A stretch of DNA of 64,000 nucleotides from an uncultured Methanobrevibacter sp. Lineage in GTDB: Archaea > Methanobacteriota > Methanobacteria > Methanobacteriales > Methanobacteriaceae. Within the stretch, counting starts at the first letter, position 1; each line of letters starts with the position of its first letter. The stretch is taken from contig NZ_CACWVY010000013.1 of the NCBI RefSeq assembly GCF_902764455.1, positions 1 through 64,000 of the forward strand, in the 5' to 3' direction. The notes below the pieces were generated by a model that was not told the origin of the DNA, searched no databases, and worked only from the letters and a program-made list of their open reading frames with translations. This document shows, piece by piece, positions 1 to 64,000 of the stretch. A program made the position numbers and the translations under genes.

Positions 1-52
1 GGCTTAATCGAATCCCAATAGCAGTAGCATCTGCCAGGATCAAACAGAATTG
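1..52 (-). rRNA. 16S rRNA, 5' end only
   Basis: Read on the minus strand, the window starts inside the first ~50 nt of an archaeal small-subunit rRNA. The diagnostic TTTGATCCTGGCAG core lies at about 31-46, followed by the GATTCGATTAAGCC-type sequence that leads into helix 3. The rest of the gene lies to the left of the window. The exact mature 5' end cannot be fixed; about 50-52 is the best estimate. Confidence 0.9.
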
Positions 53-514
53 AACACATAACAGAACATAATAATAAGTATTATGAAGTACGCTAAAAAT
101 ATAGACGAGTATACACTAAATTTGAAACAAATTATTTGTAACTAATTCACCACATCTACAAAACCAACATCATACTCGAAAAAACTCAAGTACTCACAAA
201 TGTATAGCTACATGCGGAAAGCAGCCATCATCGTCATAATTGTTAATACAATAAAACTTAGGCCAACGCCATAAAAACATATAGCACATCTATTAGACAG
301 ACAAGTTTTAGTAACAAAGTCAATTAAAAAATATTGCAATTAATATCCAATAACAAAAATAAAATCTAACAGTATTATAATATTATATTTTAGCAAGAAT
401 ATTGCCTAAATTAAATATTAATTAGATTTTATAAAATAATTAAATTAAAATTTTAACACTGTTAAAAAATTGAAATAAAAAATTATTGTAGAATAAAATA
501 ATAAAATAAGAAAG
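53..514 (-). other. 16S rRNA leader and promoter region, no gene
   Basis: This gene-free stretch lies upstream of the 16S rRNA on the minus strand. It should hold the pre-rRNA leader, the processing stem and the rRNA promoter. It is more mixed in composition at about 60-300 (probable transcribed leader) and nearly pure A/T at about 330-510, where the promoter must lie. I could not single out one TATA box with confidence, and I see no tRNA in the leader. Confidence 0.5.
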
Positions 515-560
515 AGTAGTTAATTTCAATGAAAAATCAGCGTAACTGAAAATAACTACT
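515..560. terminator. Long hairpin downstream of the tRNA methyltransferase gene
   Basis: The arms 515-528 and 547-560 pair at 13 of 14 positions around an 18-nt loop. On the minus strand the hairpin follows the stop codon of the gene at 588-1625 and is followed by T-rich sequence, so it may end that transcript or insulate it from the rRNA promoter. This is inferred from structure only. Confidence 0.45.
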
Positions 561-587
561 ATATAAATGTAACTATAAAAAAAGTAA

Positions 588-1625
588 TTAGTCTAATTTT
601 TTGCGGATTACAGAAATAATTCTTGTTAAACTTCTATGCATTTTTATTCCATATTGTTCAACAATTTCAAACCCAACTTCATCTGCAAAGGGTTTTAAGT
701 CCACATAATGAGGACTGGCCATACAGAGGTATGCGTCATCCTTCATATTATCATAGATTGAATAGAAAAATTCCCTAAAAATATCATTTCCTTCTATATC
801 CCCTGTTGAAGTTGAGATTCCATATGGAGGATCAGTGACAACTGCCGCCACCTTTTCATACATCTTAAGTTCACGAACATCTAAATTGAAAGTTCTATAA
901 TCAGTAATTCCATAATAATCCAGATTGATAGCAGTACCATTCTTCATTTTCCAGTAGATATCAGACCCTACAACTTTACATCCAATTAATCCTGCTTCAA
1001 TCAGTATTCCTCCGGTTCCACAAAACGGATCAAGAAGCAATTGCCCTTCTGTAACCCTTGAGAGATTGACCATGCATCTTGCCAGTTTTGGACTCATTGA
1101 TCCAGGATAGAAAAATGGTCTTTTATGAGGTTTAGAGTCTTGAAAATGCTTTTTATTTAATTTAATTTTTTCAACTGCTATATATACATCATTTTCAAAT
1201 GCAACTAGACGAACCAAAGAATGAGGATTTCTTAGTTTAACTTTAATATCACTATAATTTTCCAATATCAGAGAACCTGCTTTTCTTTCTGTTGCAACAG
1301 TATCAATTTCAGATTTGAATCTTTTAACCCTTACAGCAAATGTTTCACTGATATAATCCTCCCAATCAATAGATGAAATGTCTTTATCCAAAGATTCAAC
1401 TGTAGATTTTTTGATAATTTCATGAACTTCATGAGTATATCCCAGCCGTTTAGTTAAAATTCCATAATATTCATCAAGTTTATCTGATGGGATGTCATCT
1501 AGAACTACTAATCCTTCAGTTATAACTTTAATTTCCGCCTGAATGTTTTCACATTCCATAACTGCTTTGAGTTCAGCCTGAGGCAAAAGCGGATGTTCCT
1601 GAGATTGTATACATAATAACTGCAT
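588..1625 (-). CDS. tRNA (guanine-N2) methyltransferase, TrmG10/Trm11 family
   Basis: The 345-residue protein has an N-terminal THUMP RNA-binding region (about 60-155) and a C-terminal Rossmann methyltransferase domain. It shows the SAM-binding DPFCGTGG motif (199-206) and the catalytic TDPPYG motif (264-269, the N/D-PPY class used for exocyclic amino groups). In archaea this architecture makes m2G/m22G at position 10 of tRNA. The start is supported by an AGGTG ribosome site 8 nt upstream. It is the last minus-strand gene before the rRNA leader. The exact target nucleotide is inferred from the family. Confidence 0.85.
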   Translation of the reverse strand: MQLLCIQSQEHPLLPQAELKAVMECENIQAEIKVITEGLVVLDDIPSDKLDEYYGILTKRLGYTHEVHEIIKKSTVESLDKDISSIDWEDYISETFAVRVKRFKSEIDTVATERKAGSLILENYSDIKVKLRNPHSLVRLVAFENDVYIAVEKIKLNKKHFQDSKPHKRPFFYPGSMSPKLARCMVNLSRVTEGQLLLDPFCGTGGILIEAGLIGCKVVGSDIYWKMKNGTAINLDYYGITDYRTFNLDVRELKMYEKVAAVVTDPPYGISTSTGDIEGNDIFREFFYSIYDNMKDDAYLCMASPHYVDLKPFADEVGFEIVEQYGIKMHRSLTRIISVIRKKLD

Positions 1626-1654
1626 TAAAATACACCTAAAATATTAAAAAAAAA

Positions 1655-2707
1655 TTATTTTTTGAATTTATCAAAATGTCTTTTTATAGCACTTTCACTA
1701 GAATCCTGTTTTTTCTCTACATGTTCAGGTTCACTTTGATTGATATTGTCTGCCCTGTCATCATAATAGGTTCTAGGTTCATAATTCTGATAGTTTTCTT
1801 CATCACTATGCGAATAATTTTCCCTTACTTCATTATAATAACTTTCATTTGAAAATGAATTTGGCTTTTCTGAATAGTCTATATCACGAGTATCATCTGT
1901 GATCTTACTTTGAGTATTTACAAAGTCTTCATCATAAGGTTCATATTCATATTTTTTATTTACTGGTTGCTGAAATGAAAATTCTTCTGGATAATATTCA
2001 TATTCCCTAGGGTGATAACCATATCTATCATGATTTATAGGAGTTATTGGCTCATATTCATCATAATACTCGTCTGAGTCTCTGAATTCATTCTGATTTA
2101 AATTTTGGGCATAACCTCTGTTCTCAAGACCCCTGTTTTCAGGACCTCTATTGACATAATTTCTGGGAGGTGCCTGAAAGTTTCTACAGTTCATCATATT
2201 AGAAAAAATAATTTCTTCTACTTTGGAGGGATTGGAAATATTTTCAAGTTTCATCTGGTTATTGTCATATGCACTGAATACTGAAATTGTACCCACATTA
2301 AACATTCTTGCCAAAATGCCCTGAGATGAATCAATATCCTGAATAGTTGAGTAAGGCATATAGTTTTTCTTGGAAGATAACAATCCTGATTTGATGATAA
2401 TTCGAGTATCTGTTAGAGTATATTCCTTTGAATACCATTTAAGAAGTTGCCAAATGATATATACAATAACAACAAGCATTAAAACAAAAAAGCCAACTGC
2501 AGCGTATCTTGTCAGTGGCAATTGTATTTGAGAAATTAAATAAACTTGCATTTTACCTATGAATTTGATTACAATAGGTGAAACGAAAAAAATAATAACT
2601 AATAAAACAACACCTAAAATAGCTTTCTTACAACCTAAAAACATGTTGGGTTTTGTTTTATAAAGAACTCTATCATTAGCTCTTTCATCATCATTTCCAA
2701 ATAACAT
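1655..2707 (-). CDS. Membrane protein with bacterial PH-like domain (DUF304/YdbS type)
   Basis: The protein has 350 residues. Two membrane segments (about 28-52 and 68-90) are followed by a bPH2-type domain (about 95-170) with the typical pattern YTLTDTRIIIKSGLL...YSTIQDID. The last ~180 residues are a low-complexity tail rich in Tyr, Asn, Glu and Arg, with several Tyr-Glu-Tyr runs, probably disordered and cytoplasmic. Family members are membrane proteins of unclear role, often annotated as PH domain-containing. The tail is much longer than in usual family members and may be a scaffold. No function is assigned beyond the fold. Confidence 0.7.
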   Translation of the reverse strand: MLFGNDDERANDRVLYKTKPNMFLGCKKAILGVVLLVIIFFVSPIVIKFIGKMQVYLISQIQLPLTRYAAVGFFVLMLVVIVYIIWQLLKWYSKEYTLTDTRIIIKSGLLSSKKNYMPYSTIQDIDSSQGILARMFNVGTISVFSAYDNNQMKLENISNPSKVEEIIFSNMMNCRNFQAPPRNYVNRGPENRGLENRGYAQNLNQNEFRDSDEYYDEYEPITPINHDRYGYHPREYEYYPEEFSFQQPVNKKYEYEPYDEDFVNTQSKITDDTRDIDYSEKPNSFSNESYYNEVRENYSHSDEENYQNYEPRTYYDDRADNINQSEPEHVEKKQDSSESAIKRHFDKFKK

Positions 2708-2761
2708 GATTATAATATTAAACTTACTTTTAAATAAAGTTTTACAAAAAATAGATTAAAA

Positions 2762-2828
2762 AATAAGCCTCAGCTCGCCCATCATTCATCACTATTCAGA
2801 GCTCATAGGGTTCATCATAGGCTTATTT
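2762..2828 (-). ncRNA. C/D box guide sRNA (predicted 2'-O-methylation guide)
   Basis: Read on the minus strand, all four boxes are present in order: C box ATGATGA (2812-2818), D' box CTGA (2796-2799), C' box GTGATGA (2786-2792) and D box CTGA (2770-2773). Both spacers between boxes are exactly 12 nt (2800-2811 and 2774-2785), the canonical archaeal length, and the D'-C' gap is 3 nt. An outer stem (2761-2769 with 2819-2828) closes the RNA. It starts about 25 nt after the PAN stop codon on the same strand, so it may be processed from the PAN transcript. I did not find the targets: the predicted methylated nucleotide pairs with the fifth guide base upstream of D or D'. Confidence 0.87.
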
Positions 2829-2852
2829 TTAATTAGAAGTGAATATAAAATT

Positions 2853-4109
2853 TTAACCGAACATTACTCCGGCTTCAGTTTGATACAATTCCTCTTCGTG
2901 AGATTTGCTCATCACTTTGTCAACTGCATCCATGAAATCATCAACAGTGATTTTATCACGTTTGTCACGGATGGCAAACATACCTGCTTCAGTACATACC
3001 GCTTTTAAATCGGCACCTGAAAGACCATCAGTCAACTCGGCAAGCAAATCCACATCCGCCTCTTCTTCAAAGGACATATTTTTGGTGTGGATTTTAAGAA
3101 TTTCTTTTCTTCCATCAATATTTGGAAGAGGAACTTCAATAAATCTGTCAAAACGACCAGGACGTAATAAAGCAGGATCCAGGATATCCGGTCTGTTGGT
3201 AGCTCCGATAATACCTATGTCTCCTCTTGATTCAAATCCGTCAAGTTCAGCAAGCAATTGCATTAAAGTTCTTTGAACTTCCCTGTCACCACTTGTTGAA
3301 CTTTTAAGTCTTTTAGCTGCAACAGCATCAAGTTCATCGATAAATATAATTGCAGGAGCTTTTTCTTTTGCCAGTTCAAATACTTCACGAACAAGCCTTG
3401 CACCTTCACCAATATATTTTTTAACAAATTCTGATGCGACAATCTTAATGAAAGTAGCGTTGGTTTCATTTGCTACAGCCTTCGCAAGTAAAGTCTTACC
3501 TGTTCCAGGAGGACCATATAACAAGATACCTTTAGGAGGTTCAATACCTACTTTTTCAAAGAGTTCAGGTTCGGTCAATGGAAGTTCAACAGTTTCTTTA
3601 ACTTCAATGATTTGTTCTTCCAAACCACCGATTTTATCATAGGTAATGTCAGGTTTTGTTTCAATTTCCATTCCTGAAACATTTGCATCTTTTTCTGACG
3701 GCAGAACTTCAACAATACCGAATGTCTGTTGGTTGAGTGCTACCCTTGAACCAGGAACCAATAATTTTTCATCTAAGAATTTTGAGTAATTTACAAGAAA
3801 ACTAGGTCCTGTACTACTTTTAACAGTCATTCTATTATCATCTAAAACTTCAGTAATAGTAGCCAAAACTAAAGGTGGAGATCTGAATCTATCCACTTCA
3901 GAACGTAATGATTTAGTTTCTCTTTCTAATCTAATCTTTTCATTTTCTATTAGGACTTTATCCTTTTCTAATTTCCTAACTTTCCACATTAAGTTACTTT
4001 TAGCTTTGGATTTTTCTTCTCTTAAAATATCAATCTCTTCTTGAAGATATTCTACTTTTTCAATTAATTGTTCTTTTGAAGAATTTTCCAAATCGTTGAA
4101 ATCATCCAT
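2853..4109 (-). CDS. pan: Proteasome-activating nucleotidase (PAN), AAA+ ATPase
   Basis: PAN is the hexameric ATPase that unfolds substrates and feeds them into the archaeal 20S proteasome. The N-terminal coiled coil (about 5-75) is followed by an OB-type domain (about 80-140) and an AAA+ module with Walker A GPPGTGKT (about 199-206), Walker B FIDELDAV and the second-region RPGRFDR motif. I chose the ATG at 4109 instead of an in-frame ATG three codons upstream: the GGAG ribosome site directly abuts the upstream ATG but lies 9 nt from this one. The C-terminus ends Met-Phe-Gly, a Phe variant of the HbYX motif that docks into the proteasome. A C/D sRNA follows on the same strand. Confidence 0.95.
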
Positions 4110-4271
4110 GTGAATCATCTCCAGTTAGTTAATAATTTCATACATCATGTTACTTTAATAACCATTTGTAATTTTAAAGTATTTAAAGGTATTCATTTTA
4201 GGGCATACTAACAAATATTAATAAGTAATTTCATATAATATAATTAAATTAAATAAAGGAAACTGATTAAT

Positions 4272-4769
4272 ATGGAATGTGAAATTTGTGGTAAACCAGT
4301 ACCAGAACATAATCCTATAAGAGCAAAAATTGAAGGATCAGTTATGATTGTTTGCAAAGAATGTTCAAAACTTGGAAAGATACAAAAAGCACCTCCAAAA
4401 CCTAAATTCGTGCAACAGAAAAACAAACAAAGAAAAAATAATAGTACAACTAAAAAAAGAAATTATTCACGAAATGATGAACCTAGCGAAGAATTGGTTG
4501 AAGACTTTGACATTAAAATCAGAAGAGCTAGGGAATCAAAAGATTGGTCTCGTGAAGATTTAGGTAAAAAAATCAACGAAAGGGTTTCAGTTATTTCAAG
4601 AATTGAAACCGGAAAAATGACACCTGATATAAAATTAACTAAAAAACTAGAAAAAGCATTGAATATAAAATTGCTTGAAGAAGTGAATAATGTTGATTTA
4701 AATCAGTTTGTAAACAGTTCCTCAGGTGAACGTACCCTTGGAAACATAATGAAAATCAAAAGAAAATAG
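4272..4769 (+). CDS. Archaeal multiprotein bridging factor 1 (MBF1)
   Basis: The 165-residue protein has an N-terminal zinc ribbon with paired cysteines (CEIC near residue 3 and CKEC near 28), a basic linker, and a C-terminal Cro/C1-type helix-turn-helix (about 78-130, IRRARESKDWSREDLGKKI...SRIETGKMTPD). This is the standard archaeal MBF1 layout, a conserved ribosome- or transcription-associated factor. It is divergent from PAN and convergent with the DUF356-like gene, sharing the terminator hairpin at 4764-4788. Confidence 0.87.
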   Translation: MECEICGKPVPEHNPIRAKIEGSVMIVCKECSKLGKIQKAPPKPKFVQQKNKQRKNNSTTKKRNYSRNDEPSEELVEDFDIKIRRARESKDWSREDLGKKINERVSVISRIETGKMTPDIKLTKKLEKALNIKLLEEVNNVDLNQFVNSSSGERTLGNIMKIKRK

Positions 4770-4788
4770 TTATTTAAGATAACTATTT
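4764..4788. terminator. Bidirectional terminator hairpin
   Basis: A perfect 10-bp stem (4764-4773 with 4779-4788) and 5-nt loop spans the touching stop codons of the convergent MBF1 and DUF356-like genes. It probably terminates both transcripts. Confidence 0.55.
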
Positions 4789-5201
4789 AATTTTTCATTT
4801 TTAACATATCTGTTTTTTCCTTGAATTTTATAATCAATCATTCCCTCATTTGTAGCTTTGCTTGAATGATAACCTTTAAACATGCTTGCATCATCTAAGA
4901 TTTTTTTCAATTGATTATAACCTTCATATTCATTACTTACAACAACAACATGAGCTGGGGGATGAATTTTTTTAACCTGCATAATGCTTAATGTAGTATC
5001 TTCTTTTACAAAAAAAGCTGTTGCAACATTAGATTTGGTTTTTAGTTTTGCATTTAATATGTTTTCCACCAGATTATCAGCAAATTTTGAATCGACTACT
5101 TTCGGTTTTGTCACTAAAGTCAAATTAGCATGCTTCTCAATATCTGTAATTGCACTAAGTAATTTTGAATTGTTTTCTCCCCTTATTAAAATTAAAGCCA
5201 T
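4770..5201 (-). CDS. Conserved methanogen protein, DUF356-like
   Basis: The 143-residue protein begins with a MALILIRG strand and carries a central PPAHVVVVS segment, which I associate with the DUF356 family of methanogens. It has no signal peptide or membrane segment and a basic C-terminus. The start has a GTGAT ribosome site. Its stop codon meets that of MBF1. No biochemical role is known to me; the family name is a recollection of the pattern, not a search result. Confidence 0.55.
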   Translation of the reverse strand: MALILIRGENNSKLLSAITDIEKHANLTLVTKPKVVDSKFADNLVENILNAKLKTKSNVATAFFVKEDTTLSIMQVKKIHPPAHVVVVSNEYEGYNQLKKILDDASMFKGYHSSKATNEGMIDYKIQGKNRYVKNEKLNSYLK

Positions 5202-5228
5202 TTTATCACTATATAAAAAAAATTAAAA

Positions 5229-5244
5229 AGGTGAAAATTCACCT
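5229..5244 (-). terminator. Hairpin terminator of the 421-residue protein gene
   Basis: A 7-bp perfect stem (5229-5235 with 5238-5244) overlaps the stop codon and is followed on the minus strand by a T-rich run. This is a likely intrinsic terminator for the unit 5239-6944. Confidence 0.6.
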
Positions 5245-6504
5245 ATTTTGGAAAGATTTTAGTAATCTGCTTCTAAATACAACCAGTAAAATTAAAATAA
5301 TACCAACTGCCGTTTGGATACTGCCCAAAATATTTAAAATATTACCATCAATAGGCAATTCCCAAGGAGGAGCTGATCTGTCTCCAGGCAATGCATTATA
5401 ATAAACACCAACTGCTTTAGAACCTTGTTTTACGTTAATATCCTTAGGTTCGACATGGTCAACACCCATTAAAAGACCATTATCAATACCTCTATTGATT
5501 GAACCTGCAATAGCTGATGCATCATAACCATTTTTAGCAACTGATGCTTCAACAATTTCTTTGGTAGTGGAAGCCAATCCTGACTTGTCACTTCCATAAA
5601 CCGATACACTCACTGCATTAGGACTAACCGTCAATGCATCACCTAAAGCCTGATATGCATAGATTGTTTTTAAGTTACCTCCACAAACAGGACATTTGTC
5701 GTATCCTTCAGATGCAGGATAACCGACACCCCATCCACATTCTTCACAGGATTTGGAGTATTCTTCATCCATAGGATAACCGGTTTCGTTCATGTCTCTA
5801 GGAGTAAACATATCACCAGTAGAAATACCTGAAACAAGGTTTACTCCACCCCCACCGTATTTTTCACCGGAATCATTAGCTACTTCACCCATAGCCTCTG
5901 ATAAGATAGTGGTTGCAGGATAACCATCCCTAATCATTTTTCCAATGTTCATAGCAGTTTCTTTTCTAACAGAATCCGCAGTACCATACATTGGGTTTCC
6001 ATCAGTATTTCTCAAGTGAATAATAGCTCCTTTCTGACCTGGCTGTAAAGTAGCTATACCACTATTATAAGGAGTAACTTTAATAGTATTAGTTGCATCT
6101 TCAACAGTGATTACATATGCATCATAAGACCCACCAATCGCTGCACCTATTTTAGGACCACCAACGACAAGACGAGCCCCATTATATGCAGAAGCAATAG
6201 ATGCTGCAGATGCTGCAGATGCATTATTCTCCAAGGTAGCAACCGCTTCAACAATAGAATCCAACCTTGTATCTGAACTACCGGTACCCCCTGAGAGTAC
6301 GGCAAATTGATTGTTTTTAGACATTAAAAATGTTGATTGGAACATGTTTTGTGCAAAGGACATACTCCCTGCAGCTGCACCATTAGGATCTTGACCTGTA
6401 GGGTCAGTAATAATAATAATGTTACAAGTAGCAGCGACACTGCTCATTGTCATTAAAAGTATTACCAGAAAAACTATTGATACTTTAATATTTCTAGATA
6501 TCAT
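5239..6504 (-). CDS. Secreted, membrane-anchored protein with a zinc ribbon; function unknown
   Basis: The 421-residue protein has an N-terminal signal sequence (about 1-25) and one C-terminal membrane helix (about 390-412, followed by basic residues), so most of it should lie outside the cell. The central part is rich in Gly, Ala and Ser, and a CEECGW...CPVCGG zinc-ribbon pair lies near residues 252-280. Its start overlaps the stop of the 147-residue gene by 4 nt, so the two are translationally coupled. They sit directly downstream of the pseudomurein genes, which suggests an envelope role. I do not recognise a named family. Confidence 0.6.
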   Translation of the reverse strand: MISRNIKVSIVFLVILLMTMSSVAATCNIIIITDPTGQDPNGAAAGSMSFAQNMFQSTFLMSKNNQFAVLSGGTGSSDTRLDSIVEAVATLENNASAASAASIASAYNGARLVVGGPKIGAAIGGSYDAYVITVEDATNTIKVTPYNSGIATLQPGQKGAIIHLRNTDGNPMYGTADSVRKETAMNIGKMIRDGYPATTILSEAMGEVANDSGEKYGGGGVNLVSGISTGDMFTPRDMNETGYPMDEEYSKSCEECGWGVGYPASEGYDKCPVCGGNLKTIYAYQALGDALTVSPNAVSVSVYGSDKSGLASTTKEIVEASVAKNGYDASAIAGSINRGIDNGLLMGVDHVEPKDINVKQGSKAVGVYYNALPGDRSAPPWELPIDGNILNILGSIQTAVGIILILLVVFRSRLLKSFQNR

Positions 6505-6944
6505 TTACTACCCCTAGTCTTATTTTCTAATTCAACAGACGAAAAGTCCTCTATAACTGTAACGGTAACTACTCCAGTATTTTTATCAACCTGTACATCC
6601 GCAGCAGTAATAGGTGTTACAGATGTACCGGGTACCGTTGACTGTACTGCAAATTCCTGAGCCGTCTGCAGCGCATCTTGAAGCGATACCTCCCTTTTGG
6701 AAGTCTTTAATATGTCTCCATAAATTACACTACCATCCCTAAAACCGGCTTGCATTACATTTCCTCTAATTGTATCTACGGGAACAATATCATTTCCCTT
6801 AACAATAATTCCAGAAATTGGAATACCTTCATTCATCTCAGCAGAGGATGCAAAAGCCACGTAAGTGATTAAACGACCACAAAGAATCAAAATAAATGCG
6901 AGTAATAAAATAATTAATGTGTCTCTTCTAATCTTTATAAACAT
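6501..6944 (-). CDS. Single-pass membrane protein with a POTRA-like segment; function unknown
   Basis: The 147-residue protein starts with a hydrophobic anchor (about 8-33). The outside domain contains the pattern IIVKGNDIVPVDTIRGNV, which resembles the start of POTRA-type beta-alpha repeats (inference only). A good GAGGAT ribosome site precedes the ATG. It forms a two-gene unit with the 421-residue secreted protein (4-nt overlap) downstream of pMurE. A shared envelope function is plausible but unproven. Confidence 0.5.
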   Translation of the reverse strand: MFIKIRRDTLIILLLAFILILCGRLITYVAFASSAEMNEGIPISGIIVKGNDIVPVDTIRGNVMQAGFRDGSVIYGDILKTSKREVSLQDALQTAQEFAVQSTVPGTSVTPITAADVQVDKNTGVVTVTVIEDFSSVELENKTRGSK

Positions 6945-7021
6945 GTTTATATCCTCATAAGCATATTCTTCTTATTAAAGAATTATACATTTATTATATT
7001 ACATTAATATGATATTTAAAT

Positions 7022-8452
7022 TTATATAATATCATCCAAAAGTGATTCCGCAGGATCCATTCCCTGAGCACCAATCAATAATATAATGTCTTTTTCATCA
7101 GCTTTTTTATAAGTGTCAGCCAAACATTCATTTAAATTGTCATAATGGATAAATTTGATGTTGTTTTCATTTAATGTATTGAAAAATACTTCTCTTTCTT
7201 CCTCTTCAACATAATTTAAGTCATTTACTACATCATTACTTGAAGATAAAATAAGTTCAATATTGTCATCCATAGATTCAACAAGAGCCTCAACATTAAG
7301 CTGGTTGATTTCAACCCCTCTGGAACCTCTGATTGAACATACAACATATAATGTCTGATTTGGGGCAAGCAATTTTTTTGTCTCTGAAATTGTAGCCTTG
7401 ATACCATCCGGATTATGTGCAAAATCATCTAAAATCAATGGAGAATCATTTAATTTTGCAAAACGTCTGTTCAAAGCTTTATAAGATTTAACACCTTCAG
7501 CAATGACATCAGTGTCCAAACCTAAAGAGATTGCTGCACCGACCGCAGATAAAATATTCTGTATAAAATGAGCACTTTTAAACGGCAGTTCATCATTAGT
7601 TAAAATTACTTCATCTCTATATACAATATCACTGCCGTTAAAGTAAACGGAATTTTCCTCGTCAATTTCAGACATTGATGTATAAAACGGATTTTTTGCA
7701 TCAAGTTTCATTACCAGTTCATCATCATGATTTAATATGCAAACACCATCACCGATAGCTTCAGGAACCGCTGCAATTTCATCAAATACTTCTTCAATTG
7801 AATTTACAAGACCGATATGGTCCATGGCAATATTTGTTATTACTCCTACTTTAGGGTTTACTGCTTCACTCATTAATGCAGCATGATTTTTCATCAGGTT
7901 TCCAAGCCATCCCTGAACTTCAGATATTTCAATTACCAAATAGTCAAGTTCTCCATTTTTTATGACTTCATCTGAAATCAATTTGGACACCATCGGATCA
8001 ATAAGTGTATTGAATTCTGATTCACTATCCGTATTGGTAAGCACACGATAGCCGGCAGTTTCCAATATATGATAAATTAAATGAGAAGTAGTTGATTTTC
8101 CGTTTGTTCCGGTAATCACCACATTGGTTGATTTAGGAGAATACTTTTCTATTGTATGTGAAAGTGCATAGGCATTTGCAAGTTCAATATTATCAGTAAT
8201 GATTAATGGGAAATTTAATTTTTCCGCCATCTGACAGGCATCATCCTTAGGAGTCTGAGTAATTAAACATGCAATATTTTTCTGGAAAGCCATTTGAATA
8301 CCCACTGCATTAATCCAGTGCCTTATTACAATATCTCCAGTATGAGCATCATTTAAAAATGTAAATTTTCCAGTAAATCCATCAATAGAAAAAAAATCAT
8401 CATTTCCTATAAGTTTTCCATTAATATCCCTAGCCAAATCTTGAATATCCAT
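7022..8452 (-). CDS. Pseudomurein peptide ligase, Mur ligase family (pMurE-type)
   Basis: This 476-residue Mur ligase has the ATP-binding GTNGKST loop (about 115-121), a central domain with the NIAMDHIG motif, and a C-terminal domain containing DDFAHNPDGI, the equivalent of the bacterial DYAHNPD motif. Methanobacteriales use such enzymes to build the peptide of pseudomurein from L-amino acids. Neighbours are an MraY-like transferase (23-nt gap) and a CPS-like ATP-grasp enzyme, the recognised pseudomurein set. Which amino acid it adds cannot be read from the sequence; pMurE is the closest assignment by context. A GGTGAT ribosome site supports the start. Confidence 0.8.
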   Translation of the reverse strand: MDIQDLARDINGKLIGNDDFFSIDGFTGKFTFLNDAHTGDIVIRHWINAVGIQMAFQKNIACLITQTPKDDACQMAEKLNFPLIITDNIELANAYALSHTIEKYSPKSTNVVITGTNGKSTTSHLIYHILETAGYRVLTNTDSESEFNTLIDPMVSKLISDEVIKNGELDYLVIEISEVQGWLGNLMKNHAALMSEAVNPKVGVITNIAMDHIGLVNSIEEVFDEIAAVPEAIGDGVCILNHDDELVMKLDAKNPFYTSMSEIDEENSVYFNGSDIVYRDEVILTNDELPFKSAHFIQNILSAVGAAISLGLDTDVIAEGVKSYKALNRRFAKLNDSPLILDDFAHNPDGIKATISETKKLLAPNQTLYVVCSIRGSRGVEINQLNVEALVESMDDNIELILSSSNDVVNDLNYVEEEEREVFFNTLNENNIKFIHYDNLNECLADTYKKADEKDIILLIGAQGMDPAESLLDDII

Positions 8453-8475
8453 AAAATCACCATAAAAAAATAAAA

Positions 8476-9546
8476 TTAAAATAAGTACATCTTAGCCAAG
8501 ATGCCGATAACACATAATAAAAATGTAGCTCCCCAGTAAGTCAAAATAATTTTTACTTCAGACATGCCGTAATGATTTAAAGTGTGATGTAAAGGCTCTA
8601 CAGGCAATTTAATGATGTGTGCCCTGTGAAGCAAACTGACTATGACTGAAACAATAGGGACGCCTAAAGCAAAAACACCGAAGTAAGGAATATCACATAC
8701 CATAACTGCAGCAGCATAACCTGTTCCTAAAACAAATGACCCAGTATCTCCCATAAATATTGAGGCAGGATACTTGTTAAATACTAAAAATCCTAAACAT
8801 AAACCTGACAAGATTAAAAATGGCGGAATAATTGTTGCAGGACCAAATAAATATCCATATACACAACATGCAATTGAAGCAATACCCACTATACCCGCTG
8901 CTAGACCATCCATACCATCAATTAAGTTGACTGAATTGATTGATCCTAAAACACCAATTATAACAACAGGAATAGCAAAAATACCCAATTCAAAACCGCC
9001 CAGAGTAGTTATTGCTCCAGTTAATGCCAAACATAATCCTAAAACGATTTGACATACGATTTTTTCAAGCTCTTCAGGTTCTGTTTTGATCGGAACCTCT
9101 CCAATAACTTCCACTTTACCTTGTTTAAGCAAGTCTTCAACTTCTGCTTTTGCTTTTGGGGTGGCAACACGAACTTCCTCGTTAGGTTGTACATCTAACC
9201 TACCAAGAGTAATTACTTCATCAGAAACATTAACAACAAGCTTTTGAACCTCTTTAACTTTTAAACCAATTAAATCATCCACTAAACCAACAATACCTCC
9301 TGTAAGCATAATAAATGACACTATTAGTATAGGAGTATTCTGATAGTATAATGCAATGATAAAAGAAATTGTGAATAAGAATGCAATACCGCCCATAGTA
9401 GGAGTACCGCTCTTATGTCTATGTTCACTAACTATAGGATTATCAGCAATCCTTGCTTGAATCAATATTCTTTTTACATACCAAGTGAAGAATACTGTAG
9501 CAATAAATGTTGCTAAAAAAAGCATTAAAAAATCCGTATTAATCAT
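8476..9546 (-). CDS. MraY-like phospho-sugar transferase of pseudomurein synthesis (GT4 family)
   Basis: This polytopic membrane protein transfers a phospho-sugar-peptide to undecaprenyl phosphate. It shows the family signatures HKSGTPTMGG near the N-terminus, the VDDLIG aspartates, NSVNLIDGMDGLAAG, and a His-rich loop LHHTLNHYG. Between the VDD motif and the next helix lies a charged insert of about 60 residues (roughly 110-170, rich in Val, Glu and Lys) that I do not know from bacterial MraY. I prefer the ATG at 9546, preceded by GGGGT, over the upstream ATG at 9573, which has no ribosome site. Neighbours are pMurE and the CPS-like gene. Confidence 0.8.
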   Translation of the reverse strand: MINTDFLMLFLATFIATVFFTWYVKRILIQARIADNPIVSEHRHKSGTPTMGGIAFLFTISFIIALYYQNTPILIVSFIMLTGGIVGLVDDLIGLKVKEVQKLVVNVSDEVITLGRLDVQPNEEVRVATPKAKAEVEDLLKQGKVEVIGEVPIKTEPEELEKIVCQIVLGLCLALTGAITTLGGFELGIFAIPVVIIGVLGSINSVNLIDGMDGLAAGIVGIASIACCVYGYLFGPATIIPPFLILSGLCLGFLVFNKYPASIFMGDTGSFVLGTGYAAAVMVCDIPYFGVFALGVPIVSVIVSLLHRAHIIKLPVEPLHHTLNHYGMSEVKIILTYWGATFLLCVIGILAKMYLF

Positions 9547-9621
9547 ATTACCCCACATAAAATATTCTAACATTAGACTATTTGTAAATAATAGTATATA
9601 ATTATAACTTATAACGGATTT

Positions 9622-10716
9622 TTATGTTAATTTATTTACTAAATCTTCAAGCTCTTTTTTAGAATTTGCTCTTGCAGTAACTCTTTGATATCCTTCAGGA
9701 CCATGAACAACAAAATCATTGTACTCAAAAGATTTTACAGGTTCATTAGGAGACGGACCGCAATAATTGCCAATTGGAATCTCAGTTGAATAATAATATT
9801 CAAGTTTGTCTGAAATATCAGCCAAACTAAATTCCCCAATTGCCATGTTAATTAATTCACATAATGAGTTAACACCGCAGGTAGCGGTTGTTAGATATCT
9901 TGTACCGTTTGGACGTGTGTTGACTTCAATTGCATATAACTGATCATTTTCAGGAGAGTACATGAAATCCATTTCAAAAATACCATCTGAATTCAAGTTT
10001 TTAGCTACATTATATGCAGTATGCTGAACCAGATTATTGTCAAGGCCTTCGACCATACAAGGACCTGTTTTAACTTTATTTAAAGGATGTGTGCCTTCAA
10101 TTGTTGTTTCACCCTTATAGATTGGAGGAAGAGCAACAAATTCACCATTAAAACCCAATACTTCTATTGAAATTTCAGACCCTTCAATGAATTCTTCACA
10201 AAGCGCATAATCAAACTCTTTAAAGTAATCTTCAACGTCTTCCATTGACATTGCAACTTTAATGTCTTTTCCACCCTGACCCTGACCCTGCTTTAAGACC
10301 ACAGGAAATTCCAAGGTCAATTCATCGGGACTGTTTAAAATTTGATAATTTGGAGTCACAACACCAATTTCATTGTAAAACTCTTTAGTTTTAATTTTAT
10401 CAGATGTTAGTTCTACTGCCCTTACATCTGCGGCTATTACAGGAATCCCATGTTCTTTCTCAACTTCCTCTTTCATATATGCAACATCAATTAACGGAGG
10501 GTCAATACCTATCAGAGGCACAATTGCATCAACATTCTGCATCAATGCAACCTGTTTTGGACCATCCATTCCACGAGGAACAATAAATACCTGATCAGGT
10601 AAATCCAGATTAATAGCTTCCTCATTAGATTCAGTTAGAACACTTTCTATGCCTTTCTCTTTGACATACCAGTCAATATCATCATATAATCTTGAGCCAA
10701 TAAATAAAATTTTCAT
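9622..10716 (-). CDS. ATP-grasp enzyme, carbamoyl-phosphate-synthase-like, pseudomurein cluster
   Basis: The 364-residue protein consists of an N-terminal Rossmann-like preATP-grasp domain (about 1-110) and an ATP-grasp domain with FPVVLKQGQGQGGKDI (glycine-rich loop) and the metal-binding EVNTRPNGTRYL. It matches the CPS large-chain-like proteins found beside Mur ligase and MraY genes in pseudomurein-forming archaea. It lacks the second CPS half, so it is not a true carbamoyl-phosphate synthase and probably makes an amide or peptide bond. Its start overlaps the protease gene stop by 4 nt. Confidence 0.75.
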   Translation of the reverse strand: MKILFIGSRLYDDIDWYVKEKGIESVLTESNEEAINLDLPDQVFIVPRGMDGPKQVALMQNVDAIVPLIGIDPPLIDVAYMKEEVEKEHGIPVIAADVRAVELTSDKIKTKEFYNEIGVVTPNYQILNSPDELTLEFPVVLKQGQGQGGKDIKVAMSMEDVEDYFKEFDYALCEEFIEGSEISIEVLGFNGEFVALPPIYKGETTIEGTHPLNKVKTGPCMVEGLDNNLVQHTAYNVAKNLNSDGIFEMDFMYSPENDQLYAIEVNTRPNGTRYLTTATCGVNSLCELINMAIGEFSLADISDKLEYYYSTEIPIGNYCGPSPNEPVKSFEYNDFVVHGPEGYQRVTARANSKKELEDLVNKLT

Positions 10717-11198
10717 AATATAATTCCTTTTAACGTATTTATAAATTCATTAGCAGCATTTTCAACATTTTGTGTTGGTTTATCTGCATAATCCATTGAT
10801 TTCGGTTCAATTCCAACAAAAATAATACTAATTTCAGTATCCTTTTCCAAGTATCTTACAAAAAATGATAAGGACATTGAATGAGTTGAAATTCCGATAT
10901 CTGCAAAATCCTTTTTATTAACAATCTTCATATCACCAGGTTTGCCATCCATCAAACATGCATCAACGATGATTAAATGAGAAGGATTTTCCTTTCTGAT
11001 TTTGCCTGTAAAATTTTCAGGGACTGTTTTTGCATCAATAAAGAGCAGTTTTTCATTGTCTTCAATGTTTTCATCTTTCAATTTTTTAATTATATAAGGA
11101 CCTACGCCATCATCACATTTAAGCTCATTACCTACTCCCAATATGATTAATTTTTCAAAATCATCTAAGAAAGTTTTTAATTGAGATTCAAAAGACAA
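10713..11198 (-). CDS. Hydrogenase maturation protease (HycI/FrhD-like)
   Basis: The 161-residue protein resembles nickel-dependent endopeptidases that trim the C-terminus of hydrogenase large subunits after Ni insertion. GVGNELKCDDGVG near the N-terminus, VDACLMDGKPGD in the middle and STHSMSLSF supply the Ni-sensing acidic and His residues. The start is TTG, supported by a GAGGTGA site 5 nt upstream; the nearby ATG is out of frame and closed by a stop. NikR lies two genes upstream, consistent with nickel and hydrogenase physiology. The target hydrogenase is not in this window. Confidence 0.85.
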   Translation of the reverse strand: MSFESQLKTFLDDFEKLIILGVGNELKCDDGVGPYIIKKLKDENIEDNEKLLFIDAKTVPENFTGKIRKENPSHLIIVDACLMDGKPGDMKIVNKKDFADIGISTHSMSLSFFVRYLEKDTEISIIFVGIEPKSMDYADKPTQNVENAANEFINTLKGIIL

Positions 11199-11203
11199 TC
11201 ATT

Positions 11204-11977
11204 TCACCTCTTTATTAATTCAGTTTGAATACTCTCAATCCCATTTCCCATAATATATTTTAGTTTTACATTAATAAAGTCATTTGCTTTTACAGAAGCT
11301 TCTTCCAACGGGATTAGCAAAGGTGGATTTAACATTGGTGTAGGACCACATATCAAATTATCGTTAAGTTTTGTGAATGTGGTTATTTTTACTCCATTGA
11401 CTCTTCCATCCTTTTTAACTTCAAAACAGATTTCTGATTCAAAATTAGGATTTATATCCTCTAAAAAATCAAATTCAGAATAGATTATAGAATTAGACAA
11501 CACATCATATTTTGCCTGCTCGTCCCAGTGAATATATTCCCTCTGCATATCAACAAGCTCGGCAGAGTTGATAATTCCCCGAGGAATTATTTTACCGTCC
11601 TCTTTAAGGAATTTTTTGGCATGATTTAAGACTGGAACCTCTTCCTCATCAATTAAAGCTGTGTCCATCATCTCACAAACAATTAAATCTGCTTTTCTAT
11701 CCGAATCATATACCAAAACATCACTATTGACTACATGGATACTGTTAAAATCAGATAAATTTTCCTTTGCACATTCAAATGTGCTCTTTTCAATTTCAAT
11801 AGCTATGATTTCTTTAAAATAACCACTTAAAAAATAAGATAAAACTCCACTACCACAGCCCAAGTCATATGCCAAATCATTTTTTCCTTCATATTCTTTA
11901 ATAGCTTGTAAAAATCCAGATAACCTATCGGAATCCTTCAATAAATCAAAATGATAGGGAGTAGTTTTGAATTTCAT
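11204..11977 (-). CDS. Class I SAM-dependent methyltransferase, PRMT-like fold
   Basis: The 257-residue protein shows SAM motif I LAYDLGCGSGVLSYFL near residue 40, an acidic residue after strand 2 (IAIEIE), and CEMMDTALIDEEEVPV, which resembles the double-E loop of protein arginine methyltransferases. The C-terminal half is beta-rich. It lies between nikR and the hydrogenase protease with short gaps, so cotranscription is likely. No clear ribosome site precedes the ATG. The substrate is unknown; a protein side chain is the best guess from the loop. Confidence 0.6.
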   Translation of the reverse strand: MKFKTTPYHFDLLKDSDRLSGFLQAIKEYEGKNDLAYDLGCGSGVLSYFLSGYFKEIIAIEIEKSTFECAKENLSDFNSIHVVNSDVLVYDSDRKADLIVCEMMDTALIDEEEVPVLNHAKKFLKEDGKIIPRGIINSAELVDMQREYIHWDEQAKYDVLSNSIIYSEFDFLEDINPNFESEICFEVKKDGRVNGVKITTFTKLNDNLICGPTPMLNPPLLIPLEEASVKANDFINVKLKYIMGNGIESIQTELIKR

Positions 11978-11992
11978 GACAAAGCAAAAGGA

Positions 11993-12445
11993 TTAATGAT
12001 GGTGGTGAGTGTGGTCATGGCTATGACCAGGTTCATTAAAATCTTCCCCATTTGCAGTACTGGTAAGTTTTACATGTTCAACACCTTTAAGTCTCATGAT
12101 TCTTTCGGTTAAATCACGAATCTCAGCAATATCCCCGTTTACAACTACAATTTCCATACAATATTTATCGGTCATATGAATGTGCATACTTGTGTTGATT
12201 TCATTTCTGAAACTGTGTTGAATTTCTGCAAGGTTTTCCATAACTCCAGTATAATGATGATCATAGATAATTGTTATAATACCAATTCTTTGACCTTCCA
12301 TGGAATTCATCCATTGGTATCTTACAATATAATCTTGAAGTGCATCACGAATTCCTTTTGAACGTGACTGATAACCCCTTTCTTTTAATACTTCATCAAA
12401 ATCAGCCAATAATTTTTTTGGTAAAGACATACTAATTCTCATCAT
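11993..12445 (-). CDS. nikR: Nickel-responsive regulator NikR
   Basis: NikR is a tetrameric ribbon-helix-helix repressor of nickel uptake genes. The N-terminal strand MRISMSLPKKLL is the DNA-binding ribbon. The C-terminal ACT-like domain carries the high-affinity Ni ligands: His in YDHHYTG, the HIH pair and the Cys in KYCMEIV. The last ~12 residues are His-rich, a possible extra metal site. Start options are two adjacent ATGs (12445, 12442) and an upstream GTG at 12454; I chose 12445. A 10-bp inverted repeat lies just upstream (12463-12509). Confidence 0.9.
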   Translation of the reverse strand: MMRISMSLPKKLLADFDEVLKERGYQSRSKGIRDALQDYIVRYQWMNSMEGQRIGIITIIYDHHYTGVMENLAEIQHSFRNEINTSMHIHMTDKYCMEIVVVNGDIAEIRDLTERIMRLKGVEHVKLTSTANGEDFNEPGHSHDHTHHHH

Positions 12446-12462
12446 AAAAAACACATCTACTT

Positions 12463-12509
12463 TAACATTTATTAATACCTATTATATTTTATAAAATATA
12501 TAAATGTTA
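12463..12509. promoter_or_regulatory. Inverted repeat around the nikR promoter, candidate operator
   Basis: Perfect 10-bp arms (12463-12472 and 12500-12509) are separated by 27 nt that hold TATA-like sequence. The site lies directly upstream of nikR. Autoregulation by NikR is possible, but the arms do not match the bacterial GTATGA/TCATAC half-sites. Confidence 0.4.
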
Positions 12510-12562
12510 TGATTAATTAGAAAAAAAATATTACTAACTTAATAGAAAAATCTAAAAAAATA

Positions 12563-13030
12563 TTAATCAACTAAAAGATAGTATTCGCCATCATTTTTAG
12601 TAATATGTTTTAGAAGACCCTTATTCTGCAGGGAAAGAATGATATGATACATTCTAAAATTAGTCAACTTTAAATCCCCATACAACAAATGACCTTCTAA
12701 AGTATATTTGGAAATAAGATTCTTATCATCAGCCAACTCTTTAATAAGATTATAGGATTCTTTTTCCTTCATGTTTAATTCTAATTCTTCAACATCCTTT
12801 TTAGAATTAACAGTGTTAATTTCTTTTTCATGCTCAGATAAACTAGCTTTGTTATCTTTAAATACAACCAAATCTTTAACCTGGAGCTCCTCTAAAATCT
12901 CTACCAAATCATATTCATGAAATCCAAGCTCTTTTCTTAAAACAGAAATAGGAATACCCTCAGGATATTCAATATTGAATATTTTTATCTGGTCTAGAAC
13001 AACTTCTTCTTTTTTAGTAATGGTAATCAT
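12563..13030 (-). CDS. Predicted winged-helix protein, function unknown
   Basis: The 155-residue protein has an N-terminal segment (about 5-60) with the helix pattern of a winged-helix DNA-binding domain: DQIKIFNIEYPEGIPISVL followed by a strand pair VKDLVVFKDNKASL. The C-terminal half (about 90-155) looks like a second helical/wing unit. It has a highly charged linker and no membrane segment. It lies alone, with intergenic sequence on both sides. Assignment as a regulator is inference from predicted fold only. Confidence 0.5.
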   Translation of the reverse strand: MITITKKEEVVLDQIKIFNIEYPEGIPISVLRKELGFHEYDLVEILEELQVKDLVVFKDNKASLSEHEKEINTVNSKKDVEELELNMKEKESYNLIKELADDKNLISKYTLEGHLLYGDLKLTNFRMYHIILSLQNKGLLKHITKNDGEYYLLVD

Positions 13031-13086
13031 ATAATCATTGAGTCAGTTAATTAATAATATCTTATGTTTTGATATTACTTAAACAT

Positions 13087-13731
13087 TTAGGTTAACTGCA
13101 TTTCATTTTCCAATGCTTTTGCTTCTTGCCTGTTTTTTTCTGCATTCTCTTCAGGAGTCAAATCATAAGGCCTTGTAAAGAATAAATCAATATCATTTAC
13201 CACCTGACAAATTGACATATGCAATAACTCTTTAAGAGCCAAACTCTTTTGCACCCTATTCAATGAGTCATCAGAATAAATTCTATCGTGGTCCTCTTTA
13301 TAATCTCTGCGAATCTTTTCAGGATCCAAATCAACTTGAAGTTTGTCTTCCTCATATTCTTCAGTTAAAACTAAAAAATTAATCAATTCCTCTTTTTCAT
13401 CTGAAAAATCATTTTCTTCATCTGCAATCACTTCATGGAAATATTGATAAACAGATTGGAAAACATCTCTTGAAACATTTCCTCCAATGATATTGTCAAT
13501 GAATAATTCAAAAGAATTGGATATATAATATTTGCCGTTTTCCTCTTTAGTTTTAAAGACAAGTTCGTTTTCCACATTAGCAACATATTGAATAATAACA
13601 ATATCCTGACCTTTTTCAAAGGTATTAATATTAAAATTTGTATTATTTAATTTGTAATCTGCATTGACTTTTAAAGCATTTGCAACATTTTCAATTTCTT
13701 CTTTTGAAATTTCCATATATTCTTCAACCAT
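13087..13731 (-). CDS. Hypothetical acidic protein
   Basis: I do not recognise this 214-residue protein. It is acidic and predicted soluble, with a beta-rich N-terminal half (about 20-75) and a helical C-terminal half rich in Glu and Asp. GGGGA upstream supports the first ATG. It is divergent from the UPF0305 gene, with a short A/T-rich promoter region between them. A second in-frame Met at residue 6 is an alternative start. Confidence 0.5.
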   Translation of the reverse strand: MVEEYMEISKEEIENVANALKVNADYKLNNTNFNINTFEKGQDIVIIQYVANVENELVFKTKEENGKYYISNSFELFIDNIIGGNVSRDVFQSVYQYFHEVIADEENDFSDEKEELINFLVLTEEYEEDKLQVDLDPEKIRRDYKEDHDRIYSDDSLNRVQKSLALKELLHMSICQVVNDIDLFFTRPYDLTPEENAEKNRQEAKALENEMQLT

Positions 13732-13807
13732 ATTTTTTCCCCATTATTTGTTTATATTTTTTTAATAATTAAAAGTATTTATTTATTAATATTATAATAA
13801 TAAAATC

Positions 13808-14362
13808 ATGGAAAGTGAAGACATTTTAATCGAACTTAAAGAATTGTCCGCAAATGATGAAATTACCAAAGAGGAACTGATGACAATTCTAAAAAAATAT
13901 GCCAGCATCATATCAGTATACGATTTAATGATGGCTACAGCTTACATGAGAAAAGACGGAGAGTATATTCAAGCACAATACCGTGAAAAATACTTAGAAA
14001 TCTATATAAAATATTTTATTATGCGTATGAAAGAAGTTCTTGAAAATGAAAGTTATAACAAGGACATCACAATTGATAAAGAAAGATATGACAACTCATT
14101 CTACCTGCTTGAGAGAACCTTTGAAAATGAAAGGATATCAAACTCAAAAGATGATAAATTTCCACTGATTTATGTTATTACATCAGTGTATACAACATTC
14201 ATTTTAGAAGAGCCAATTCACCCGGTAGGTAGTGAATTTCCGGGAAATTTAAAAGTAGAAAATAGAAATGGGCAATTTTTATGTCCTGTAAAAGATAATC
14301 AGAAAGATAATGTAAATGCAATTTGCCATTTATGTCTTGCAGAGCAGACACCAGATATTTAG
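13808..14362 (+). CDS. UPF0305 (DUF2115) family protein
   Basis: The 184-residue protein ends with the family hallmark HPVGSEFPGNLKV...FLCPVKDNQKDN..AICHLCLAEQ, whose three Cys probably bind a metal or Fe-S cluster. The family is restricted to methanogens and has no established function. There is no ribosome site before the ATG and A/T-rich promoter sequence lies close upstream, so the mRNA may be leaderless. The LOG-family gene follows after 9 nt, so the two are likely cotranscribed. Confidence 0.8.
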   Translation: MESEDILIELKELSANDEITKEELMTILKKYASIISVYDLMMATAYMRKDGEYIQAQYREKYLEIYIKYFIMRMKEVLENESYNKDITIDKERYDNSFYLLERTFENERISNSKDDKFPLIYVITSVYTTFILEEPIHPVGSEFPGNLKVENRNGQFLCPVKDNQKDNVNAICHLCLAEQTPDI

Positions 14363-14371
14363 GAGATTAAA

Positions 14372-14899
14372 ATGAACATTTGTCTTTACGGATCAGGAAG
14401 TCGAAGAATCGATGAAATTTATACAGATAAAGCATATGAATTAGGCTGTGCTATTGCTAAAAAAGGCCATACACTTGTTTTCGGAGGAGGCGATACCGGA
14501 ATGATGGGAGCATGTGCCCATGGAGTCCATGACAATAACGGAAGGTCCCTAGGTATCGCACCACAATGGATTGGAGATTTTGAACCCTTGTGCGAGAATT
14601 GCAGTGACTTTATTTATGTCGATTCAATGGATGAGAGAAAAAAGGAATTTGAAAAACATTCTGATGCATTCATAATATCCCCAGGAGGAATAGGGACATT
14701 AGATGAATTTTTTGAAATAATTACTCTTAAAAAATTAAAACAGCACAATAAGGAAATTATAGTTTTCAATATTGATGGCTTTTTTGATAAAATGTTTGAA
14801 ATGATTGATGAAATGGATAAAAAAGGATTTTTATATAAACAAGAGGAAATATTTAAAATAGCTAACAGTATTGATGAAATATTTCAATGCCTAAAGTAA
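14372..14899 (+). CDS. LOG family protein (nucleoside-5'-monophosphate phosphoribohydrolase-like)
   Basis: The 175-residue Rossmann protein has a GSGSRR nucleotide loop at the start, GGGDTGMMGA, and the PGGIGTLDEFFE motif that defines the LOG/lysine-decarboxylase-like family (PGGxGTxxE). Characterised members release the base from AMP-type nucleotides, as in cytokinin activation. The archaeal substrate is unknown. A strong AGGAG site lies between the UPF0305 stop and this ATG. Confidence 0.8.
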   Translation: MNICLYGSGSRRIDEIYTDKAYELGCAIAKKGHTLVFGGGDTGMMGACAHGVHDNNGRSLGIAPQWIGDFEPLCENCSDFIYVDSMDERKKEFEKHSDAFIISPGGIGTLDEFFEIITLKKLKQHNKEIIVFNIDGFFDKMFEMIDEMDKKGFLYKQEEIFKIANSIDEIFQCLK

Positions 14900-15043
14900 T
14901 AACAAGACATTATGGAAAATCTCAAAGAGAAGTATAATCCTCTTAATTGAGAACGGAGGCTGACTGGTACTTAATAGTTTGTTCGAATTATGTGCGGAAA
15001 CATAGTACTTTGATGATATATTCCCTTTCATACTGTTTAGGTA
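14900..15043 (+). other. Gene-free stretch with a hairpin; possible structured leader
   Basis: This 144-nt region between the LOG gene and the gene at 15044 is less A/T-rich than other spacers here. A hairpin forms at 14920-14952 (outer TCTCA with TGAGA, inner AAGAG with CTCTT). A TGATGA near 15011 and a CTGA near 14960 are in the wrong order for a C/D sRNA. I see no tRNA. It may be an untranslated leader or a small RNA. Confidence 0.3.
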
Positions 15044-15781
15044 TTGTCAATACAATTAAATAAAATAATAAAAGAAAATTTAAGAAAACAAAATGGGATG
15101 CAAATGATTAGTGACAGCGAAGTATTAAAAATAGCTCAGAAATTAGAAAATGCAAATAATATTGACATTAAAAAAACCATTGAAAAAGCCACTACAGCAG
15201 GATATCTTGGTGAAAAACATTTTTATTGTACAGTTATTGAAGATGGAGGTCTGACACATCCCGTTCCGGAAATTTTCGGGGATATAAATAAATCAATGCC
15301 TCTTGACAACTTATACTTTGACATCATATCAAAAGCTCTCGACCATGATGGAATCTATATATCACTGGGTTATTGCACATTAAATATAATGATTCCAGAT
15401 GAAGAATGTGATGAAATAATAGAATATGATGATTACGATTTGGATGAAGATGAATATGAATATAAGATTGAATATGCTCTGATTACTGCAGATAGTCTTA
15501 AAAAATTCAGAGTTTATGCTGAAGAGGGTATTGCCGCACCTGAACGAACACAGGATGTAGGACTTATGATTAACATTTTTGATGGAAATTATAAAGCTTA
15601 TTTTGCACTCAGGTCTACTGATCAGTGCATGTCAAGCTTTAGAGTGCTTCCTTTTAGTACCGACTATCAAAAAGAGCACCCATTATCCCTTAAAAATCCG
15701 ATAAATAAAATTTTAATAGAAATGATTGATAAAACAATTGTTTTAAAAAAAAGAAGATTAAGAAATAAATCTATTTCTTAA
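15044..15781 (+). CDS. Hypothetical protein
   Basis: I do not recognise this 245-residue protein. It has no signal peptide or membrane helix. A strongly acidic stretch (about 125-145, Asp/Glu/Tyr) divides two beta-rich regions, and the C-terminus is very basic (KKRRLRNKS). The TTG at 15044 is the only full-length start and has a weak ribosome site; an in-frame ATG at 15098 is an alternative and would shorten the protein by 18 residues. Its 3' end overlaps the convergent HEAT-repeat gene by 11 nt. Confidence 0.5.
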   Translation: MSIQLNKIIKENLRKQNGMQMISDSEVLKIAQKLENANNIDIKKTIEKATTAGYLGEKHFYCTVIEDGGLTHPVPEIFGDINKSMPLDNLYFDIISKALDHDGIYISLGYCTLNIMIPDEECDEIIEYDDYDLDEDEYEYKIEYALITADSLKKFRVYAEEGIAAPERTQDVGLMINIFDGNYKAYFALRSTDQCMSSFRVLPFSTDYQKEHPLSLKNPINKILIEMIDKTIVLKKRRLRNKSIS

Positions 15782-16235
15782 TTGAGTTTAATGCACTTTG
15801 TGCACCTTGTCTTACAAAGCCACTTTCATCATCAAGTAATTTTTCAAGAGCAGGAATGGCTTTTTCATCACCTATGTTACCAAGTGCCCATGCAGCAGCT
15901 CCTCTTACTCTCCAATCTTCATCATCTAAAGTTTCAATTAAAGGATCAACAGCAGGTTGGCCCATACGTGACAGTGCTGTAGAAGCTTCCCTTCTAACCA
16001 ATTTGTTATTGTCTTTTAATGTATCAATTAAAGCAGGAATAGCTTTTGGATCATTAATAGCACCTAATAAAGTAGCAGCATTTAATCTGATTTGTTTTTT
16101 CCTACTGGATAAAGCATCTATTAAAGGGCCTACTGCTTCATCTGCTCTTAATTCTAATTCTCCAACAGCATCTTCAACAACAAATTCATCTTTGTCATTT
16201 AACAATTCAATTAATTCATCGATACTTCTTTCCAT
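15771..16235 (-). CDS. HEAT-repeat protein (PBS-lyase type)
   Basis: The 154-residue protein consists almost entirely of about five ~30-residue HEAT-like repeats with the core pattern A...L..D....VR..AA..L..I....A. The best copies are around 60-90 and 95-125 (LDDEDWRVRGAAAWALGNIG). Such alpha solenoids are protein-protein adaptors. GAGGG precedes the ATG. The partner is unknown, and the convergent 15044 gene overlaps its 3' end. Confidence 0.8.
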   Translation of the reverse strand: MERSIDELIELLNDKDEFVVEDAVGELELRADEAVGPLIDALSSRKKQIRLNAATLLGAINDPKAIPALIDTLKDNNKLVRREASTALSRMGQPAVDPLIETLDDEDWRVRGAAAWALGNIGDEKAIPALEKLLDDESGFVRQGAQSALNSIKK

Positions 16236-16277
16236 TTAAATCCCTCTTTTATAAAGAAATGGTATTTAACTACTTTT

Positions 16278-16313
16278 TACTATGTAATTACTATGATTTA
16301 TATTTACATAGTA
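16278..16313. promoter_or_regulatory. 10-bp inverted repeat flanking a TATA-like box
   Basis: TACTATGTAA (16278-16287) and its exact complement (16304-16313) are separated by 16 nt that contain TTTATATTT. The site lies between the divergent HEAT-repeat gene and the dehydrogenase gene, so it could control either or both. The arm-16-arm layout suits a tetrameric or paired-dimer regulator. Confidence 0.45.
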
Positions 16314-16403
16314 TAAAAGTATTTCGATAGTATACGAACAAAATTAAAAATAAATAATATGACACAAATATTAATATACAAATAAATTTTTTTAAGTGAA
16401 ATA

Positions 16404-17393
16404 ATGTATAATATTGCAATCATTAGTGGAGACGGAATCGGTCATGAAGTAATGAATGCCTGCGAGTTTTTACTTGACAAACTCGACTTGGATTTTAGTT
16501 TTGAATATGGTGAAGCGGGTTTTGACTGTTATAATAAAAATGGAGTAACATTACCTGAAGAAACAATAAAAATAGCAAAAAAAAGTGATGCAGTATTGTT
16601 TGGAGCATCAACATCAACTCCAGGACAACCCAGCCCAATTATAAATTTAAGACAAGCATTGAATGTATATGCAAACATCAGACCAATAAAGTCATATAAA
16701 GGAGTTAACTGCATTCGAGATGACATTGACTTTGTAATAGTTAGAGAAAACACTGAAGGACTTTATTCACAAATTGAATACGGAAATTGTGAAAAAATGA
16801 TGGCTGAAAGAGTCATTACTCGAAAAGCTTCTGAGAGAATTTCAAAAGCAGCATTTAACTTATGTATCAAAAGAGGACAAAGCAAAGTCACATGCGTTCA
16901 CAAAAGCAATGTCTTAAAAAAGACCGACGGCGTTTTCAAAGAAAGCTTTTATAAGATAGCTAAGGAATATCCTCAAATTAAAACTGAGGATTATTACGTT
17001 GATGCAATGGCAATGTATTTAATCACACAACCTCAAAACTTTGATGTTATTGTTTCAACTAACCTGTTTGGAGACATCATATCTGATGAAAGTGCAGGTT
17101 TGGTAGGTGGACTTGGTCTAGCACCATCCGGAAACATAGGAGATCACAACGGATTATTTGAGCCAGTTCATGGTTCCGCACCAGATATTGCGGGAAAGAA
17201 CATTGCAAACCCATGTTCCATGATTTTATCCGCATCAATGATGCTTGATTATTTAGGAGAATGGGAAATATCCAACGACATTAAGAAAAGTGTTGAAAAG
17301 GTAATAGCCGATTGCAAAATTAGAACTCCTGACCTTGGAGGAGACGCATGTACAATGGATGTGGCAAAAGCTATTGTTAAGGAGTTAATTTAA
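16404..17393 (+). CDS. Isopropylmalate/homoisocitrate dehydrogenase family (LeuB/AksF type)
   Basis: The 329-residue NAD(P)-dependent beta-decarboxylating dehydrogenase shows GDGIGHEV at the N-terminus, VRENTEGLYSQIEYG (substrate-binding Arg region), the catalytic Tyr/Lys segment and the C-terminal EPVHGSAPDIAGK signature. Methanogens have two close paralogues: LeuB in leucine synthesis and AksF in 2-oxosuberate (coenzyme B side chain) synthesis. I cannot separate them by eye. The gene is followed without gap by an acyl-CoA ligase. Confidence 0.85.
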   Translation: MYNIAIISGDGIGHEVMNACEFLLDKLDLDFSFEYGEAGFDCYNKNGVTLPEETIKIAKKSDAVLFGASTSTPGQPSPIINLRQALNVYANIRPIKSYKGVNCIRDDIDFVIVRENTEGLYSQIEYGNCEKMMAERVITRKASERISKAAFNLCIKRGQSKVTCVHKSNVLKKTDGVFKESFYKIAKEYPQIKTEDYYVDAMAMYLITQPQNFDVIVSTNLFGDIISDESAGLVGGLGLAPSGNIGDHNGLFEPVHGSAPDIAGKNIANPCSMILSASMMLDYLGEWEISNDIKKSVEKVIADCKIRTPDLGGDACTMDVAKAIVKELI

Positions 17394-18863
17394 ATGTTAA
17401 ACATTACTACTTTTTTAGATGCAAATTCAAAAAGATTAGATAAAAATGTATTATACAACCCGACAACCGACCATAAATATAATTCAGGCGAAATATTATC
17501 AATTGTTTCAAAAATAGGGCGAGATTTAAAAGAATTAAAAATCAAAAAAGGAGATAGAGTTTTAATTTATTTAGCAAACTCTGAAGAATACCTGTTTTCA
17601 CTTTTTGCAATCTGGAGAATAGGAGCAATCGCCATTCCAACAAACAGAGTTTTTACCGCTTCCGAACTTGAATACATTGTTAGCGACTCACAAGCAAAAT
17701 TAATGATTACTGACAGTGAAGCCCAAAATATTATTGACATTGACACATACATTCCCCCAAACATTATCGAATTTAAGGATTGTGAAGTTTTAGATGCGGA
17801 ATCAACTGATTGGGACGATTTATGCCAACTCCAGTACACCTCAGGAACAACAGGTAAACCTAAAGGTGCAATGTTAACTCATGGAAATTATTTCACAGCA
17901 ATCCATAATGAATGTGATGTTTTAACTTTTAAACAGGACGATGTATTTTTAGGAATCTATCCGATGGCACATGTAGGTTTGTCCTGGGCGATTTCTGCCC
18001 TAAGAGCTGCAGCTTACTATATTATGATGGAACAGTTCAATCTTGATAAATATCTTAAACTATGTGAAAATGAAAAAGTTACAGTTTTAAGTGGAATGCC
18101 TCCAGTAATACACTCACTGACCACAATGGATGCAAGAAAACATCTAAAAACCGTGCGCGAAATAATATCCGGTGGAGGGCCGCTTCATAAAAAAATATGG
18201 AAAGATTTCCACCAGACATATCAGATACCTATCATTAACGCTTATGGCTTGTCAGAGTCCATTGTAATTGGAACCGGAACAGTTATCAGACCAGAAGATT
18301 ACTGGGAAGCAGACAGATTTGAAAGTGTAGGCCATCCTGTTTGTTTTTCAGAAGTCAAAATTGTTGATGAAAGGGATTCCTCAAAAACCCTGCCTCAATA
18401 TGAACAGGGCGAAATTGCACTTAGAGGACCAGCTATTGCAAAAGGTTATTGGGGCAATGAAGAAAAAACAAAGGCATCCTTTTTGGATGACGGATGGTTT
18501 TTAACAGGAGACGTCGGATATCTTGATGAGGATAATCGTTTATTTATTACTGACCGTAAAAAAGACATGATTGTAATGAGCGGATGGAAAATTTATCCAA
18601 CAGAAGTTGAAGAGGTCCTGATAAAATATCCTGAAGTTAAGGAAATAGCTATTTTCAGTATTAATGATTGTCACAGGGGAGAAATTCCTGTTGCAGCAGT
18701 AGTTTGGGAAAATAATGCTGATGAGGAGGGTTTGATTGAATTTGCCCGTGAAAACCTATCCAGATATAAGGTTCCAAGAAAAATATTTGCTCTCGATGAA
18801 CTTCCAAGAGTAAACGGCTGGAAATTACTTAGAAGAGAATTAAGGCAAATGTTTAAAAATTAA
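17394..18863 (+). CDS. Acyl-CoA synthetase (AMP-forming), ANL superfamily
   Basis: The 489-residue adenylating enzyme has the P-loop TSGTTGKPKGAML (about 149-161), YGLSES, the GWFLTGDVGYLD hinge motif and the C-terminal ITDRKKDMIVMSGWKIYP lysine region. Members activate a carboxylate to acyl-AMP and then acyl-CoA. The ATG follows the dehydrogenase stop immediately (AAGGAG upstream), so the genes are cotranscribed. The substrate is unknown; a short- or medium-chain or dicarboxylic acid is possible given the partner. Confidence 0.85.
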   Translation: MLNITTFLDANSKRLDKNVLYNPTTDHKYNSGEILSIVSKIGRDLKELKIKKGDRVLIYLANSEEYLFSLFAIWRIGAIAIPTNRVFTASELEYIVSDSQAKLMITDSEAQNIIDIDTYIPPNIIEFKDCEVLDAESTDWDDLCQLQYTSGTTGKPKGAMLTHGNYFTAIHNECDVLTFKQDDVFLGIYPMAHVGLSWAISALRAAAYYIMMEQFNLDKYLKLCENEKVTVLSGMPPVIHSLTTMDARKHLKTVREIISGGGPLHKKIWKDFHQTYQIPIINAYGLSESIVIGTGTVIRPEDYWEADRFESVGHPVCFSEVKIVDERDSSKTLPQYEQGEIALRGPAIAKGYWGNEEKTKASFLDDGWFLTGDVGYLDEDNRLFITDRKKDMIVMSGWKIYPTEVEEVLIKYPEVKEIAIFSINDCHRGEIPVAAVVWENNADEEGLIEFARENLSRYKVPRKIFALDELPRVNGWKLLRRELRQMFKN

Positions 18864-18947
18864 AAAAAAGTTTTAAAATAATATGATAAAATCAAATGAT
18901 TCTATGCATTATATTTTAAAAGTTCTAAAAAAGATTAATGTATATTC

Positions 18948-19811
18948 TTATTTGCAAATCATAGTTCCGATGCCTTCAGTTGTGAAGATTTCTAAAAGTA
19001 AAGAGTGCTTTTTACGTCCGTCAATAATATGGCATGATTCAACACCATTTTCAATAGCACCAACACAGGTTTCTATTTTTGGAATCATTCCTCCAGTGAT
19101 AATTCCTTCTTCAATTAACTTTGGAACTTCATCAACATGGATTTCTTGAATTAATGAAGACGGATCGCTAGGGTCTCTTAAAACACCCGGAACATCAGTT
19201 AAAATAATGAATTTTTCAGCGCCAATTGCAGATGCAATTTCACCTGCTGCAGTATCAGCATTTAAGTTTAAACTTGTTCCGTCTTTTGCAATACCAACTG
19301 GAGATATTACTGGAATATACTCATTTTCTATAAACATTTCAAGTAAATCAGTATTTATACAGTCAACTTCTCCGACAAGACCCAAATCAACAAGTTCCTC
19401 ATCTATTTTACTTGCCTCTTTTTTATGTGCAAAAATTAAACTTGAGTCTTTACCTGATACACTAATAGCATCGCCATCATGTTTAATGAGTTCTGATACG
19501 ATTTCAGTTGAAATTTTACCAACTAAAACCATTTCAATAATTTCCATAGTCTCTTCATCAGTAACTCTTAAACCTTTAATGAATTTTGATTCTTTACCAA
19601 GTTTTTCCATTGATCTGGAGATTTCCGGACCACCACCATGCACAATGAGAGGTTTCATTCCAACATATTTTAATAAAACTGTATCACGAGCTGTTGATGA
19701 TTTTGCTTCATCATCCACCATCGCATGTCCACCATACTTAATTAATATTTTTTTATCATGAAACTTTTTAATATAAGGTAAAGCTTCAATCAATACATCT
19801 ATATCTTTCAT
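18948..19811 (-). CDS. argB: Acetylglutamate kinase
   Basis: The 287-residue amino acid kinase catalyses the second step of ornithine/arginine synthesis. It shows KYGGHAM (phosphate-binding Lys), VHGGGPEIS, and [13 protein letters not shown], all diagnostic for ArgB. The ATG has an AGTGAT site upstream. It stands alone, convergent with the acyl-CoA ligase. The pathway partner argJ lies 10 kb away at 29352-30575. Confidence 0.95.
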
Positions 19812-19880
19812 CGAATCACTACTTTTAATATTACATTTAATTATTAATAAGTGTTAAAGTTAAAAATTAATTATCGCACT

Positions 19881-19890
19881 ATTTATATAT
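19881..19890 (+). promoter_or_regulatory. TATA box of the Fe-S protein gene (leaderless mRNA)
   Basis: ATTTATATAT is centred about 26 nt upstream of the ATG at 19912, and no ribosome site lies between. The transcript should therefore start at or next to the start codon. Confidence 0.5.
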
Positions 19891-19911
19891 TTCTAAAATA
19901 TAACCATTATC

Positions 19912-20586
19912 ATGTCTGAAATGAATGAACTTAAAGAATACCTGTTGGATTTGGGTGCAAGCAAAGTTGGTTTTGCAGACGTTAACGGCCTTGCAAGTGA
20001 ATTTATTGATTATCCCAATGGAATAAGTCTTGTTTTAAAAATTCCCAAAGAAACTATACATTTAGTAAAAGAAGAGGAATATGAAGAGTACTGGAAAGCT
20101 TTTCATAGAGAAATTGGAAAATTGACTAAAATATCCCGCAAAGGGGAACGATACATAAAAAATCTTGGATATAATGCATTTGCACTGACAATGAAACGAA
20201 ATGAATGCGATATGGAAAAACTGTTAAGCATTCTTCCATATAAAACAATAGCTACCAAATCAGGGCTTGGATGGATTGGGCGGTCAGCATTATTTGTAAC
20301 ACCAGAATATGGGTCTGCCGTTGCACTTGGAGGTATCCTTACTGATATGCCATTAGATTTTGGAAAACCTGTTACAGATTCCCAATGTGAAGACTGTACA
20401 AACTGTCAGGAGGCGTGTCCCGTTGATGCAATTAATCCCCAAAAATGGAATGACAGACTAAATCGTGAAGACATTATTGACATTCAGACATGCGGAGAAT
20501 ACATTATAGACCAGTACAAAAACGGTTTGGGCTGTACAAAATGCATGAGTGAATGCAGACTCACCCAGGATTATCTGAATCGTTGA
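19912..20586 (+). CDS. QueG-like double-cluster 4Fe-4S protein
   Basis: The 224-residue protein resembles the epoxyqueuosine reductase (QueG) family: a central region with KSGLGWIGRSALFVTPEYGS, then a C-terminal pair of cysteine motifs, CEDCTNCQEACPVDAI and CTKCMSECRL, for two [4Fe-4S] clusters. It is shorter than bacterial QueG and lacks the HEAT-like tail. Archaea make archaeosine, not queuosine, so true QueG activity is unlikely; it may be a cobalamin-linked reductase of other substrates. The mRNA looks leaderless. Confidence 0.7.
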   Translation: MSEMNELKEYLLDLGASKVGFADVNGLASEFIDYPNGISLVLKIPKETIHLVKEEEYEEYWKAFHREIGKLTKISRKGERYIKNLGYNAFALTMKRNECDMEKLLSILPYKTIATKSGLGWIGRSALFVTPEYGSAVALGGILTDMPLDFGKPVTDSQCEDCTNCQEACPVDAINPQKWNDRLNREDIIDIQTCGEYIIDQYKNGLGCTKCMSECRLTQDYLNR

Positions 20587-20636
20587 AAATTTACAATCAA
20601 TAATTTAAAAAAAGTAAAAAAGGAGTTGAAAAACCC

Positions 20637-20885
20637 CTATAATCCGCATTTGAATTTGAATCTGTATTCTTGGTTAACAATTTCCATTCCGATGAATGAA
20701 CCTTTTAATATGTCTGCAACTTTTTGCAAGTCTTCAGCAGTTATAGCTTTACCGTTTGCCAATGGTGAGAAAAAGGTAATCTCATCATCAGTTATTAGGT
20801 AGTTTAAAAGTTTGGTGTTTTCTTTTTGGTATTTTTCGACAATTGCTAAGATTTCTTCTTCAACATTTTTATCCAATTTTGCCAT
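20637..20885 (-). CDS. Hypothetical small protein next to the omega-RNA element
   Basis: I do not recognise this 82-residue soluble protein. It has an N-terminal helix (about 5-22), an acidic middle, and a beta-rich end (GMEIVNQEYRFKFKCGL). An AAGGTGAT ribosome site supports the ATG. The IS605-type right end lies only ~16 nt upstream of the start codon, so the ribosome site and start would form the guide segment of the element's omega RNA, and a transcript from the element would run into this gene. Confidence 0.55.
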   Translation of the reverse strand: MAKLDKNVEEEILAIVEKYQKENTKLLNYLITDDEITFFSPLANGKAITAEDLQKVADILKGSFIGMEIVNQEYRFKFKCGL

Positions 20886-20900
20886 AATATCACCTTTAAT

Positions 20901-21020
20901 CTTGAACTACCTCAACTTGTAGAAGTTGAGGATTCTTACTTCACGGGCTGTATACTCTAATGAGTATAGAATTACCGTGCTATCCCCCTCGTTGCGAAGG
21001 TTCAGGCAATTTTATACGTG
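20901..21020 (-). ncRNA. Omega-RNA-like (reRNA) scaffold of an orphan TnpB element
   Basis: On the minus strand the right end folds as a TnpB guide scaffold: GCACGG pairs with CCGTG (around 20941-20980) and encloses a TATACTC/GAGTATA hairpin, then AAGTAAGAAT leads to the terminal CCTCAACTT/AAGTTGAGG hairpin and a TAGTTCAAG tail. The guide would be the flanking ~16-20 nt (20900 down to about 20882), which covers the ribosome site and start codon of the 82-residue gene. No tnpB is in the window, so a nuclease would have to act in trans. Expression is unproven. Confidence 0.7.
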
Positions 21021-21205
21021 TTAATGTTTACTTTTTTATCGTTGAAAAAAAATTTTTATTAACCCTTTGTCATTGCCATTTATTAGTTTTATATTAAGAC
21101 TATTTAAATTCATCAGAGAGCATTTGATAACTAATCTCCATTTGTGCAATTCATCCATGACTTATAGAAGTCATGGTATTCTCGCATTATTTAGATAATT
21201 AAATT
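20901..21205 (-). mobile_element. IS200/IS605-type remnant (MITE-like), no transposase or TnpB gene
   Basis: Each end carries a 22-nt hairpin: left-end hairpin at 21155-21176 and right-end hairpin at 20910-20931, both with 9-bp perfect arms and the same GTAGA/ATAGA-type loop. The ends are not inverted repeats of each other, as expected for the IS200/IS605 family. The right end has the typical TnpB omega-RNA layout ending in GGTAGTTCAAG. TTTAA tetranucleotide-type candidates for the target/TAM side lie at 21199-21203 and 21215-21219 (minus strand). The interior is only ~130 nt of A/T-rich DNA with no ORF longer than about 15 codons. The outer boundary on the left-end side is uncertain by ~20 nt. 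Confidence 0.75.
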
Positions 21206-21392
21206 ATATCCTATTTAAAGTTTTACTTACCATTTGGAAACCAGTCAATATGAGATTAGATGAAAGTGAAAATTATCATTCAAAAAAAAAATAGTCGTTT
21301 AAATTATTAAATTAACATGAAATAACTGATGAGAAAACAATTAGACTAATAAATAACAGACAATAAAATAAAGGAAAGAGTATCCTAAAAAT
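21206..21392. other. Gene-free A/T-rich spacer
   Basis: This spacer lies between the IS605 remnant and the DUF998 gene. I see no ORF, RNA gene or clear repeat in it. A short A-rich run near 21283 and AT-rich sequence toward 21390 may include the terminator of the DUF998 gene. Confidence 0.4.
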
Positions 21393-21980
21393 TTAGGATT
21401 TTATCAAATATACTCCACTGATAAAAGACCAGATTATTAATGTATAAACAGAAAGTCTTTCAAAAACAGGCATATAACTACTTTTGATATTGAAAAACAT
21501 TACCCAAAAAACAATTATCCCTAAAAGACCTAATGTTAATGTTGCTTTCTGATATATATGGAAATCTTCCATTGATTTTGAAATGAAAACAAGCAACAAG
21601 TTACCGCCAAGGATTGCCATTATGGCACCCAATGTATGGTATCCCGAAGTTAAAGGATTGCCTCCATGAATCATTCCAACAATAACAACACCCAATCCAG
21701 TAACAATAGTTAAAATATAAATTATAAGCTTATTTTTAATTAAATAATCTTTAAATTTATAAAAAACACTGAAAATAACGGCCAAACCAATTAAAATAAA
21801 AGCTGAATTCATTAACCAAAATAAAGGAGAGTTCCCATTTGGAATTCCAAGTTCTGAAATCGTATGAAAAACATAAGTATTAAAAATGGAATCATTGAAA
21901 AAAGTTGCAGAGATGACTTCAGCTACAATATAGTATAAACTACCAACTATAAAGACAAATCCAGCAACTCTAGATTTCAT
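21393..21980 (-). CDS. DUF998 family membrane protein
   Basis: The 195-residue protein has six predicted membrane helices. The N-terminal pattern (AGFVFIVGSLYYIVAEVISA followed by HTISELGIPNGNSP) is typical of DUF998, a widespread family of unknown function. The ATG follows the SAP gene stop closely (2 nt gap), with only a weak ribosome site, so it is probably translated from the same mRNA. Confidence 0.75.
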   Translation of the reverse strand: MKSRVAGFVFIVGSLYYIVAEVISATFFNDSIFNTYVFHTISELGIPNGNSPLFWLMNSAFILIGLAVIFSVFYKFKDYLIKNKLIIYILTIVTGLGVVIVGMIHGGNPLTSGYHTLGAIMAILGGNLLLVFISKSMEDFHIYQKATLTLGLLGIIVFWVMFFNIKSSYMPVFERLSVYTLIIWSFISGVYLIKS

Positions 21981-21982
21981 TT

Positions 21983-22918
21983 TTAAATACCGAATTTTTT
22001 ATTGAAGTATTTTTCTTTTAAATCAAAGTTAAGCTCTTCAATATCAGCACCGGCAAGTGCTTTTTTTAGAATCTTAAAACAAGACTTTTTAGGCACAGTA
22101 ATATTGTGAATATTAGACAAATTCCAAATTCTATCAAATCTTTTCTTTAAGTTGCCCATGTCCAATGCTTCCACAACCCTTCTTAAATTGAGGATATTTG
22201 CTTCATTTATAACATCATATGTAGCATAAGTTTGCGCATCTAAAGAAATAGGGTTTAAACCTATTATATATCTTTGCAAATCATAATCCATGAATGAATT
22301 ATAATCTCCATCATATGCATAAACATGTGCTTTTGCTGATAATGCATCTAAAAACACTAAAAAATGATTGGCAACTAATGATCTGGACAGAAATTCATCA
22401 CAAAAGTTTAATGCAGTTTCAATTTTATCTACATTTGATGATTCGACATATGTTTCATAATCTTCAAATCTAAATGCAACAAGTGCAAAGTTGTATAAAT
22501 CTATCCAATCATTTTCTTTTAGGAAATCCTTTGCCTTATCAGTTAATTCTAGATTATCATAAGAATTTTCTTTATTAACAGCCACATTTAAATTACTTGC
22601 ATCTTTTGCTTCTTTCAGTAAAGGTAATACTCTCTCTACTAATTCACTTTTTTTACCTGAAACTTTTAAACCGTTTTCCCTTAAGATATCTTTAAGCTCG
22701 GAAACTATATATTTTTTAGATATTGTCTCAGCAGTTATTTCCACATTAGCTGAAACCTGAACATCACCTTCAAGATACCCTTCATCAACTAAATATTGAA
22801 TACATTCCTCTGCTGAAGAAAAAGTTCCAAATTGATCCTTTTTTAAAACATCTTCTATTTCATTTCCATCGTTTAAAAAATTTAAAATATTATATACTTC
22901 TAATTTTTGTTCACTCAC
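21983..22918 (-). CDS. SAP-domain protein
   Basis: The 311-residue soluble protein has a SAP motif at about 70-104 (KYIVSELKDILRENGLKVSG followed by KKSELVERVLPLL), a helix-extended-helix unit that usually binds DNA. The first ~60 residues are an acidic helical region, and the C-terminal ~200 residues are helical with no known motif. The start is GTG with AAGGGTG upstream; no ATG lies nearby in frame. It is coupled to the DUF998 gene. The role is unknown, possibly nucleoid- or repair-related. Confidence 0.65.
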   Translation of the reverse strand: MSEQKLEVYNILNFLNDGNEIEDVLKKDQFGTFSSAEECIQYLVDEGYLEGDVQVSANVEITAETISKKYIVSELKDILRENGLKVSGKKSELVERVLPLLKEAKDASNLNVAVNKENSYDNLELTDKAKDFLKENDWIDLYNFALVAFRFEDYETYVESSNVDKIETALNFCDEFLSRSLVANHFLVFLDALSAKAHVYAYDGDYNSFMDYDLQRYIIGLNPISLDAQTYATYDVINEANILNLRRVVEALDMGNLKKRFDRIWNLSNIHNITVPKKSCFKILKKALAGADIEELNFDLKEKYFNKKFGI

Positions 22919-23133
22919 TTAAACACCCTTTATACTTCTCGACAATACATAGAAATTGCCGAATATTATATTAAACTTTCAATTAAGAAAGCATATAAAT
23001 CTGAAATAAATAAATAGTCATTTATTTTGTAACTATTATCCTAATATATCTTTTTTAATTATTTTAAATATTTTGCATTTCCGCAACTTTTTATCACTAT
23101 GATTAAAATAATTTAACAATTTCAAAAAAAAAA

Positions 23134-23391
23134 TTATGGATTGCATGCCTCATCAGCCGCACCCATAACTACACTAATTTCATCTGACAGATTAATTTCA
23201 GAAATATTTTTTGGAGAGTCTAATTTAGCAGTATAATAAGCTTGAGCATAATTCATTGTTACAAAAATAACATCCTTAAAATCTATAATAAAAGTTTCCT
23301 CTGGAATTTTATTTAGAATATCAATTAGTTCCACTGCATCATCACTAGATTCTAAATGTGTACTAAATTCAGCACCAACATTAATAATCAT
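23134..23391 (-). CDS. Small STAS-like protein (DUF4325 type)
   Basis: The 85-residue protein has the pattern FIIDFKDVIFVTMNYAQAYYTAKL, which resembles the STAS-like DUF4325 core (a strand, then Asp-F-x-x-V, then a helix). A good AGGTG site precedes the ATG. It stands alone between A/T-rich spacers. It may be an anti-sigma-antagonist-like switch or a toxin/defence accessory; both are guesses. Confidence 0.5.
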   Translation of the reverse strand: MIINVGAEFSTHLESSDDAVELIDILNKIPEETFIIDFKDVIFVTMNYAQAYYTAKLDSPKNISEINLSDEISVVMGAADEACNP

Positions 23392-23439
23392 TTTTCAACA
23401 CCTACATTAATATTTAAAATTAATTACTAAAATAATTAT

Positions 23440-23604
23440 ATGAAAACTTGCCCGAAATGTGAGAGGGAATTGAAAAAAGTATTCCATGATACAACTGAAG
23501 AATTAGCAATTGAATCTTTAAATGGCGAAATAATACTTGGAAACTGCTGCAGTAGCGAATACAATTATTACTGCGAATACTGTGATGAGTTCTTTAAAGT
23601 CTAA
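23440..23604 (+). CDS. Small zinc-ribbon protein (54 residues)
   Basis: This short ORF begins MKTCPKCERELKK and has a CPKC pair near the N-terminus, adjacent Cys-Cys at about 36-37 and a CEYC pair near the C-terminus, giving enough ligands for a zinc ribbon. No ribosome site is evident. The Cys spacing makes chance unlikely. Function is unknown; it is divergent from the STAS-like gene. Confidence 0.6.
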   Translation: MKTCPKCERELKKVFHDTTEELAIESLNGEIILGNCCSSEYNYYCEYCDEFFKV

Positions 23605-23659
23605 ATACTATCAAAAAAAGAGGATTTTGGAAATTTGTTTACAAAATTCAATCTAATAG

Positions 23660-23986
23660 TTATAATCCCAAAACATCTTTATCGGGGTCCGCATTTTTGA
23701 AGAGATTAATTTTAACATCACTTTTCCAAGTGAATTTCAAGAGTCCCGCATGAATTGTTTTTAAATCATCCTCTGAAAAACCGTCCAAATAGTAAATTTT
23801 ACCAGTTTTACCTACATTCATCAAAAATCGTATCATATGCCGATATACCATTATTGAAAAAGGTTTGTATACTACAATATCGTCAGTAATATATTCAACC
23901 AGCTGATCGATTTCAAAAACATCCGGAGTGATAATCTCAACATTGCAATTTGGAAATTTTTCACAGATAATTCTTTCATAATCCAC
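23660..23986 (-). CDS. Hypothetical protein (108 residues)
   Basis: I do not recognise this small soluble protein. Predicted alternating strands and helices (VEIITPDVFEIDQL, DIVVYKPFSIMVYRHMIRFL, KIYYLDGFSEDDL) suggest an alpha/beta fold, perhaps STAS- or Rossmann-like. The start is GTG with an AGGTGAT site a few nt upstream. It sits in a cluster of small lineage-specific genes. Confidence 0.5.
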   Translation of the reverse strand: MDYERIICEKFPNCNVEIITPDVFEIDQLVEYITDDIVVYKPFSIMVYRHMIRFLMNVGKTGKIYYLDGFSEDDLKTIHAGLLKFTWKSDVKINLFKNADPDKDVLGL

Positions 23987-24176
23987 ACTATCACCTATGA
24001 ATATATTCTTCCTTGAAATATTTAAAACATAGTCAGTTTGAAAAAATCCAATATTAAATAAAAATTGTTTCTAGCATCCAAAATTGATTTAACCTTATTA
24101 AATTGCTTTAAATTAATACTAACTAATTTATAAACTTTAAAAATAAATATAACAAATACTAATTAAAGGTTATACT

Positions 24177-24701
24177 ATGAATAAAAAAGATTTTGAAATA
24201 AGAACAGAAATAATAAAAGAAACATTTAATGATACTAGACATATTATATGCCACATCCCCATAGATGAACTCGAATTAGACGAAAATATTCGTCAAGAGG
24301 GTGATTTCTTTTTAACCGAAGATGGAGGAATTGTTGATTTGGAATTCCAATTAACTGATTTTAGAGAAGAAGAACTTGCAAAATATGTTGAACTTGCCGA
24401 AGATTTATATGAAAAACATGGACAAAAAGTTTCAATATACATAATTTGCCCAAATGAAATAAATGTTTATGTAAATGAATTTGAAATCCCGTCTGATGCT
24501 GATTTCACCATACGTTTAGCTCGTGTACATCAAGACATGTGTAAAACTATTCTGGACGGCATTAAAGAGAAAATAAAAAAAGAAAAAATCACCGAAGAGG
24601 ATTTATATGTTCTTTCAAGACTTCATAAAATATGTAAAAAAGAAGAAAAACATTATTATATGTTGGAATACCTCAAAATAGCTAATCGTACGAGATTGTA
24701 A
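24177..24701 (+). CDS. Rpn/PD-(D/E)XK-like protein, putative
   Basis: The 174-residue protein contains FFLTEDGGIVDLEFQLTD near residues 42-60, where D-x-E-F-Q resembles the D/E-x-Q active-site strand of Rpn-family (recombination-promoting nuclease) PD-(D/E)XK proteins. A following strand YIICPNE and a helical C-terminus fit the fold. The N-terminal part is shorter than in typical Rpn proteins. AAAGGTTAT precedes the ATG. It is convergent with the TarJ-like gene, with stop codons nearly touching. Activity is not established. Confidence 0.45.
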   Translation: MNKKDFEIRTEIIKETFNDTRHIICHIPIDELELDENIRQEGDFFLTEDGGIVDLEFQLTDFREEELAKYVELAEDLYEKHGQKVSIYIICPNEINVYVNEFEIPSDADFTIRLARVHQDMCKTILDGIKEKIKKEKITEEDLYVLSRLHKICKKEEKHYYMLEYLKIANRTRL

Positions 24702-25718
24702 TTATTTATTCCATTTTAAAATTGTTTTTCCAAAATTAGAAATATAATCATTATCAAAAGCTTCCTTCAAATCGTTTAAAGAATTTATTTCACATACATT
24801 GGTAATCAATTTTTCCAGATAATCAAACAAATCATGATTTTTGCTGAGAAGTTTGACAACACCAACAAAATCTTCCCTCTCCGATCTGCTGTTTCCCTGT
24901 ACAGTCAATCCTTTTTCTAAAATCATCCTTGTGTTGATTGGAATTGGATATTCACTTACTCCAAAAAGATTTATTGTTCCCTGAGGATTAATCAAATCTA
25001 TAATCTGGTCAATAGCTGACTGTGAAGCGCTTGAGCCTACACATTCAAATCCATGATCAACTGTCAGGTCATTTGGAACGTCGTGAATCCTATATATTTC
25101 ATCAGCAAATGAAAACAGATTAAGGTTTTCCTGATGTTTTCCAAATACGATGATTTTGGAGTCTGGAAATTTTTCTTTTAAAAGAAGGGCAGTTATAAAA
25201 CCCAGGTTTCCATCTCCCCAAACGCCCAGTGTATTTTTAGAAACAACATTCAGCTCTTCAAATTTGCATATTCCCTGAAAAGCAACAGTAATCAATTCTA
25301 TAAATGCTGAAACATAAAGGTTAAAATCATCCGGAAGTTTTACAACACGGTCTTTATCAAGTTTTATCAAATCTGAAGTAAATCCATCAAATCCGCTGCC
25401 TCTGAATTTGGAATTATAAGAATAATTAGCTCTGCAAACATCTTCACCACAAGGAGTGTTCGGTATCATTACCACCTTATCGCCAGATTTAAAACTATTG
25501 GAATTATCAAAGACAACTTCTCCAATACCTTCATGAATCAAAGCCATCGGCAGTTTTTTATCTAAAATCTCAGCAGGTCGTGACCCCTGATAATATCTTT
25601 GATCTGCCTGGCAAATTGACAGAAATGTCGGCCTTACCACAACTCCGTCCAACTCCATCTCATCAATTGACTCTTCAAAGAATTTTGGAGATTTCAGTCT
25701 ATAAACAATATTAATCAT
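24702..25718 (-). CDS. Zinc-type alcohol dehydrogenase, TarJ-like (ribulose-5-phosphate reductase)
   Basis: The 338-residue MDR-family protein has an N-terminal catalytic domain (SICQADQRYYQG, HEGIGEVVF) and a Rossmann domain (LGVWGDGNLGFITALLL). In Gram-positive bacteria TarJ reduces ribulose-5-P to ribitol-5-P and TarI adds CMP to give CDP-ribitol. Here the ATG at 25718 lies inside the end of the TarI-like gene (8-nt overlap, GAGGAT site), the same pairing as in bacteria. This context decides the call; the dehydrogenase alone could be any polyol enzyme. Confidence 0.7.
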   Translation of the reverse strand: MINIVYRLKSPKFFEESIDEMELDGVVVRPTFLSICQADQRYYQGSRPAEILDKKLPMALIHEGIGEVVFDNSNSFKSGDKVVMIPNTPCGEDVCRANYSYNSKFRGSGFDGFTSDLIKLDKDRVVKLPDDFNLYVSAFIELITVAFQGICKFEELNVVSKNTLGVWGDGNLGFITALLLKEKFPDSKIIVFGKHQENLNLFSFADEIYRIHDVPNDLTVDHGFECVGSSASQSAIDQIIDLINPQGTINLFGVSEYPIPINTRMILEKGLTVQGNSRSEREDFVGVVKLLSKNHDLFDYLEKLITNVCEINSLNDLKEAFDNDYISNFGKTILKWNK

Positions 25719-26421
25719 GTTTATCCTCAAGTATTGTATTGGCTAATTTTAAATCATAAGGGTATGTAATCTTAATATTTGTCACTTCACCCTCAACTAG
25801 ATATACATCTTCATCTTTAAGAGTGAATATTTTGCATGCATCTGTTAGAATATTACTTTCATCTTCTGTTAAACTATTGATTAAATTGAAAAGTTTCTTT
25901 ATATTGAAGCTCTGTGGAGTTTGGCCTTGGTAATAATAATCCCTCACAGGAATACTTTCAATAGTTGTAGCATTGATACTTTCAACAATGGTATCTGTAG
26001 CAGGAACAACAGTATCACATGCACCATATCTTTTTGCAGCTTCAATGTTATCTTCAATAATCCTATGAGTGACAAATGGCCTTACAGAGTCATGAGTGAT
26101 TATTATAGACTCATCATCTATTCCGAAATTCTCATCAATATATTTTATACTATTTAACAAAGTATCGTTTCTTGTTTCTCCTCCTTCAATAACAATAATA
26201 TCATCATTGGCATCAATATACTCGTCAATCAAGTGATTAGTATGATTTATAAAACTTTGAGGAGTTAAAACTATAATCTTATCAATTTTACTGTTTATTA
26301 CAAATTTTTCAATAGTGTGAATGATTACAGGCTTATCGCCTAAATCCAAAAACTGTTTTGGAGTATCAGTTCCTCCCATTCTGGAACCAATTCCTCCTGC
26401 CAAAATAGCTGCAAAAATCAT
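25711..26421 (-). CDS. Ribitol-5-phosphate cytidylyltransferase, TarI-like (IspD family)
   Basis: The 236-residue nucleotidyltransferase starts FAAILAGGIGSRMGG with the CTP-binding loop, then TPKQFLDLGDKPV, VPATDTIVES and QTPQSFN, the IspD/TarI signatures. Archaea make isoprenoids through mevalonate, so an IspD role is implausible. The overlapping TarJ-like gene points to CDP-ribitol for a cell-surface polymer. I chose the ATG at 26421, six codons inside the longest ORF, because AAGGAG lies 7 nt upstream. Confidence 0.75.
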   Translation of the reverse strand: MIFAAILAGGIGSRMGGTDTPKQFLDLGDKPVIIHTIEKFVINSKIDKIIVLTPQSFINHTNHLIDEYIDANDDIIVIEGGETRNDTLLNSIKYIDENFGIDDESIIITHDSVRPFVTHRIIEDNIEAAKRYGACDTVVPATDTIVESINATTIESIPVRDYYYQGQTPQSFNIKKLFNLINSLTEDESNILTDACKIFTLKDEDVYLVEGEVTNIKITYPYDLKLANTILEDKHD

Positions 26422-26425
26422 TTGA

Positions 26426-27016
26426 TTACTCCTTTTCAAATATTATCAAATAGTGAGATTTTCCTTTTGGACTATCCATGCCCAATTCTTCATTCAGATA
26501 TATTTTCTTAAATCCGTGGTTATTGAATATGTTTTCTAGCTCATCCGGAGCATATTTAATTTCAAGGGGAGGTCCAACATCCAAATCAATAGGATTGAAA
26601 TCCACAACAGCGAATTTACCATTATCTTTAAGAATTCTGAGGAAATTATCAATAACCTCATCAATATTTTCAGCCGGTTTAAATCCATGAACAACATTAA
26701 TCATTAAAACAATATCAATAACATCATCTTCAATTTGGACAATATCCCGTGTAATGTCTGCATTAACACTGATTAAATTTTCAATGCCCTTTTGAGAGAT
26801 AAACTCTTCCAATTCATTGATAGCAGGTTCATAATTATCTACTGCATAAACCATTCCATCAGGAAGATAATTTTTGACTGCAGTTATTGCAATGTGGCCA
26901 TCACCACATCCAGCATCCATGAAAACTTCATTACCCTTAAAATTCAACAGTTTCAATATTTCATCTGAATTAAAAAATTTGACACTTGATTTTGCATGAT
27001 GAACATGTTCTTTCAT
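26426..27016 (-). CDS. Class I SAM-dependent methyltransferase (paralogue A)
   Basis: The 196-residue Methyltransf_25-like protein shows VFMDAGCGDGHIAI (SAM loop), a VYAVDNYE acidic loop and VLMINVVHGF. It ends 4 nt before the TarI-like start, so it is probably cotranscribed with TarI/TarJ. The ATG at 27016 is chosen for its GAGGGTGA site; the longer ORF adds 18 hydrophobic residues without a site. It is closely related to the methyltransferase at 28451-29041 (same ends KIYLNEE...GKSHYLI). The substrate is unknown. Confidence 0.7.
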   Translation of the reverse strand: MKEHVHHAKSSVKFFNSDEILKLLNFKGNEVFMDAGCGDGHIAITAVKNYLPDGMVYAVDNYEPAINELEEFISQKGIENLISVNADITRDIVQIEDDVIDIVLMINVVHGFKPAENIDEVIDNFLRILKDNGKFAVVDFNPIDLDVGPPLEIKYAPDELENIFNNHGFKKIYLNEELGMDSPKGKSHYLIIFEKE

Positions 27017-27184
27017 TATCTCACCCTCATTAATAATAATCTTTAAAAAATAGTATTTAATGATTTTCAAGAAAAATGCTAAAAAAACTTAACCTATAAA
27101 TAATTAAAGAAATAAAAAATAAATAGGTTGTTGGAACTAATATTCCGACAAAGGAATTTTATGATTTTATAGGAGCATAAAAAA

Positions 27185-28369
27185 ATGAGATGCGTTGGTA
27201 CGGTAGTACGCGGTATAAGAACCCCGATTATTAAGGAAAATGATGATTTAGCCACAATTGTTGTAGATTCATTGATGGCAGCAAAAGAAAGCGAAGGATT
27301 TGAATTCAGAGACAAGGATGTTGTTGCAATTACAGAAGCAGTTGTAGGAATTTCAGAAGGAAACTATGTAACTGTGGATGATGTAGCAGAAGACTTGAAA
27401 TTAAAATTCCCATCCAAAAATATTGGAGTGGTAAATCCGATTTTAAGCAGAAACAGATTCTCCATTATCTTAAAAGGTATCGCAAGAGGAATGGACAAAA
27501 TCACACTCTTAACATCTTTCCCATCAGACGAAGTAGGAAACGGAATATTGGATGAATCAATATTAGAAGAAAGCAAATACCACTTGGGAAGCATAATCTC
27601 TGAGGACGAATACAAAGAAACATTCGGATCATGGATTCACCCGTTCACCGGAATTAACATGATTGACTTTTACAGAGAATTAATTGAAGAAGAAGATTGT
27701 GAAGTCGAATTCGTATTCTCCAACGATATCAAAACAATTCTAGACTACAACACTGACGTATTAACATGTGACATCCACACAAGAGAAAAAACCACAAAAT
27801 TACTCAAAGACGAAGGAGCACACGTTTACGGATTACATGAAATTTTAACCGAACCTATTGGAGATTCAGGATTTAACCCTGACTACGGACTGCTAGGTTC
27901 CAACAAAGCAACAGAAGAAAAATTAAAATTATTCCCAAGAACTGGAGACGCAATAGTCACTGAAGTACAAAAAAGACTAATAGACCTCACCGGAAAACAA
28001 ATTGAAGTAATGGTTTACGGTGACGGAGCATTCAAAGACCCTGTTGGAAAAATCTGGGAATTGGCAGACCCTGTTGTTTCCCCTGCACACACAAGCGGAC
28101 TTATCGGAACACCAAACGAAATCAAACTAAAATACGTTTCCGACAACAAATTCGCAGACCTAAAAGGCGACGAACTAAAAGCCGCAATCAAAGAAGAAAT
28201 CAAACAAAAAGCTGCAGACTTAACTGGACAAATGATTACAGAAGGAACCACACCAAGAAGATTAACAGATTTAATCGGATCATTATGTGACTTAACAAGC
28301 GGTTCTGGAGATAAAGGAACACCAGTTATATTCATACAAGGATACTTCGATAATTTGTCAAACGACTAA
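27185..28369 (+). CDS. CofE-domain ligase (F420-0:gamma-glutamyl ligase family)
   Basis: The 394-residue protein has an N-terminal CofE-like domain: GTVVRGIRTPIIKENDD, then DVVAITEAVVGISEGNYV. It is longer than genuine CofE (~250 residues) because of a large insertion and a C-terminal extension with PVGKIWELADPVVSPAH. It is therefore a paralogue and may ligate glutamate to something other than F420-0. A TATA-like CTATAAATA near 27094 lies ~90 nt upstream, and GGAG is the ribosome site. Both neighbours are paralogous methyltransferases on the other strand. Confidence 0.65.
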   Translation: MRCVGTVVRGIRTPIIKENDDLATIVVDSLMAAKESEGFEFRDKDVVAITEAVVGISEGNYVTVDDVAEDLKLKFPSKNIGVVNPILSRNRFSIILKGIARGMDKITLLTSFPSDEVGNGILDESILEESKYHLGSIISEDEYKETFGSWIHPFTGINMIDFYRELIEEEDCEVEFVFSNDIKTILDYNTDVLTCDIHTREKTTKLLKDEGAHVYGLHEILTEPIGDSGFNPDYGLLGSNKATEEKLKLFPRTGDAIVTEVQKRLIDLTGKQIEVMVYGDGAFKDPVGKIWELADPVVSPAHTSGLIGTPNEIKLKYVSDNKFADLKGDELKAAIKEEIKQKAADLTGQMITEGTTPRRLTDLIGSLCDLTSGSGDKGTPVIFIQGYFDNLSND

Positions 28370-28422
28370 ATAATCGAAACCTTTTTCTTTTTTTCTTTTA
28401 AAAATATACAAAATAAGTTTTA

Positions 28423-28437
28423 GGGAATTGAATTCCC
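28423..28437 (-). terminator. Hairpin after methyltransferase paralogue B
   Basis: GGGAATT and AATTCCC pair perfectly around one base, 14 nt past the stop of the minus-strand gene. The T-rich sequence further left supports a terminator on that strand. Confidence 0.45.
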
Positions 28438-28450
28438 ATTTTAATGAAAA

Positions 28451-29041
28451 TTATTCTTTTTGAAACATGATTAAATAGTGGGACTTACCCTGAGGAATAT
28501 CTTCACCTATTTCCTCATTTAAATAGATTTTTTTAAGACCATGTTTTTTAAAGAACCCTTCCAATTCCTCAGGAGAACTTCTAACTGGAGTTGGTGGTCC
28601 TTTTGGAACATCCCATGCTTTATAATCCATAATTGCAATCTTACCATCTTGTTTTATGATTCTAGCAAATTCACTAATAGCTTCATCAATCTTTCGGCTT
28701 GCTTTAAATCCATGGAAAACATTAACCATCAAAATAACATCGACAGATTCATCATCAACACCAGGAATTCCTTCGGTTATATCGGCTTCAATATTGATGA
28801 GATTTTCTACATTATTTTCAATTTTATATGTTTCCATATCTTCAATTGATGCATCATAAACATCAACTGCATAAACAGTACCATCCGGAAGATATTCTTC
28901 AATTACCTTAATAGCATTATGACCATCACCGCAGCCGGCATCCATAAATACTTCATTGCCCTTAAGATTTAATTCGCCTAAAATTTCATCAGAATCTAAA
29001 AACAATGCACTGGAAAATCCATGTGCCCTATGTCCATTCAT
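28451..29041 (-). CDS. Class I SAM-dependent methyltransferase (paralogue B)
   Basis: The 196-residue protein is a close paralogue of the product at 26426-27016. They share NEVFMDAGCGDGH, the Y-LPDGTVYAVD segment, VNVFHGF and the KIYLNEEIG...GKSHYLIMF ending. The true start is the ATG at 29041; a GTG three codons upstream belongs to its AAGGTGA ribosome site. The two copies bracket the CofE-like gene on the opposite strand, so the arrangement looks like a local duplication. Substrate unknown. Confidence 0.7.
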   Translation of the reverse strand: MNGHRAHGFSSALFLDSDEILGELNLKGNEVFMDAGCGDGHNAIKVIEEYLPDGTVYAVDVYDASIEDMETYKIENNVENLINIEADITEGIPGVDDESVDVILMVNVFHGFKASRKIDEAISEFARIIKQDGKIAIMDYKAWDVPKGPPTPVRSSPEELEGFFKKHGLKKIYLNEEIGEDIPQGKSHYLIMFQKE

Positions 29042-29156
29042 AAATTTCACCTTAAATAATAATATTTAAAAAAATAGTATATAAAATTTGTCAATGTGAA
29101 ATATAGTAAATAACAATCAAAAAATAGTTAGAATAATAAAAAAAGTTATAAGAGGA

Positions 29157-29261
29157 TTATTTTTTCCAGGTTTGTTTTACTCCTCTTCCTCTTTTACTAC
29201 CAGGTTTTGTATAACTTCTTTTTTGTCTGGTTCTTCTGTTAGTTCCTTTAACTTTTGCCAT
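29157..29261 (-). CDS. 34-residue highly basic protein, probably ribosome-associated
   Basis: A short ORF, MAKVKGTNRRTRQKRS followed by YTKPGSKRGRGVKQTWKK, contains about 14 Lys/Arg and no acidic residue. A strong GGAGGGG ribosome site precedes the ATG. Size and composition are like small ribosomal or RNA-binding proteins, but I cannot match it to a named one. It lies between methyltransferase B and argJ with its own promoter-sized spacer. Confidence 0.65.
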   Translation of the reverse strand: MAKVKGTNRRTRQKRSYTKPGSKRGRGVKQTWKK

Positions 29262-29351
29262 ATTTTCCCCTCCTTGTAAATTGATAATAATAAAATTAGA
29301 AAATTTATATTACAAAAAAATATATGTTTTCAAGATATTTAAAGGTTTTCT

Positions 29352-30575
29352 TTAAGTGGTATATTCTGCATTAATTTTAACATAATCATAAGTTAAATCA
29401 CAACCCCATGCAGTAGCTTCACCATCACCTAAAAACATGTCAATATTAACTTTAATGTTTTTTGACTGCATTATTTTTTCTGCTCTTTCAAGATATGGAG
29501 TACCCTCAAATGCCAATATTTCACCTTTTCTGACAAGATCCACATCATCAGTATCATCAGCAATAGCGATAGTCACTATATCAGGGTTTAAATCACAACC
29601 AGAGTAACCTATAGCTGAAACTATTCTTCCCCAGTTAGGGTCACCACCAAATACGGCAGATTTAAATAAGCTTGAAGAAATAATAGATTTTGCTGCAAGT
29701 TTTGCATCATTTTGGTCTTTAGCACCACATACATTAGCTTCTATGAATTTTGTAGCACCTTCACCATCACGAGCCATTTTCTTAGCCAAATCTATACATA
29801 GATAATTTAATGCCTCTTGGAAATTCGGATCAATTTCGCCATCATTAACAACATTAATGCCTGATTCTCCGTTAGCCATCATCAAACATGTGTCGTTAGT
29901 ACTTTCATCACCATCAACAACAATCATGTTAAAGCTAAGGTCTACAGCTTGTTTTAGGGCATTGTTAATATCTTTAGATGGAATTATTGCATCAGTCACA
30001 ATATATGATAACATTGTTCCCATATTCGGAGCAATCATACCGCTTCCTTTTGTAATTCCTGCAATTTTAACTACTTCCCCATTTGTTAATGTCACTTCAA
30101 CAGCACATTCTTTCGGGAATGTATCAGTTGTCATGATAGCTTTGGCAGCTGCAAGGGAGTTTTCAGGTTCACTTCCTAATTTTGAAAGTGATTCATAAGC
30201 TACTTTAGATATTATATCAATAGGCATTTCACGGCCAATAACACCTGTTGAAGAAATTGCAATTTCCTCTTTAGGTATTTTTAAATCTTTAGATACTAAT
30301 TCAACTAAAGTTTCACAATCTTTTAATCCTTGCTCTCCTGTAAAGCAGTTAGCATTACCACTATTTACAAAAACAGCAGAAACGATACCATTTTTAACTA
30401 CATTTTTTGTGTACTTTACTGAAGCTGCAACAACTTTATTTTTAGTAAAAACCGCTGAAGCAGTACTATTAGGGCAAAAAATAATAGTTACGCCGTATTT
30501 TCCTTCACGAGCTCCTGATACTTTAAGATTTTCAATTACTGAAAATCCTCCATCCAAATATTTAATATAATCCAT
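29352..30575 (-). CDS. argJ: Glutamate N-acetyltransferase / ornithine acetyltransferase
   Basis: ArgJ moves the acetyl group from N-acetylornithine to glutamate in the cyclic arginine pathway. The self-cleavage site is visible in KGSGMIAPNM followed by GTML, where the Thr becomes the nucleophile of the beta chain, and GEGATKF follows. The ATG at 30575 is preferred: a GTG four codons upstream is part of its GGTGA ribosome site. It is the last gene of the minus-strand run starting with NAC; argB is elsewhere in the window. Whether it is mono- or bifunctional cannot be read. Confidence 0.93.
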   Translation of the reverse strand: MDYIKYLDGGFSVIENLKVSGAREGKYGVTIIFCPNSTASAVFTKNKVVAASVKYTKNVVKNGIVSAVFVNSGNANCFTGEQGLKDCETLVELVSKDLKIPKEEIAISSTGVIGREMPIDIISKVAYESLSKLGSEPENSLAAAKAIMTTDTFPKECAVEVTLTNGEVVKIAGITKGSGMIAPNMGTMLSYIVTDAIIPSKDINNALKQAVDLSFNMIVVDGDESTNDTCLMMANGESGINVVNDGEIDPNFQEALNYLCIDLAKKMARDGEGATKFIEANVCGAKDQNDAKLAAKSIISSSLFKSAVFGGDPNWGRIVSAIGYSGCDLNPDIVTIAIADDTDDVDLVRKGEILAFEGTPYLERAEKIMQSKNIKVNIDMFLGDGEATAWGCDLTYDYVKINAEYTT

Positions 30576-30587
30576 AAAAATCACCAA

Positions 30588-31070
30588 TTAATATAAATGT
30601 TCAACTTTGTTGTAATAAGGATTATCTTCAACACCTAAAATTTCAGCTGACTTATTTTCATTAAAATCAACAGCATCTGATTCATCAAAGGTCACATCTT
30701 TTGATTTATTTAAATTAGATGTCATCTCTACTGTAACATTTTCAACATGTGGAGCATCAGTAGTATTATTAGTAATGTTTGTTGCATTGTTTTCTGCTTC
30801 AAAACTCATGAAAATACCCGCACCCGCCCCAACAATAAATGCCAACAATATGATAACCATTATTAAAACAGATTTTCCGCTACGCTTTTTCTGATTATTA
30901 TAATTATTATTTCGAGAATATTGACGATTATAATTGTTATTATTATTAAAAGAATAACTTATATTCCTTTTATTATTGTTTCTTTTAAAAGAAGGTAAAC
31001 GACTCTTTTTTTGATTATTTCTGCCATTACCCGCCCTTAAAACTCTCTTATCGTCTTTTTTTCGCCTCAT
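30588..31070 (-). CDS. Small single-pass membrane protein with basic Asn-rich N-terminus
   Basis: The 160-residue protein starts with about 65 residues rich in Arg, Lys and Asn (RNNN/YNN repeats, likely disordered and cytoplasmic or RNA-binding). One membrane helix (about 68-90) follows, then an outside domain with many N-x-T/S sites. It lies 12 nt before argJ and 21 nt after the GGDDF-domain gene, so it belongs to that operon. I do not recognise the family. Confidence 0.55.
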   Translation of the reverse strand: MRRKKDDKRVLRAGNGRNNQKKSRLPSFKRNNNKRNISYSFNNNNNYNRQYSRNNNYNNQKKRSGKSVLIMVIILLAFIVGAGAGIFMSFEAENNATNITNNTTDAPHVENVTVEMTSNLNKSKDVTFDESDAVDFNENKSAEILGVEDNPYYNKVEHLY

Positions 31071-31091
31071 ATTACGTACTCTTTAAGTTCA

Positions 31092-32294
31092 TTATGCAAA
31101 AAATGCATATATCAAAGCTATTAAAATTCCAACAAAACTGAACATGCCCAGTCCTAAAATAGACATTAAATATACAAATATAAACACAAATGCAAAAACA
31201 CCGATTAATTTAGCTTTTTCATTTTCAACTAAGTTAATCAGAGTTCTTGAAAATTCTGATGGAATATTGTAAGCATATAATCCATTAGCTAATTCGAATA
31301 CAACCAATGACAAAGGAGATGATGAAGGTAAACTGTCAACCAACTGTGCCCTTTCACCGGCTTCACGTCTGCTTCTGCCCACACCTGCTCTTATTTTTGC
31401 CCCATTATCCAAGGCAAACCAAGCAGCATCAAGGCCTGCACGAATAGCTAAATCTTTTGATGGGAATCTCGCAATGAAATCATCCCCACCTTCCCTATAA
31501 CCTTCAAGTTCACCCTCACACTCTGTTTCGATGAAGTTTTTAATTCCAGTCATAAGGTCAACAAGCTGATTCCTACCGTTTTTATCAATGAATTTGGTGG
31601 AATCGATTAAATCAATGAATAAATAATTTTCCAAATCAACAGGATGAGATTCCTTAAGTAAAAATGGAGCATCGAAGACCAGAGCATATTCTCCTCCAAG
31701 CTTTGTAAATGCAATGCCTGGAAAACTACCTACATTTTGAGTGTAATGAATAGCTCTTTCAATGGAAGCTGCACCAGTCATTCCTACAGCAGAAATGACC
31801 TGAATACCTTCTGATAATCCAATACCTATAAGTTCAATAGCTACACGAATTGCATCGTTTTTGCTTAACATTTTTGCAACAAGTTCTGTAGCTGTTTTTT
31901 CAACAATTTCTCCTTTTTCTGTTTGTATGATTTTAACAAATATATTAATAAGATTGGAAGGACGTTCCAGTTCCACATAAAGATAACGGTCACTACCCAT
32001 AATAATATTACTTACAAGAGCATATTCCTCAACCCTATTTTCAGCAGGAGTCAATTCATAGAAATTATAATCTTTAGGAATATTCTCTTCACCCACATCA
32101 CGAACCAGATTTTCCAATATTGTATCTGAAGTGATTTCAGCTTTTTCAAGCTCGAAAAGAATAGTTTGAGTATAGTTAAATAACTCTACATATTCTGTTT
32201 CCAGATTGTTGGTTGGAAAAAATTTGGTTCCAACAGCAATTGGATTAAGTTTTGTGGTCAACTTAATGTAGGCCCTAGTTAAAAAACTAGTCAT
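31092..32294 (-). CDS. Membrane protein with a palm (GGDEF/cyclase-like) domain
   Basis: The 400-residue protein has an N-terminal soluble part (1-220) of unknown fold, then a palm-like domain: FIDLIDSTKFIDKNG (226-240, metal-binding Asp strand) and GYREGGDDFIARFP (265-278). This GGDDF matches GGDEF and cyclase hairpins, and a helix A-I-R-A-G-L-D follows. Two membrane helices (about 365-399) close the protein. Family members make or bind cyclic or linear nucleotides. The start at 32294 has GGGAGATG upstream and overlaps the nuclease gene by 8 nt. Product and activity are unknown. Confidence 0.6.
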   Translation of the reverse strand: MTSFLTRAYIKLTTKLNPIAVGTKFFPTNNLETEYVELFNYTQTILFELEKAEITSDTILENLVRDVGEENIPKDYNFYELTPAENRVEEYALVSNIIMGSDRYLYVELERPSNLINIFVKIIQTEKGEIVEKTATELVAKMLSKNDAIRVAIELIGIGLSEGIQVISAVGMTGAASIERAIHYTQNVGSFPGIAFTKLGGEYALVFDAPFLLKESHPVDLENYLFIDLIDSTKFIDKNGRNQLVDLMTGIKNFIETECEGELEGYREGGDDFIARFPSKDLAIRAGLDAAWFALDNGAKIRAGVGRSRREAGERAQLVDSLPSSSPLSLVVFELANGLYAYNIPSEFSRTLINLVENEKAKLIGVFAFVFIFVYLMSILGLGMFSFVGILIALIYAFFA

Positions 32295-33312
32295 CGAATG
32301 CATCTCCCTGTTCAAGCTCTATTTCAAAGTCACCTGGTTTTTCTAAAAGCATGTCAGGTTTAACTGATACAAATGGGAATTTCCAAGATCCGAGCCTGCC
32401 GGCAATTGTACTTGCAATATTTCTTGAGTTTCTTTTAATGAACACCTCATCATGTGCGCTTACACGTATTAAAATATTATATGGAGCGTTTTCTGTTACT
32501 TCATCGGCAAGCAAAATATTTAATTCAAAATTACCTGGTCTTGTGAATAAATCATTACGCACAGCAATTAAAGGTTTTTTCTCAAGACCCAACCTGTCAG
32601 CCACAGTTACGGAAATATTTCCTGCATTTTTAACAGCTAATTTATAATCTTTAGGATGCACCAATACAAAAATCACATACGGAGCCGCAACTTCAACATC
32701 ATCAACCATTTCTACAATTTTATTAAACATAGGTATTTTAGAGAAAATATTTTCAAGCTTTGATTCCGCATTGTTTTCATTGTCAATACGAATAATAGCC
32801 TGTTTTGCAATGTTTAATGGGGAAATTTCCAATCCTTCCTTACCAGTATATATTTCCCATCTTTTAAAGTTTAACTCTTTGATAATTTCATCACATATGT
32901 GTTGAAGAATATTCTTATCTTTTTTAGGTTTGTTTGGTTTTCCAAATGTAAGTCTTCCATTATCAATGATAAAAGGAATTCTCATTGAGGATACATTTTT
33001 AAATTCAGCAGCATAATCTCTGAATTTATCATTAGATAATACTTTTGCTTTTTCAGCTGTAGCAATTTCCAAAATAAAATGATCAGCATCATTACCTGCC
33101 GGAACTTCTTCTACATTATCACTTTCCAACAGTTTCAAGAATTTTTCCTTATCATCAATATCATGACGAAGTGATGCGTCAGCAATAATTACAAACTCAT
33201 GCTCACCTTCTTCAAGCGCTTTAACCGCTGCTAGAATATTAGCCATTTGTGGTTCGCCATTTTGATTTTTAACATGAAAAGCTACATTAGAAGCATCAAC
33301 TACAACTTTCAT
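32287..33312 (-). CDS. NYN/PIN-like nuclease domain protein (Zc3h12a type)
   Basis: The 341-residue protein starts KVVVDASNVAFHV, the first Asp strand of PIN/NYN ribonucleases. It continues FVIIADASLR, PAGNDADHFILEIA (second acidic cluster) and VLSNDKFRDY (third Asp). This matches the Zc3h12a/NYN layout. The C-terminal ~200 residues contain two similar units (about 190-255 and 255-325, each with a VTVADRLG/ASTIAGRLG-like segment), perhaps an RNA-binding repeat. The ATG at 33312 follows GGTGAT. It is coupled to the GGDDF-domain gene by an 8-nt overlap. Confidence 0.65.
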   Translation of the reverse strand: MKVVVDASNVAFHVKNQNGEPQMANILAAVKALEEGEHEFVIIADASLRHDIDDKEKFLKLLESDNVEEVPAGNDADHFILEIATAEKAKVLSNDKFRDYAAEFKNVSSMRIPFIIDNGRLTFGKPNKPKKDKNILQHICDEIIKELNFKRWEIYTGKEGLEISPLNIAKQAIIRIDNENNAESKLENIFSKIPMFNKIVEMVDDVEVAAPYVIFVLVHPKDYKLAVKNAGNISVTVADRLGLEKKPLIAVRNDLFTRPGNFELNILLADEVTENAPYNILIRVSAHDEVFIKRNSRNIASTIAGRLGSWKFPFVSVKPDMLLEKPGDFEIELEQGDAFDD

Positions 33313-33385
33313 AATATCACCTAACATTTAACATTTTTTAATTCAGTATACTATATTTGTACGATTGTATTATTTAAACTTATAT

Positions 33386-34129
33386 TTATAATGAATTTCT
33401 TGGATATTTTCCATATAATAATTTTTCGCCACCAACATAATTTAGGAAAATCTTTATTTCATCCTCTGAAATATCATAAACAATGTAAGAATTTTTATTT
33501 TTTCCTCTTAATTTATTAGAACATAATGACCCTGCATTAACAACAATAGTGTTGTTTATTTTCCAGATATTAGCAACATGCTTATGTCCTGATATGACAA
33601 GATCCACTTCATGAGTTGTTAATGTCTTTAAAATGTCTCCAGCATCAGATAAAACATTACGTTCACGTCCTGTTTGAGGAATAGAAATAACATGATGATG
33701 CAAAGCCACAATAGAAAAGTGATTATTAATTACACATTCATCCAATTGATGTTCAAGCCACATGTGCTGAGGACTTCCAATATGCCCATTGTCCACATCT
33801 GGAGAACTGCTGTCAAGACCTATAATTGTGTAATTTTCGCCAAATGTTAATTTCCAACTTTTTTCACCTATCAGTTCTTCAAAAGTCTGATAACCAAGGT
33901 TACGTGCATCATGATTTCCGGGAATGGCGAAAAGAGGTGCCTCAAACATTTCCAGATATCGGGTTGCCTGTTTGAATTCCCTATAATAACCATCATTAGT
34001 GATATCACCAGTTAATATAATCATGTCTGGCCGCAATTCATTTATTTCAGTTACAGCCTGCATAAACAAGTCCTCATCAAAAGTCAATGGGCTTAAATGC
34101 AAATCAGAAATATGTGCAATAATTGTCAT
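33386..34129 (-). CDS. Metallophosphoesterase, CpdA-like
   Basis: The 247-residue protein has the full calcineurin-like metal set: AHISDLHLSP, LTGDITNDG, IPGNHDARN, ALHHHV and VISGHKHV. Relatives hydrolyse cyclic nucleotides (CpdA) or other phosphodiesters. It lies 5 nt after the NAC gene and upstream of the nuclease and palm-domain genes. A cyclic-nucleotide phosphodiesterase role is attractive in this setting but inferred. Confidence 0.82.
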   Translation of the reverse strand: MTIIAHISDLHLSPLTFDEDLFMQAVTEINELRPDMIILTGDITNDGYYREFKQATRYLEMFEAPLFAIPGNHDARNLGYQTFEELIGEKSWKLTFGENYTIIGLDSSSPDVDNGHIGSPQHMWLEHQLDECVINNHFSIVALHHHVISIPQTGRERNVLSDAGDILKTLTTHEVDLVISGHKHVANIWKINNTIVVNAGSLCSNKLRGKNKNSYIVYDISEDEIKIFLNYVGGEKLLYGKYPRNSL

Positions 34130-34134
34130 TTTAT

Positions 34135-34485
34135 CTATTGATTTAATTTCATGATAGCTTCAGCTAAATCTCCTTTACATTCTTCAAGTGCTGCTCTTGC
34201 TTCATCTTCTGAAACGTTTGCACTGTTAGCTACCATTTCTACATCTTCATCAGGAATTTCAACTTCATATTCTAATTCAACTTCACGAGCCTTACCTTCA
34301 ACTTGGTATGTTTCCTGACCCATTACATTCATTAAACTTACGCTAGGCTCATCAATGATTAATTCTTTGTCATCAAAACGGATAATTACTTCACGAACAC
34401 CTTCAAGGTCTTCCATTTTCATACCCATCTTTTTCATTTGTCTTTCCATCTGTTTCATTTGTTTTTTATTCATACCAGGAATCAT
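34135..34485 (-). CDS. nac: Nascent polypeptide-associated complex protein (archaeal NAC)
   Basis: The 116-residue protein forms a homodimeric chaperone at the ribosome exit. It has a NAC domain (about 25-75, VREVIIRFDDKELIIDEPSV) and a C-terminal UBA domain (about 80-116, VSEDEARAALEECKGDLAEAI). The ATG at 34485 follows GAAGGT by 7 nt; an in-frame TTG just upstream overlaps that site and is rejected as start. It is the first gene of the run that continues to argJ. Confidence 0.93.
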   Translation of the reverse strand: MIPGMNKKQMKQMERQMKKMGMKMEDLEGVREVIIRFDDKELIIDEPSVSLMNVMGQETYQVEGKAREVELEYEVEIPDEDVEMVANSANVSEDEARAALEECKGDLAEAIMKLNQ

Positions 34486-34554
34486 ATCTAAAACCTTCAA
34501 TAAATTAACTATTTATAAATATATAATTAATTATTATTAAAAGTTGCTTTAAAA

Positions 34555-34594
34555 AATTAAAAAAAAATAGAAATGGATTAATTAGTAAATCCAT
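34555..34594 (-). terminator. Terminator of the aldo/keto reductase gene
   Basis: A 7-bp stem (34573-34579 with 34588-34594) spans the stop codon and is followed on the minus strand by a long T run (34555-34567). Confidence 0.55.
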
Positions 34595-35726
34595 AACCTT
34601 CAGTTTCAAATGTTTTTGCAACGTCTTTCAAGACTTCAGGAATATTTATCTGCTGAGGACATTCCTCAATGCAGCTTTCACATTCGCTGCAGTCTGAAGC
34701 AATTCCAACATCAGGAAGCTTTGAATAATTCAAATAAGCATTTCCATACTGTGTCCATCCGGTTTTGTCATCGAGTATTTTTTCCTTATTATATAAATCA
34801 AAGATTTTAGCAATGTCAATTTCTTCAGGACATGCATCCACACAATATCTGCATTTTGTACAGTCAACGGTAATGTTGCTGTTAATGATTTGTGAAACTT
34901 CTTCTAGGAGTTTAAGCTCTTCATCATTTAACGGATCCGCATTTTTAATTTCCTCAATATTGTTTTCAAGCTGCTCCAGATTACTTGCACCTGTCAAAAC
35001 AACACATGCATCCAGATTAGCTACAAATCTCATTGCCCATGAAACAACCGACCTATCAGGATTATAATCTTTCATGAGTTTTTCAGCTTCTTTTGGCACA
35101 TCAGCTAAAAATCCTCCTTTATAAGGTTCCATAATCATTACTTGTTTATCATATTTTTTTGCAACTTCCAAACACTTTTTTGATTCAATTCCTTCATCTT
35201 CCCAGTCAAGATAATTTATTTGAAGCAGTACAAATTCCAGCTCAGGATGCATGAATAAAATTTCTTCCAAAAATTCGGCATTACCGTGAGTGGATATTCC
35301 AATATGTTTAATGAATCCTTCCTCTTTTTTCTTTTGGATAAATGAATATAAATCTACATTTTTCCATGCCTCTTCTGTAAATCCGCTTACGTTATGCAAC
35401 ATATAATAATCAAAGTAGTCTACTCCACATTTTTTTAGTTGATCAGCAAATATCGGTTCCAATTGTGATTCTTCGGTAATTACAAATAATGGTAATTTTG
35501 TTGCAATTTTAAATGATTCACGAGGATATCTTTCAACAACACATTTTTTAAATGCATCTTCACTTACTCCTTCATGGTAAATGTATGCAGTATCAAAATG
35601 ATTGAATCCAGCATCCATATATGCGTCTACCATTTTATTTACCTGCTCATAATCGACACTTGTAAAGTCGTTTTCATCCAAAAGAGGAAGTCTCATCATT
35701 CCCATACCTAAATTTTTCATTTCCAA
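34578..35726 (-). CDS. Aldo/keto reductase with C-terminal 4Fe-4S ferredoxin domain
   Basis: The 382-residue protein has a TIM-barrel AKR domain (about 1-280) with GMGMMRLPL, FDTAYIYHEG (catalytic Asp/Tyr) and KKCGVDYFDYYMLH. A ferredoxin tail follows with CTKCRYCVDACP and CSECESCIEECP for two [4Fe-4S] clusters. This fusion is common in anaerobes and links a ferredoxin pool to carbonyl reduction. The substrate is unknown. It is divergent from the Tag gene, with an inverted repeat at 35762-35808 between them. Confidence 0.85.
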   Translation of the reverse strand: MEMKNLGMGMMRLPLLDENDFTSVDYEQVNKMVDAYMDAGFNHFDTAYIYHEGVSEDAFKKCVVERYPRESFKIATKLPLFVITEESQLEPIFADQLKKCGVDYFDYYMLHNVSGFTEEAWKNVDLYSFIQKKKEEGFIKHIGISTHGNAEFLEEILFMHPELEFVLLQINYLDWEDEGIESKKCLEVAKKYDKQVMIMEPYKGGFLADVPKEAEKLMKDYNPDRSVVSWAMRFVANLDACVVLTGASNLEQLENNIEEIKNADPLNDEELKLLEEVSQIINSNITVDCTKCRYCVDACPEEIDIAKIFDLYNKEKILDDKTGWTQYGNAYLNYSKLPDVGIASDCSECESCIEECPQQINIPEVLKDVAKTFETEGYGFTN

Positions 35727-35761
35727 TCCCTCAAAATAATTTTTTGCTCAGCATATAATCT

Positions 35762-35808
35762 TTAACATAACCCCCAGAACAAAAAAACAGTTTTATGTGT
35801 TATGTTAA
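35762..35808. promoter_or_regulatory. 10-bp inverted repeat between AKR and tag
   Basis: TTAACATAAC (35762-35771) and its exact complement (35799-35808) are 27 nt apart, in the promoter region shared by the divergent aldo/keto reductase and DNA glycosylase genes. Candidate operator. It has the same arm length and spacing as the nikR-side repeat, and both arms share TAACAT/ATGTTA. Confidence 0.4.
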
Positions 35809-35919
35809 CTATCTTTAACATTATTTTATCCGTTATACATATTAAACTCTTTTAGCATATGTATTAATCTTAAGTTTTCTTAAGAATATATTTAAACAAA
35901 GTAATCAATAATTATTCCC

Positions 35920-36456
35920 ATGAAGAAAAAACGATGCGAATGGGCAACTGATGATGAAATATATATGAAATATCATGATGAGGAATGGGGAGTTCCAACT
36001 CACGATGACAGAGAATTATTCGAATTTCTTGTACTGGAATCCTTTCAGGCAGGATTATCATGGATAACAATCTTAAAAAAGCGTGAAAACTTTAAAAAAG
36101 CTTTTGATGATTTTGATGTTGTTAAAGTGGCAGGCTATGATGATGCCAAAATCAACGAACTGAGGGAAAATCAGGGAATCATCCGCCATAAAGGTAAAAT
36201 TACATCTGCCATAAATAATGCCCAGGTTTTTATTGAAATTCAAAAAGAATTTGGAAGCTTTGATAAATACATTTGGAGTTTTACTGATGGAAACATCATA
36301 AAAGCAGAATATTTAACCGAATCCGAGTTATCCAAAAGCATTTCAAAAGATTTGAAAAAAAGAGGTATGAAATTTGTAGGCCCTACAATCATTTATTCTT
36401 ATCTTGAAGCTATAGGAATAATTGACAACCACCAGAAAAACTGCTTCAAGTTTTAA
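35920..36456 (+). CDS. tag: DNA-3-methyladenine glycosylase I
   Basis: The 178-residue Tag enzyme removes 3-methyladenine from DNA. It begins RCEWATDD...YHDEEWGVP and continues LVLESFQAGLSWITILKKRENF, both diagnostic, and the zinc site (N-terminal Cys, C-terminal His/Cys in NHQKNCF) appears complete. The ATG has no ribosome site, and a TATA-like box at about 35884-35894 lies ~30 nt upstream, so the leader is very short or absent. Confidence 0.93.
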   Translation: MKKKRCEWATDDEIYMKYHDEEWGVPTHDDRELFEFLVLESFQAGLSWITILKKRENFKKAFDDFDVVKVAGYDDAKINELRENQGIIRHKGKITSAINNAQVFIEIQKEFGSFDKYIWSFTDGNIIKAEYLTESELSKSISKDLKKRGMKFVGPTIIYSYLEAIGIIDNHQKNCFKF

Positions 36457-36631
36457 CATTAACAATCCCATTTTAATTCAAAATTTGGTTGTGATATATA
36501 CCATGCTGAAAAAAGCAAGTCAAAAAACACAATCATTAATGTTAATGAAAAAAAGCATCAAATAAATTGAAATAAATTAATCTAAATATTAAAATAAATT
36601 ATCGAAAAATTTACTAAATCATATGATTAAG

Positions 36632-37669
36632 TTAATCCTCCAGTAAGATTATATTTTTAGGATCCACTTTCAGATAATCCGGAATCTCAAATTCATGTTC
36701 ATGAATCTGCTTGTCGCATTTCCACCATAAACCGTTTGCCAGAGTAATTTCCCATTCAAAAGGCTTTTCAAATTTTGTTGAATTTCTAGTATCAAACACA
36801 TTAATATCATCAACATTAGCTGGAGAAAAATCATGTGCTCTTATTCCCATATGAGTTATGTTAGGAGATATTTTTTGAGATACTTCAAATATTACTCCCC
36901 AATCCAAGGATTTGACATGATAATCATCAATAATTTCTATTTTAGATATATTTTTACAACCAGTTATTCTTGCAACCTGAATCCTTTTCGGATTTTCGAA
37001 TAATTCATGAGTTTTTCCTTTTGCTATAACCTTTCCTTTATCCAGTATAATAAGTTCATCGCAAAACTGGAACACCTCATCACGGTCATGAGTAACCAAA
37101 ATAGAAAATCCGTCAAAATCGTTTAGTAAATTAACAAGTTCAATACGTAACTGCTCTTTTAAAAAAGAATCCATAGCACTAAATGGTTCATCTAACAATA
37201 TGACATCTGGACCATAAGCCAATATACGAGCTAAAGCTACTCTTTGCTGCTGGCCTCCAGACAATTGTCTAGGGTATCTTTTTTCAAGCCCTTCCAAATG
37301 AAAACGTTTAATCATTTCAGATACAATATTTTCATCATGATTTTTAGAAAGACCTGCAGCAACATTTTCTTCAACAGTCATATTGGGGAATAAAGCATAA
37401 TTCTGAAATAAGTAACCTACATTTCTTTTTTGAGGTTTTAAATTAATTTTTTTATTAGAATCAAAATAAATAGTTTCCTTATCTGTTTTGAGACTTACAA
37501 GACCCTTATCGGGATTTACAATACCTGCAACCGATTTCAATGTCATACTTTTTCCGCAGCCAGAAGGACCAAGAATACCAAGACATCCTTTTGTCAATTC
37601 AAAATCAACTTCCAAGTCAAATTCACTAAGTTCCTTTTGGATATTTACTTTTAACAGTTTATTACTCAT
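36632..37669 (-). CDS. modC: Molybdate ABC transporter ATP-binding protein
   Basis: The 345-residue ABC ATPase has Walker A GPSGCGKSMT, the signature LSGGQQQRVALAR and Walker B VILLDEPFSAMD. A C-terminal extension (about 240-345) of TOBE/MOP-like type follows (THMGIRAHDFSPAN), which can act as an oxyanion-sensing domain. It is the last gene of modABC, 25 nt after modB, with a GGTG ribosome site. Confidence 0.9.
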   Translation of the reverse strand: MSNKLLKVNIQKELSEFDLEVDFELTKGCLGILGPSGCGKSMTLKSVAGIVNPDKGLVSLKTDKETIYFDSNKKINLKPQKRNVGYLFQNYALFPNMTVEENVAAGLSKNHDENIVSEMIKRFHLEGLEKRYPRQLSGGQQQRVALARILAYGPDVILLDEPFSAMDSFLKEQLRIELVNLLNDFDGFSILVTHDRDEVFQFCDELIILDKGKVIAKGKTHELFENPKRIQVARITGCKNISKIEIIDDYHVKSLDWGVIFEVSQKISPNITHMGIRAHDFSPANVDDINVFDTRNSTKFEKPFEWEITLANGLWWKCDKQIHEHEFEIPDYLKVDPKNIILLED

Positions 37670-37694
37670 AAATTACACCATGACATTGGAAAAA

Positions 37695-38369
37695 TTATTT
37701 CCATTGTTTTTCTTTTCGTATAGTGACAAAATCCATAATAAAGATAGCTATAAATGCTATAATGACAATGAAAATTACATAGCCAAAAGCATCCCCCATA
37801 TTTCCCGCAGCTACTTCTGAGTAAACAGCCATAGGGAGAGTTCTGGTTTGATTTGCAATATTTCCCGCAATCATAGCTGTAGCACCAAATTCACCTAAAC
37901 CACGAGCATAAGCGAGAATTCCACCACTGATAATTCCAGGCAACGCATTTGCAAATAAAACTTTCCAGAAAATTTTCCACTCAGACATGCCCAATGTACG
38001 GCCGGCATCCAAAAGATTAGAATCAACCTGTTCAAATGCGCCCCGAGCAGACCTATACATTAAAGGAAAAGACATGACAACTGCAGCAATAACAGTAGCA
38101 GACCATGAAAAGGCTATTTTCACAGCGAAAAAATCAATGAAAAATTTACCGATTGGTCCCCTAACACCAAAAATCCACAATAAAAAGAACCCCACTACAG
38201 TAGGAGGCAATACAATTGGAAGTGTGAAAATTCCATCAAGTACAATTTTTATAGTGTCCTGTTTAATCTTAACAATGCCCCAAGCAACAATCAAACCTAT
38301 AAAAAAGGTAATAAAAATTGATACACTTGCAGTTTTCATTGAAATGAAAATCGGAGACCAATCTGTCAT
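37695..38369 (-). CDS. modB: Molybdate ABC transporter permease
   Basis: The 224-residue permease has about six membrane helices and the EAA loop before the last helices (SEWKIFWKVLFANALPGIISG), which contacts ModC. PTVVGFFLLWIFG is typical of the ModB branch. GAGGGATG precedes the ATG. Molybdate or tungstate supply serves formylmethanofuran dehydrogenase and formate dehydrogenase; the anion preference cannot be told. Confidence 0.92.
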   Translation of the reverse strand: MTDWSPIFISMKTASVSIFITFFIGLIVAWGIVKIKQDTIKIVLDGIFTLPIVLPPTVVGFFLLWIFGVRGPIGKFFIDFFAVKIAFSWSATVIAAVVMSFPLMYRSARGAFEQVDSNLLDAGRTLGMSEWKIFWKVLFANALPGIISGGILAYARGLGEFGATAMIAGNIANQTRTLPMAVYSEVAAGNMGDAFGYVIFIVIIAFIAIFIMDFVTIRKEKQWK

Positions 38370-38422
38370 GTCTTTACATCCCTCAACAATAATTAATTAT
38401 TCATACTATATAAATACTGAAC

Positions 38423-39247
38423 CTATTCGTGAATAGTGAAACCGTATTCTACAAAGACATCTTTAGCTTCTTTAGTTTGTAAAAAGTCCATGAATGCATC
38501 TGCACCAGCTTTATTAGTTGTGTTTTTAAGTTCAGCAACCGGATAAATAACAGAAGTGTTTAAAGATCCTTGAGGAGCTTCACAAACAACTTTTACATCC
38601 TTAGTTGAATTAGCATCAGTAGAGTATACAATACCACAGTCAGCAGATCCTTGAGCTACCTGATTTAATACTGCAGTTACATCAGTACCTAATGATAATT
38701 TAGACTGTACTGAATCCCAAGCACCTAAGTTGGTTAATACTTCTTTAGCATATTGACCTGCAGGTACAGATTCCGGATTTCCAATAGCTATGTTACCACT
38801 AACATTTTTCAAATCATCAAATGAAGAGATATTTGAATTTGAGTTAGCAGGTACAATTAAAACAACTTTGTTTTCTAAGAATTGTTTATTAGTGCTATTG
38901 TCAATATAACCTTCACTAGCTAATTTGTTCATCTGTTTGTTTGCAGCAGACATAAATATATCTGCTTTTAAACCGTTTTCAATTTGAGTTTGTAAATCCC
39001 CACTTGAAGCATATGTAGGAACAACTTTTGCTCCCGGATATTTTTTTTCAAACATTGGAATTAATTTTTCATCATAAACATTTTTTAAACTAGCCGCAGC
39101 CGCTAAATTAACATCACCTGTTACATTAGCATTAGTATTATTAGAATCATTGTTTCCTGAAAAATCAAATAAACCTGCAGAACATGATCCAATACCGACA
39201 ACTGCAACAATTGCTAAAATTGCAATTAATAATATCTTTTTATTCAT
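38423..39247 (-). CDS. modA: Molybdate ABC transporter substrate-binding lipoprotein
   Basis: The 274-residue periplasmic-binding-type protein has an N-terminal membrane segment ending in VGIGSC, a possible lipobox. A ModA core follows: LAAAASLKNVYDEKL, YASSGDLQTQIENG, ADIFMSAANKQM and NQVAQGSADCGIVYSTDA, which line the oxyanion site. The ATG at 39247 has GGAGG 5 nt upstream; a longer ORF of 15 extra residues is rejected. Expression is probably controlled by the palindrome at 39276-39293. Confidence 0.92.
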   Translation of the reverse strand: MNKKILLIAILAIVAVVGIGSCSAGLFDFSGNNDSNNTNANVTGDVNLAAAASLKNVYDEKLIPMFEKKYPGAKVVPTYASSGDLQTQIENGLKADIFMSAANKQMNKLASEGYIDNSTNKQFLENKVVLIVPANSNSNISSFDDLKNVSGNIAIGNPESVPAGQYAKEVLTNLGAWDSVQSKLSLGTDVTAVLNQVAQGSADCGIVYSTDANSTKDVKVVCEAPQGSLNTSVIYPVAELKNTTNKAGADAFMDFLQTKEAKDVFVEYGFTIHE

Positions 39248-39275
39248 TTTATCCTCCATATATAATAATTGTCGT

Positions 39276-39293
39276 TGTGAATATATATTCACA
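39276..39293 (-). promoter_or_regulatory. Perfect 18-bp palindrome, candidate molybdate operator of modABC
   Basis: TGTGAATATATATTCACA is a perfect palindrome located about 30 nt upstream of modA. On the minus strand a TATA box (39319-39328) lies about 35 nt further upstream, so the palindrome covers or just follows the expected transcription start. A half site TTGTGAAC lies next to the TATA box (39309-39316). A repressor bound here would block transcription. Confidence 0.6.
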
Positions 39294-39318
39294 TATGCTA
39301 TAATTTATTTGTGAACAA

Positions 39319-39328
39319 TATATAAAAG
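39319..39328 (-). promoter_or_regulatory. TATA box of modABC
   Basis: On the minus strand CTTTTATATATTG includes a good archaeal TATA box about 75 nt upstream of the modA ATG, next to the half operator at 39309-39316. Confidence 0.5.
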
Positions 39329-39488
39329 TTTTGTTATGAAAACAAAATCAATAAAACATATCGATAAATTTAAAATTATTTAAAAATGTTATTATTAAAA
39401 AATGAACAATTTACGGCAAAATATCGAACATAAATAAAATTACAATCATAAATTGAAAAATCGAAAATAAAGTGAATTAATATAGATA

Positions 39489-39499
39489 ATTTATATATT
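39489..39499 (+). promoter_or_regulatory. TATA box of the PPOX gene (leaderless mRNA)
   Basis: ATTTATATATT is centred about 26 nt upstream of the ATG at 39520 and no ribosome site is present between them, so transcription likely starts at the start codon. Confidence 0.5.
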
Positions 39500-39519
39500 C
39501 AAAAAAACAATGTTATATT

Positions 39520-39933
39520 ATGTCAGACATTAAAATAGTTGATGATTTTCTATCAAAGGCCGAAGTTTTTTATTTAGCAACAACAAAAGGCGATCAGCCA
39601 AAATGCAGACCGTTTGGTTTTCATTATCTTGAAGAAGGAAAAATTTATTTTACAGCTGCTACATTTAAAGAGGTATTCAAACAAATTCAAGAAAATCCTA
39701 AAGTAGAAATCGTTGCATATGATAAAGAGAATGATACATTCCTAAGATATTACGGAATTGCAAAAATAGTCAAAAAAGACAAAGTTGTTGAAAAGGCATT
39801 TGAAGAAGTACCTGAAATAAAAGAGTTTTTCGTTAAACATAACCTTGAATTAGGCGTATTCTACATAGATGATGCCACAGCAGAAATAAGAAACGAATTA
39901 GATATAGAAAAAAGTTATACATTCAAATATTAA
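39520..39933 (+). CDS. Pyridoxamine-5'-phosphate-oxidase-like flavin protein
   Basis: The 137-residue split-barrel protein begins with AEVFYLATTKGDQPKCRPFGF and continues with KIYFTAATFKEVFKQI and a typical C-terminal EIRNELDIEKSY strand. Members bind FMN or F420 and reduce small molecules or act as redox sensors. It is a stand-alone gene with a leaderless promoter. The substrate is unknown. Confidence 0.75.
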   Translation: MSDIKIVDDFLSKAEVFYLATTKGDQPKCRPFGFHYLEEGKIYFTAATFKEVFKQIQENPKVEIVAYDKENDTFLRYYGIAKIVKKDKVVEKAFEEVPEIKEFFVKHNLELGVFYIDDATAEIRNELDIEKSYTFKY

Positions 39934-39947
39934 TTTTCTTCCATAAT

Positions 39948-40667
39948 CTATTCACATATTTCATTTACAATTGCCAAAGCATTTAAAGATCTTGGAAAAC
40001 CTATATACGGCATTATAACAGTTATTGCAGAAATTAACTTTTCTTTGTTATTGCCTACTGTCAAATTGCCTTGAGTATGGCCTCTTAACTGATTTTCACA
40101 TCCGCCTAAAGTTGCAATGAAAACAAATGTAATTAATTCCCTTAGTTGGTCATCCAAACCATCACGTGTGTAAAAATCGCCAAAACAAAATCCTTCAAGA
40201 AATCTATTGAAATGTTGCTGGTCCACGGGAGTGTTTTTGTTCATTATTTCAATCATTTCACTTCCAAAATATTTATCCTGAAGTTTGCGGCCTTCAACAT
40301 ATCTGTTTGAAGCATCAGTATTTGACCTTGGAGGTAAAGGCATTTCTATTTCTTTTTTCTCAAAAACTTTAATTACAACACCAAAAAAGTTATGTGCCCT
40401 TCCAAAACCGACATATGGAACTGACTGATAGAGCAATTCCTTAACTTCTACAGGAGTTATATCACAATCCAAAGCAGACAATAAAATTTTTTTAAATGCT
40501 TTAGGAGATTGACATGCAATCAAACTGGCCAAGGTTACTAAAATAGATTCTTTTTCTGTTAATGTTGAATATTCAAACACTTCACCATAAGCAAAGTTCT
40601 TAAAGATTTCATAAAATTCGGGATCATTTTTTTGAATTCTTCCAAAATTGTCAAATAATTTTTTCAT
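39948..40667 (-). CDS. Carboxymuconolactone decarboxylase family protein (two CMD units)
   Basis: The 239-residue protein contains two AhpD/CMD-like helical units: about 30-100 (ESILVTLASLIACQSPKAFKKIL...ELLYQSVPYVGFGRAHNF) and about 145-235 (LRELITFVFIATLGGCENQLRGH..). The first unit has a Cys in the region of the AhpD CxxC but not the pair, so peroxidase activity is doubtful. I took the ATG at 40667; an upstream ATG at 40688 gives a longer hydrophobic start without ribosome site. Function unknown. Confidence 0.7.
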   Translation of the reverse strand: MKKLFDNFGRIQKNDPEFYEIFKNFAYGEVFEYSTLTEKESILVTLASLIACQSPKAFKKILLSALDCDITPVEVKELLYQSVPYVGFGRAHNFFGVVIKVFEKKEIEMPLPPRSNTDASNRYVEGRKLQDKYFGSEMIEIMNKNTPVDQQHFNRFLEGFCFGDFYTRDGLDDQLRELITFVFIATLGGCENQLRGHTQGNLTVGNNKEKLISAITVIMPYIGFPRSLNALAIVNEICE

Positions 40668-40733
40668 GAAAATAATTTTAAAAACCAAATATAAAAAAGT
40701 TATTGATTAAATAATTAAAAAATAAAAAAAAGT

Positions 40734-40747
40734 AGGAGATTAATCTC
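40734..40747 (-). terminator. Terminator of the symporter operon
   Basis: GGAGATTAATCTCC, a perfect 14-nt palindrome, overlaps the stop codon of the small subunit and is followed on the minus strand by a T run. Confidence 0.55.
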
Positions 40748-40853
40748 CCTTATTCCAGTTTACAATACCATAACCAACACATAAAAGTGTGGATAAGATA
40801 ATTCCAACATAAACTCCCCAAATCCACGGGTCTTCTATACCAAAAACCATCAT
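40740..40853 (-). CDS. Small symporter accessory subunit (37 residues)
   Basis: This tiny protein has an N-terminal FGIEDPWIWGVYVG motif, one membrane helix (about 13-30) and a C-terminal NWNKGD. Its start codon overlaps the stop of the symporter gene by one base (TAATG) and a second ATG follows. The layout matches the small partner subunits seen next to some sodium:solute symporters in methanogens. It ends in a terminator hairpin. Confidence 0.75.
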   Translation of the reverse strand: MMVFGIEDPWIWGVYVGIILSTLLCVGYGIVNWNKGD

Positions 40854-42463
40854 TATGCATCACTTCCTTTAGGGTCTATTTTTGAAAATGCTTTATCAAC
40901 AACCTCTTCAGCAGGAGGTTTGGTAAGTAAACTTACAACAATAGTAAGTACCGCAGATACAGGTACTGCTATCAGCATTACATCAATAAATGGCCATGGA
41001 GCAGCAGGCAATAGGGTTTCTACACCAAATATGAATTTACAAATACCTAATCCCACAGCAGTCTTTTTAAATACAAATATCATCCAGAATAAACTTACAA
41101 TTGTTCCGGATACAATTCCTGCAATAGCTCCAGGTCTTGTAATTCCTCTCCAGTAAAGAGCACCTAAAAATACAGGCAGGAATGCTGCTGCACAAATTTC
41201 AAAGAACAGACTTGTTCCAAGTGCAACTACACTTCCAGGAAGTGAAAATGCCATTATCAATGCCAATAAAATAGCAACTAGAATACCTATTCTTGAAATG
41301 CTGATTTGGTCCAGTTTTTGTTTGGATTTTTTTCTTATGGTTCCGTAAATGTCTACACCGAATGCAGTTCCCTGAGTGTGCAGTTGTGAAGATATTGTTG
41401 ACATTGCAGCTGCAATCAGAGACAACAGGAATATATATACGAACCATTCAGGCAGCGCCATTGTAATGAATGTTGGAATAACCTTATCAATGTTTCCTCC
41501 AACAACATCAACTGCAATTTTACCTAATTTATCATAGAAATATACATTTGAAAGTGATCCGACAATATAAGCTGTTGTAGGCATGATTGCGATGAAAATT
41601 CCTCCAATCAAAACAGACCTGTTCAATTCCTTATCGGATTTTACTGTCATGAATCTAACAATTAATGAAGGTTGAGCAAGTACACCGATACCTACACCAA
41701 TTAAAGTAGATGAAACAAGTGACCACCAGAACGGAGATCCGAACTGAGGGAATGCCGTCCAGCCCGTACCACCAGTTGCAATAGCATCAGCAGGATATAA
41801 GTTTACCATATTTGTCAATGCTGTGTTTGCAGTGCTTACACCGCCAAGCAACCAATAGACAAATACAAGCAGGAATACCATAGCAAAAACCATAATAGTT
41901 CCCTGAAGTGCATCTGTATACATTACACCACGAATTCCACCAAACAATACATAGAATGTAATAATGATTGATAATATTAAAAGTGCAATGCTGAAATCAA
42001 TCAGCAATGAAGATTCTAAAAATCTTGCAGCTCCAATTAATACTACAGCCGCATAAAGGGGCATTGCACAAAAAATTATTAATCCTGAGAAATAATGAAT
42101 AAATTTGGAGTCAAAACGTTTTCCTAAAAATTCAGGGAACGTCAATGAATCCAAAGCGTGTCCCATTCTACGAGTTCTTTTACCTAATAATACGAATGCG
42201 ATAAATACTCCAATAATGATATTTAAAAATGCTAACCATAAAACACTCATACCATATTCACTAGCAACTCCTCCAAAACCAACAATAGCTGCCGTTGAAA
42301 TAAAAGTAGCCCCATAACTCATTGCCATAATGAAGGGGTGTGTATCCTTACCAGCAATCATAAAGTCTTCAGAGGAATTAGTTTTTTTGTATGCATAATA
42401 ACCTACAAAAACTAGTGCAAAAATGTAGATTATAAATACAATTGCTAAAATCATAACGTCCAT
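40853..42463 (-). CDS. Sodium:solute symporter family transporter
   Basis: The 536-residue protein has about 13 membrane helices of the LeuT fold. The N-terminal YYAYKKTNSSEDFMIAGKD and GGIRGVMYTDALQGTIMVFAM segments are typical of the SSS family; the latter is close to the family signature and Na+ site. A GAGGTAA site precedes the ATG, and a TTTATATAA box about 45 nt upstream is the likely promoter. The substrate is unknown (acetate, amino acid or pantothenate types are all possible). Confidence 0.87.
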   Translation of the reverse strand: MDVMILAIVFIIYIFALVFVGYYAYKKTNSSEDFMIAGKDTHPFIMAMSYGATFISTAAIVGFGGVASEYGMSVLWLAFLNIIIGVFIAFVLLGKRTRRMGHALDSLTFPEFLGKRFDSKFIHYFSGLIIFCAMPLYAAVVLIGAARFLESSLLIDFSIALLILSIIITFYVLFGGIRGVMYTDALQGTIMVFAMVFLLVFVYWLLGGVSTANTALTNMVNLYPADAIATGGTGWTAFPQFGSPFWWSLVSSTLIGVGIGVLAQPSLIVRFMTVKSDKELNRSVLIGGIFIAIMPTTAYIVGSLSNVYFYDKLGKIAVDVVGGNIDKVIPTFITMALPEWFVYIFLLSLIAAAMSTISSQLHTQGTAFGVDIYGTIRKKSKQKLDQISISRIGILVAILLALIMAFSLPGSVVALGTSLFFEICAAAFLPVFLGALYWRGITRPGAIAGIVSGTIVSLFWMIFVFKKTAVGLGICKFIFGVETLLPAAPWPFIDVMLIAVPVSAVLTIVVSLLTKPPAEEVVDKAFSKIDPKGSDA

Positions 42464-42565
42464 AAATAATTACCTCTATGTTATTATTGATATGAAAATT
42501 ATATAAAGCTTACTATAATACATTAAGGTACATTTTTGTACAACATCATTTTGAATCAAAAAAAA

Positions 42566-43357
42566 TTAAACAACTATATAATCGGCATCTTTAAAAGTGC
42601 CGGATTTAACGCCGTCATACTTATATTTAAAAAGCAAATTCAAGATTTCATCAATATCAGCATTGACAGGAAATGAAAATCCTATACTGACATTTAAATC
42701 TTCGCACATTTGTTTATAAATAACTCCTTTTAACATCTCCTGATGTTCGCCGTCCACACCATTCATCATAGAGATAATTTCATAACTTCTCCTGAAATTA
42801 CCTACAAAAAGATGCAGTAAAAATGGCAACATAAGCTTTATCATATTACCCTCTGCAAGCTGAATGAGTTTTTCGGCACATTCAACAACCATATCATTGT
42901 CATCAAGACTGCCTGCAATTTGAGATTTTAGCATAAAAGCTTCCTCATAATTTCCATCAAGCCCAATAGCTTTATTGCAGTATTTTAAAGCATTTTGTGA
43001 ATCATCCAATAGGTCATAGAATTTTGCAACGGACAATACAAAATACTTATCGTCCTCATCAATCAGCCTTTCAAACTCATGCAGTGCATTTAATGCCTTT
43101 TCATCCTGGTCTAAAAGAATATGGCATCTTATTTTTTCATACCAGAATACCTCTTCATAAGGGTCATCCCCGATTAATGAATTAAGGAATTTCAAGCATT
43201 TTTCATATTCTTCAAGTTCCATCAAGGCATTTATTTTGAATATTACCAGATAAGCATAATTTTCATCATCACATGATACCTTATCAAAATAGTCCAATGC
43301 CCTTTTATAATTTTTTTCATCATACTCTTTTTTACCTTTTTCAATATTCACATTCAT
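42566..43357 (-). CDS. TPR-repeat protein
   Basis: The 263-residue soluble protein has about five TPR-like helical hairpins between residues 5 and 170, best seen at NALMELEEYEKCLKFL, EKALNALHEFERL and SQNALKYCNKAIGLDGNYEEA. The C-terminal third is a different mixed region (SFPVNADIDEILNLLFK). I chose the ATG at 43357 over the GTG at 43366. It probably serves as an adaptor; the partner is unknown. Confidence 0.75.
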   Translation of the reverse strand: MNVNIEKGKKEYDEKNYKRALDYFDKVSCDDENYAYLVIFKINALMELEEYEKCLKFLNSLIGDDPYEEVFWYEKIRCHILLDQDEKALNALHEFERLIDEDDKYFVLSVAKFYDLLDDSQNALKYCNKAIGLDGNYEEAFMLKSQIAGSLDDNDMVVECAEKLIQLAEGNMIKLMLPFLLHLFVGNFRRSYEIISMMNGVDGEHQEMLKGVIYKQMCEDLNVSIGFSFPVNADIDEILNLLFKYKYDGVKSGTFKDADYIVV

Positions 43358-43572
43358 GTTAATCACTACTCAAATCTTTAATTAAAAGACTATAAATACT
43401 TTATTGAAAAAATAAAGTAAAAATTGAAGTGTAATTGTAATTTAACTAAATTAAAACAATATTTACATGGACATATTAAAAGTATATCGAAAAAAATAAA
43501 CAATGCAACAAAGTTTTAAATTAAATGAATGCCATAACTAAACAGTGTAAAAATTTTTAAAATAGGGATAAC

Positions 43573-44874
43573 ATGTTTTGGAATGAAAAAGCCGAATGTA
43601 TGGATAAAGAAGAAAAAGAAAAAATACAACTGGAAAGACTGAAAAAAACCGTAAAACTTGCATATGACAATGTTGAGTTTTACAAAAAACGATTCGACGA
43701 AATCGGATTGAAACCAGAAGATATCAAAACACTAAAAGACATAGAAAAAATCCCATTCACTACAAAAAGTGATTTAAGAGAAGCTTATCCATTAGGACTC
43801 CTTGCTGTTCCACGTGAAGAAATTGTAGAAGTACATGCATCTTCCGGAACCACAGGAAAACCAACCGTTACTGCATACACTCAAAATGATTTGGATATAT
43901 GGGGAGAATGCATTGCACGTGGTTTGAAAATGGCAGGTGCTGAAAAAGACTATATTATTCAAAACGCATACGGATACGGTTTATTTACAGGAGGTTTTGG
44001 AATTCACCACGGTGGAAATAAAATGGGTGCAATCACAATACCAATTTCCGCAGGTAACACTCAAAGACAGCTCGACACATTTGTGGATTTCCAAAGTGAC
44101 ATTTTAACATGCACCCCTTCATATGCAATGTATCTAGGTGAATCAAGAGAAAAAGCAGGAATTTCATTAGATGACATCAATCTAAAAGCAGGAATTCATG
44201 GAGCAGAAATGTGGACCAATGAGATGAGAAAAAGAATTGAAACATCTCTTGGAATTAAAACCCACAACATCTACGGTTTAACAGAAGTTATGGGACCGGG
44301 TGTTGCACAGGAATGTAAATATCAAAACGGAATGCACATCCAAGATGACCACTTTTATCCTGAAATAATTAATTCTGAAACTGGTGAAACCCTGGATTAC
44401 GGTGAAAAGGGAGAGCTTGTTTTAACTTCACTGACAAAAACTGGAATGCCTATTTTAAGATTTAGAACTAAAGATTTAACTTCACTTATTGGTGATAAAT
44501 GTGAATGTGGAAGGACAACCGTCAGAATGACCAGAATTACAGGCAGAAGCGACGATATGTTAAAAATCAAAGGTGTTATGGTATTCCCATCACAAATTGA
44601 AAAAGCTTTACTTAAAGTCAGTGGCATCAGTCCTAATTACATGATTCATGTAACCAGACCTGACATTTTAGATGAAGTTGAAGTTAAAGTAGAAGCTACA
44701 AAAGAATTATTCTCAGATGAAATGAAAGAAATGGAAAGAGTAGAAAAACAAATCCAAGCATCAATTAGATCAGAAACCGGTTTAAGAGTAGACGTTACTA
44801 TCGTAGAACCTGAATCACTTCCAAGAAGTGAAGGTAAAGCTGTTCGTGTAATAGATGAAAGGAATTTTGATTAG
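43573..44874 (+). CDS. paaK: Phenylacetate-CoA ligase family enzyme
   Basis: The 433-residue adenylating enzyme has the [19 protein letters not shown]-loop (about 94-108), [15 protein letters not shown], the hinge region [10 protein letters not shown] and the [21 protein letters not shown]-terminal motif, all typical of PaaK. It activates phenylacetate or other arylacetates to CoA thioesters, the substrates that IorAB (next genes) carboxylates to aryl pyruvates. An ACT protein follows 8 nt later. Confidence 0.88.
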
Positions 44875-44882
44875 GTGATAAA

Positions 44883-45314
44883 ATGACTGTTAAACAAATC
44901 TCAATTTTCGTAGAAAACAAAGAAGGAAGAATTAAAAAAGCTATTGATACATTAGCTAAAGAAAACATTAACATTCGTGCACTTTCAATAGCAGACACTA
45001 CAAAATACGGAATTTTAAGATTGATTGTTTCTGACAATGAAAAATCCATTGAAGCACTTGAAAAAGGTGGATTTATTGTTAAAGAAAATGAAGTAATTAT
45101 CTTAGCGGTTCCAGATGAACCTAATGGATTAAATTCTACTTTAGCTGTTTTCGATGAAAAAGACATTAATTTAGAATATTTATACGCATTTGCAAGCAAT
45201 AAAACTGATGAAGCTATTGTAGTAATGCGATTAGAAAATATGGACAAAGCTATTGAAGCTTTAGAAAACAAAAACATTAAAATTTTAGATGCAAACGATA
45301 TTAAAGAATTATAG
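44883..45314 (+). CDS. Double ACT-domain protein, partner of PaaK
   Basis: The 143-residue protein contains two ACT units: about 1-70 (QISIFVENKEGRIKKAIDTLAKENINIRALSIADT) and about 72-140 (LNSTLAVFDEKDINLEYLYAF). It follows paaK with an AGGTGAT site and is a regular PaaK companion. ACT domains bind amino acids, so it may sense aromatic amino acids and tune the pathway. Confidence 0.82.
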   Translation: MTVKQISIFVENKEGRIKKAIDTLAKENINIRALSIADTTKYGILRLIVSDNEKSIEALEKGGFIVKENEVIILAVPDEPNGLNSTLAVFDEKDINLEYLYAFASNKTDEAIVVMRLENMDKAIEALENKNIKILDANDIKEL

Positions 45315-45336
45315 AAAAGAATAACCTCTTTTCTAT
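45311..45336 (+). terminator. Terminator of the paaK-ACT operon
   Basis: ATAGAAAAGA and TCTTTTCTAT pair perfectly (10 bp, 6-nt loop) at the ACT gene stop, followed by T-rich sequence. Confidence 0.65.
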
Positions 45337-45422
45337 TAATTATTTTTATTAAAAATTACTTTTTTTAAAATATATCTGTTTTTCACAATTCACAAAAAGA
45401 AAAAAAATAGTTAAAGAAATAG

Positions 45423-45701
45423 CTATAATTCTTTTAATAAGTTAGCTATATCTTCTTTTGAATAACCTAAACGTACAAAAAGACTTTTAAGTGGTTCATT
45501 TTCAGGAATTACTCCCAATTCTCTCCAACTTTTAAAATCATTTTTCATTATTCCATTAATTAAAAGTTGAATAGTGATTAAGTCATCACTTTTAACAGCT
45601 ATAAATGCATCTTCATCTTCAAAAACATTGTCTGGGTCAATTAGTGTTAATTTACCTGTTATATCCTTTTTTACAATTGCATTGTCAATTTTGTAAGCCA
45701 T
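45423..45701 (-). CDS. Hypothetical protein
   Basis: I do not recognise this 92-residue acidic soluble protein. A beta-rich N-terminal half (KLTLIDPDNVFEDEDAFIAV) is followed by helices (TIQLLINGIMKNDF and SKEDIANLLKEL). It is translated separately from iorB (54-nt spacer, ATG after a GTGGTATT run). It may be an accessory of the Ior cluster, but nothing in the sequence proves it. Confidence 0.5.
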   Translation of the reverse strand: MAYKIDNAIVKKDITGKLTLIDPDNVFEDEDAFIAVKSDDLITIQLLINGIMKNDFKSWRELGVIPENEPLKSLFVRLGYSKEDIANLLKEL

Positions 45702-45755
45702 AATACCACAACTTTTTTATCTAATTAAAAATATATTGAAAATACTATTTATAAT

Positions 45756-46340
45756 TTAACCTTTAATTGATTTATAACCACTTTCAATAGCTTTTAAATT
45801 CATTTCATGGAATTTAGGTTTTAAATTATTTTTCATTGCATCAATTACTGAATCTTTTGTAAGAGGAAATTTTTCATCAGCAGTTACTGCACCTAAAAGA
45901 ACCATATTCAATGACAAAACACTTCCAGCATCAATAGCTAACTGAGTTCCATCAATTGGAAGAACATGCTTAAAATTCTCCTTTAATGTTTTAGTTATGC
46001 TGTCAACACTTGGATAAGGTTTATCTGTTGAAGACGGAATAATAGGATGAGTATTGTAAACAATTTTTGTATCTTCATTTACTTTATCAAGACCTCTTAC
46101 TGCTTCTATAGGTTCAAAAGCAAGTAACATGTCTGCACCTTGATTTGGAATAATTGAAGAGTTATATCCTCCAATTTTCAGTTCTGTAGAAACAGATCCT
46201 CCCCTTTGAGACATTCCATGAATTTCACTCATTACTACATCCAATCCCTGATTCATTGCAGCTTCACCAATAATTGTAGAGGTTTTAATAATTCCCTGAC
46301 CCCCTACACCACATATATAAATACTATAATGATTATCCAT
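45756..46340 (-). CDS. iorB: Indolepyruvate ferredoxin oxidoreductase, beta subunit
   Basis: The 194-residue gamma/beta-type subunit has CGVGGQGIIKTSTIIGEAA at the N-terminus and SEIHGMSQRGGSV, the hallmarks of the pyruvate-ferredoxin-oxidoreductase gamma fold in IorB. It starts 4 nt after the iorA stop with a GGTGAG site. IorAB interconverts aryl pyruvates and arylacetyl-CoA with ferredoxin; with PaaK it allows synthesis of aromatic amino acids from arylacetates. Confidence 0.92.
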   Translation of the reverse strand: MDNHYSIYICGVGGQGIIKTSTIIGEAAMNQGLDVVMSEIHGMSQRGGSVSTELKIGGYNSSIIPNQGADMLLAFEPIEAVRGLDKVNEDTKIVYNTHPIIPSSTDKPYPSVDSITKTLKENFKHVLPIDGTQLAIDAGSVLSLNMVLLGAVTADEKFPLTKDSVIDAMKNNLKPKFHEMNLKAIESGYKSIKG

Positions 46341-46344
46341 TTTC

Positions 46345-48237
46345 TCACCTACCTGCCTCTAAAGCACCATATTTACAAACCTGAATACATACGTTACATC
46401 CGTCACACTGAGCTTTATCCACAGCGATTTTTCCATTAACTTTTGAAATGGCAGGACATGCAAGTTCACTTACACATTTATCACAGTTATTACAGTTTCT
46501 TTCAACAAAATTAACAGGAGGTTTTTTAGTTAAACCTTTGATTAATGTACAAGGAGCTTTAGAAATGATTACTGCAGTGTCATCTCTTTTGAACGCTTCA
46601 GTATAGGTTTTTATTACTTGTTCCAAATTAAATGGATTGATTACACGAACATAATCACATCCACATGCAGCAGCCAATTTACGAATAGATACTTCAGGAG
46701 CTTCATCTCCCATTCCATCAACAGGAATTCCAGGATTTGGCTGACCACCTGTCATTGCAGTAATTCTGTTATCAAGAACTGTTAAAACAAAATTGTGTTT
46801 GTTATGAACCGCATTGATTAATGGTGAAATACCACTATGGAAAAATGTAGAATCTCCTATAAAGCTTGCAACCTTTTGATCTGTTGAAACTGAAAATCCA
46901 CATCCGTCACCAACACTTGAACCCATTGACAATAAATAATCCGCTGCATTATATGGTGGATTGATTCCCAGTGTGTAACATCCAATATCTGATGCGAAAA
47001 TAACATCTGAAGTTTTTAAACCCAATTCTTCAATTGCTTTGTTGATTCCATAATACATTGCCCTATGAGGACATCCTGCACACAGTACAGGAGCTCTTTG
47101 CGGAATATCCTCCCGCAATTTTTCCAAACTTGAAGAATAATTAATATTTTTGATTTCAGAAAAGTTTAAAATTTTATTCAAACCTTCAGCAACAATATCT
47201 GAATTGAATTCATGATAGAGAGGGAATGTTCCATCCAATTTTCCATGAACAATAACATCAAGGTTTTTAGCACCAATGGTAGCTAAAGTGTCTCTTTCTA
47301 TAATCGGATCGACTTCTTCTACAATAATTACTTCATCCAAATCTTTTAAAAATTCGGCTACTTTTTCCTGTGGGAACGGATATGAAAATCCTAATTTGAA
47401 AATATTTACATTTAAATTATTGAATTTAACAACATCATGAGCATAATTATAAGCACTGCTTGAAGCAATTAAACCATATTTTTTATCATCTGAAAAGTCA
47501 ATATTTTTGTTGAATTCACTTTTATTGCTTAAATCTTCAAGTTTGTGGATTTTATCCCATAATCTTACATGCATATCCCCTGCAAATGCAGGAACCGGAA
47601 CATATTTTGAAGGATCTTTGTTGAAGTGACCTCTTTTCCAGTGATTGTCATTGTTTGATGAGTTATCCATGACATCGCCAAACTCAACAACTCCCCTCAT
47701 GTGTGATACACGAGTAGTTGTTCTGACAATTACCGGCAAGCCAAATTGTTCGGATAAATCAAATGCATATTTAACCATGTCTTTAACTTCCTGACAATTG
47801 GAAGGTTCTAAAATAGGTATATTTGCCAATCTTGCAAAATTACGGGTGTCCTGTTCATTTTGTGATGAAAAGAGTGACGGGTCATCAGCAGTTAAGATAA
47901 CCATTCCTCCAGTGACACCAGAATATGCTGTAGTCATGAATGAATCTGCCGCTACGTTCATACCTACATGCTTCATAAATGTAAATGACCTAAGACCAGA
48001 AGCAGCTGCAGTTGCTGCAACTTCCATTGCTACTTTCTCATTGGTTGAAAATTCAAAATAAATATTGGCATCCTTAGCCAATACTGATAATACATTTCCA
48101 ATTTCTGAAGAAGGAGTTCCAGGATAGGTAGCTGCAATAGAAATACCGGCTTCTATAACACCTCTTACAGCAGCTTCATTACCTAATAAAAATTGTTTAT
48201 CACCAGAGACTCCTGTGACTAATTCTTTTAAATTCAT
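46345..48237 (-). CDS. iorA: Indolepyruvate ferredoxin oxidoreductase, alpha subunit
   Basis: The 630-residue TPP enzyme has an N-terminal pyrimidine-type domain (AAVRGVIEAGISIAATYPGT) and a TPP-binding domain with CAGCPHRAMYYG, GDSTFFHSGI and VLTVLDNRITAMTGGQPNPG. Two [4Fe-4S] clusters sit at the C-terminus (CNNCDKCVSELACPAIS and CDGCNVCIQVCKYG). This is the fused alpha subunit of archaeal Ior. GAGG precedes the ATG. Confidence 0.95.
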   Translation of the reverse strand: MNLKELVTGVSGDKQFLLGNEAAVRGVIEAGISIAATYPGTPSSEIGNVLSVLAKDANIYFEFSTNEKVAMEVAATAAASGLRSFTFMKHVGMNVAADSFMTTAYSGVTGGMVILTADDPSLFSSQNEQDTRNFARLANIPILEPSNCQEVKDMVKYAFDLSEQFGLPVIVRTTTRVSHMRGVVEFGDVMDNSSNNDNHWKRGHFNKDPSKYVPVPAFAGDMHVRLWDKIHKLEDLSNKSEFNKNIDFSDDKKYGLIASSSAYNYAHDVVKFNNLNVNIFKLGFSYPFPQEKVAEFLKDLDEVIIVEEVDPIIERDTLATIGAKNLDVIVHGKLDGTFPLYHEFNSDIVAEGLNKILNFSEIKNINYSSSLEKLREDIPQRAPVLCAGCPHRAMYYGINKAIEELGLKTSDVIFASDIGCYTLGINPPYNAADYLLSMGSSVGDGCGFSVSTDQKVASFIGDSTFFHSGISPLINAVHNKHNFVLTVLDNRITAMTGGQPNPGIPVDGMGDEAPEVSIRKLAAACGCDYVRVINPFNLEQVIKTYTEAFKRDDTAVIISKAPCTLIKGLTKKPPVNFVERNCNNCDKCVSELACPAISKVNGKIAVDKAQCDGCNVCIQVCKYGALEAGR

Positions 48238-48414
48238 TATATTTCCTCAAAATAATCATTTATACATATATAATATTCTACTTCATAGTATAAATAATAC
48301 AGTATGAAAAATATATCACACTTACATTTTCTAACACCATTGACTATATAAAATAGCCCATAAAATATAGTCCAAAAAACTGTTAATTAATAGCCAAAGA
48401 ATTATATGTAAACT

Positions 48415-48438
48415 TTAACATCAAAACTTTGATGTTAA
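48415..48438. terminator. Perfect 11-bp stem-loop in the iorA/adhesin spacer
   Basis: TTAACATCAAA and TTTGATGTTAA form a stem around 2 nt at 48415-48438. It lies just beyond the adhesin terminator and may be a second transcription barrier. Confidence 0.4.
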
Positions 48439-48440
48439 TG

Positions 48441-48479
48441 TAAAAAAAAAGAATTAAAGCAGATGGGATTCCATCTACT
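48441..48479 (-). terminator. Terminator of the broken adhesin gene
   Basis: The arms 48458-48466 and 48471-48479 pair (one G-T) around the stop codon, and a run of 9 T residues follows on the minus strand (48441-48450). Confidence 0.6.
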
Positions 48480-49665
48480 TAAGTTTAATATTTACTTTTT
48501 TAGTTACTTTGTTGTAGTAACTGTTTCCTTTATATTTGATAACTGCTTTGTAAGTTCCTTTTTTAGTTAATTTGGTAATTTTAAATGTTGCTTTGCCTTT
48601 ACTGTTTGTTATGGTAGTATATGTTTTACCTTTAACTTTTAAGGTAACTTTTGCTTTTTTCATTGCTTTGTTTTTGTTGGTTTTAAAAGTTATACTGTAT
48701 TTTTTGGTTTTAATTGATTTCTTAAATGATTTCGCTTTCGCAGTTAATTTTGGAGTTGCTTTTTTAACAGTCACTTTGACAGATTTGCTTGAAGAACTGT
48801 AGTAATTGTCTCCTGCAAAGCTGATTGATGCAGTATAAGCTTTTGGAGTTAATTTGGAGACATCTACTGATATTTGTCCTTTGGAATTAGTTTTCAATGT
48901 TTTTGAAATTTTACCCACTTTAACTGTCACTTTTTTGTTTGCTAAAACTTCATCAGAATCTTTAAGTGTAACAACAAGTTTTTTAGCTACATTGTATGTG
49001 GTAATAACACTAGATGCAGTTAATTCTGTTGATTTAGTAACAGTACTATTAATGCCTTGATTATCAGTTATGTTAATGCTTGGACATACAGTGGATATCT
49101 CAACTAAACCTAAAGTATTGAACACATATTCAGCTTCATATCCGCTTATTTCTGAATTATATTTTGCCTCAACCAAACTGCCATTTACATTGAAGTATAC
49201 AGGATAGCATTCTTCAATTAGATTTTCATTGTCATCTTTAATGAAGGAAATTAACTTGGTTTTAATCCCATAAATGAAAGGTTCATGTGACATGACTATT
49301 GCAGTGCATGGAGATGAAATGTTTCCACCATAATTGCGAATTTCACTTGACTTGGTGTTTATTGTATTGTTGTAAAGGTATATTGTACCATAGTTGTTGT
49401 CTATAGAGTAATTACCTTCATTATCTACATTGTTTTCAAATTTTGAATTGTCTATAGAGATGTAAGTACAGTTATTTACATATATTGCCCCTGCAGAGCT
49501 ATTTGCACCATTATTATCAAAAGTACAATCACCAATTTCACAATTACTTGCATTGACAATTTCTATTGCACCACCTCTTCCAATAACATAATTATCATTG
49601 AATGTAGAACCAATAATCTTTCCTCCAGTTGCATGATCCCAGAATATAGCTCCACCATCTTCACT

Positions 49666-50077
49666 CGCAGTATTACTATCAAAAATTGAATTTAATATAG
49701 AAACATTAGTTGCACTATTCTGATAAATAGCACCACCTCTTGGCGCAGAATTATTACTCTTTTCAATATTTCCATTACCTTTTCTCTCCCAACCTAATGC
49801 ACCCGCACTTTCAGTTGCAACATTATTAGTAAAAATACAGTTAATAACACTTCCACTTTCACCATTCACACATGCAGCACCATTATAACGAGCTTTATTA
49901 TTAGTAAAGTTAGAGTTAGAAATTCTTCCATAGTCACATTTAAAGTAAATTGCCCCACCAGAGTAATTTACATTATTGTTTTCAAAATTTGAATTATCTA
50001 TAGAGACATAAGTACAATTATTTACATAAATTGCCCCTGCAGACCTATTTGCACCATTATTATCAAAAGTACAATCA
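49666..50077 (-). repeat. Tandem unit 2 of the adhesin gene (412 nt)
   Basis: This 412-nt unit, directly adjacent to unit 1 and about 90% or more identical to it by eye, begins with TGATTGTACTTTTG (coding strand) and ends with AATACTGCG. Length modulo 3 is 1, so copies in tandem shift the frame. Unit 2 lacks 9 nt that unit 1 has (Cys-Ile-Phe codons in the IEKCIFSNNS segment). Confidence 0.85.
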
Positions 50078-50498
50078 CGCAGTATTACTATCAAAAATTG
50101 AATTTAATATAGAAACATTAGTTGCACTATTCTGATAAATAGCACCACCTCTTGGCGCAGAATTATTGGAGAATATACACTTTTCAATATTTCCATTACC
50201 TTTTCTCTCCCAACCTAATGCACCTGCACTTTCTGTAGCAACATTATTAGTAAAAATACAATTGATTACATTTCCATTTTCACCATTCACACATGCAGCA
50301 CCATTATAACGAGCTTTATTATTAGTGAAGTTAGAGTTAGAAATCAATCCATTGTTACCATTGAAATAAATTGCTCCTCCTGAATAATTTACATTATTAT
50401 TTTCAAAATTTGAATTATCTATAGAGACATAAGTACAATTATTTACATAAATTGCCCCTGCAGACCTATTTGCACCATTATTATCAAAAGTACAATCA
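50078..50498 (-). repeat. Tandem unit 1 of the adhesin gene (421 nt)
   Basis: This 421-nt unit has the same left and right boundaries as unit 2. The differences from unit 2 sit mainly in its middle and many look synonymous, while the outer ~100 nt are nearly identical. A shorter third copy of the unit start occurs at about 49434-49531. Confidence 0.85.
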
Positions 50499-51081
50499 AA
50501 TTATCCTTGAATGTAGAACCAATTATCTTTCCTCCGGTTCCACTATCCCAGAATATAGCTCCACCATCATAAGCTTCGTTATTCTCAAAAAGACAATCTG
50601 TAATTTTTCCATTATTGGCATTGTCCCAGAATATAGCTCCACCATAAGATGCATTACCGTTAATGAAATTAATATTCTTCAAAGTAACATTAGTTGCTAC
50701 AATATTAAATATTCTTGATTGGTGGTTAGCGTTAATGGTATAACCTTTTCCATCAATTGTTAAACTTTTGTTAATTAGAATTCCGTTTGCTGTAAAACCA
50801 TTATCATAAGTATAATTATTTGCAAATATGATTGTGGAATTATCTACCGCATTGTCAATCTTTTGTTGTAATGCAGCAAATGTTCCATTATCTTCCTCAT
50901 TAATTAAATTATTTTCTCCCAATAATTGATTTTCATCAATATTATCTCCAATTACAGCTAATTCAATTTGTGAAACGCCTTGATTGGATATCCCACTATC
51001 ATTAACCTCTCCAGCACATACGCTAGACATAGTGAATAATACTAAGAAAATTAACGTAAAAATTAGTATTTTCTTTTTCAT

Positions 51082-51625
51082 AATATTAAATCCTCCATAT
51101 TCCAACACTGTGATTTTTTGATATTTCAAAGAAATGTTAAAAACCACCCTTTATCTAAAATAATTGAAATATGTTAAAAAATCTATCAAAAAATATATTT
51201 ATATATACCTATTTTCAGAAAAATCGTAGTTTAAAAATATAAAAAAAAATAAATAAATTAGACAAAAATATGTTACAACAAATTTTAAAAATTAATTTAA
51301 AACAATCAAAATTATAAAAGAGTTTGAAAATAGAAAGCATTCAGCCTTCTAAAAAATACCAAGTATACTATATTTGTTGTAAAAAAATGATATAATAAAT
51401 GAAAAATGCAAAAATGATTATAAAATCTGCATAATTTTTTCCATATTCATAAGTTTTCAAAAAAAAAACCATGAAATGAGGACAAAACACACCTTATTCT
51501 AATTATAAGTATTATACAATTTAAGAACAAATGAGACATAAATAAAATATTATTTAATCTTATCGCAAGATTTTATAAGATATTATGGAAACCATTATAT
51601 AAAATTTTTTATAAAAATTAAGAAT
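51082..51625. other. Divergent promoter region, no gene
   Basis: This 540-nt A/T-rich region lies between the broken adhesin gene (minus) and the YhgE/Pip gene (plus). On the minus strand TATATATAAATA at about 51194-51207 is a likely adhesin TATA box. On the plus strand TTATATAAAAT at about 51594-51604 is a likely TATA box for the transporter-like gene. I see no ORF, RNA gene or repeat in between. Confidence 0.45.
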
Positions 51626-51731
51626 GTAACAACTTAAGGTAAAAAAAAGTTACAGCGTCGGTATGAGTCTAAGATGCAGTGACTTTAGATACCTTCACTT
51701 AAATTTCGAAATTTAATATTAAAGTGAGACT
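51626..51731 (+). promoter_or_regulatory. Structured 5' leader with possible SD-blocking hairpin
   Basis: The 106-nt leader holds three stem-loops: GTAAC/GTTAC (51626-51651), a bulged GGTAT+CTAA/TTAG+ATACC stem (51660-51693) and TCACTT/AAGTGA (51695-51727), the last with AAATTTCGAAATTT in its loop. The third pairs directly with the ribosome binding site AAAGTGAG before the ATG at 51732. This is the layout of a translational switch. Ligand or trigger is unknown. Confidence 0.45.
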
Positions 51732-53570
51732 ATGGCTAGTAAAGATTTAGGAAATATTGTTGAAATAACAAGAAACGATTTTAAATCAGCATTTTCAAAT
51801 CCAATTGTAACATTTGTGTTAATTGCAATTATCATCCTTCCATCTCTTTATGCTCTTTTAAATATTCAGGCATGTTGGGATCCTTATGGAAACACCGGAA
51901 ACGTGGAATTTGCAATTGCCAATCTTGATAATGGTACATCATTTAATGGTAGCAATATTAATGTTGGAAATGAACTTGTTAAAGATTTAAAAAATAATGA
52001 TAAATTTAAATGGACATTTGTCACAGAAGATGAACTGCGGGACGGAGTCTATACTGGAAAATATTATGCCGGTATGGTAATACCCAAAAATCTAACGGAA
52101 AACGTGCTTTCAATTACAACAGATGACCCTAAACAGGCCAAATTAGAATATGTTGTAAATGTTAAGTCAAATCCGGTAGCTACCAAATTAACTGATACTG
52201 GTGCAAATACAGTTTATACAACACTTAATGCAAAAATTATACAGATTATTAACCTTGCAGCATACGGAAAACTTGGTGAACTGCAGGCAGGACTTGCAGC
52301 AGGTGCAAGCCAGTTAGCTGACGGAGGAGGTCAGCTCCAGGCAGGCGCTGCACAGGTTTCTGCAGGAGCAGGTCAAGTCTCATCAGGTGTCAGTCAGGTT
52401 CAGGGCGGAGCCAGTCAAGTAAAAGACGGTGCCAGTCAGGTCCAGCAGGCTTCGAGTGCAGTCGAACAGGGAGCAAGCCAGGTTCAGCAGGGTTCGAGTG
52501 CTGTCCAGCAGGGAGCAAGCCAGGTTCAAAAAGGTTCTGAAGAACTGGACTCTGCAGTAGATCCGTCATTAATTCCAGACGGACCTGTTAAACAGTATGT
52601 GGAAAGCAGTTCGGAACTTGCAAAAGGCAGTGGAAAGGTAGCCGACGGGTCAAGTCAAGTTGCTCAGGGAGCAAGCGATTTGGCAGGCGGTTCTGTGAAA
52701 TTGGCTGAAGGTTCAAGTGAAGTTGCCGGAGGAGCAAGTCAGCTGGCAGACGGTTCAGTTCAATTAGCTGAAGGATCATTAAGTCTTGCAGCAGGTGCAG
52801 AGCTACTTGGAACCTCCGCAGCACAAGCATTGTTCACTGCTGCCGGTTCACTTGGAGCAAGTGCCGATCAGCTTGCAGCTATTACGGGTATTAACGAAAG
52901 TATTCTTGGAGATTATTTCTTCTCACCAATTAAATTAGACAGAAATGAAGTCTTTTCAGTTCCGGATTATGGATCTAATGTATCTCCATTTTATTTAGTA
53001 CTGTCCATGTGGGTCGGTGCTTTGATTACCTGTGTAATGATAGAGCCTAAATCAAGTGTCGGAACAAAATATTCTCCATTTGAAATGTATGCAGGCAAAT
53101 TATTATTCTATGTGGTAATGAGTATACTGCAGGGCTGTGTAACAATAATTGGAGCCCACCTTTTAGGAGTGCATATCGACAATTATCCGCTGTTCATATT
53201 TTCAGCGCTGCTGGTATCGTCAGTATTCATGATTTTAATATATTCAATGATATCTGCAATCGGAACAATTGGAAAAGGTGCTGCAGTAGTTCTTTTAGTT
53301 CTTCAAATATCCGCAACAGGCGGAATTTATCCAATCGAAATTATGCATAAAGTCTTCCAAACATTATATCCGTTTATGCCAATGACTTATGCGATTAAAT
53401 TAATACGGGAAGCACAGCTTGGTGTTGTCTGGTCCAATTATTGGCCAGCACTGGTTATCCTGTTGGCAATAGGAATCATAACGGTTATTGTTTCCGTCCT
53501 CATTAAAGAAAAAGCAGATAAATCATCCAAATACTTTGAAGAAAAATTAAAAGGAAGTGGATTATTCTAG
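51732..53570 (+). CDS. YhgE/Pip family membrane protein (ABC-2-like exporter)
   Basis: The 612-residue protein has an N-terminal helix (about 18-45) and the Pip-type outside domain. A region of imperfect seven-residue repeats of type xxLxxGAS/xVxxGAS (about 180-360) follows, then five membrane helices (about 430-590) with the MPMTYAIK segment near the end. This matches YhgE/Pip proteins, which in bacteria are linked to secretion of ESX/T7-like substrates and phage infection. The ATG is preceded by AAAGTGAG. The next gene is an adhesin, and an export role for surface proteins is possible. Confidence 0.82.
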   Translation: MASKDLGNIVEITRNDFKSAFSNPIVTFVLIAIIILPSLYALLNIQACWDPYGNTGNVEFAIANLDNGTSFNGSNINVGNELVKDLKNNDKFKWTFVTEDELRDGVYTGKYYAGMVIPKNLTENVLSITTDDPKQAKLEYVVNVKSNPVATKLTDTGANTVYTTLNAKIIQIINLAAYGKLGELQAGLAAGASQLADGGGQLQAGAAQVSAGAGQVSSGVSQVQGGASQVKDGASQVQQASSAVEQGASQVQQGSSAVQQGASQVQKGSEELDSAVDPSLIPDGPVKQYVESSSELAKGSGKVADGSSQVAQGASDLAGGSVKLAEGSSEVAGGASQLADGSVQLAEGSLSLAAGAELLGTSAAQALFTAAGSLGASADQLAAITGINESILGDYFFSPIKLDRNEVFSVPDYGSNVSPFYLVLSMWVGALITCVMIEPKSSVGTKYSPFEMYAGKLLFYVVMSILQGCVTIIGAHLLGVHIDNYPLFIFSALLVSSVFMILIYSMISAIGTIGKGAAVVLLVLQISATGGIYPIEIMHKVFQTLYPFMPMTYAIKLIREAQLGVVWSNYWPALVILLAIGIITVIVSVLIKEKADKSSKYFEEKLKGSGLF

Positions 53571-53591
53571 AAGTTATTTATTAACTTCTAG
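53567..53591 (+). terminator. Hairpin between the YhgE/Pip and adhesin genes
   Basis: CTAGAAGTTA and TAACTTCTAG form a perfect 10-bp stem with a 5-nt loop spanning the YhgE/Pip stop codon, with T-rich DNA after it. Confidence 0.5.
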
Positions 53592-53620
53592 TAATTATTT
53601 TAAAAAAAGGAGCAATTAAA

Positions 53621-55114
53621 ATGAAAAAAACAGTATTGTTTATATTAGTAGTTACTTGCATGTTGTTTAGTGTTTCAAGCGTTTTTGCAAGCGACATTAA
53701 TGATACTGCCGTAGCTGATGAAGAAAGCAATTTGATTGCTGAAAATAACATTGACGATTTAGAATCAGCAAGTAATGATGAAAATCAGCCTGTGGGCGAT
53801 GGAGATGACGGGTCATTTACTGCATTGCAATTGAAGATTAGTCTTGCAGGTGAGGGAAGTGAAATAAACCTAACACGAGATTACAAGTACAATAATGATT
53901 TAAACCTCACTACAGGAGTCTTCATCAACAAGGACATAACCATCAACGGTAATGACCATACAATTGACGGAGCAGGCAAATCCAGAATTTTTATTATTAA
54001 CTACGGAAATCTATTAAAACAATATAAAGTTACACTGAAAAACATCAACTTTAAAAACGGTGCAGCAATAATTTACGGCGGCGCAATATTAAACTTTGCA
54101 GACCTGACTATTGATAAATGTTCTTTTTCAAACAATAATGCAGGTACTGCCGGAGGAGCTATAAATTCCTTAGGAGCTTTAACTTTAAAAAATTCCAAAT
54201 TCGATAAGAATTCCGCAGGCGGAGATGCAGGCGCTGTCTTTTCCCTAACATTTAAAAAGAGTTTTGATTTCTACAGAAATTATTTTGCAGGCAAACCTAT
54301 TACCGAAGATACAAACCTTCTTTTAACTATTGCAATGCAATCACTTCTTGAACATGGAAAAGACACAATAACCAACTGCGTATTTACCAACAATATCGCT
54401 AACGGTCGTGGCGGAGGAGCAGTTTATGCATTCTCACATATAGATATTAACTCCTGTACATTCACATCCAATAAAGCCGGTGAAAAAGGAGCTGGAGTAT
54501 TTGGATGTAAAGACCTCTTTATTAAAAATTCCAAATTTAATAAAAATCAGGTAGGCATGTATGGAGGAGCAGTCTATTTCAAATGCCATGAACAATCAGG
54601 ACATTATGAGAATGGAAAATGGGTTTCCAATCTCACATACTATACCAATTCAATTACAGGCTCAACTTTTGCAAATAATGTTGCAGGTGAAAGAGGAGGA
54701 GCAATTTACGGATTCAGAGCTTCTGATTCTGATACTGTTCACTGTGCAAAAGCTGTGAAATGTACTTTCAGCGATAACAAAGCACCTAAAGGTAAAGACA
54801 TTTATGGCGGAACTGCTAAAAATTGTGTTTATAAAAATACAAAAATAACCTTAAAAACTGTAACTGTCAAAAAATCTGCAAAAAAACTAACATTGCAGGC
54901 TACACTTAAAAAAGGTTCTTCCCCGCTCAAAAGTAAATCTGTTACATTCAAGTTTAACGGCAAAACCTACAAAGCAAAAACCAATTCCAAAGGTATAGCA
55001 AAGGTAACCATTAAACAAAACATATTGAAAAAACTTAAAGTAGGTAAAATAGTTACATATCTAGCTAAATATAGCAGTTTCACTGCTAAAAAAACCGCAA
55101 AAGTTAAAAAGTAA
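53621..55114 (+). CDS. Adhesin-like surface protein with beta-helix repeats
   Basis: The intact 497-residue protein has a signal peptide (about 1-24), parallel beta-helix repeats (about 80-410, many FxNN..GxxGGAIx turns of Pmp type) and a C-terminal Ig-like domain (about 415-495) rich in Lys. No membrane anchor is seen, so it probably binds the pseudomurein wall through its basic end. It starts 51 nt after the YhgE/Pip gene with an AAGGAG site, so the two may be coregulated. It is related in layout to the broken adhesin at 48475-51081. Confidence 0.85.
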   Translation: MKKTVLFILVVTCMLFSVSSVFASDINDTAVADEESNLIAENNIDDLESASNDENQPVGDGDDGSFTALQLKISLAGEGSEINLTRDYKYNNDLNLTTGVFINKDITINGNDHTIDGAGKSRIFIINYGNLLKQYKVTLKNINFKNGAAIIYGGAILNFADLTIDKCSFSNNNAGTAGGAINSLGALTLKNSKFDKNSAGGDAGAVFSLTFKKSFDFYRNYFAGKPITEDTNLLLTIAMQSLLEHGKDTITNCVFTNNIANGRGGGAVYAFSHIDINSCTFTSNKAGEKGAGVFGCKDLFIKNSKFNKNQVGMYGGAVYFKCHEQSGHYENGKWVSNLTYYTNSITGSTFANNVAGERGGAIYGFRASDSDTVHCAKAVKCTFSDNKAPKGKDIYGGTAKNCVYKNTKITLKTVTVKKSAKKLTLQATLKKGSSPLKSKSVTFKFNGKTYKAKTNSKGIAKVTIKQNILKKLKVGKIVTYLAKYSSFTAKKTAKVKK

Positions 55115-55131
55115 ATGCATAAGCATTTACT
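55110..55131 (+). terminator. Terminator of the adhesin gene
   Basis: AGTAAATGC and GCATTTACT (9 bp, 4-nt loop) overlap the stop codon and precede a T-rich stretch. Confidence 0.65.
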
Positions 55132-55309
55132 ATTCTTCTTTTATTTTATATCAATTTTTTCTCAGGAAATCTAAAATTATTTCAGATATTCAACTCAACT
55201 TCAATTTTTACACAAAATTTAAATTTGCATTAGATGTAGTTCCATGAATATTGTATAGATTTCCAGATTCATTTGTCTGAAAATCAATATAATAATAGTA
55301 AGTATAATA

Positions 55310-55329
55310 TATTTGTTAAGACACAAATA
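55310..55329 (+). promoter_or_regulatory. Inverted repeat upstream of tfrB
   Basis: TATTTGT and ACAAATA (7 bp, 6-nt spacer) sit in the promoter region 45-64 nt upstream of the tfrB ATG, next to a TATTATATTATAATATTTTATAA run. A candidate operator, but such AT-rich repeats can arise by chance. Confidence 0.3.
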
Positions 55330-55373
55330 TTATATTATAATATTTTATAAACTTTTGAAAATATTGGAGGGAA

Positions 55374-56855
55374 ATGATGATTAAAATATATGTTTCAAGG
55401 TTTAATCCTGAAACCGATACAGAACCACATTTGGAGTGTTATGAAATAGAAAAAATACCCAACATGAAAGTTCTTGATGCATTGCAAGCAATTAATGACA
55501 AATATGATGCAGATATCAGTTTCAGAAGTTCTTGTAGGGCAGGGCAATGCGGATCCTGCGGAATTTTATTTAAGGGAAATGGAGCTCTGGCATGTCAAAA
55601 AGAAATTAAAGACGGTGCCATTATTGAACCTCTCAGATTCCCAGTCATTAAAGATTTGATAGTTGACAAATCAAGTATTGAAGCTAAAGTGAAAGACCTG
55701 GAATTATCCCTTCAATGTGACCACACATGCAGAGATGAACTTGACACAAGCATTACAAAAGAAGATACCAAAGACACCAAGAAAGTAAGAAGCTGTATCG
55801 AGTGTTATTCCTGCTATTCAACCTGTCCTGTTGTAAATATTGCAACAGAAGAGTTTGGCGGACCTTACTTAATGAGGTATATGCGCAAATTTGAAAGTGA
55901 TCCTAGAGACAGCTTTGACAGAATTAAAGAAGCTTTGGATGAAGGATTATATAAATGTACAAGCTGCGGCAAATGTTTGGCAGTATGTCCTAAAAACATC
56001 AATACATTTGGAGATGCAATAGAAAAAATGAGAGCTATTGCTGTTGCAAATGGTTCAGGACCTCTTCCACAACATGTTGCATTTAAGGAAAATATTTTAG
56101 AAAACGGAAGATCAATTAAAACCGATAAAACTCCATTTATTGAAGAAGCTGAAAATTATACCGGTTCAAAAGTAGCTTTCTTTACAGGATGTATGATTGA
56201 CTATAAATTCCCTGAAATCGGACATAAACTCGTTAAAATCCTAAAAGAAAATGGAATTGACATTGACGTTCCGCAAGGACAAGTCTGTTGCGGTTCACCA
56301 TTGTTGAGAACCGGCCAAACCGATATTGTTCAGGAGCTTGTAGACAAAAATAAAGAAGTCTTTAAAGATTATGATACTGTTATTACCGTCTGTTCCGGCT
56401 GCGGTGCCACACTGAAAAATAACCATCCCGAATTTGGTTCAAAATTGCATGTAATGGATATAAGCGAGTTTTTAGTTGATAAACTCGACACAGACAAATT
56501 AAAAGAAGTTGACATGAAAGTTACATATCACGACCCTTGCCATTTAGGCAGAGGACAGGGCATCAAAGATGCACCTCGTGAAATCATTGAAAAAATACCT
56601 GGCGTTGAATTTGAGGAAATGCTATATCCATGCCAGTGCTGCGGTGCAGGAGGAGGTATAAAATCCGGAAAACCTGAAATTGCACTTGAATTATCACAAT
56701 CTAAAGCAGAGATGATTAAGGATACAGAAGCTGATGCAGTTATTACAATCTGTCCATTCTGTCAATTGAATATCCAGGATGGACTGGATTCAATTGGATG
56801 TGAAGATATTAAATGCATGCATTTATTGGAATTATTGGATAAAGCTTACGAATAA
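55374..56855 (+). CDS. tfrB: CoM-CoB fumarate reductase (thiol:fumarate reductase) subunit B
   Basis: The 493-residue subunit has a plant-type [2Fe-2S] domain (Cys set SSCRAGQCGSCG...GALAC, about 54-74), two [4Fe-4S] motifs (CIECYSCYSTCP and CTSCGKCLAVCP) and two CCG domains (CCGSPLLRTG and CQCCGAGGGIK) like the heterodisulfide reductase HdrB. This fusion is the TfrB of methanogens that uses CoM-SH/CoB-SH to reduce fumarate in succinate synthesis. TfrA is not in this window. GGAGGGA precedes two adjacent ATGs; I kept the first. Confidence 0.92.
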   Translation: MMIKIYVSRFNPETDTEPHLECYEIEKIPNMKVLDALQAINDKYDADISFRSSCRAGQCGSCGILFKGNGALACQKEIKDGAIIEPLRFPVIKDLIVDKSSIEAKVKDLELSLQCDHTCRDELDTSITKEDTKDTKKVRSCIECYSCYSTCPVVNIATEEFGGPYLMRYMRKFESDPRDSFDRIKEALDEGLYKCTSCGKCLAVCPKNINTFGDAIEKMRAIAVANGSGPLPQHVAFKENILENGRSIKTDKTPFIEEAENYTGSKVAFFTGCMIDYKFPEIGHKLVKILKENGIDIDVPQGQVCCGSPLLRTGQTDIVQELVDKNKEVFKDYDTVITVCSGCGATLKNNHPEFGSKLHVMDISEFLVDKLDTDKLKEVDMKVTYHDPCHLGRGQGIKDAPREIIEKIPGVEFEEMLYPCQCCGAGGGIKSGKPEIALELSQSKAEMIKDTEADAVITICPFCQLNIQDGLDSIGCEDIKCMHLLELLDKAYE

Positions 56856-56867
56856 ATTGGAAAGGAG

Positions 56868-57776
56868 TTGATTGAAATAGGAGATGCTGCTGTTGACGAA
56901 CAGAAAGTTGTTGAAACACAACCTATAAGTTCCAGTGAAAAAAAAGAGGAAAGTACTTCTGAAAAAAAATCAACTTCAACAAAAAAATCAAAGCCAAAGG
57001 TACAGTCCAGAGGAACCGTTAGAGAAAAACTTACAAAAGAACAGGAAGAAAAAGAAACCAGAATGTTTAAAGATAACATTTACATAGTATTTGTTGAATG
57101 TGAAACTCCTGGAAATGTAGGTTTTCTTGCAAGAACAATGGCGAACTTTGGATTGAAAAATTTAGTACTGATAAATCCTCCAAAATTAACAAATGATGCA
57201 TATTATCAGGCTACACATGGAAAATACATTGTTGAAAATGCAAAAATTTACAAAACTTTAGATGAATTCTACCAGTCCCAGAGAATTGATTTTAAAGTGG
57301 CTTCAACAGGAATTGCCGGAGGAAGTTATAATTTATCAAGAATCCCCTTAAGGCCGGATGAACTCGGTAAGGCCATGAACGTTTCAAATAAAATAGCAAT
57401 TTTATTTGGAAGGGAAGGAGACGGACTTTCAAATAAGGAAATTGAAGACTGCGATATTTGCGTGTCCATCCCTACAGACCCAACTTACCCCATAATGAAT
57501 ATTTCACATGCCGCTGCAATAATTTTTTATGAATTATTCAAAAATAAGCATGATTTCGGCGTTGAAGGTCTGGATGGAAGTACAGCACTGGAAAAAGAAT
57601 ATCTGGTTAAGGACATGGCAGAACTAATTGACAGCTTAGATATTCCAGACCATAAAAAAAGAAATGGTCTTAAAACTTTCAATAATATTATTTCAAGAGC
57701 ATTTATAACCGGTAGAGAAGCACATACATTTAAAGGAATTTTAAGAAGATTAAAAAATAAACTTGGTGAACAATGA
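56868..57776 (+). CDS. TrmH-family (SPOUT) RNA methyltransferase with charged N-terminal extension
   Basis: The 302-residue protein has a C-terminal SPOUT knot: NIYIVFVECETPGNVGFLARTM, ALFGREGDGLSNKEIE and SIPTDPTYPIMNISHAAAI, close to TrmJ-type tRNA Nm32 methyltransferases. The first ~65 residues are a Lys/Glu/Ser-rich extension that the family usually lacks. The start is a TTG placed right after AAGGAG, which is too close; an ATT next to it or a start at Met66 (MFKDNIYIVF) are alternatives. The next gene overlaps by 4 nt. Confidence 0.75.
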   Translation: MIEIGDAAVDEQKVVETQPISSSEKKEESTSEKKSTSTKKSKPKVQSRGTVREKLTKEQEEKETRMFKDNIYIVFVECETPGNVGFLARTMANFGLKNLVLINPPKLTNDAYYQATHGKYIVENAKIYKTLDEFYQSQRIDFKVASTGIAGGSYNLSRIPLRPDELGKAMNVSNKIAILFGREGDGLSNKEIEDCDICVSIPTDPTYPIMNISHAAAIIFYELFKNKHDFGVEGLDGSTALEKEYLVKDMAELIDSLDIPDHKKRNGLKTFNNIISRAFITGREAHTFKGILRRLKNKLGEQ

Positions 57777-58603
57777 GACGACCTAGATTTGCAGACATTA
57801 GTATATTCACGCTAAAATACATCTTCAATTGGAGATTTTGGATAGCTGAAATTACTAAAAAATCAAAAACATACAAGAAAATCATTGATAAAATGTTATT
57901 TGAGGAAGATGAAATTGTAGTCATCCCAAATACAATACATATCAATAAAAAAATCGAATCAGAAGGATCCGAATTTCTGCCAACCCAAGTAATTAAAGAT
58001 GTTATCAAAAGATGTGATGACATCGTAATTATGAACAGCTGCTTATGTAGGTCATCAAATAATTGTCAGGATTATCCTAAGGATATTGGATGCATTTTTC
58101 TTGGACCTACAACAAAGAAAATTCCAAGAAATATAGGTCATGAAGCAACAGTGGAAGAAGCACTGGCTCAGGTTGACAGAGCTGATGCAGCAGGATTAAG
58201 CCACATTATTGGTAGAAATAAAATTGATACTGTTTGGATGAATGTAAGACCTGGAAAAGGACTTTTAACTATATGTCATTGCTGTCCATGTTGCTGTTTG
58301 TGGAAAGTTTATCCGAATTTGGATGAAGATATCAGCGACAAACTGGAAAAACTTGACGGAGTTAATGTTAAACTTCATGAAGAAAACTGTAAAATGTGCA
58401 AAAAATGTTTAAATGAAATTTGTATGTTTCAGGCCATCAGTCTAAAAGATGGTAAAATTAATATTGATTATGATACTTGTAAAGGTTGCGGATTATGTGT
58501 CAATGCGTGTAAATTTGATGCAATCACAATCGAATACAATGACGAAACCATTCAAAATGTTGTTAACAGAATGGATGATTTAATTGAAATTAAAGAATTA
58601 TAA
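57773..58603 (+). CDS. Cys-rich 4Fe-4S protein, function unknown
   Basis: The 276-residue protein has a C-terminal two-cluster ferredoxin domain (CKMCKKCLNEICMF and CKGCGLCVNACKFD). Before it are SCLCRSSNNCQDYPKDIGC (about 83-101) and CHCCPCCCLWK (about 163-173), dense Cys clusters that may hold another metal site. No membrane segment is evident, although the N-terminal 30 residues are basic and aromatic. Overlap with the upstream methyltransferase gene suggests coupled translation. It may pass electrons to a reductase; not assigned. Confidence 0.65.
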   Translation: MRRPRFADISIFTLKYIFNWRFWIAEITKKSKTYKKIIDKMLFEEDEIVVIPNTIHINKKIESEGSEFLPTQVIKDVIKRCDDIVIMNSCLCRSSNNCQDYPKDIGCIFLGPTTKKIPRNIGHEATVEEALAQVDRADAAGLSHIIGRNKIDTVWMNVRPGKGLLTICHCCPCCCLWKVYPNLDEDISDKLEKLDGVNVKLHEENCKMCKKCLNEICMFQAISLKDGKINIDYDTCKGCGLCVNACKFDAITIEYNDETIQNVVNRMDDLIEIKEL

Positions 58604-58621
58604 ACTTACTTGTGTGAAAAA

Positions 58622-59206
58622 ATGGCAATTTTAAGTGATAAAGATATAAAAGAATATTTGAAAGAAGGTAAAATTGGTATTGAACCTCTTCAAGATGAAA
58701 AACAAATACAACCATCTTCTGTTGATATGCGATTAGGGGATGAATTTAAGGTATTTAAAGTTATTAGAAAACCGTATATTGATCCTAAAGATGAAGAAGA
58801 TGTTGCATCTTATATGGAATCAACAACTGTTAAAGAAGGTGATGCATTTATAATTCATCCGAATGAATTTGCCTTAGCCACCACATTGGAGTATGTTAAA
58901 ATACCTGAAGATTTGGTTGCAAGAGTGGAAGGTCGTTCAAGTATGGGGAGATTAGGTGTGACAATGCATGTTACAGCAGGTTTTATTGACCCTGGTTTTG
59001 AAGGAAAAATAACTTTGGAAATATCAAATATCGGTGCAATGCCTGTAGCATTATATCCTGGTCAGAGAGTTTGTCAAATTGTTTTTGAAACAATGACAAG
59101 TCCTGCTGAGATTCCATATGGACACCCTGACAGAAATAGTAAGTATATGGGTCAAACTCGCCCCGAAAGTAGTAGAGTTAAATTAGATTACGAATTAAAA
59201 AAATAA
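58622..59206 (+). CDS. dcd: dCTP deaminase
   Basis: The 194-residue protein of the dUTPase-like fold has RVEGRSSMGRLGVTMHVT and AGFIDPGFEGKITLEISN, where Arg, Ser and Glu form the active site, and a C-terminal GQTRPESSRV tail. The AGFIDPGF segment resembles the bifunctional dCTP deaminase/dUTPase of methanogens, so it may give dUMP directly; not certain. The ATG at 58622 is preferred over a TTG four codons upstream. Confidence 0.9.
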   Translation: MAILSDKDIKEYLKEGKIGIEPLQDEKQIQPSSVDMRLGDEFKVFKVIRKPYIDPKDEEDVASYMESTTVKEGDAFIIHPNEFALATTLEYVKIPEDLVARVEGRSSMGRLGVTMHVTAGFIDPGFEGKITLEISNIGAMPVALYPGQRVCQIVFETMTSPAEIPYGHPDRNSKYMGQTRPESSRVKLDYELKK

Positions 59207-59221
59207 ATGGAGATAATATTT

Positions 59222-60916
59222 ATGAATCATGATAAAATGTCAAATATTAGTGCAAAAAGAGGATTTTTATGGCCATCATTTGAGATTTACTCAGGAGTAT
59301 CCGGTTTTACAGATTACGGACCTCTCGGAGCAAGCTTAAAAAATAACATTATGCAAAAATGGAGAAAACAATACGTTTCAGGTGAAGGATTCTACGAAAT
59401 TGAAGGTCCTACTGTAATGCCTAAAGAAGTTCTAAAAGCATCAGGACATGTCGATAACTTTACAGACCCAATGTGTAAATGTGAAAACTGTGGAGAAGTT
59501 TTCAGAGCAGACCACATCATTGAAGAAGTTATTGGTGAAGATGTGGAAAGCCTTGAAAACGAAGAGCTTGACCAAATAGTTATTGACAATAACATAAGAT
59601 GTCCTGAATGTGAAGGAGAATTATCCAAAATCTGGAATTATAACCTCATGTTTAAAACAGAAATTGGAGCTAAAGGAGATAAAGTAGGGTATATGAGACC
59701 TGAAACCGCACAAGGAATCTTCATTTTATTTAAAAGATTGGAAAGATTTTTCAGAGGAAAATTGCCATTTGGTGCAGTACAACTTGGAAAAGCATACAGA
59801 AATGAAATATCTCCTAGACAAGGAGTTATAAGGCTTAGAGAATTCACACAAGCTGAAGCAGAAATCTTTTTAAATCCTAAAGATAAGACTCATCCTAAAT
59901 TTTCACAAATCGAAGATGTGGTATTGCGCTTAAATTCACAGGAAGTACAGGAAAATAATTTAGAGCCTTTAGAAATTACTGCACGTGAAGCACTTGACAA
60001 AGGAATTGTAGCCAATGAGATGTTAATCTACCAGTTATATTTGGCTCGCAAATTCTTAACTGAAATTGGAATTCCTGAAGATGTTTTAAGATTCAGACAG
60101 CATTTAGCAGGAGAAATGGCTCACTATGCCCTTGACTGCTGGGATGTTGAAGTCAATACCGACAAATACGGTTGGGTTGAAATTATCGGAATAGCCGATA
60201 GGGGAGATTATGATTTATCATCACATTCAAAATTCAGTAATGATGAATTAAACGTTTTTGTAGAATATGACGAACCTAAAAAAGTCCAAAAGACTGTCGT
60301 TAAACCTAATTTATCCAAATTTGGACCAATATTTAAAGGAGACTCTCCTAAAGTAAAACAGGCTATTGAAGAAGCTGATGTTAATGAAATCAAAGAAGCT
60401 ATTGAAAAAGAAGGCAAATTTACAGTAACATTAGATAAAGAGTATGAAGTAACTGAAGACTTGCTTATCTTTGAAGATGTTGAAGAAGAAATAACCGGTG
60501 AGAAAATTACACCTCACGTTATTGAACCTTCATTCGGTATTGACCGTATTACATATTCAGTATTATTACATTCATTTACTGAAACTGAAGGTAAAGATTA
60601 CTTCAAATTTAATAAATCAGTAGCTCCCGTACAGGTTGGAATTTTCCCACTTGTAAACAAAGAAGGACCTCGTGAAATTGCTCAGGAATTAACTGAAAAC
60701 TTAAGAATGGCAGGATTTACCGTTGAATATGATGCAAGCGGAACCATCGGTAAAAGATATGCAAGAGCAGATGAAATTGGTATTCCTCTTGCTGTAACAG
60801 TTGATTTTGACTCTCTTGAAGACAATCAGGTAACTGTAAGAGACAGAGACAGTGAAGCTCAAGAAAGAATAGCAATCAGCGAGTTAGAAGAATATCTTGA
60901 AAAATATTATAAATGA
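59222..60916 (+). CDS. glyS: Glycyl-tRNA synthetase (alpha2 type)
   Basis: The 564-residue class II synthetase has GFLWPSFEIYSGVSGFTDYG at the start, GYMRPETAQGIF and IRLREFTQAEAEIF (motif 2 region), and EPSFGIDRITY (motif 3). A C-terminal anticodon-binding domain (about 465-564, PVQVGIFPL) follows. Zinc-type CxxC pairs (CKCENC, CPEC) occur near 80-130. The ATG at 59222 follows GGAGAT by 7 nt; an in-frame ATG five codons upstream overlaps that site. Confidence 0.95.
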   Translation: MNHDKMSNISAKRGFLWPSFEIYSGVSGFTDYGPLGASLKNNIMQKWRKQYVSGEGFYEIEGPTVMPKEVLKASGHVDNFTDPMCKCENCGEVFRADHIIEEVIGEDVESLENEELDQIVIDNNIRCPECEGELSKIWNYNLMFKTEIGAKGDKVGYMRPETAQGIFILFKRLERFFRGKLPFGAVQLGKAYRNEISPRQGVIRLREFTQAEAEIFLNPKDKTHPKFSQIEDVVLRLNSQEVQENNLEPLEITAREALDKGIVANEMLIYQLYLARKFLTEIGIPEDVLRFRQHLAGEMAHYALDCWDVEVNTDKYGWVEIIGIADRGDYDLSSHSKFSNDELNVFVEYDEPKKVQKTVVKPNLSKFGPIFKGDSPKVKQAIEEADVNEIKEAIEKEGKFTVTLDKEYEVTEDLLIFEDVEEEITGEKITPHVIEPSFGIDRITYSVLLHSFTETEGKDYFKFNKSVAPVQVGIFPLVNKEGPREIAQELTENLRMAGFTVEYDASGTIGKRYARADEIGIPLAVTVDFDSLEDNQVTVRDRDSEAQERIAISELEEYLEKYYK

Positions 60917-60931
60917 GTTCAAAACTCATTT
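60911..60931. terminator. Bidirectional terminator glyS/regulator
   Basis: AAATGAGTT and AACTCATTT (9-bp stem, 3-nt loop) cover the facing stop codons of glyS and the regulator gene. Confidence 0.6.
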
Positions 60932-61695
60932 ATATTTAAACTTTTAAAGAGATTGTTAGCCCAAATAAGAGAATCCTCATTATTCGAGGTTAAAATTCTT
61001 GTCTGATCAAAATAACCATTATCCATGAAAAATCCCAAAATCATTACCTTATCTGTAATAATCAATAAGAATGAAGTCGATTCATCAAATGGCTTTAGAC
61101 ATTCAATGCCTGATTTTCTCTCAAAACTGTTTAAAAGTTTTTCAGGAACATATATTTCAACATCATTTCCGACAGAAATAATATTACTTAATATATCGAA
61201 ATAAGGTTCATAAAAAATAGGAATTACACATTTTACAAATTCCGCATCATATAAACAATTTTCAATAAAATGGAATGTTCTGTATGCATCAACACCACTA
61301 GATTCCATTAACGTGGCTGTTTGAAGTACATGGAATTCCAATATTGATTCATAAGGAACCATATCAACAATATGGCCCTGCAAAATATTAAAGAATTCAT
61401 TTAATAATAACAGAGTCTTGTCCATTTCCAAAACATTTCCTATGCGTACTCCAGCAGAGTTTGTTAAGAAATATTTATTATGTTCTCTGTAAACCCATCC
61501 TTTGATTTCTAAATCATGCATAGTGCTTGAAACAGAACTATAACTCAATCCTGTCACATCAGTCATTTCTTTCATGTTTCTAGGACGTTCATACAAAGTT
61601 GCCAATACTTTTAACCTTACAAATGAGTTTGCCGTGAATTTTACGTCTTCAAATATTGTATCGAGATGTTCTATACATTCTATATTATCTATCAT
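60919..61695 (-). CDS. Winged-helix regulator with FilR1/DUF1724-type domain
   Basis: The 258-residue protein has an N-terminal ArsR-like winged helix (about 15-80, NSFVRLKVLATLYERPRNMKEM and YSSVSSTMHDLEIKGWV). A C-terminal sensor-like domain follows (about 110-255, containing EIYVPEKLLNSFERKSG and LLIITDKVMILGFF), as in FilR1-type methanogen regulators. Its ligand is unknown. AGGTGG precedes the ATG. It is convergent with glyS and divergent from the tatD-like gene. Confidence 0.75.
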   Translation of the reverse strand: MIDNIECIEHLDTIFEDVKFTANSFVRLKVLATLYERPRNMKEMTDVTGLSYSSVSSTMHDLEIKGWVYREHNKYFLTNSAGVRIGNVLEMDKTLLLLNEFFNILQGHIVDMVPYESILEFHVLQTATLMESSGVDAYRTFHFIENCLYDAEFVKCVIPIFYEPYFDILSNIISVGNDVEIYVPEKLLNSFERKSGIECLKPFDESTSFLLIITDKVMILGFFMDNGYFDQTRILTSNNEDSLIWANNLFKSLNINEF

Positions 61696-61879
61696 TTTAC
61701 CACCTATGTAGTATTACTTATACAATTATTTTTATTACTAAAAAATATAAAACCTCCCCAAGTGAGCAAAATCATCAAATAGCACATGCAAAACACTTAA
61801 AAAAGATGAAGTTTTCAGATATTTTTTTAACTCGAATCCGACAAAAATAGAATCATAGAAAAATTACAAAAGTGATACA

Positions 61880-62635
61880 ATGATTGACACCCATATGCAT
61901 GCAGACTCCAGAAGCAGCGAAGATTTTGAAAAGATGTATTTATCAGGAATTGATCAGGCAATAACCTGCAGTTATTATCCATATAAAATTGATAATGAAA
62001 CAATACTCCTAAATCATCTAAACAGAATTCTAGAATATGACACAAAAAGGGCCGGAGAATATGGTCTTGACTTAAAGGTATCATTGGGAATACATCCGAC
62101 AAATTCAATAGAAAATCCTGAAATAATCTACGAAAATTTATATGAATGGATTGAAAACGACCAGATAGTTGCTATCGGGGAAATTGGTCTTGAAGATTTA
62201 ACAGAGTGTGAAATAGCAACTTTTAAAAAACAGCTTGACATTGCCGATGAAACAAATTCCAAAGTCATTATCCACACCCCCAGAAAAAATAAAAAGGATG
62301 TTTTGAATAAAATTCTGGAAATTATACCAAACCACATGGATGAAAAAAATGCGGTTGTTGACCACATTAATCCCAACGTCGTGGATGATGCAATAAACAC
62401 CGATTGCATGTTAGGTTTAACAGTACAACCTCAAAAGATGGACACAAAAGAGGCAATTGCTATTTTAGACGAATACGGATTTGATAAATTTTTATTGAAT
62501 AGTGATATCAGCAACAAACCTTCAGATCCCCTGTCTGTTCCAAAAACCATCAGACAACTAACAAAATTAGGTTATGCCAGTGAAGACATTGAAAAAGTAT
62601 CACATAAAAATGCTCAAAAATTCTTTAAAATTTAA
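61880..62635 (+). CDS. TatD family metal-dependent hydrolase
   Basis: The 251-residue amidohydrolase-fold protein carries the full TatD metal set: THMHAD near the start, AIGEIGLED, VIIHTPRK, VVDHIN and LNSDIS. TatD proteins are DNases or quality-control nucleases, but the archaeal members are uncharacterised. AAGTGAT precedes the ATG, and the membrane-anchored protein gene follows after 13 nt. Confidence 0.85.
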   Translation: MIDTHMHADSRSSEDFEKMYLSGIDQAITCSYYPYKIDNETILLNHLNRILEYDTKRAGEYGLDLKVSLGIHPTNSIENPEIIYENLYEWIENDQIVAIGEIGLEDLTECEIATFKKQLDIADETNSKVIIHTPRKNKKDVLNKILEIIPNHMDEKNAVVDHINPNVVDDAINTDCMLGLTVQPQKMDTKEAIAILDEYGFDKFLLNSDISNKPSDPLSVPKTIRQLTKLGYASEDIEKVSHKNAQKFFKI

Positions 62636-62648
62636 ATAGGCAGATAAT

Positions 62649-63278
62649 ATGGACAATAATAAGATAATAATCATATTACTTATTGTAATTATAGCCATAC
62701 TTGCAATAGGAATGGCAGTAATGTTTTCAGGAAATCTATTCAAAGAGGATTGTAAACTGAACATTAAATGTAATGAAAGTATGAAAAAAGGTGATGAAAT
62801 CATAGTTAGATTAGTAAATACCAACAAAACTGCGATTGCAAATAAAGATATTGTTTTAAATCTGGTTAATGGAAACAATACCAAAAAATATAATCTGACT
62901 ACAGATGAAAGCGGCAGAGCAACATTGAAACTAAGCAAATTGGATGAGGGGAACTACACTATCAACTGCAGCTTCAAAGGAGATAACAAATATAATCCAA
63001 CATCATCCAATAAAAAATTCTCATATAAAGAGGAGGCAAGTGCATCTGTTAGCTCTGTAGATCCGGTTGATGCAAACCGCCCAGTAAACAATCCTAAATA
63101 CAAAGGATATACTCCAAACCATGAAAGCGAAGTTCTAAATGATGGCTGGAATCCTAGACAGCATGAGGTATCACGCCAAAAAAATCCTGATGGAACAATA
63201 AGAATCCAATACGATGACAATTATTTCCGTATTTGCGATGAAAATGGATACGTAATCACATACGGTTACGGAGGATAG
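62649..63278 (+). CDS. Membrane-anchored protein with an Ig-like domain
   Basis: The 209-residue protein has a single N-terminal membrane helix (about 5-30) and an Ig-like/Big_1-type domain (about 36-125, IIVRLVNTNKTAIANKDIVLNL and TTDESGRATLKLS), the same fold as the C-terminal domains of the adhesins in this window. A polar C-terminal part (NPKYKGYTPN...) has a repeat-free, Asn/Tyr-rich sequence. It is probably displayed outside the cell. Function unknown. Confidence 0.65.
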   Translation: MDNNKIIIILLIVIIAILAIGMAVMFSGNLFKEDCKLNIKCNESMKKGDEIIVRLVNTNKTAIANKDIVLNLVNGNNTKKYNLTTDESGRATLKLSKLDEGNYTINCSFKGDNKYNPTSSNKKFSYKEEASASVSSVDPVDANRPVNNPKYKGYTPNHESEVLNDGWNPRQHEVSRQKNPDGTIRIQYDDNYFRICDENGYVITYGYGG

Positions 63279-63280
63279 TC

Positions 63281-64000
63281 ATGAGTTTAATTAAAAATAT
63301 CCCCATTCCAATTTGTGGATTAATTCTTGCACTATTATCACTTGGTAATCTGGCACAAGATATTCATCCTTATTTAAAATATGTTTTTGGAAGTGTTGGT
63401 GCGATATTTTTAATTTTAATTATTTTAAAAATAGTTTTTTATCCTCAAAGCATTAAAGAAGACTTTAAAAATCCGGTGATAGTGAGCAGTTCGGGCACTT
63501 TTTCTATGAGTTTAATGATTCTATCTACATATCTCATACAATTTAACTCAACTATCGCATATACTCTATGGATTATTGGAATAGCTTTGCACATTCTGCT
63601 AATGATTTTCTTTACCCATCGTTTTATTATCCATAATTTCAATATTTCAAATGTCTATCCTAGCTACTGGATAGTTTTTGTCGGAATCACCATGGGTGCA
63701 ATAACTTCAAACATTCATGATGTGACTGAAGTAGGATTTGTTTTTTTCACAATAGGTTTTATAGCCATGCTGATTACCCTACCGTTAGTAATCTATAGAT
63801 ATTTAAAGGAACCAACAGTTCCTGATGGAAATAAGCCTTTAATATGCATTTTTACCGCAGTGATTAGCATATTGATTGTAGGATACCTCAATTCAGCCCC
63901 GTCAATATCAAATGAATTCCTGTTAGTATTATATGTTATTGCATGTGCATTTTACATATTTGCACTTGCAAAATTCATCGAATACAGAAATCTTAATTTT
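63281..64000 (+). CDS. TDT-family transporter (SLAC1/TehA fold), truncated by the window end
   Basis: An open frame runs from the ATG at 63281 (GGAGG site) to the window edge, 240 codons without a stop. It encodes about eight membrane helices so far, with PIPICGLILALLSLGNLAQ near the start, as in tellurite-resistance/dicarboxylate (TDT) channels. The substrate is likely an anion. The C-terminus lies to the right of the window. It overlaps no other gene, though the previous stop is only 2 nt upstream. Confidence 0.75.
   Translation, partial: MSLIKNIPIPICGLILALLSLGNLAQDIHPYLKYVFGSVGAIFLILIILKIVFYPQSIKEDFKNPVIVSSSGTFSMSLMILSTYLIQFNSTIAYTLWIIGIALHILLMIFFTHRFIIHNFNISNVYPSYWIVFVGITMGAITSNIHDVTEVGFVFFTIGFIAMLITLPLVIYRYLKEPTVPDGNKPLICIFTAVISILIVGYLNSAPSISNEFLLVLYVIACAFYIFALAKFIEYRNLNF

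Follow-up and report, generated by a model that had tools for sequence, protein, structure and literature searches.

A transposase-free IS200/IS605-type element with an omega-RNA scaffold ahead of a Methanobrevibacter gene

The window, a 64,000 nucleotide stretch of contig NZ_CACWVY010000013.1 from an uncultured Methanobrevibacter sp. (GCF_902764455.1), contains a 293 bp IS200/IS605-type element without tnpA or tnpB. It lies on the minus strand, ahead of a gene encoding an 82-residue protein that has no Pfam or NCBIfam match. From 5' to 3' the element consists of a left-end hairpin, a TATA box, a leader stem, an omega-RNA scaffold, and a right end finishing in ...GTTCAA (Table 1).

Table 1. 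Features of the element and of its insertion site, in window coordinates
Feature	Position	Strand	Basis or remark
Whole non-autonomous IS200/IS605-type element (PATE), 293 bp	20902..21194	-	5' end 21194, 3' end 20902
TATA box TTTAAATA native to the 82-aa gene, upstream of the PATE after insertion	21212..21219	-	same spacing in uninterrupted orthologs
Target motif ATTAT, left end	21195..21199	-	family consensus TTTAT
Left-end hairpin CCATGACTTCTATAAGTCATGG	21155..21176	-	sequence; conserved in copies
Internal archaeal TATA box TTTAAATA	21101..21108	-	exact in 32/38 PATE copies
Conserved block AATAAATGGCAATGA	21070..21084	-	roughly start-site spacing from internal promoter
PATE leader domain, enclosing a U/A-rich hairpin	21005..21077	-	covariation, folds
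Omega-RNA scaffold: pseudoknot UGAAC/GUUCA, H1, H2 with apical stem, H3	20902..21004	-	folds, covariation, model R1
Right-end hairpin CCTCAACTTCTACAAGTTGAGG (H3)	20910..20931	-	conserved in PATE and tnpB elements
Guide GATTAAAGGTGATATT, first 16 nt of flank, with ribosome site; ATG next	20886..20901	-	sequence
82-aa gene, downstream of the PATE	20637..20885	-	conserved in Methanobrevibacter

The boundaries were fixed using copies in the same genome, full-length relatives, and uninterrupted orthologs of the 82-aa gene. A first-pass annotation, made from the sequence of the window, had placed an element between 20885 and 21205; the element is real and its two terminal hairpins had been positioned exactly, but the limits are those in Table 1. 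The earlier view that it holds no ORF and neither tnpA nor tnpB is correct. No credible protein gene is present inside it, only chance ORFs of 40 to 45 aa, and at 293 bp with no ORF above 45 aa it is too short for a transposase gene. Its subterminal palindromes resemble those of IS605-type relatives, and it has inserted 3' of a short motif without target duplication. It is therefore a palindrome-associated transposable element (PATE), a kind of element that is already known. The motif was expected to be of the TTTAA type. Instead, TTTAT is found at 20 of 23 tnpB elements and 32 of 42 PATEs, with ATTAT at the window site, where this variant may be cut poorly.

A comparison was made of 34 orthologous loci of the 82-aa gene, all from Methanobrevibacter. 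None of the 34 has a PATE at the insertion point seen in the window, thus the insertion there is lineage-specific. When the window flanks are joined (...TTTAAATAGGATATAATTTAATTAT followed directly by GATTAAAGGTGATATTATG), they align without gaps to the ortholog at locus L062, with 59 of 76 bases identical, and keep the spacing of TATA box, ribosome site, and start codon found in most orthologs. The insertion was therefore clean, without target duplication, and the uninterrupted orthologs supply the empty site that had been anticipated in other strains. About 17 nt separate the native TATA box from the insertion point downstream of it, and a further 16 nt lie between that point and the start codon. 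Judged by the usual archaeal spacing, transcription of the 82-aa gene would begin at the insertion point, in which case the PATE becomes the 5' leader of the gene. As the first-pass annotation had claimed, the flank sequence places the predicted guide on the ribosome site and start codon; its length of 16 nt is taken by analogy with ISDra2 (PMC8612924). Two other orthologous loci from Methanobrevibacter, L056 and L057, appear almost identical to each other and have a different tnpB element (L056:1317-2938), with terminal hairpins of its own, just upstream of the TATA box of the 82-aa gene.

The 3' part of the element folds better than shuffled sequences (z = -4.2). The guide RNA-like fold reported earlier is thus real, and compensatory changes support it, although it does not end in 'GGTAGTTCAAG' as proposed; the conserved end is GTTCAA and the final G of 'GGTAGTTCAAG' is the first base of the guide (20901). 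A covariance model check had been suggested. Rfam has no match to the window PATE even at E<=10 and none to a tnpB-bearing relative, which points to a gap in Rfam. The purpose-built model R1 scores the window PATE at 135.8 bits, with the window copy itself in the training set. The scaffold lies at the right end, takes its guide from the 3' flank, and is homologous to the scaffold that overlaps tnpB in a full-length element of genome G004, as is the case for TnpB omega RNAs.

Among 37 copies without tnpB, 94.4% of cells are paired and 11 pairs have changed on both sides. Covariation in these copies is 0.145 compared with 0.114 in shuffled alignments (0/500), while slid partners give 0.068 or less. 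With tnpB elements included it is 0.301 compared with 0.127. The omega-RNA stems therefore form a conserved structure with support from covariation. G-U cells are far more numerous than A-C cells in H1 and H2 (71 to 16 over the three stems), a strand asymmetry that is only suggestive because of a near-constant U-G pair in H1. Matches to the omega-RNA model are present in 52 of 139 genomes of the family and in 4 of 17 genera, tnpB-linked copies included. A degenerate omega-RNA-like scaffold of 35.7 bits, without a right end, was also seen on contig 26 of the window genome (32408-32515; L282:1409-1541). The gene whose start codon follows it by about 25 nt, in the same orientation, appears by eye to be Spt5/NusG-like.

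DNA matches to the PATE or its ends were identified in 48 of 67 genomes of the genus. The copies fall into two length classes, of about 256 to 306 bp without tnpB and about 1.37 to 1.9 kb with tnpB. The full-length tnpB relatives that had been looked for do exist and share the left end, TTTAT motif, scaffold, and right end with the PATE, bearing out the assignment of the ends to IS200/IS605 and of the scaffold to omega RNA. One of these, in G004 (C1:2307893-2309308), is 1416 bp and encodes a 407-aa TnpB with the Pfam domains Cas12f1-like_TNB and OrfB_IS605 and an NCBIfam guided_TnpB match. In genome G036 an element with both tnpA and tnpB has a left end similar to that of the PATE.

The genome of the window itself is assembled into 85 contigs with a total of 2.75 Mb, at 98% completeness. 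A search for further copies of the ends, as had been suggested, found nearly complete copies on contigs 22, 9, and 4, a left end only on contig 23, and on contig 20 a right end that follows the decayed 3' end of tnpB. Several of these copies are decayed. No intact TnpB or TnpA was found in this assembly. The TnpB remnants in this incomplete assembly are decayed pieces and a 31-residue C-terminus that is cut off by the end of contig 46 (L109/L031). A weak omega-RNA match (33 bits) comes after this C-terminus, and it is possible that an intact gene was left unassembled there.

TnpB relatives are present in 43 of the 67 genomes of the genus and Y1 TnpA scores above the cut-off in only 9. Most elements are therefore without a transposase in their own genome, and little current movement of PATEs is to be expected. 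TnpB is found in 40 of 48 genomes that have ends of the element family and in 3 of 19 that do not, although the two are not independent, since the ends include those of tnpB elements.

The absence of TnpA and TnpB from the assembly and the decay of several copies within the same genome are what would be seen if the PATE were dead, its omega RNA a residue of a tnpB element, and its conservation a product of recent spread and of ends that TnpA needs, the end hairpins being required by the transposase. However, H1 and H2 lie outside the terminal hairpins and are about as conserved as the right end. Along the PATE, conservation is 0.92 for the right end, 0.88 for the omega-RNA stems, 0.82 for the left end, 0.79 for the TATA zone, and 0.70 for the middle. 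H1 and H2 also covary among copies that lack tnpB. A tree of 75 scaffolds groups 27 from tnpB elements in a single supported clade (96/92) and leaves the PATEs outside it, although this tree is built from few columns and does not show the PATEs as a single clade. A TATA box and leader domain are common to the PATEs and are not seen in the G004 tnpB element. A dead remnant is an unlikely account. L278 and L280 were suggested by the tree as closer tnpB parents of the PATEs, but were rejected because their scaffolds are clearly different.

We instead favour, as the probable explanation although by no means a secure one, a non-autonomous, guide-RNA-only transposon that is kept by TnpB acting in trans. 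The lack of an intact TnpB or TnpA in the assembly, the ATTAT motif, and the rarity of TnpA in the genus weigh against it. Recombination with tnpB elements could also refresh the omega RNAs of PATEs and so mimic selection, and the conserved right-end hairpin is needed by TnpA as well.

The PATEs appear to have a promoter of their own, with TTTAAATA at element positions 87 to 94 in 32 of 38 copies. At start-site distance after it is a conserved TAATAAATGACAATGA block, and this spacing suggests that transcription from the internal promoter would start at the AATAAATGGCAATGA block. The leader domain is closed by the pairing of GGCAAT (21077-21072) with ATTGCC (21010-21005) and abuts the scaffold directly. 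This stem covaries to GACAAT/ATTGTC, the changing pair being AU in 23 and GC in 8 of 33 copies. Its covariation is 0.227 compared with 0.134 (0/500) in an alignment-based count, yet two of five whole-structure measures are not above shuffles, so the support comes mainly from the one pair. No counterpart of the leader was visible in the G004 tnpB element, which was compared in full. Ahead of the omega RNA, in the sense direction, PATEs carry a run of T, usually 5 or 6 long and in the window 8 (21045-21052, minus strand). This run is paired with one of A and could be a terminator or part of a stem.

The PATEs are strongly biased in position. Using ORFs of at least 60 aa and treating both flanks equally, a sense start codon is present within 60 nt of the right end for 25 of 42 PATEs, compared with a divergent one at the left end for 0 of 40 (p = 4e-10), a count that rests on mechanically called ORFs and on phylogenetically dependent copies taken as best matches. 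When the second members of orthologous pairs are dropped the values are 22 of 39 and 0 of 35. For tnpB elements they are 4 of 29 sense and 7 of 22 divergent, different from the PATEs (p = 2e-4). For TTTAT sites in intergenic stretches of the window the value is 0.23 on either side. Placement in sense just ahead of start codons appears to be new in PATEs. The downstream genes are genuine, with Pfam families assigned to 18 of 20 ORFs tested, many of them housekeeping; the genes that follow PATEs include those for a formyltransferase, a ketol-acid reductoisomerase, a histone, a purB-type lyase, and a tRNA synthetase. The same downstream gene family follows PATE-family right ends in different genomes in four cases (L086/L159, L128/L130, L094/L288, and L085/L096), which are either old shared insertions or repeated hits.

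This strong sense bias before housekeeping start codons, together with the internal TATA box and the gene families shared by four pairs of genomes, would fit PATEs that have been domesticated as mobile promoters or RNA switches, with the omega-RNA structure kept for the control of mRNA. TnpB might, for instance, cut the fused mRNA as it does in processing its own. Against this, 0 of 34 orthologous loci have an insertion at the window site, the left-end hairpin is still conserved although a leader has no need of it, and tolerance of sense insertions could by itself yield the bias. Domestication is an improbable explanation, slightly more so than that of a dead element.

Bacterial TldR proteins repress genes with the help of TnpB-type guides, and their guide RNAs resemble that of the PATE in lying over gene-control sequence (PMC13418256). 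Since the guide in the window covers the ribosome site and start codon, the first-pass annotation had raised the prospect of a nuclease-dead TnpB silencing the 82-aa gene, and another locus might also be the target. Unlike the TldR systems, however, the window genome has no TldR protein and no second target. Its incomplete assembly holds TnpB fragments only, with neither an intact nor a nuclease-dead homolog. The occupied site has no motif beside the guide target, and no other combination of motif and guide match, allowing up to 3 mismatches, is found in the genome. Repression of this type is very improbable. The companion proposal, in which the empty site is cut by a TnpB encoded elsewhere, is plausible as regards the family, although a visible TnpB is missing from the window genome.

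The PATE RNA may resemble the stand-alone omega RNAs reported for IscB, which are guide RNA loci without an adjoining nuclease gene. It differs from these in being of the TnpB type and in being carried on a mobile element with both of its ends. With tnpB elements of IS200/IS605 such as ISDra2 (PMC8612924) it has in common a right end that encodes the guide RNA, a guide that is the 3' flank, and a motif at the left end; unlike ISDra2, the PATE lacks tnpA and tnpB, has a TTTAT family motif, and has a leader in the place of tnpB. PATEs of Haloquadratum (PMC3119063) and Halanaerobium (PMC7290912) are, like that of the window, short and transposase-free, with IS605-type subterminal palindromes and no target duplication, and the one in Halanaerobium keeps the 3' end of tnpB with the right end (PMC7290912). 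The Methanobrevibacter copies differ from them in having a covarying omega RNA, TATA box, leader domain, and position as sense 5' leaders, none of which was seen in the searched passages of the two reports. With promoter, leader, and omega RNA all retained, and with the bias to leaders, this is a variant of PATE that is undescribed in the literature searched, the coverage of which was incomplete. No PATE bearing an omega RNA was found in that incomplete search and an earlier description is possible.

The RNA used by TnpB is a right-end RNA with its last ~16 nt supplied by the flank; TnpB cuts the donor site beside the motif after this site has been resealed, and the element could in this way be regained from a sister copy (PMC8612924, PMC11870625). 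On the favoured explanation, a Methanobrevibacter-centred lineage of PATEs, made up of left end, promoter, structured leader, omega RNA, and right end, would be moved in trans by the TnpA of relatives. The guide RNA would let TnpB, also in trans, cut the donor site once resealed, and the PATE would then be restored from the sister copy. The window copy appears to have landed in sense where transcription of the 82-aa gene starts, and omega RNA and mRNA would then be made as one molecule, either from the promoter of the gene or from the TATA box of the PATE. Its guide would be drawn from the ribosome site and start of the gene, which in an empty allele would also be the target. Sense insertion at leaders may be favoured since the gene would still be expressed and the guide RNA made. 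In the assembled host genome this copy is probably dormant, given the lack of an intact TnpB or TnpA in the assembly, its ATTAT motif, and the absence of a second target.

With no protein gene but an apparent promoter and a complete guide RNA, and placed, like many relatives across the genus, just before a gene start, the PATE of this gut methanogen may be a genetic parasite on borrowed enzymes. More tentatively, and with less confidence than in retention by TnpB, it is possible that there is a lineage of guide-RNA-only transposons that carry a promoter and omega RNA between IS605 ends, borrow TnpA and TnpB, and persist in sense within host 5' leaders, where the guide would be made from host promoters and would in turn protect the insertion. 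If this is true, retention driven by TnpB would be a public good that protein-free elements steal, and the persistence in PATEs of more than the two ends would be explained. Another question, prompted by the preference for sense insertion at leaders, is whether mobile guide RNAs reshape the expression of essential archaeal genes, those of methanogenesis included.
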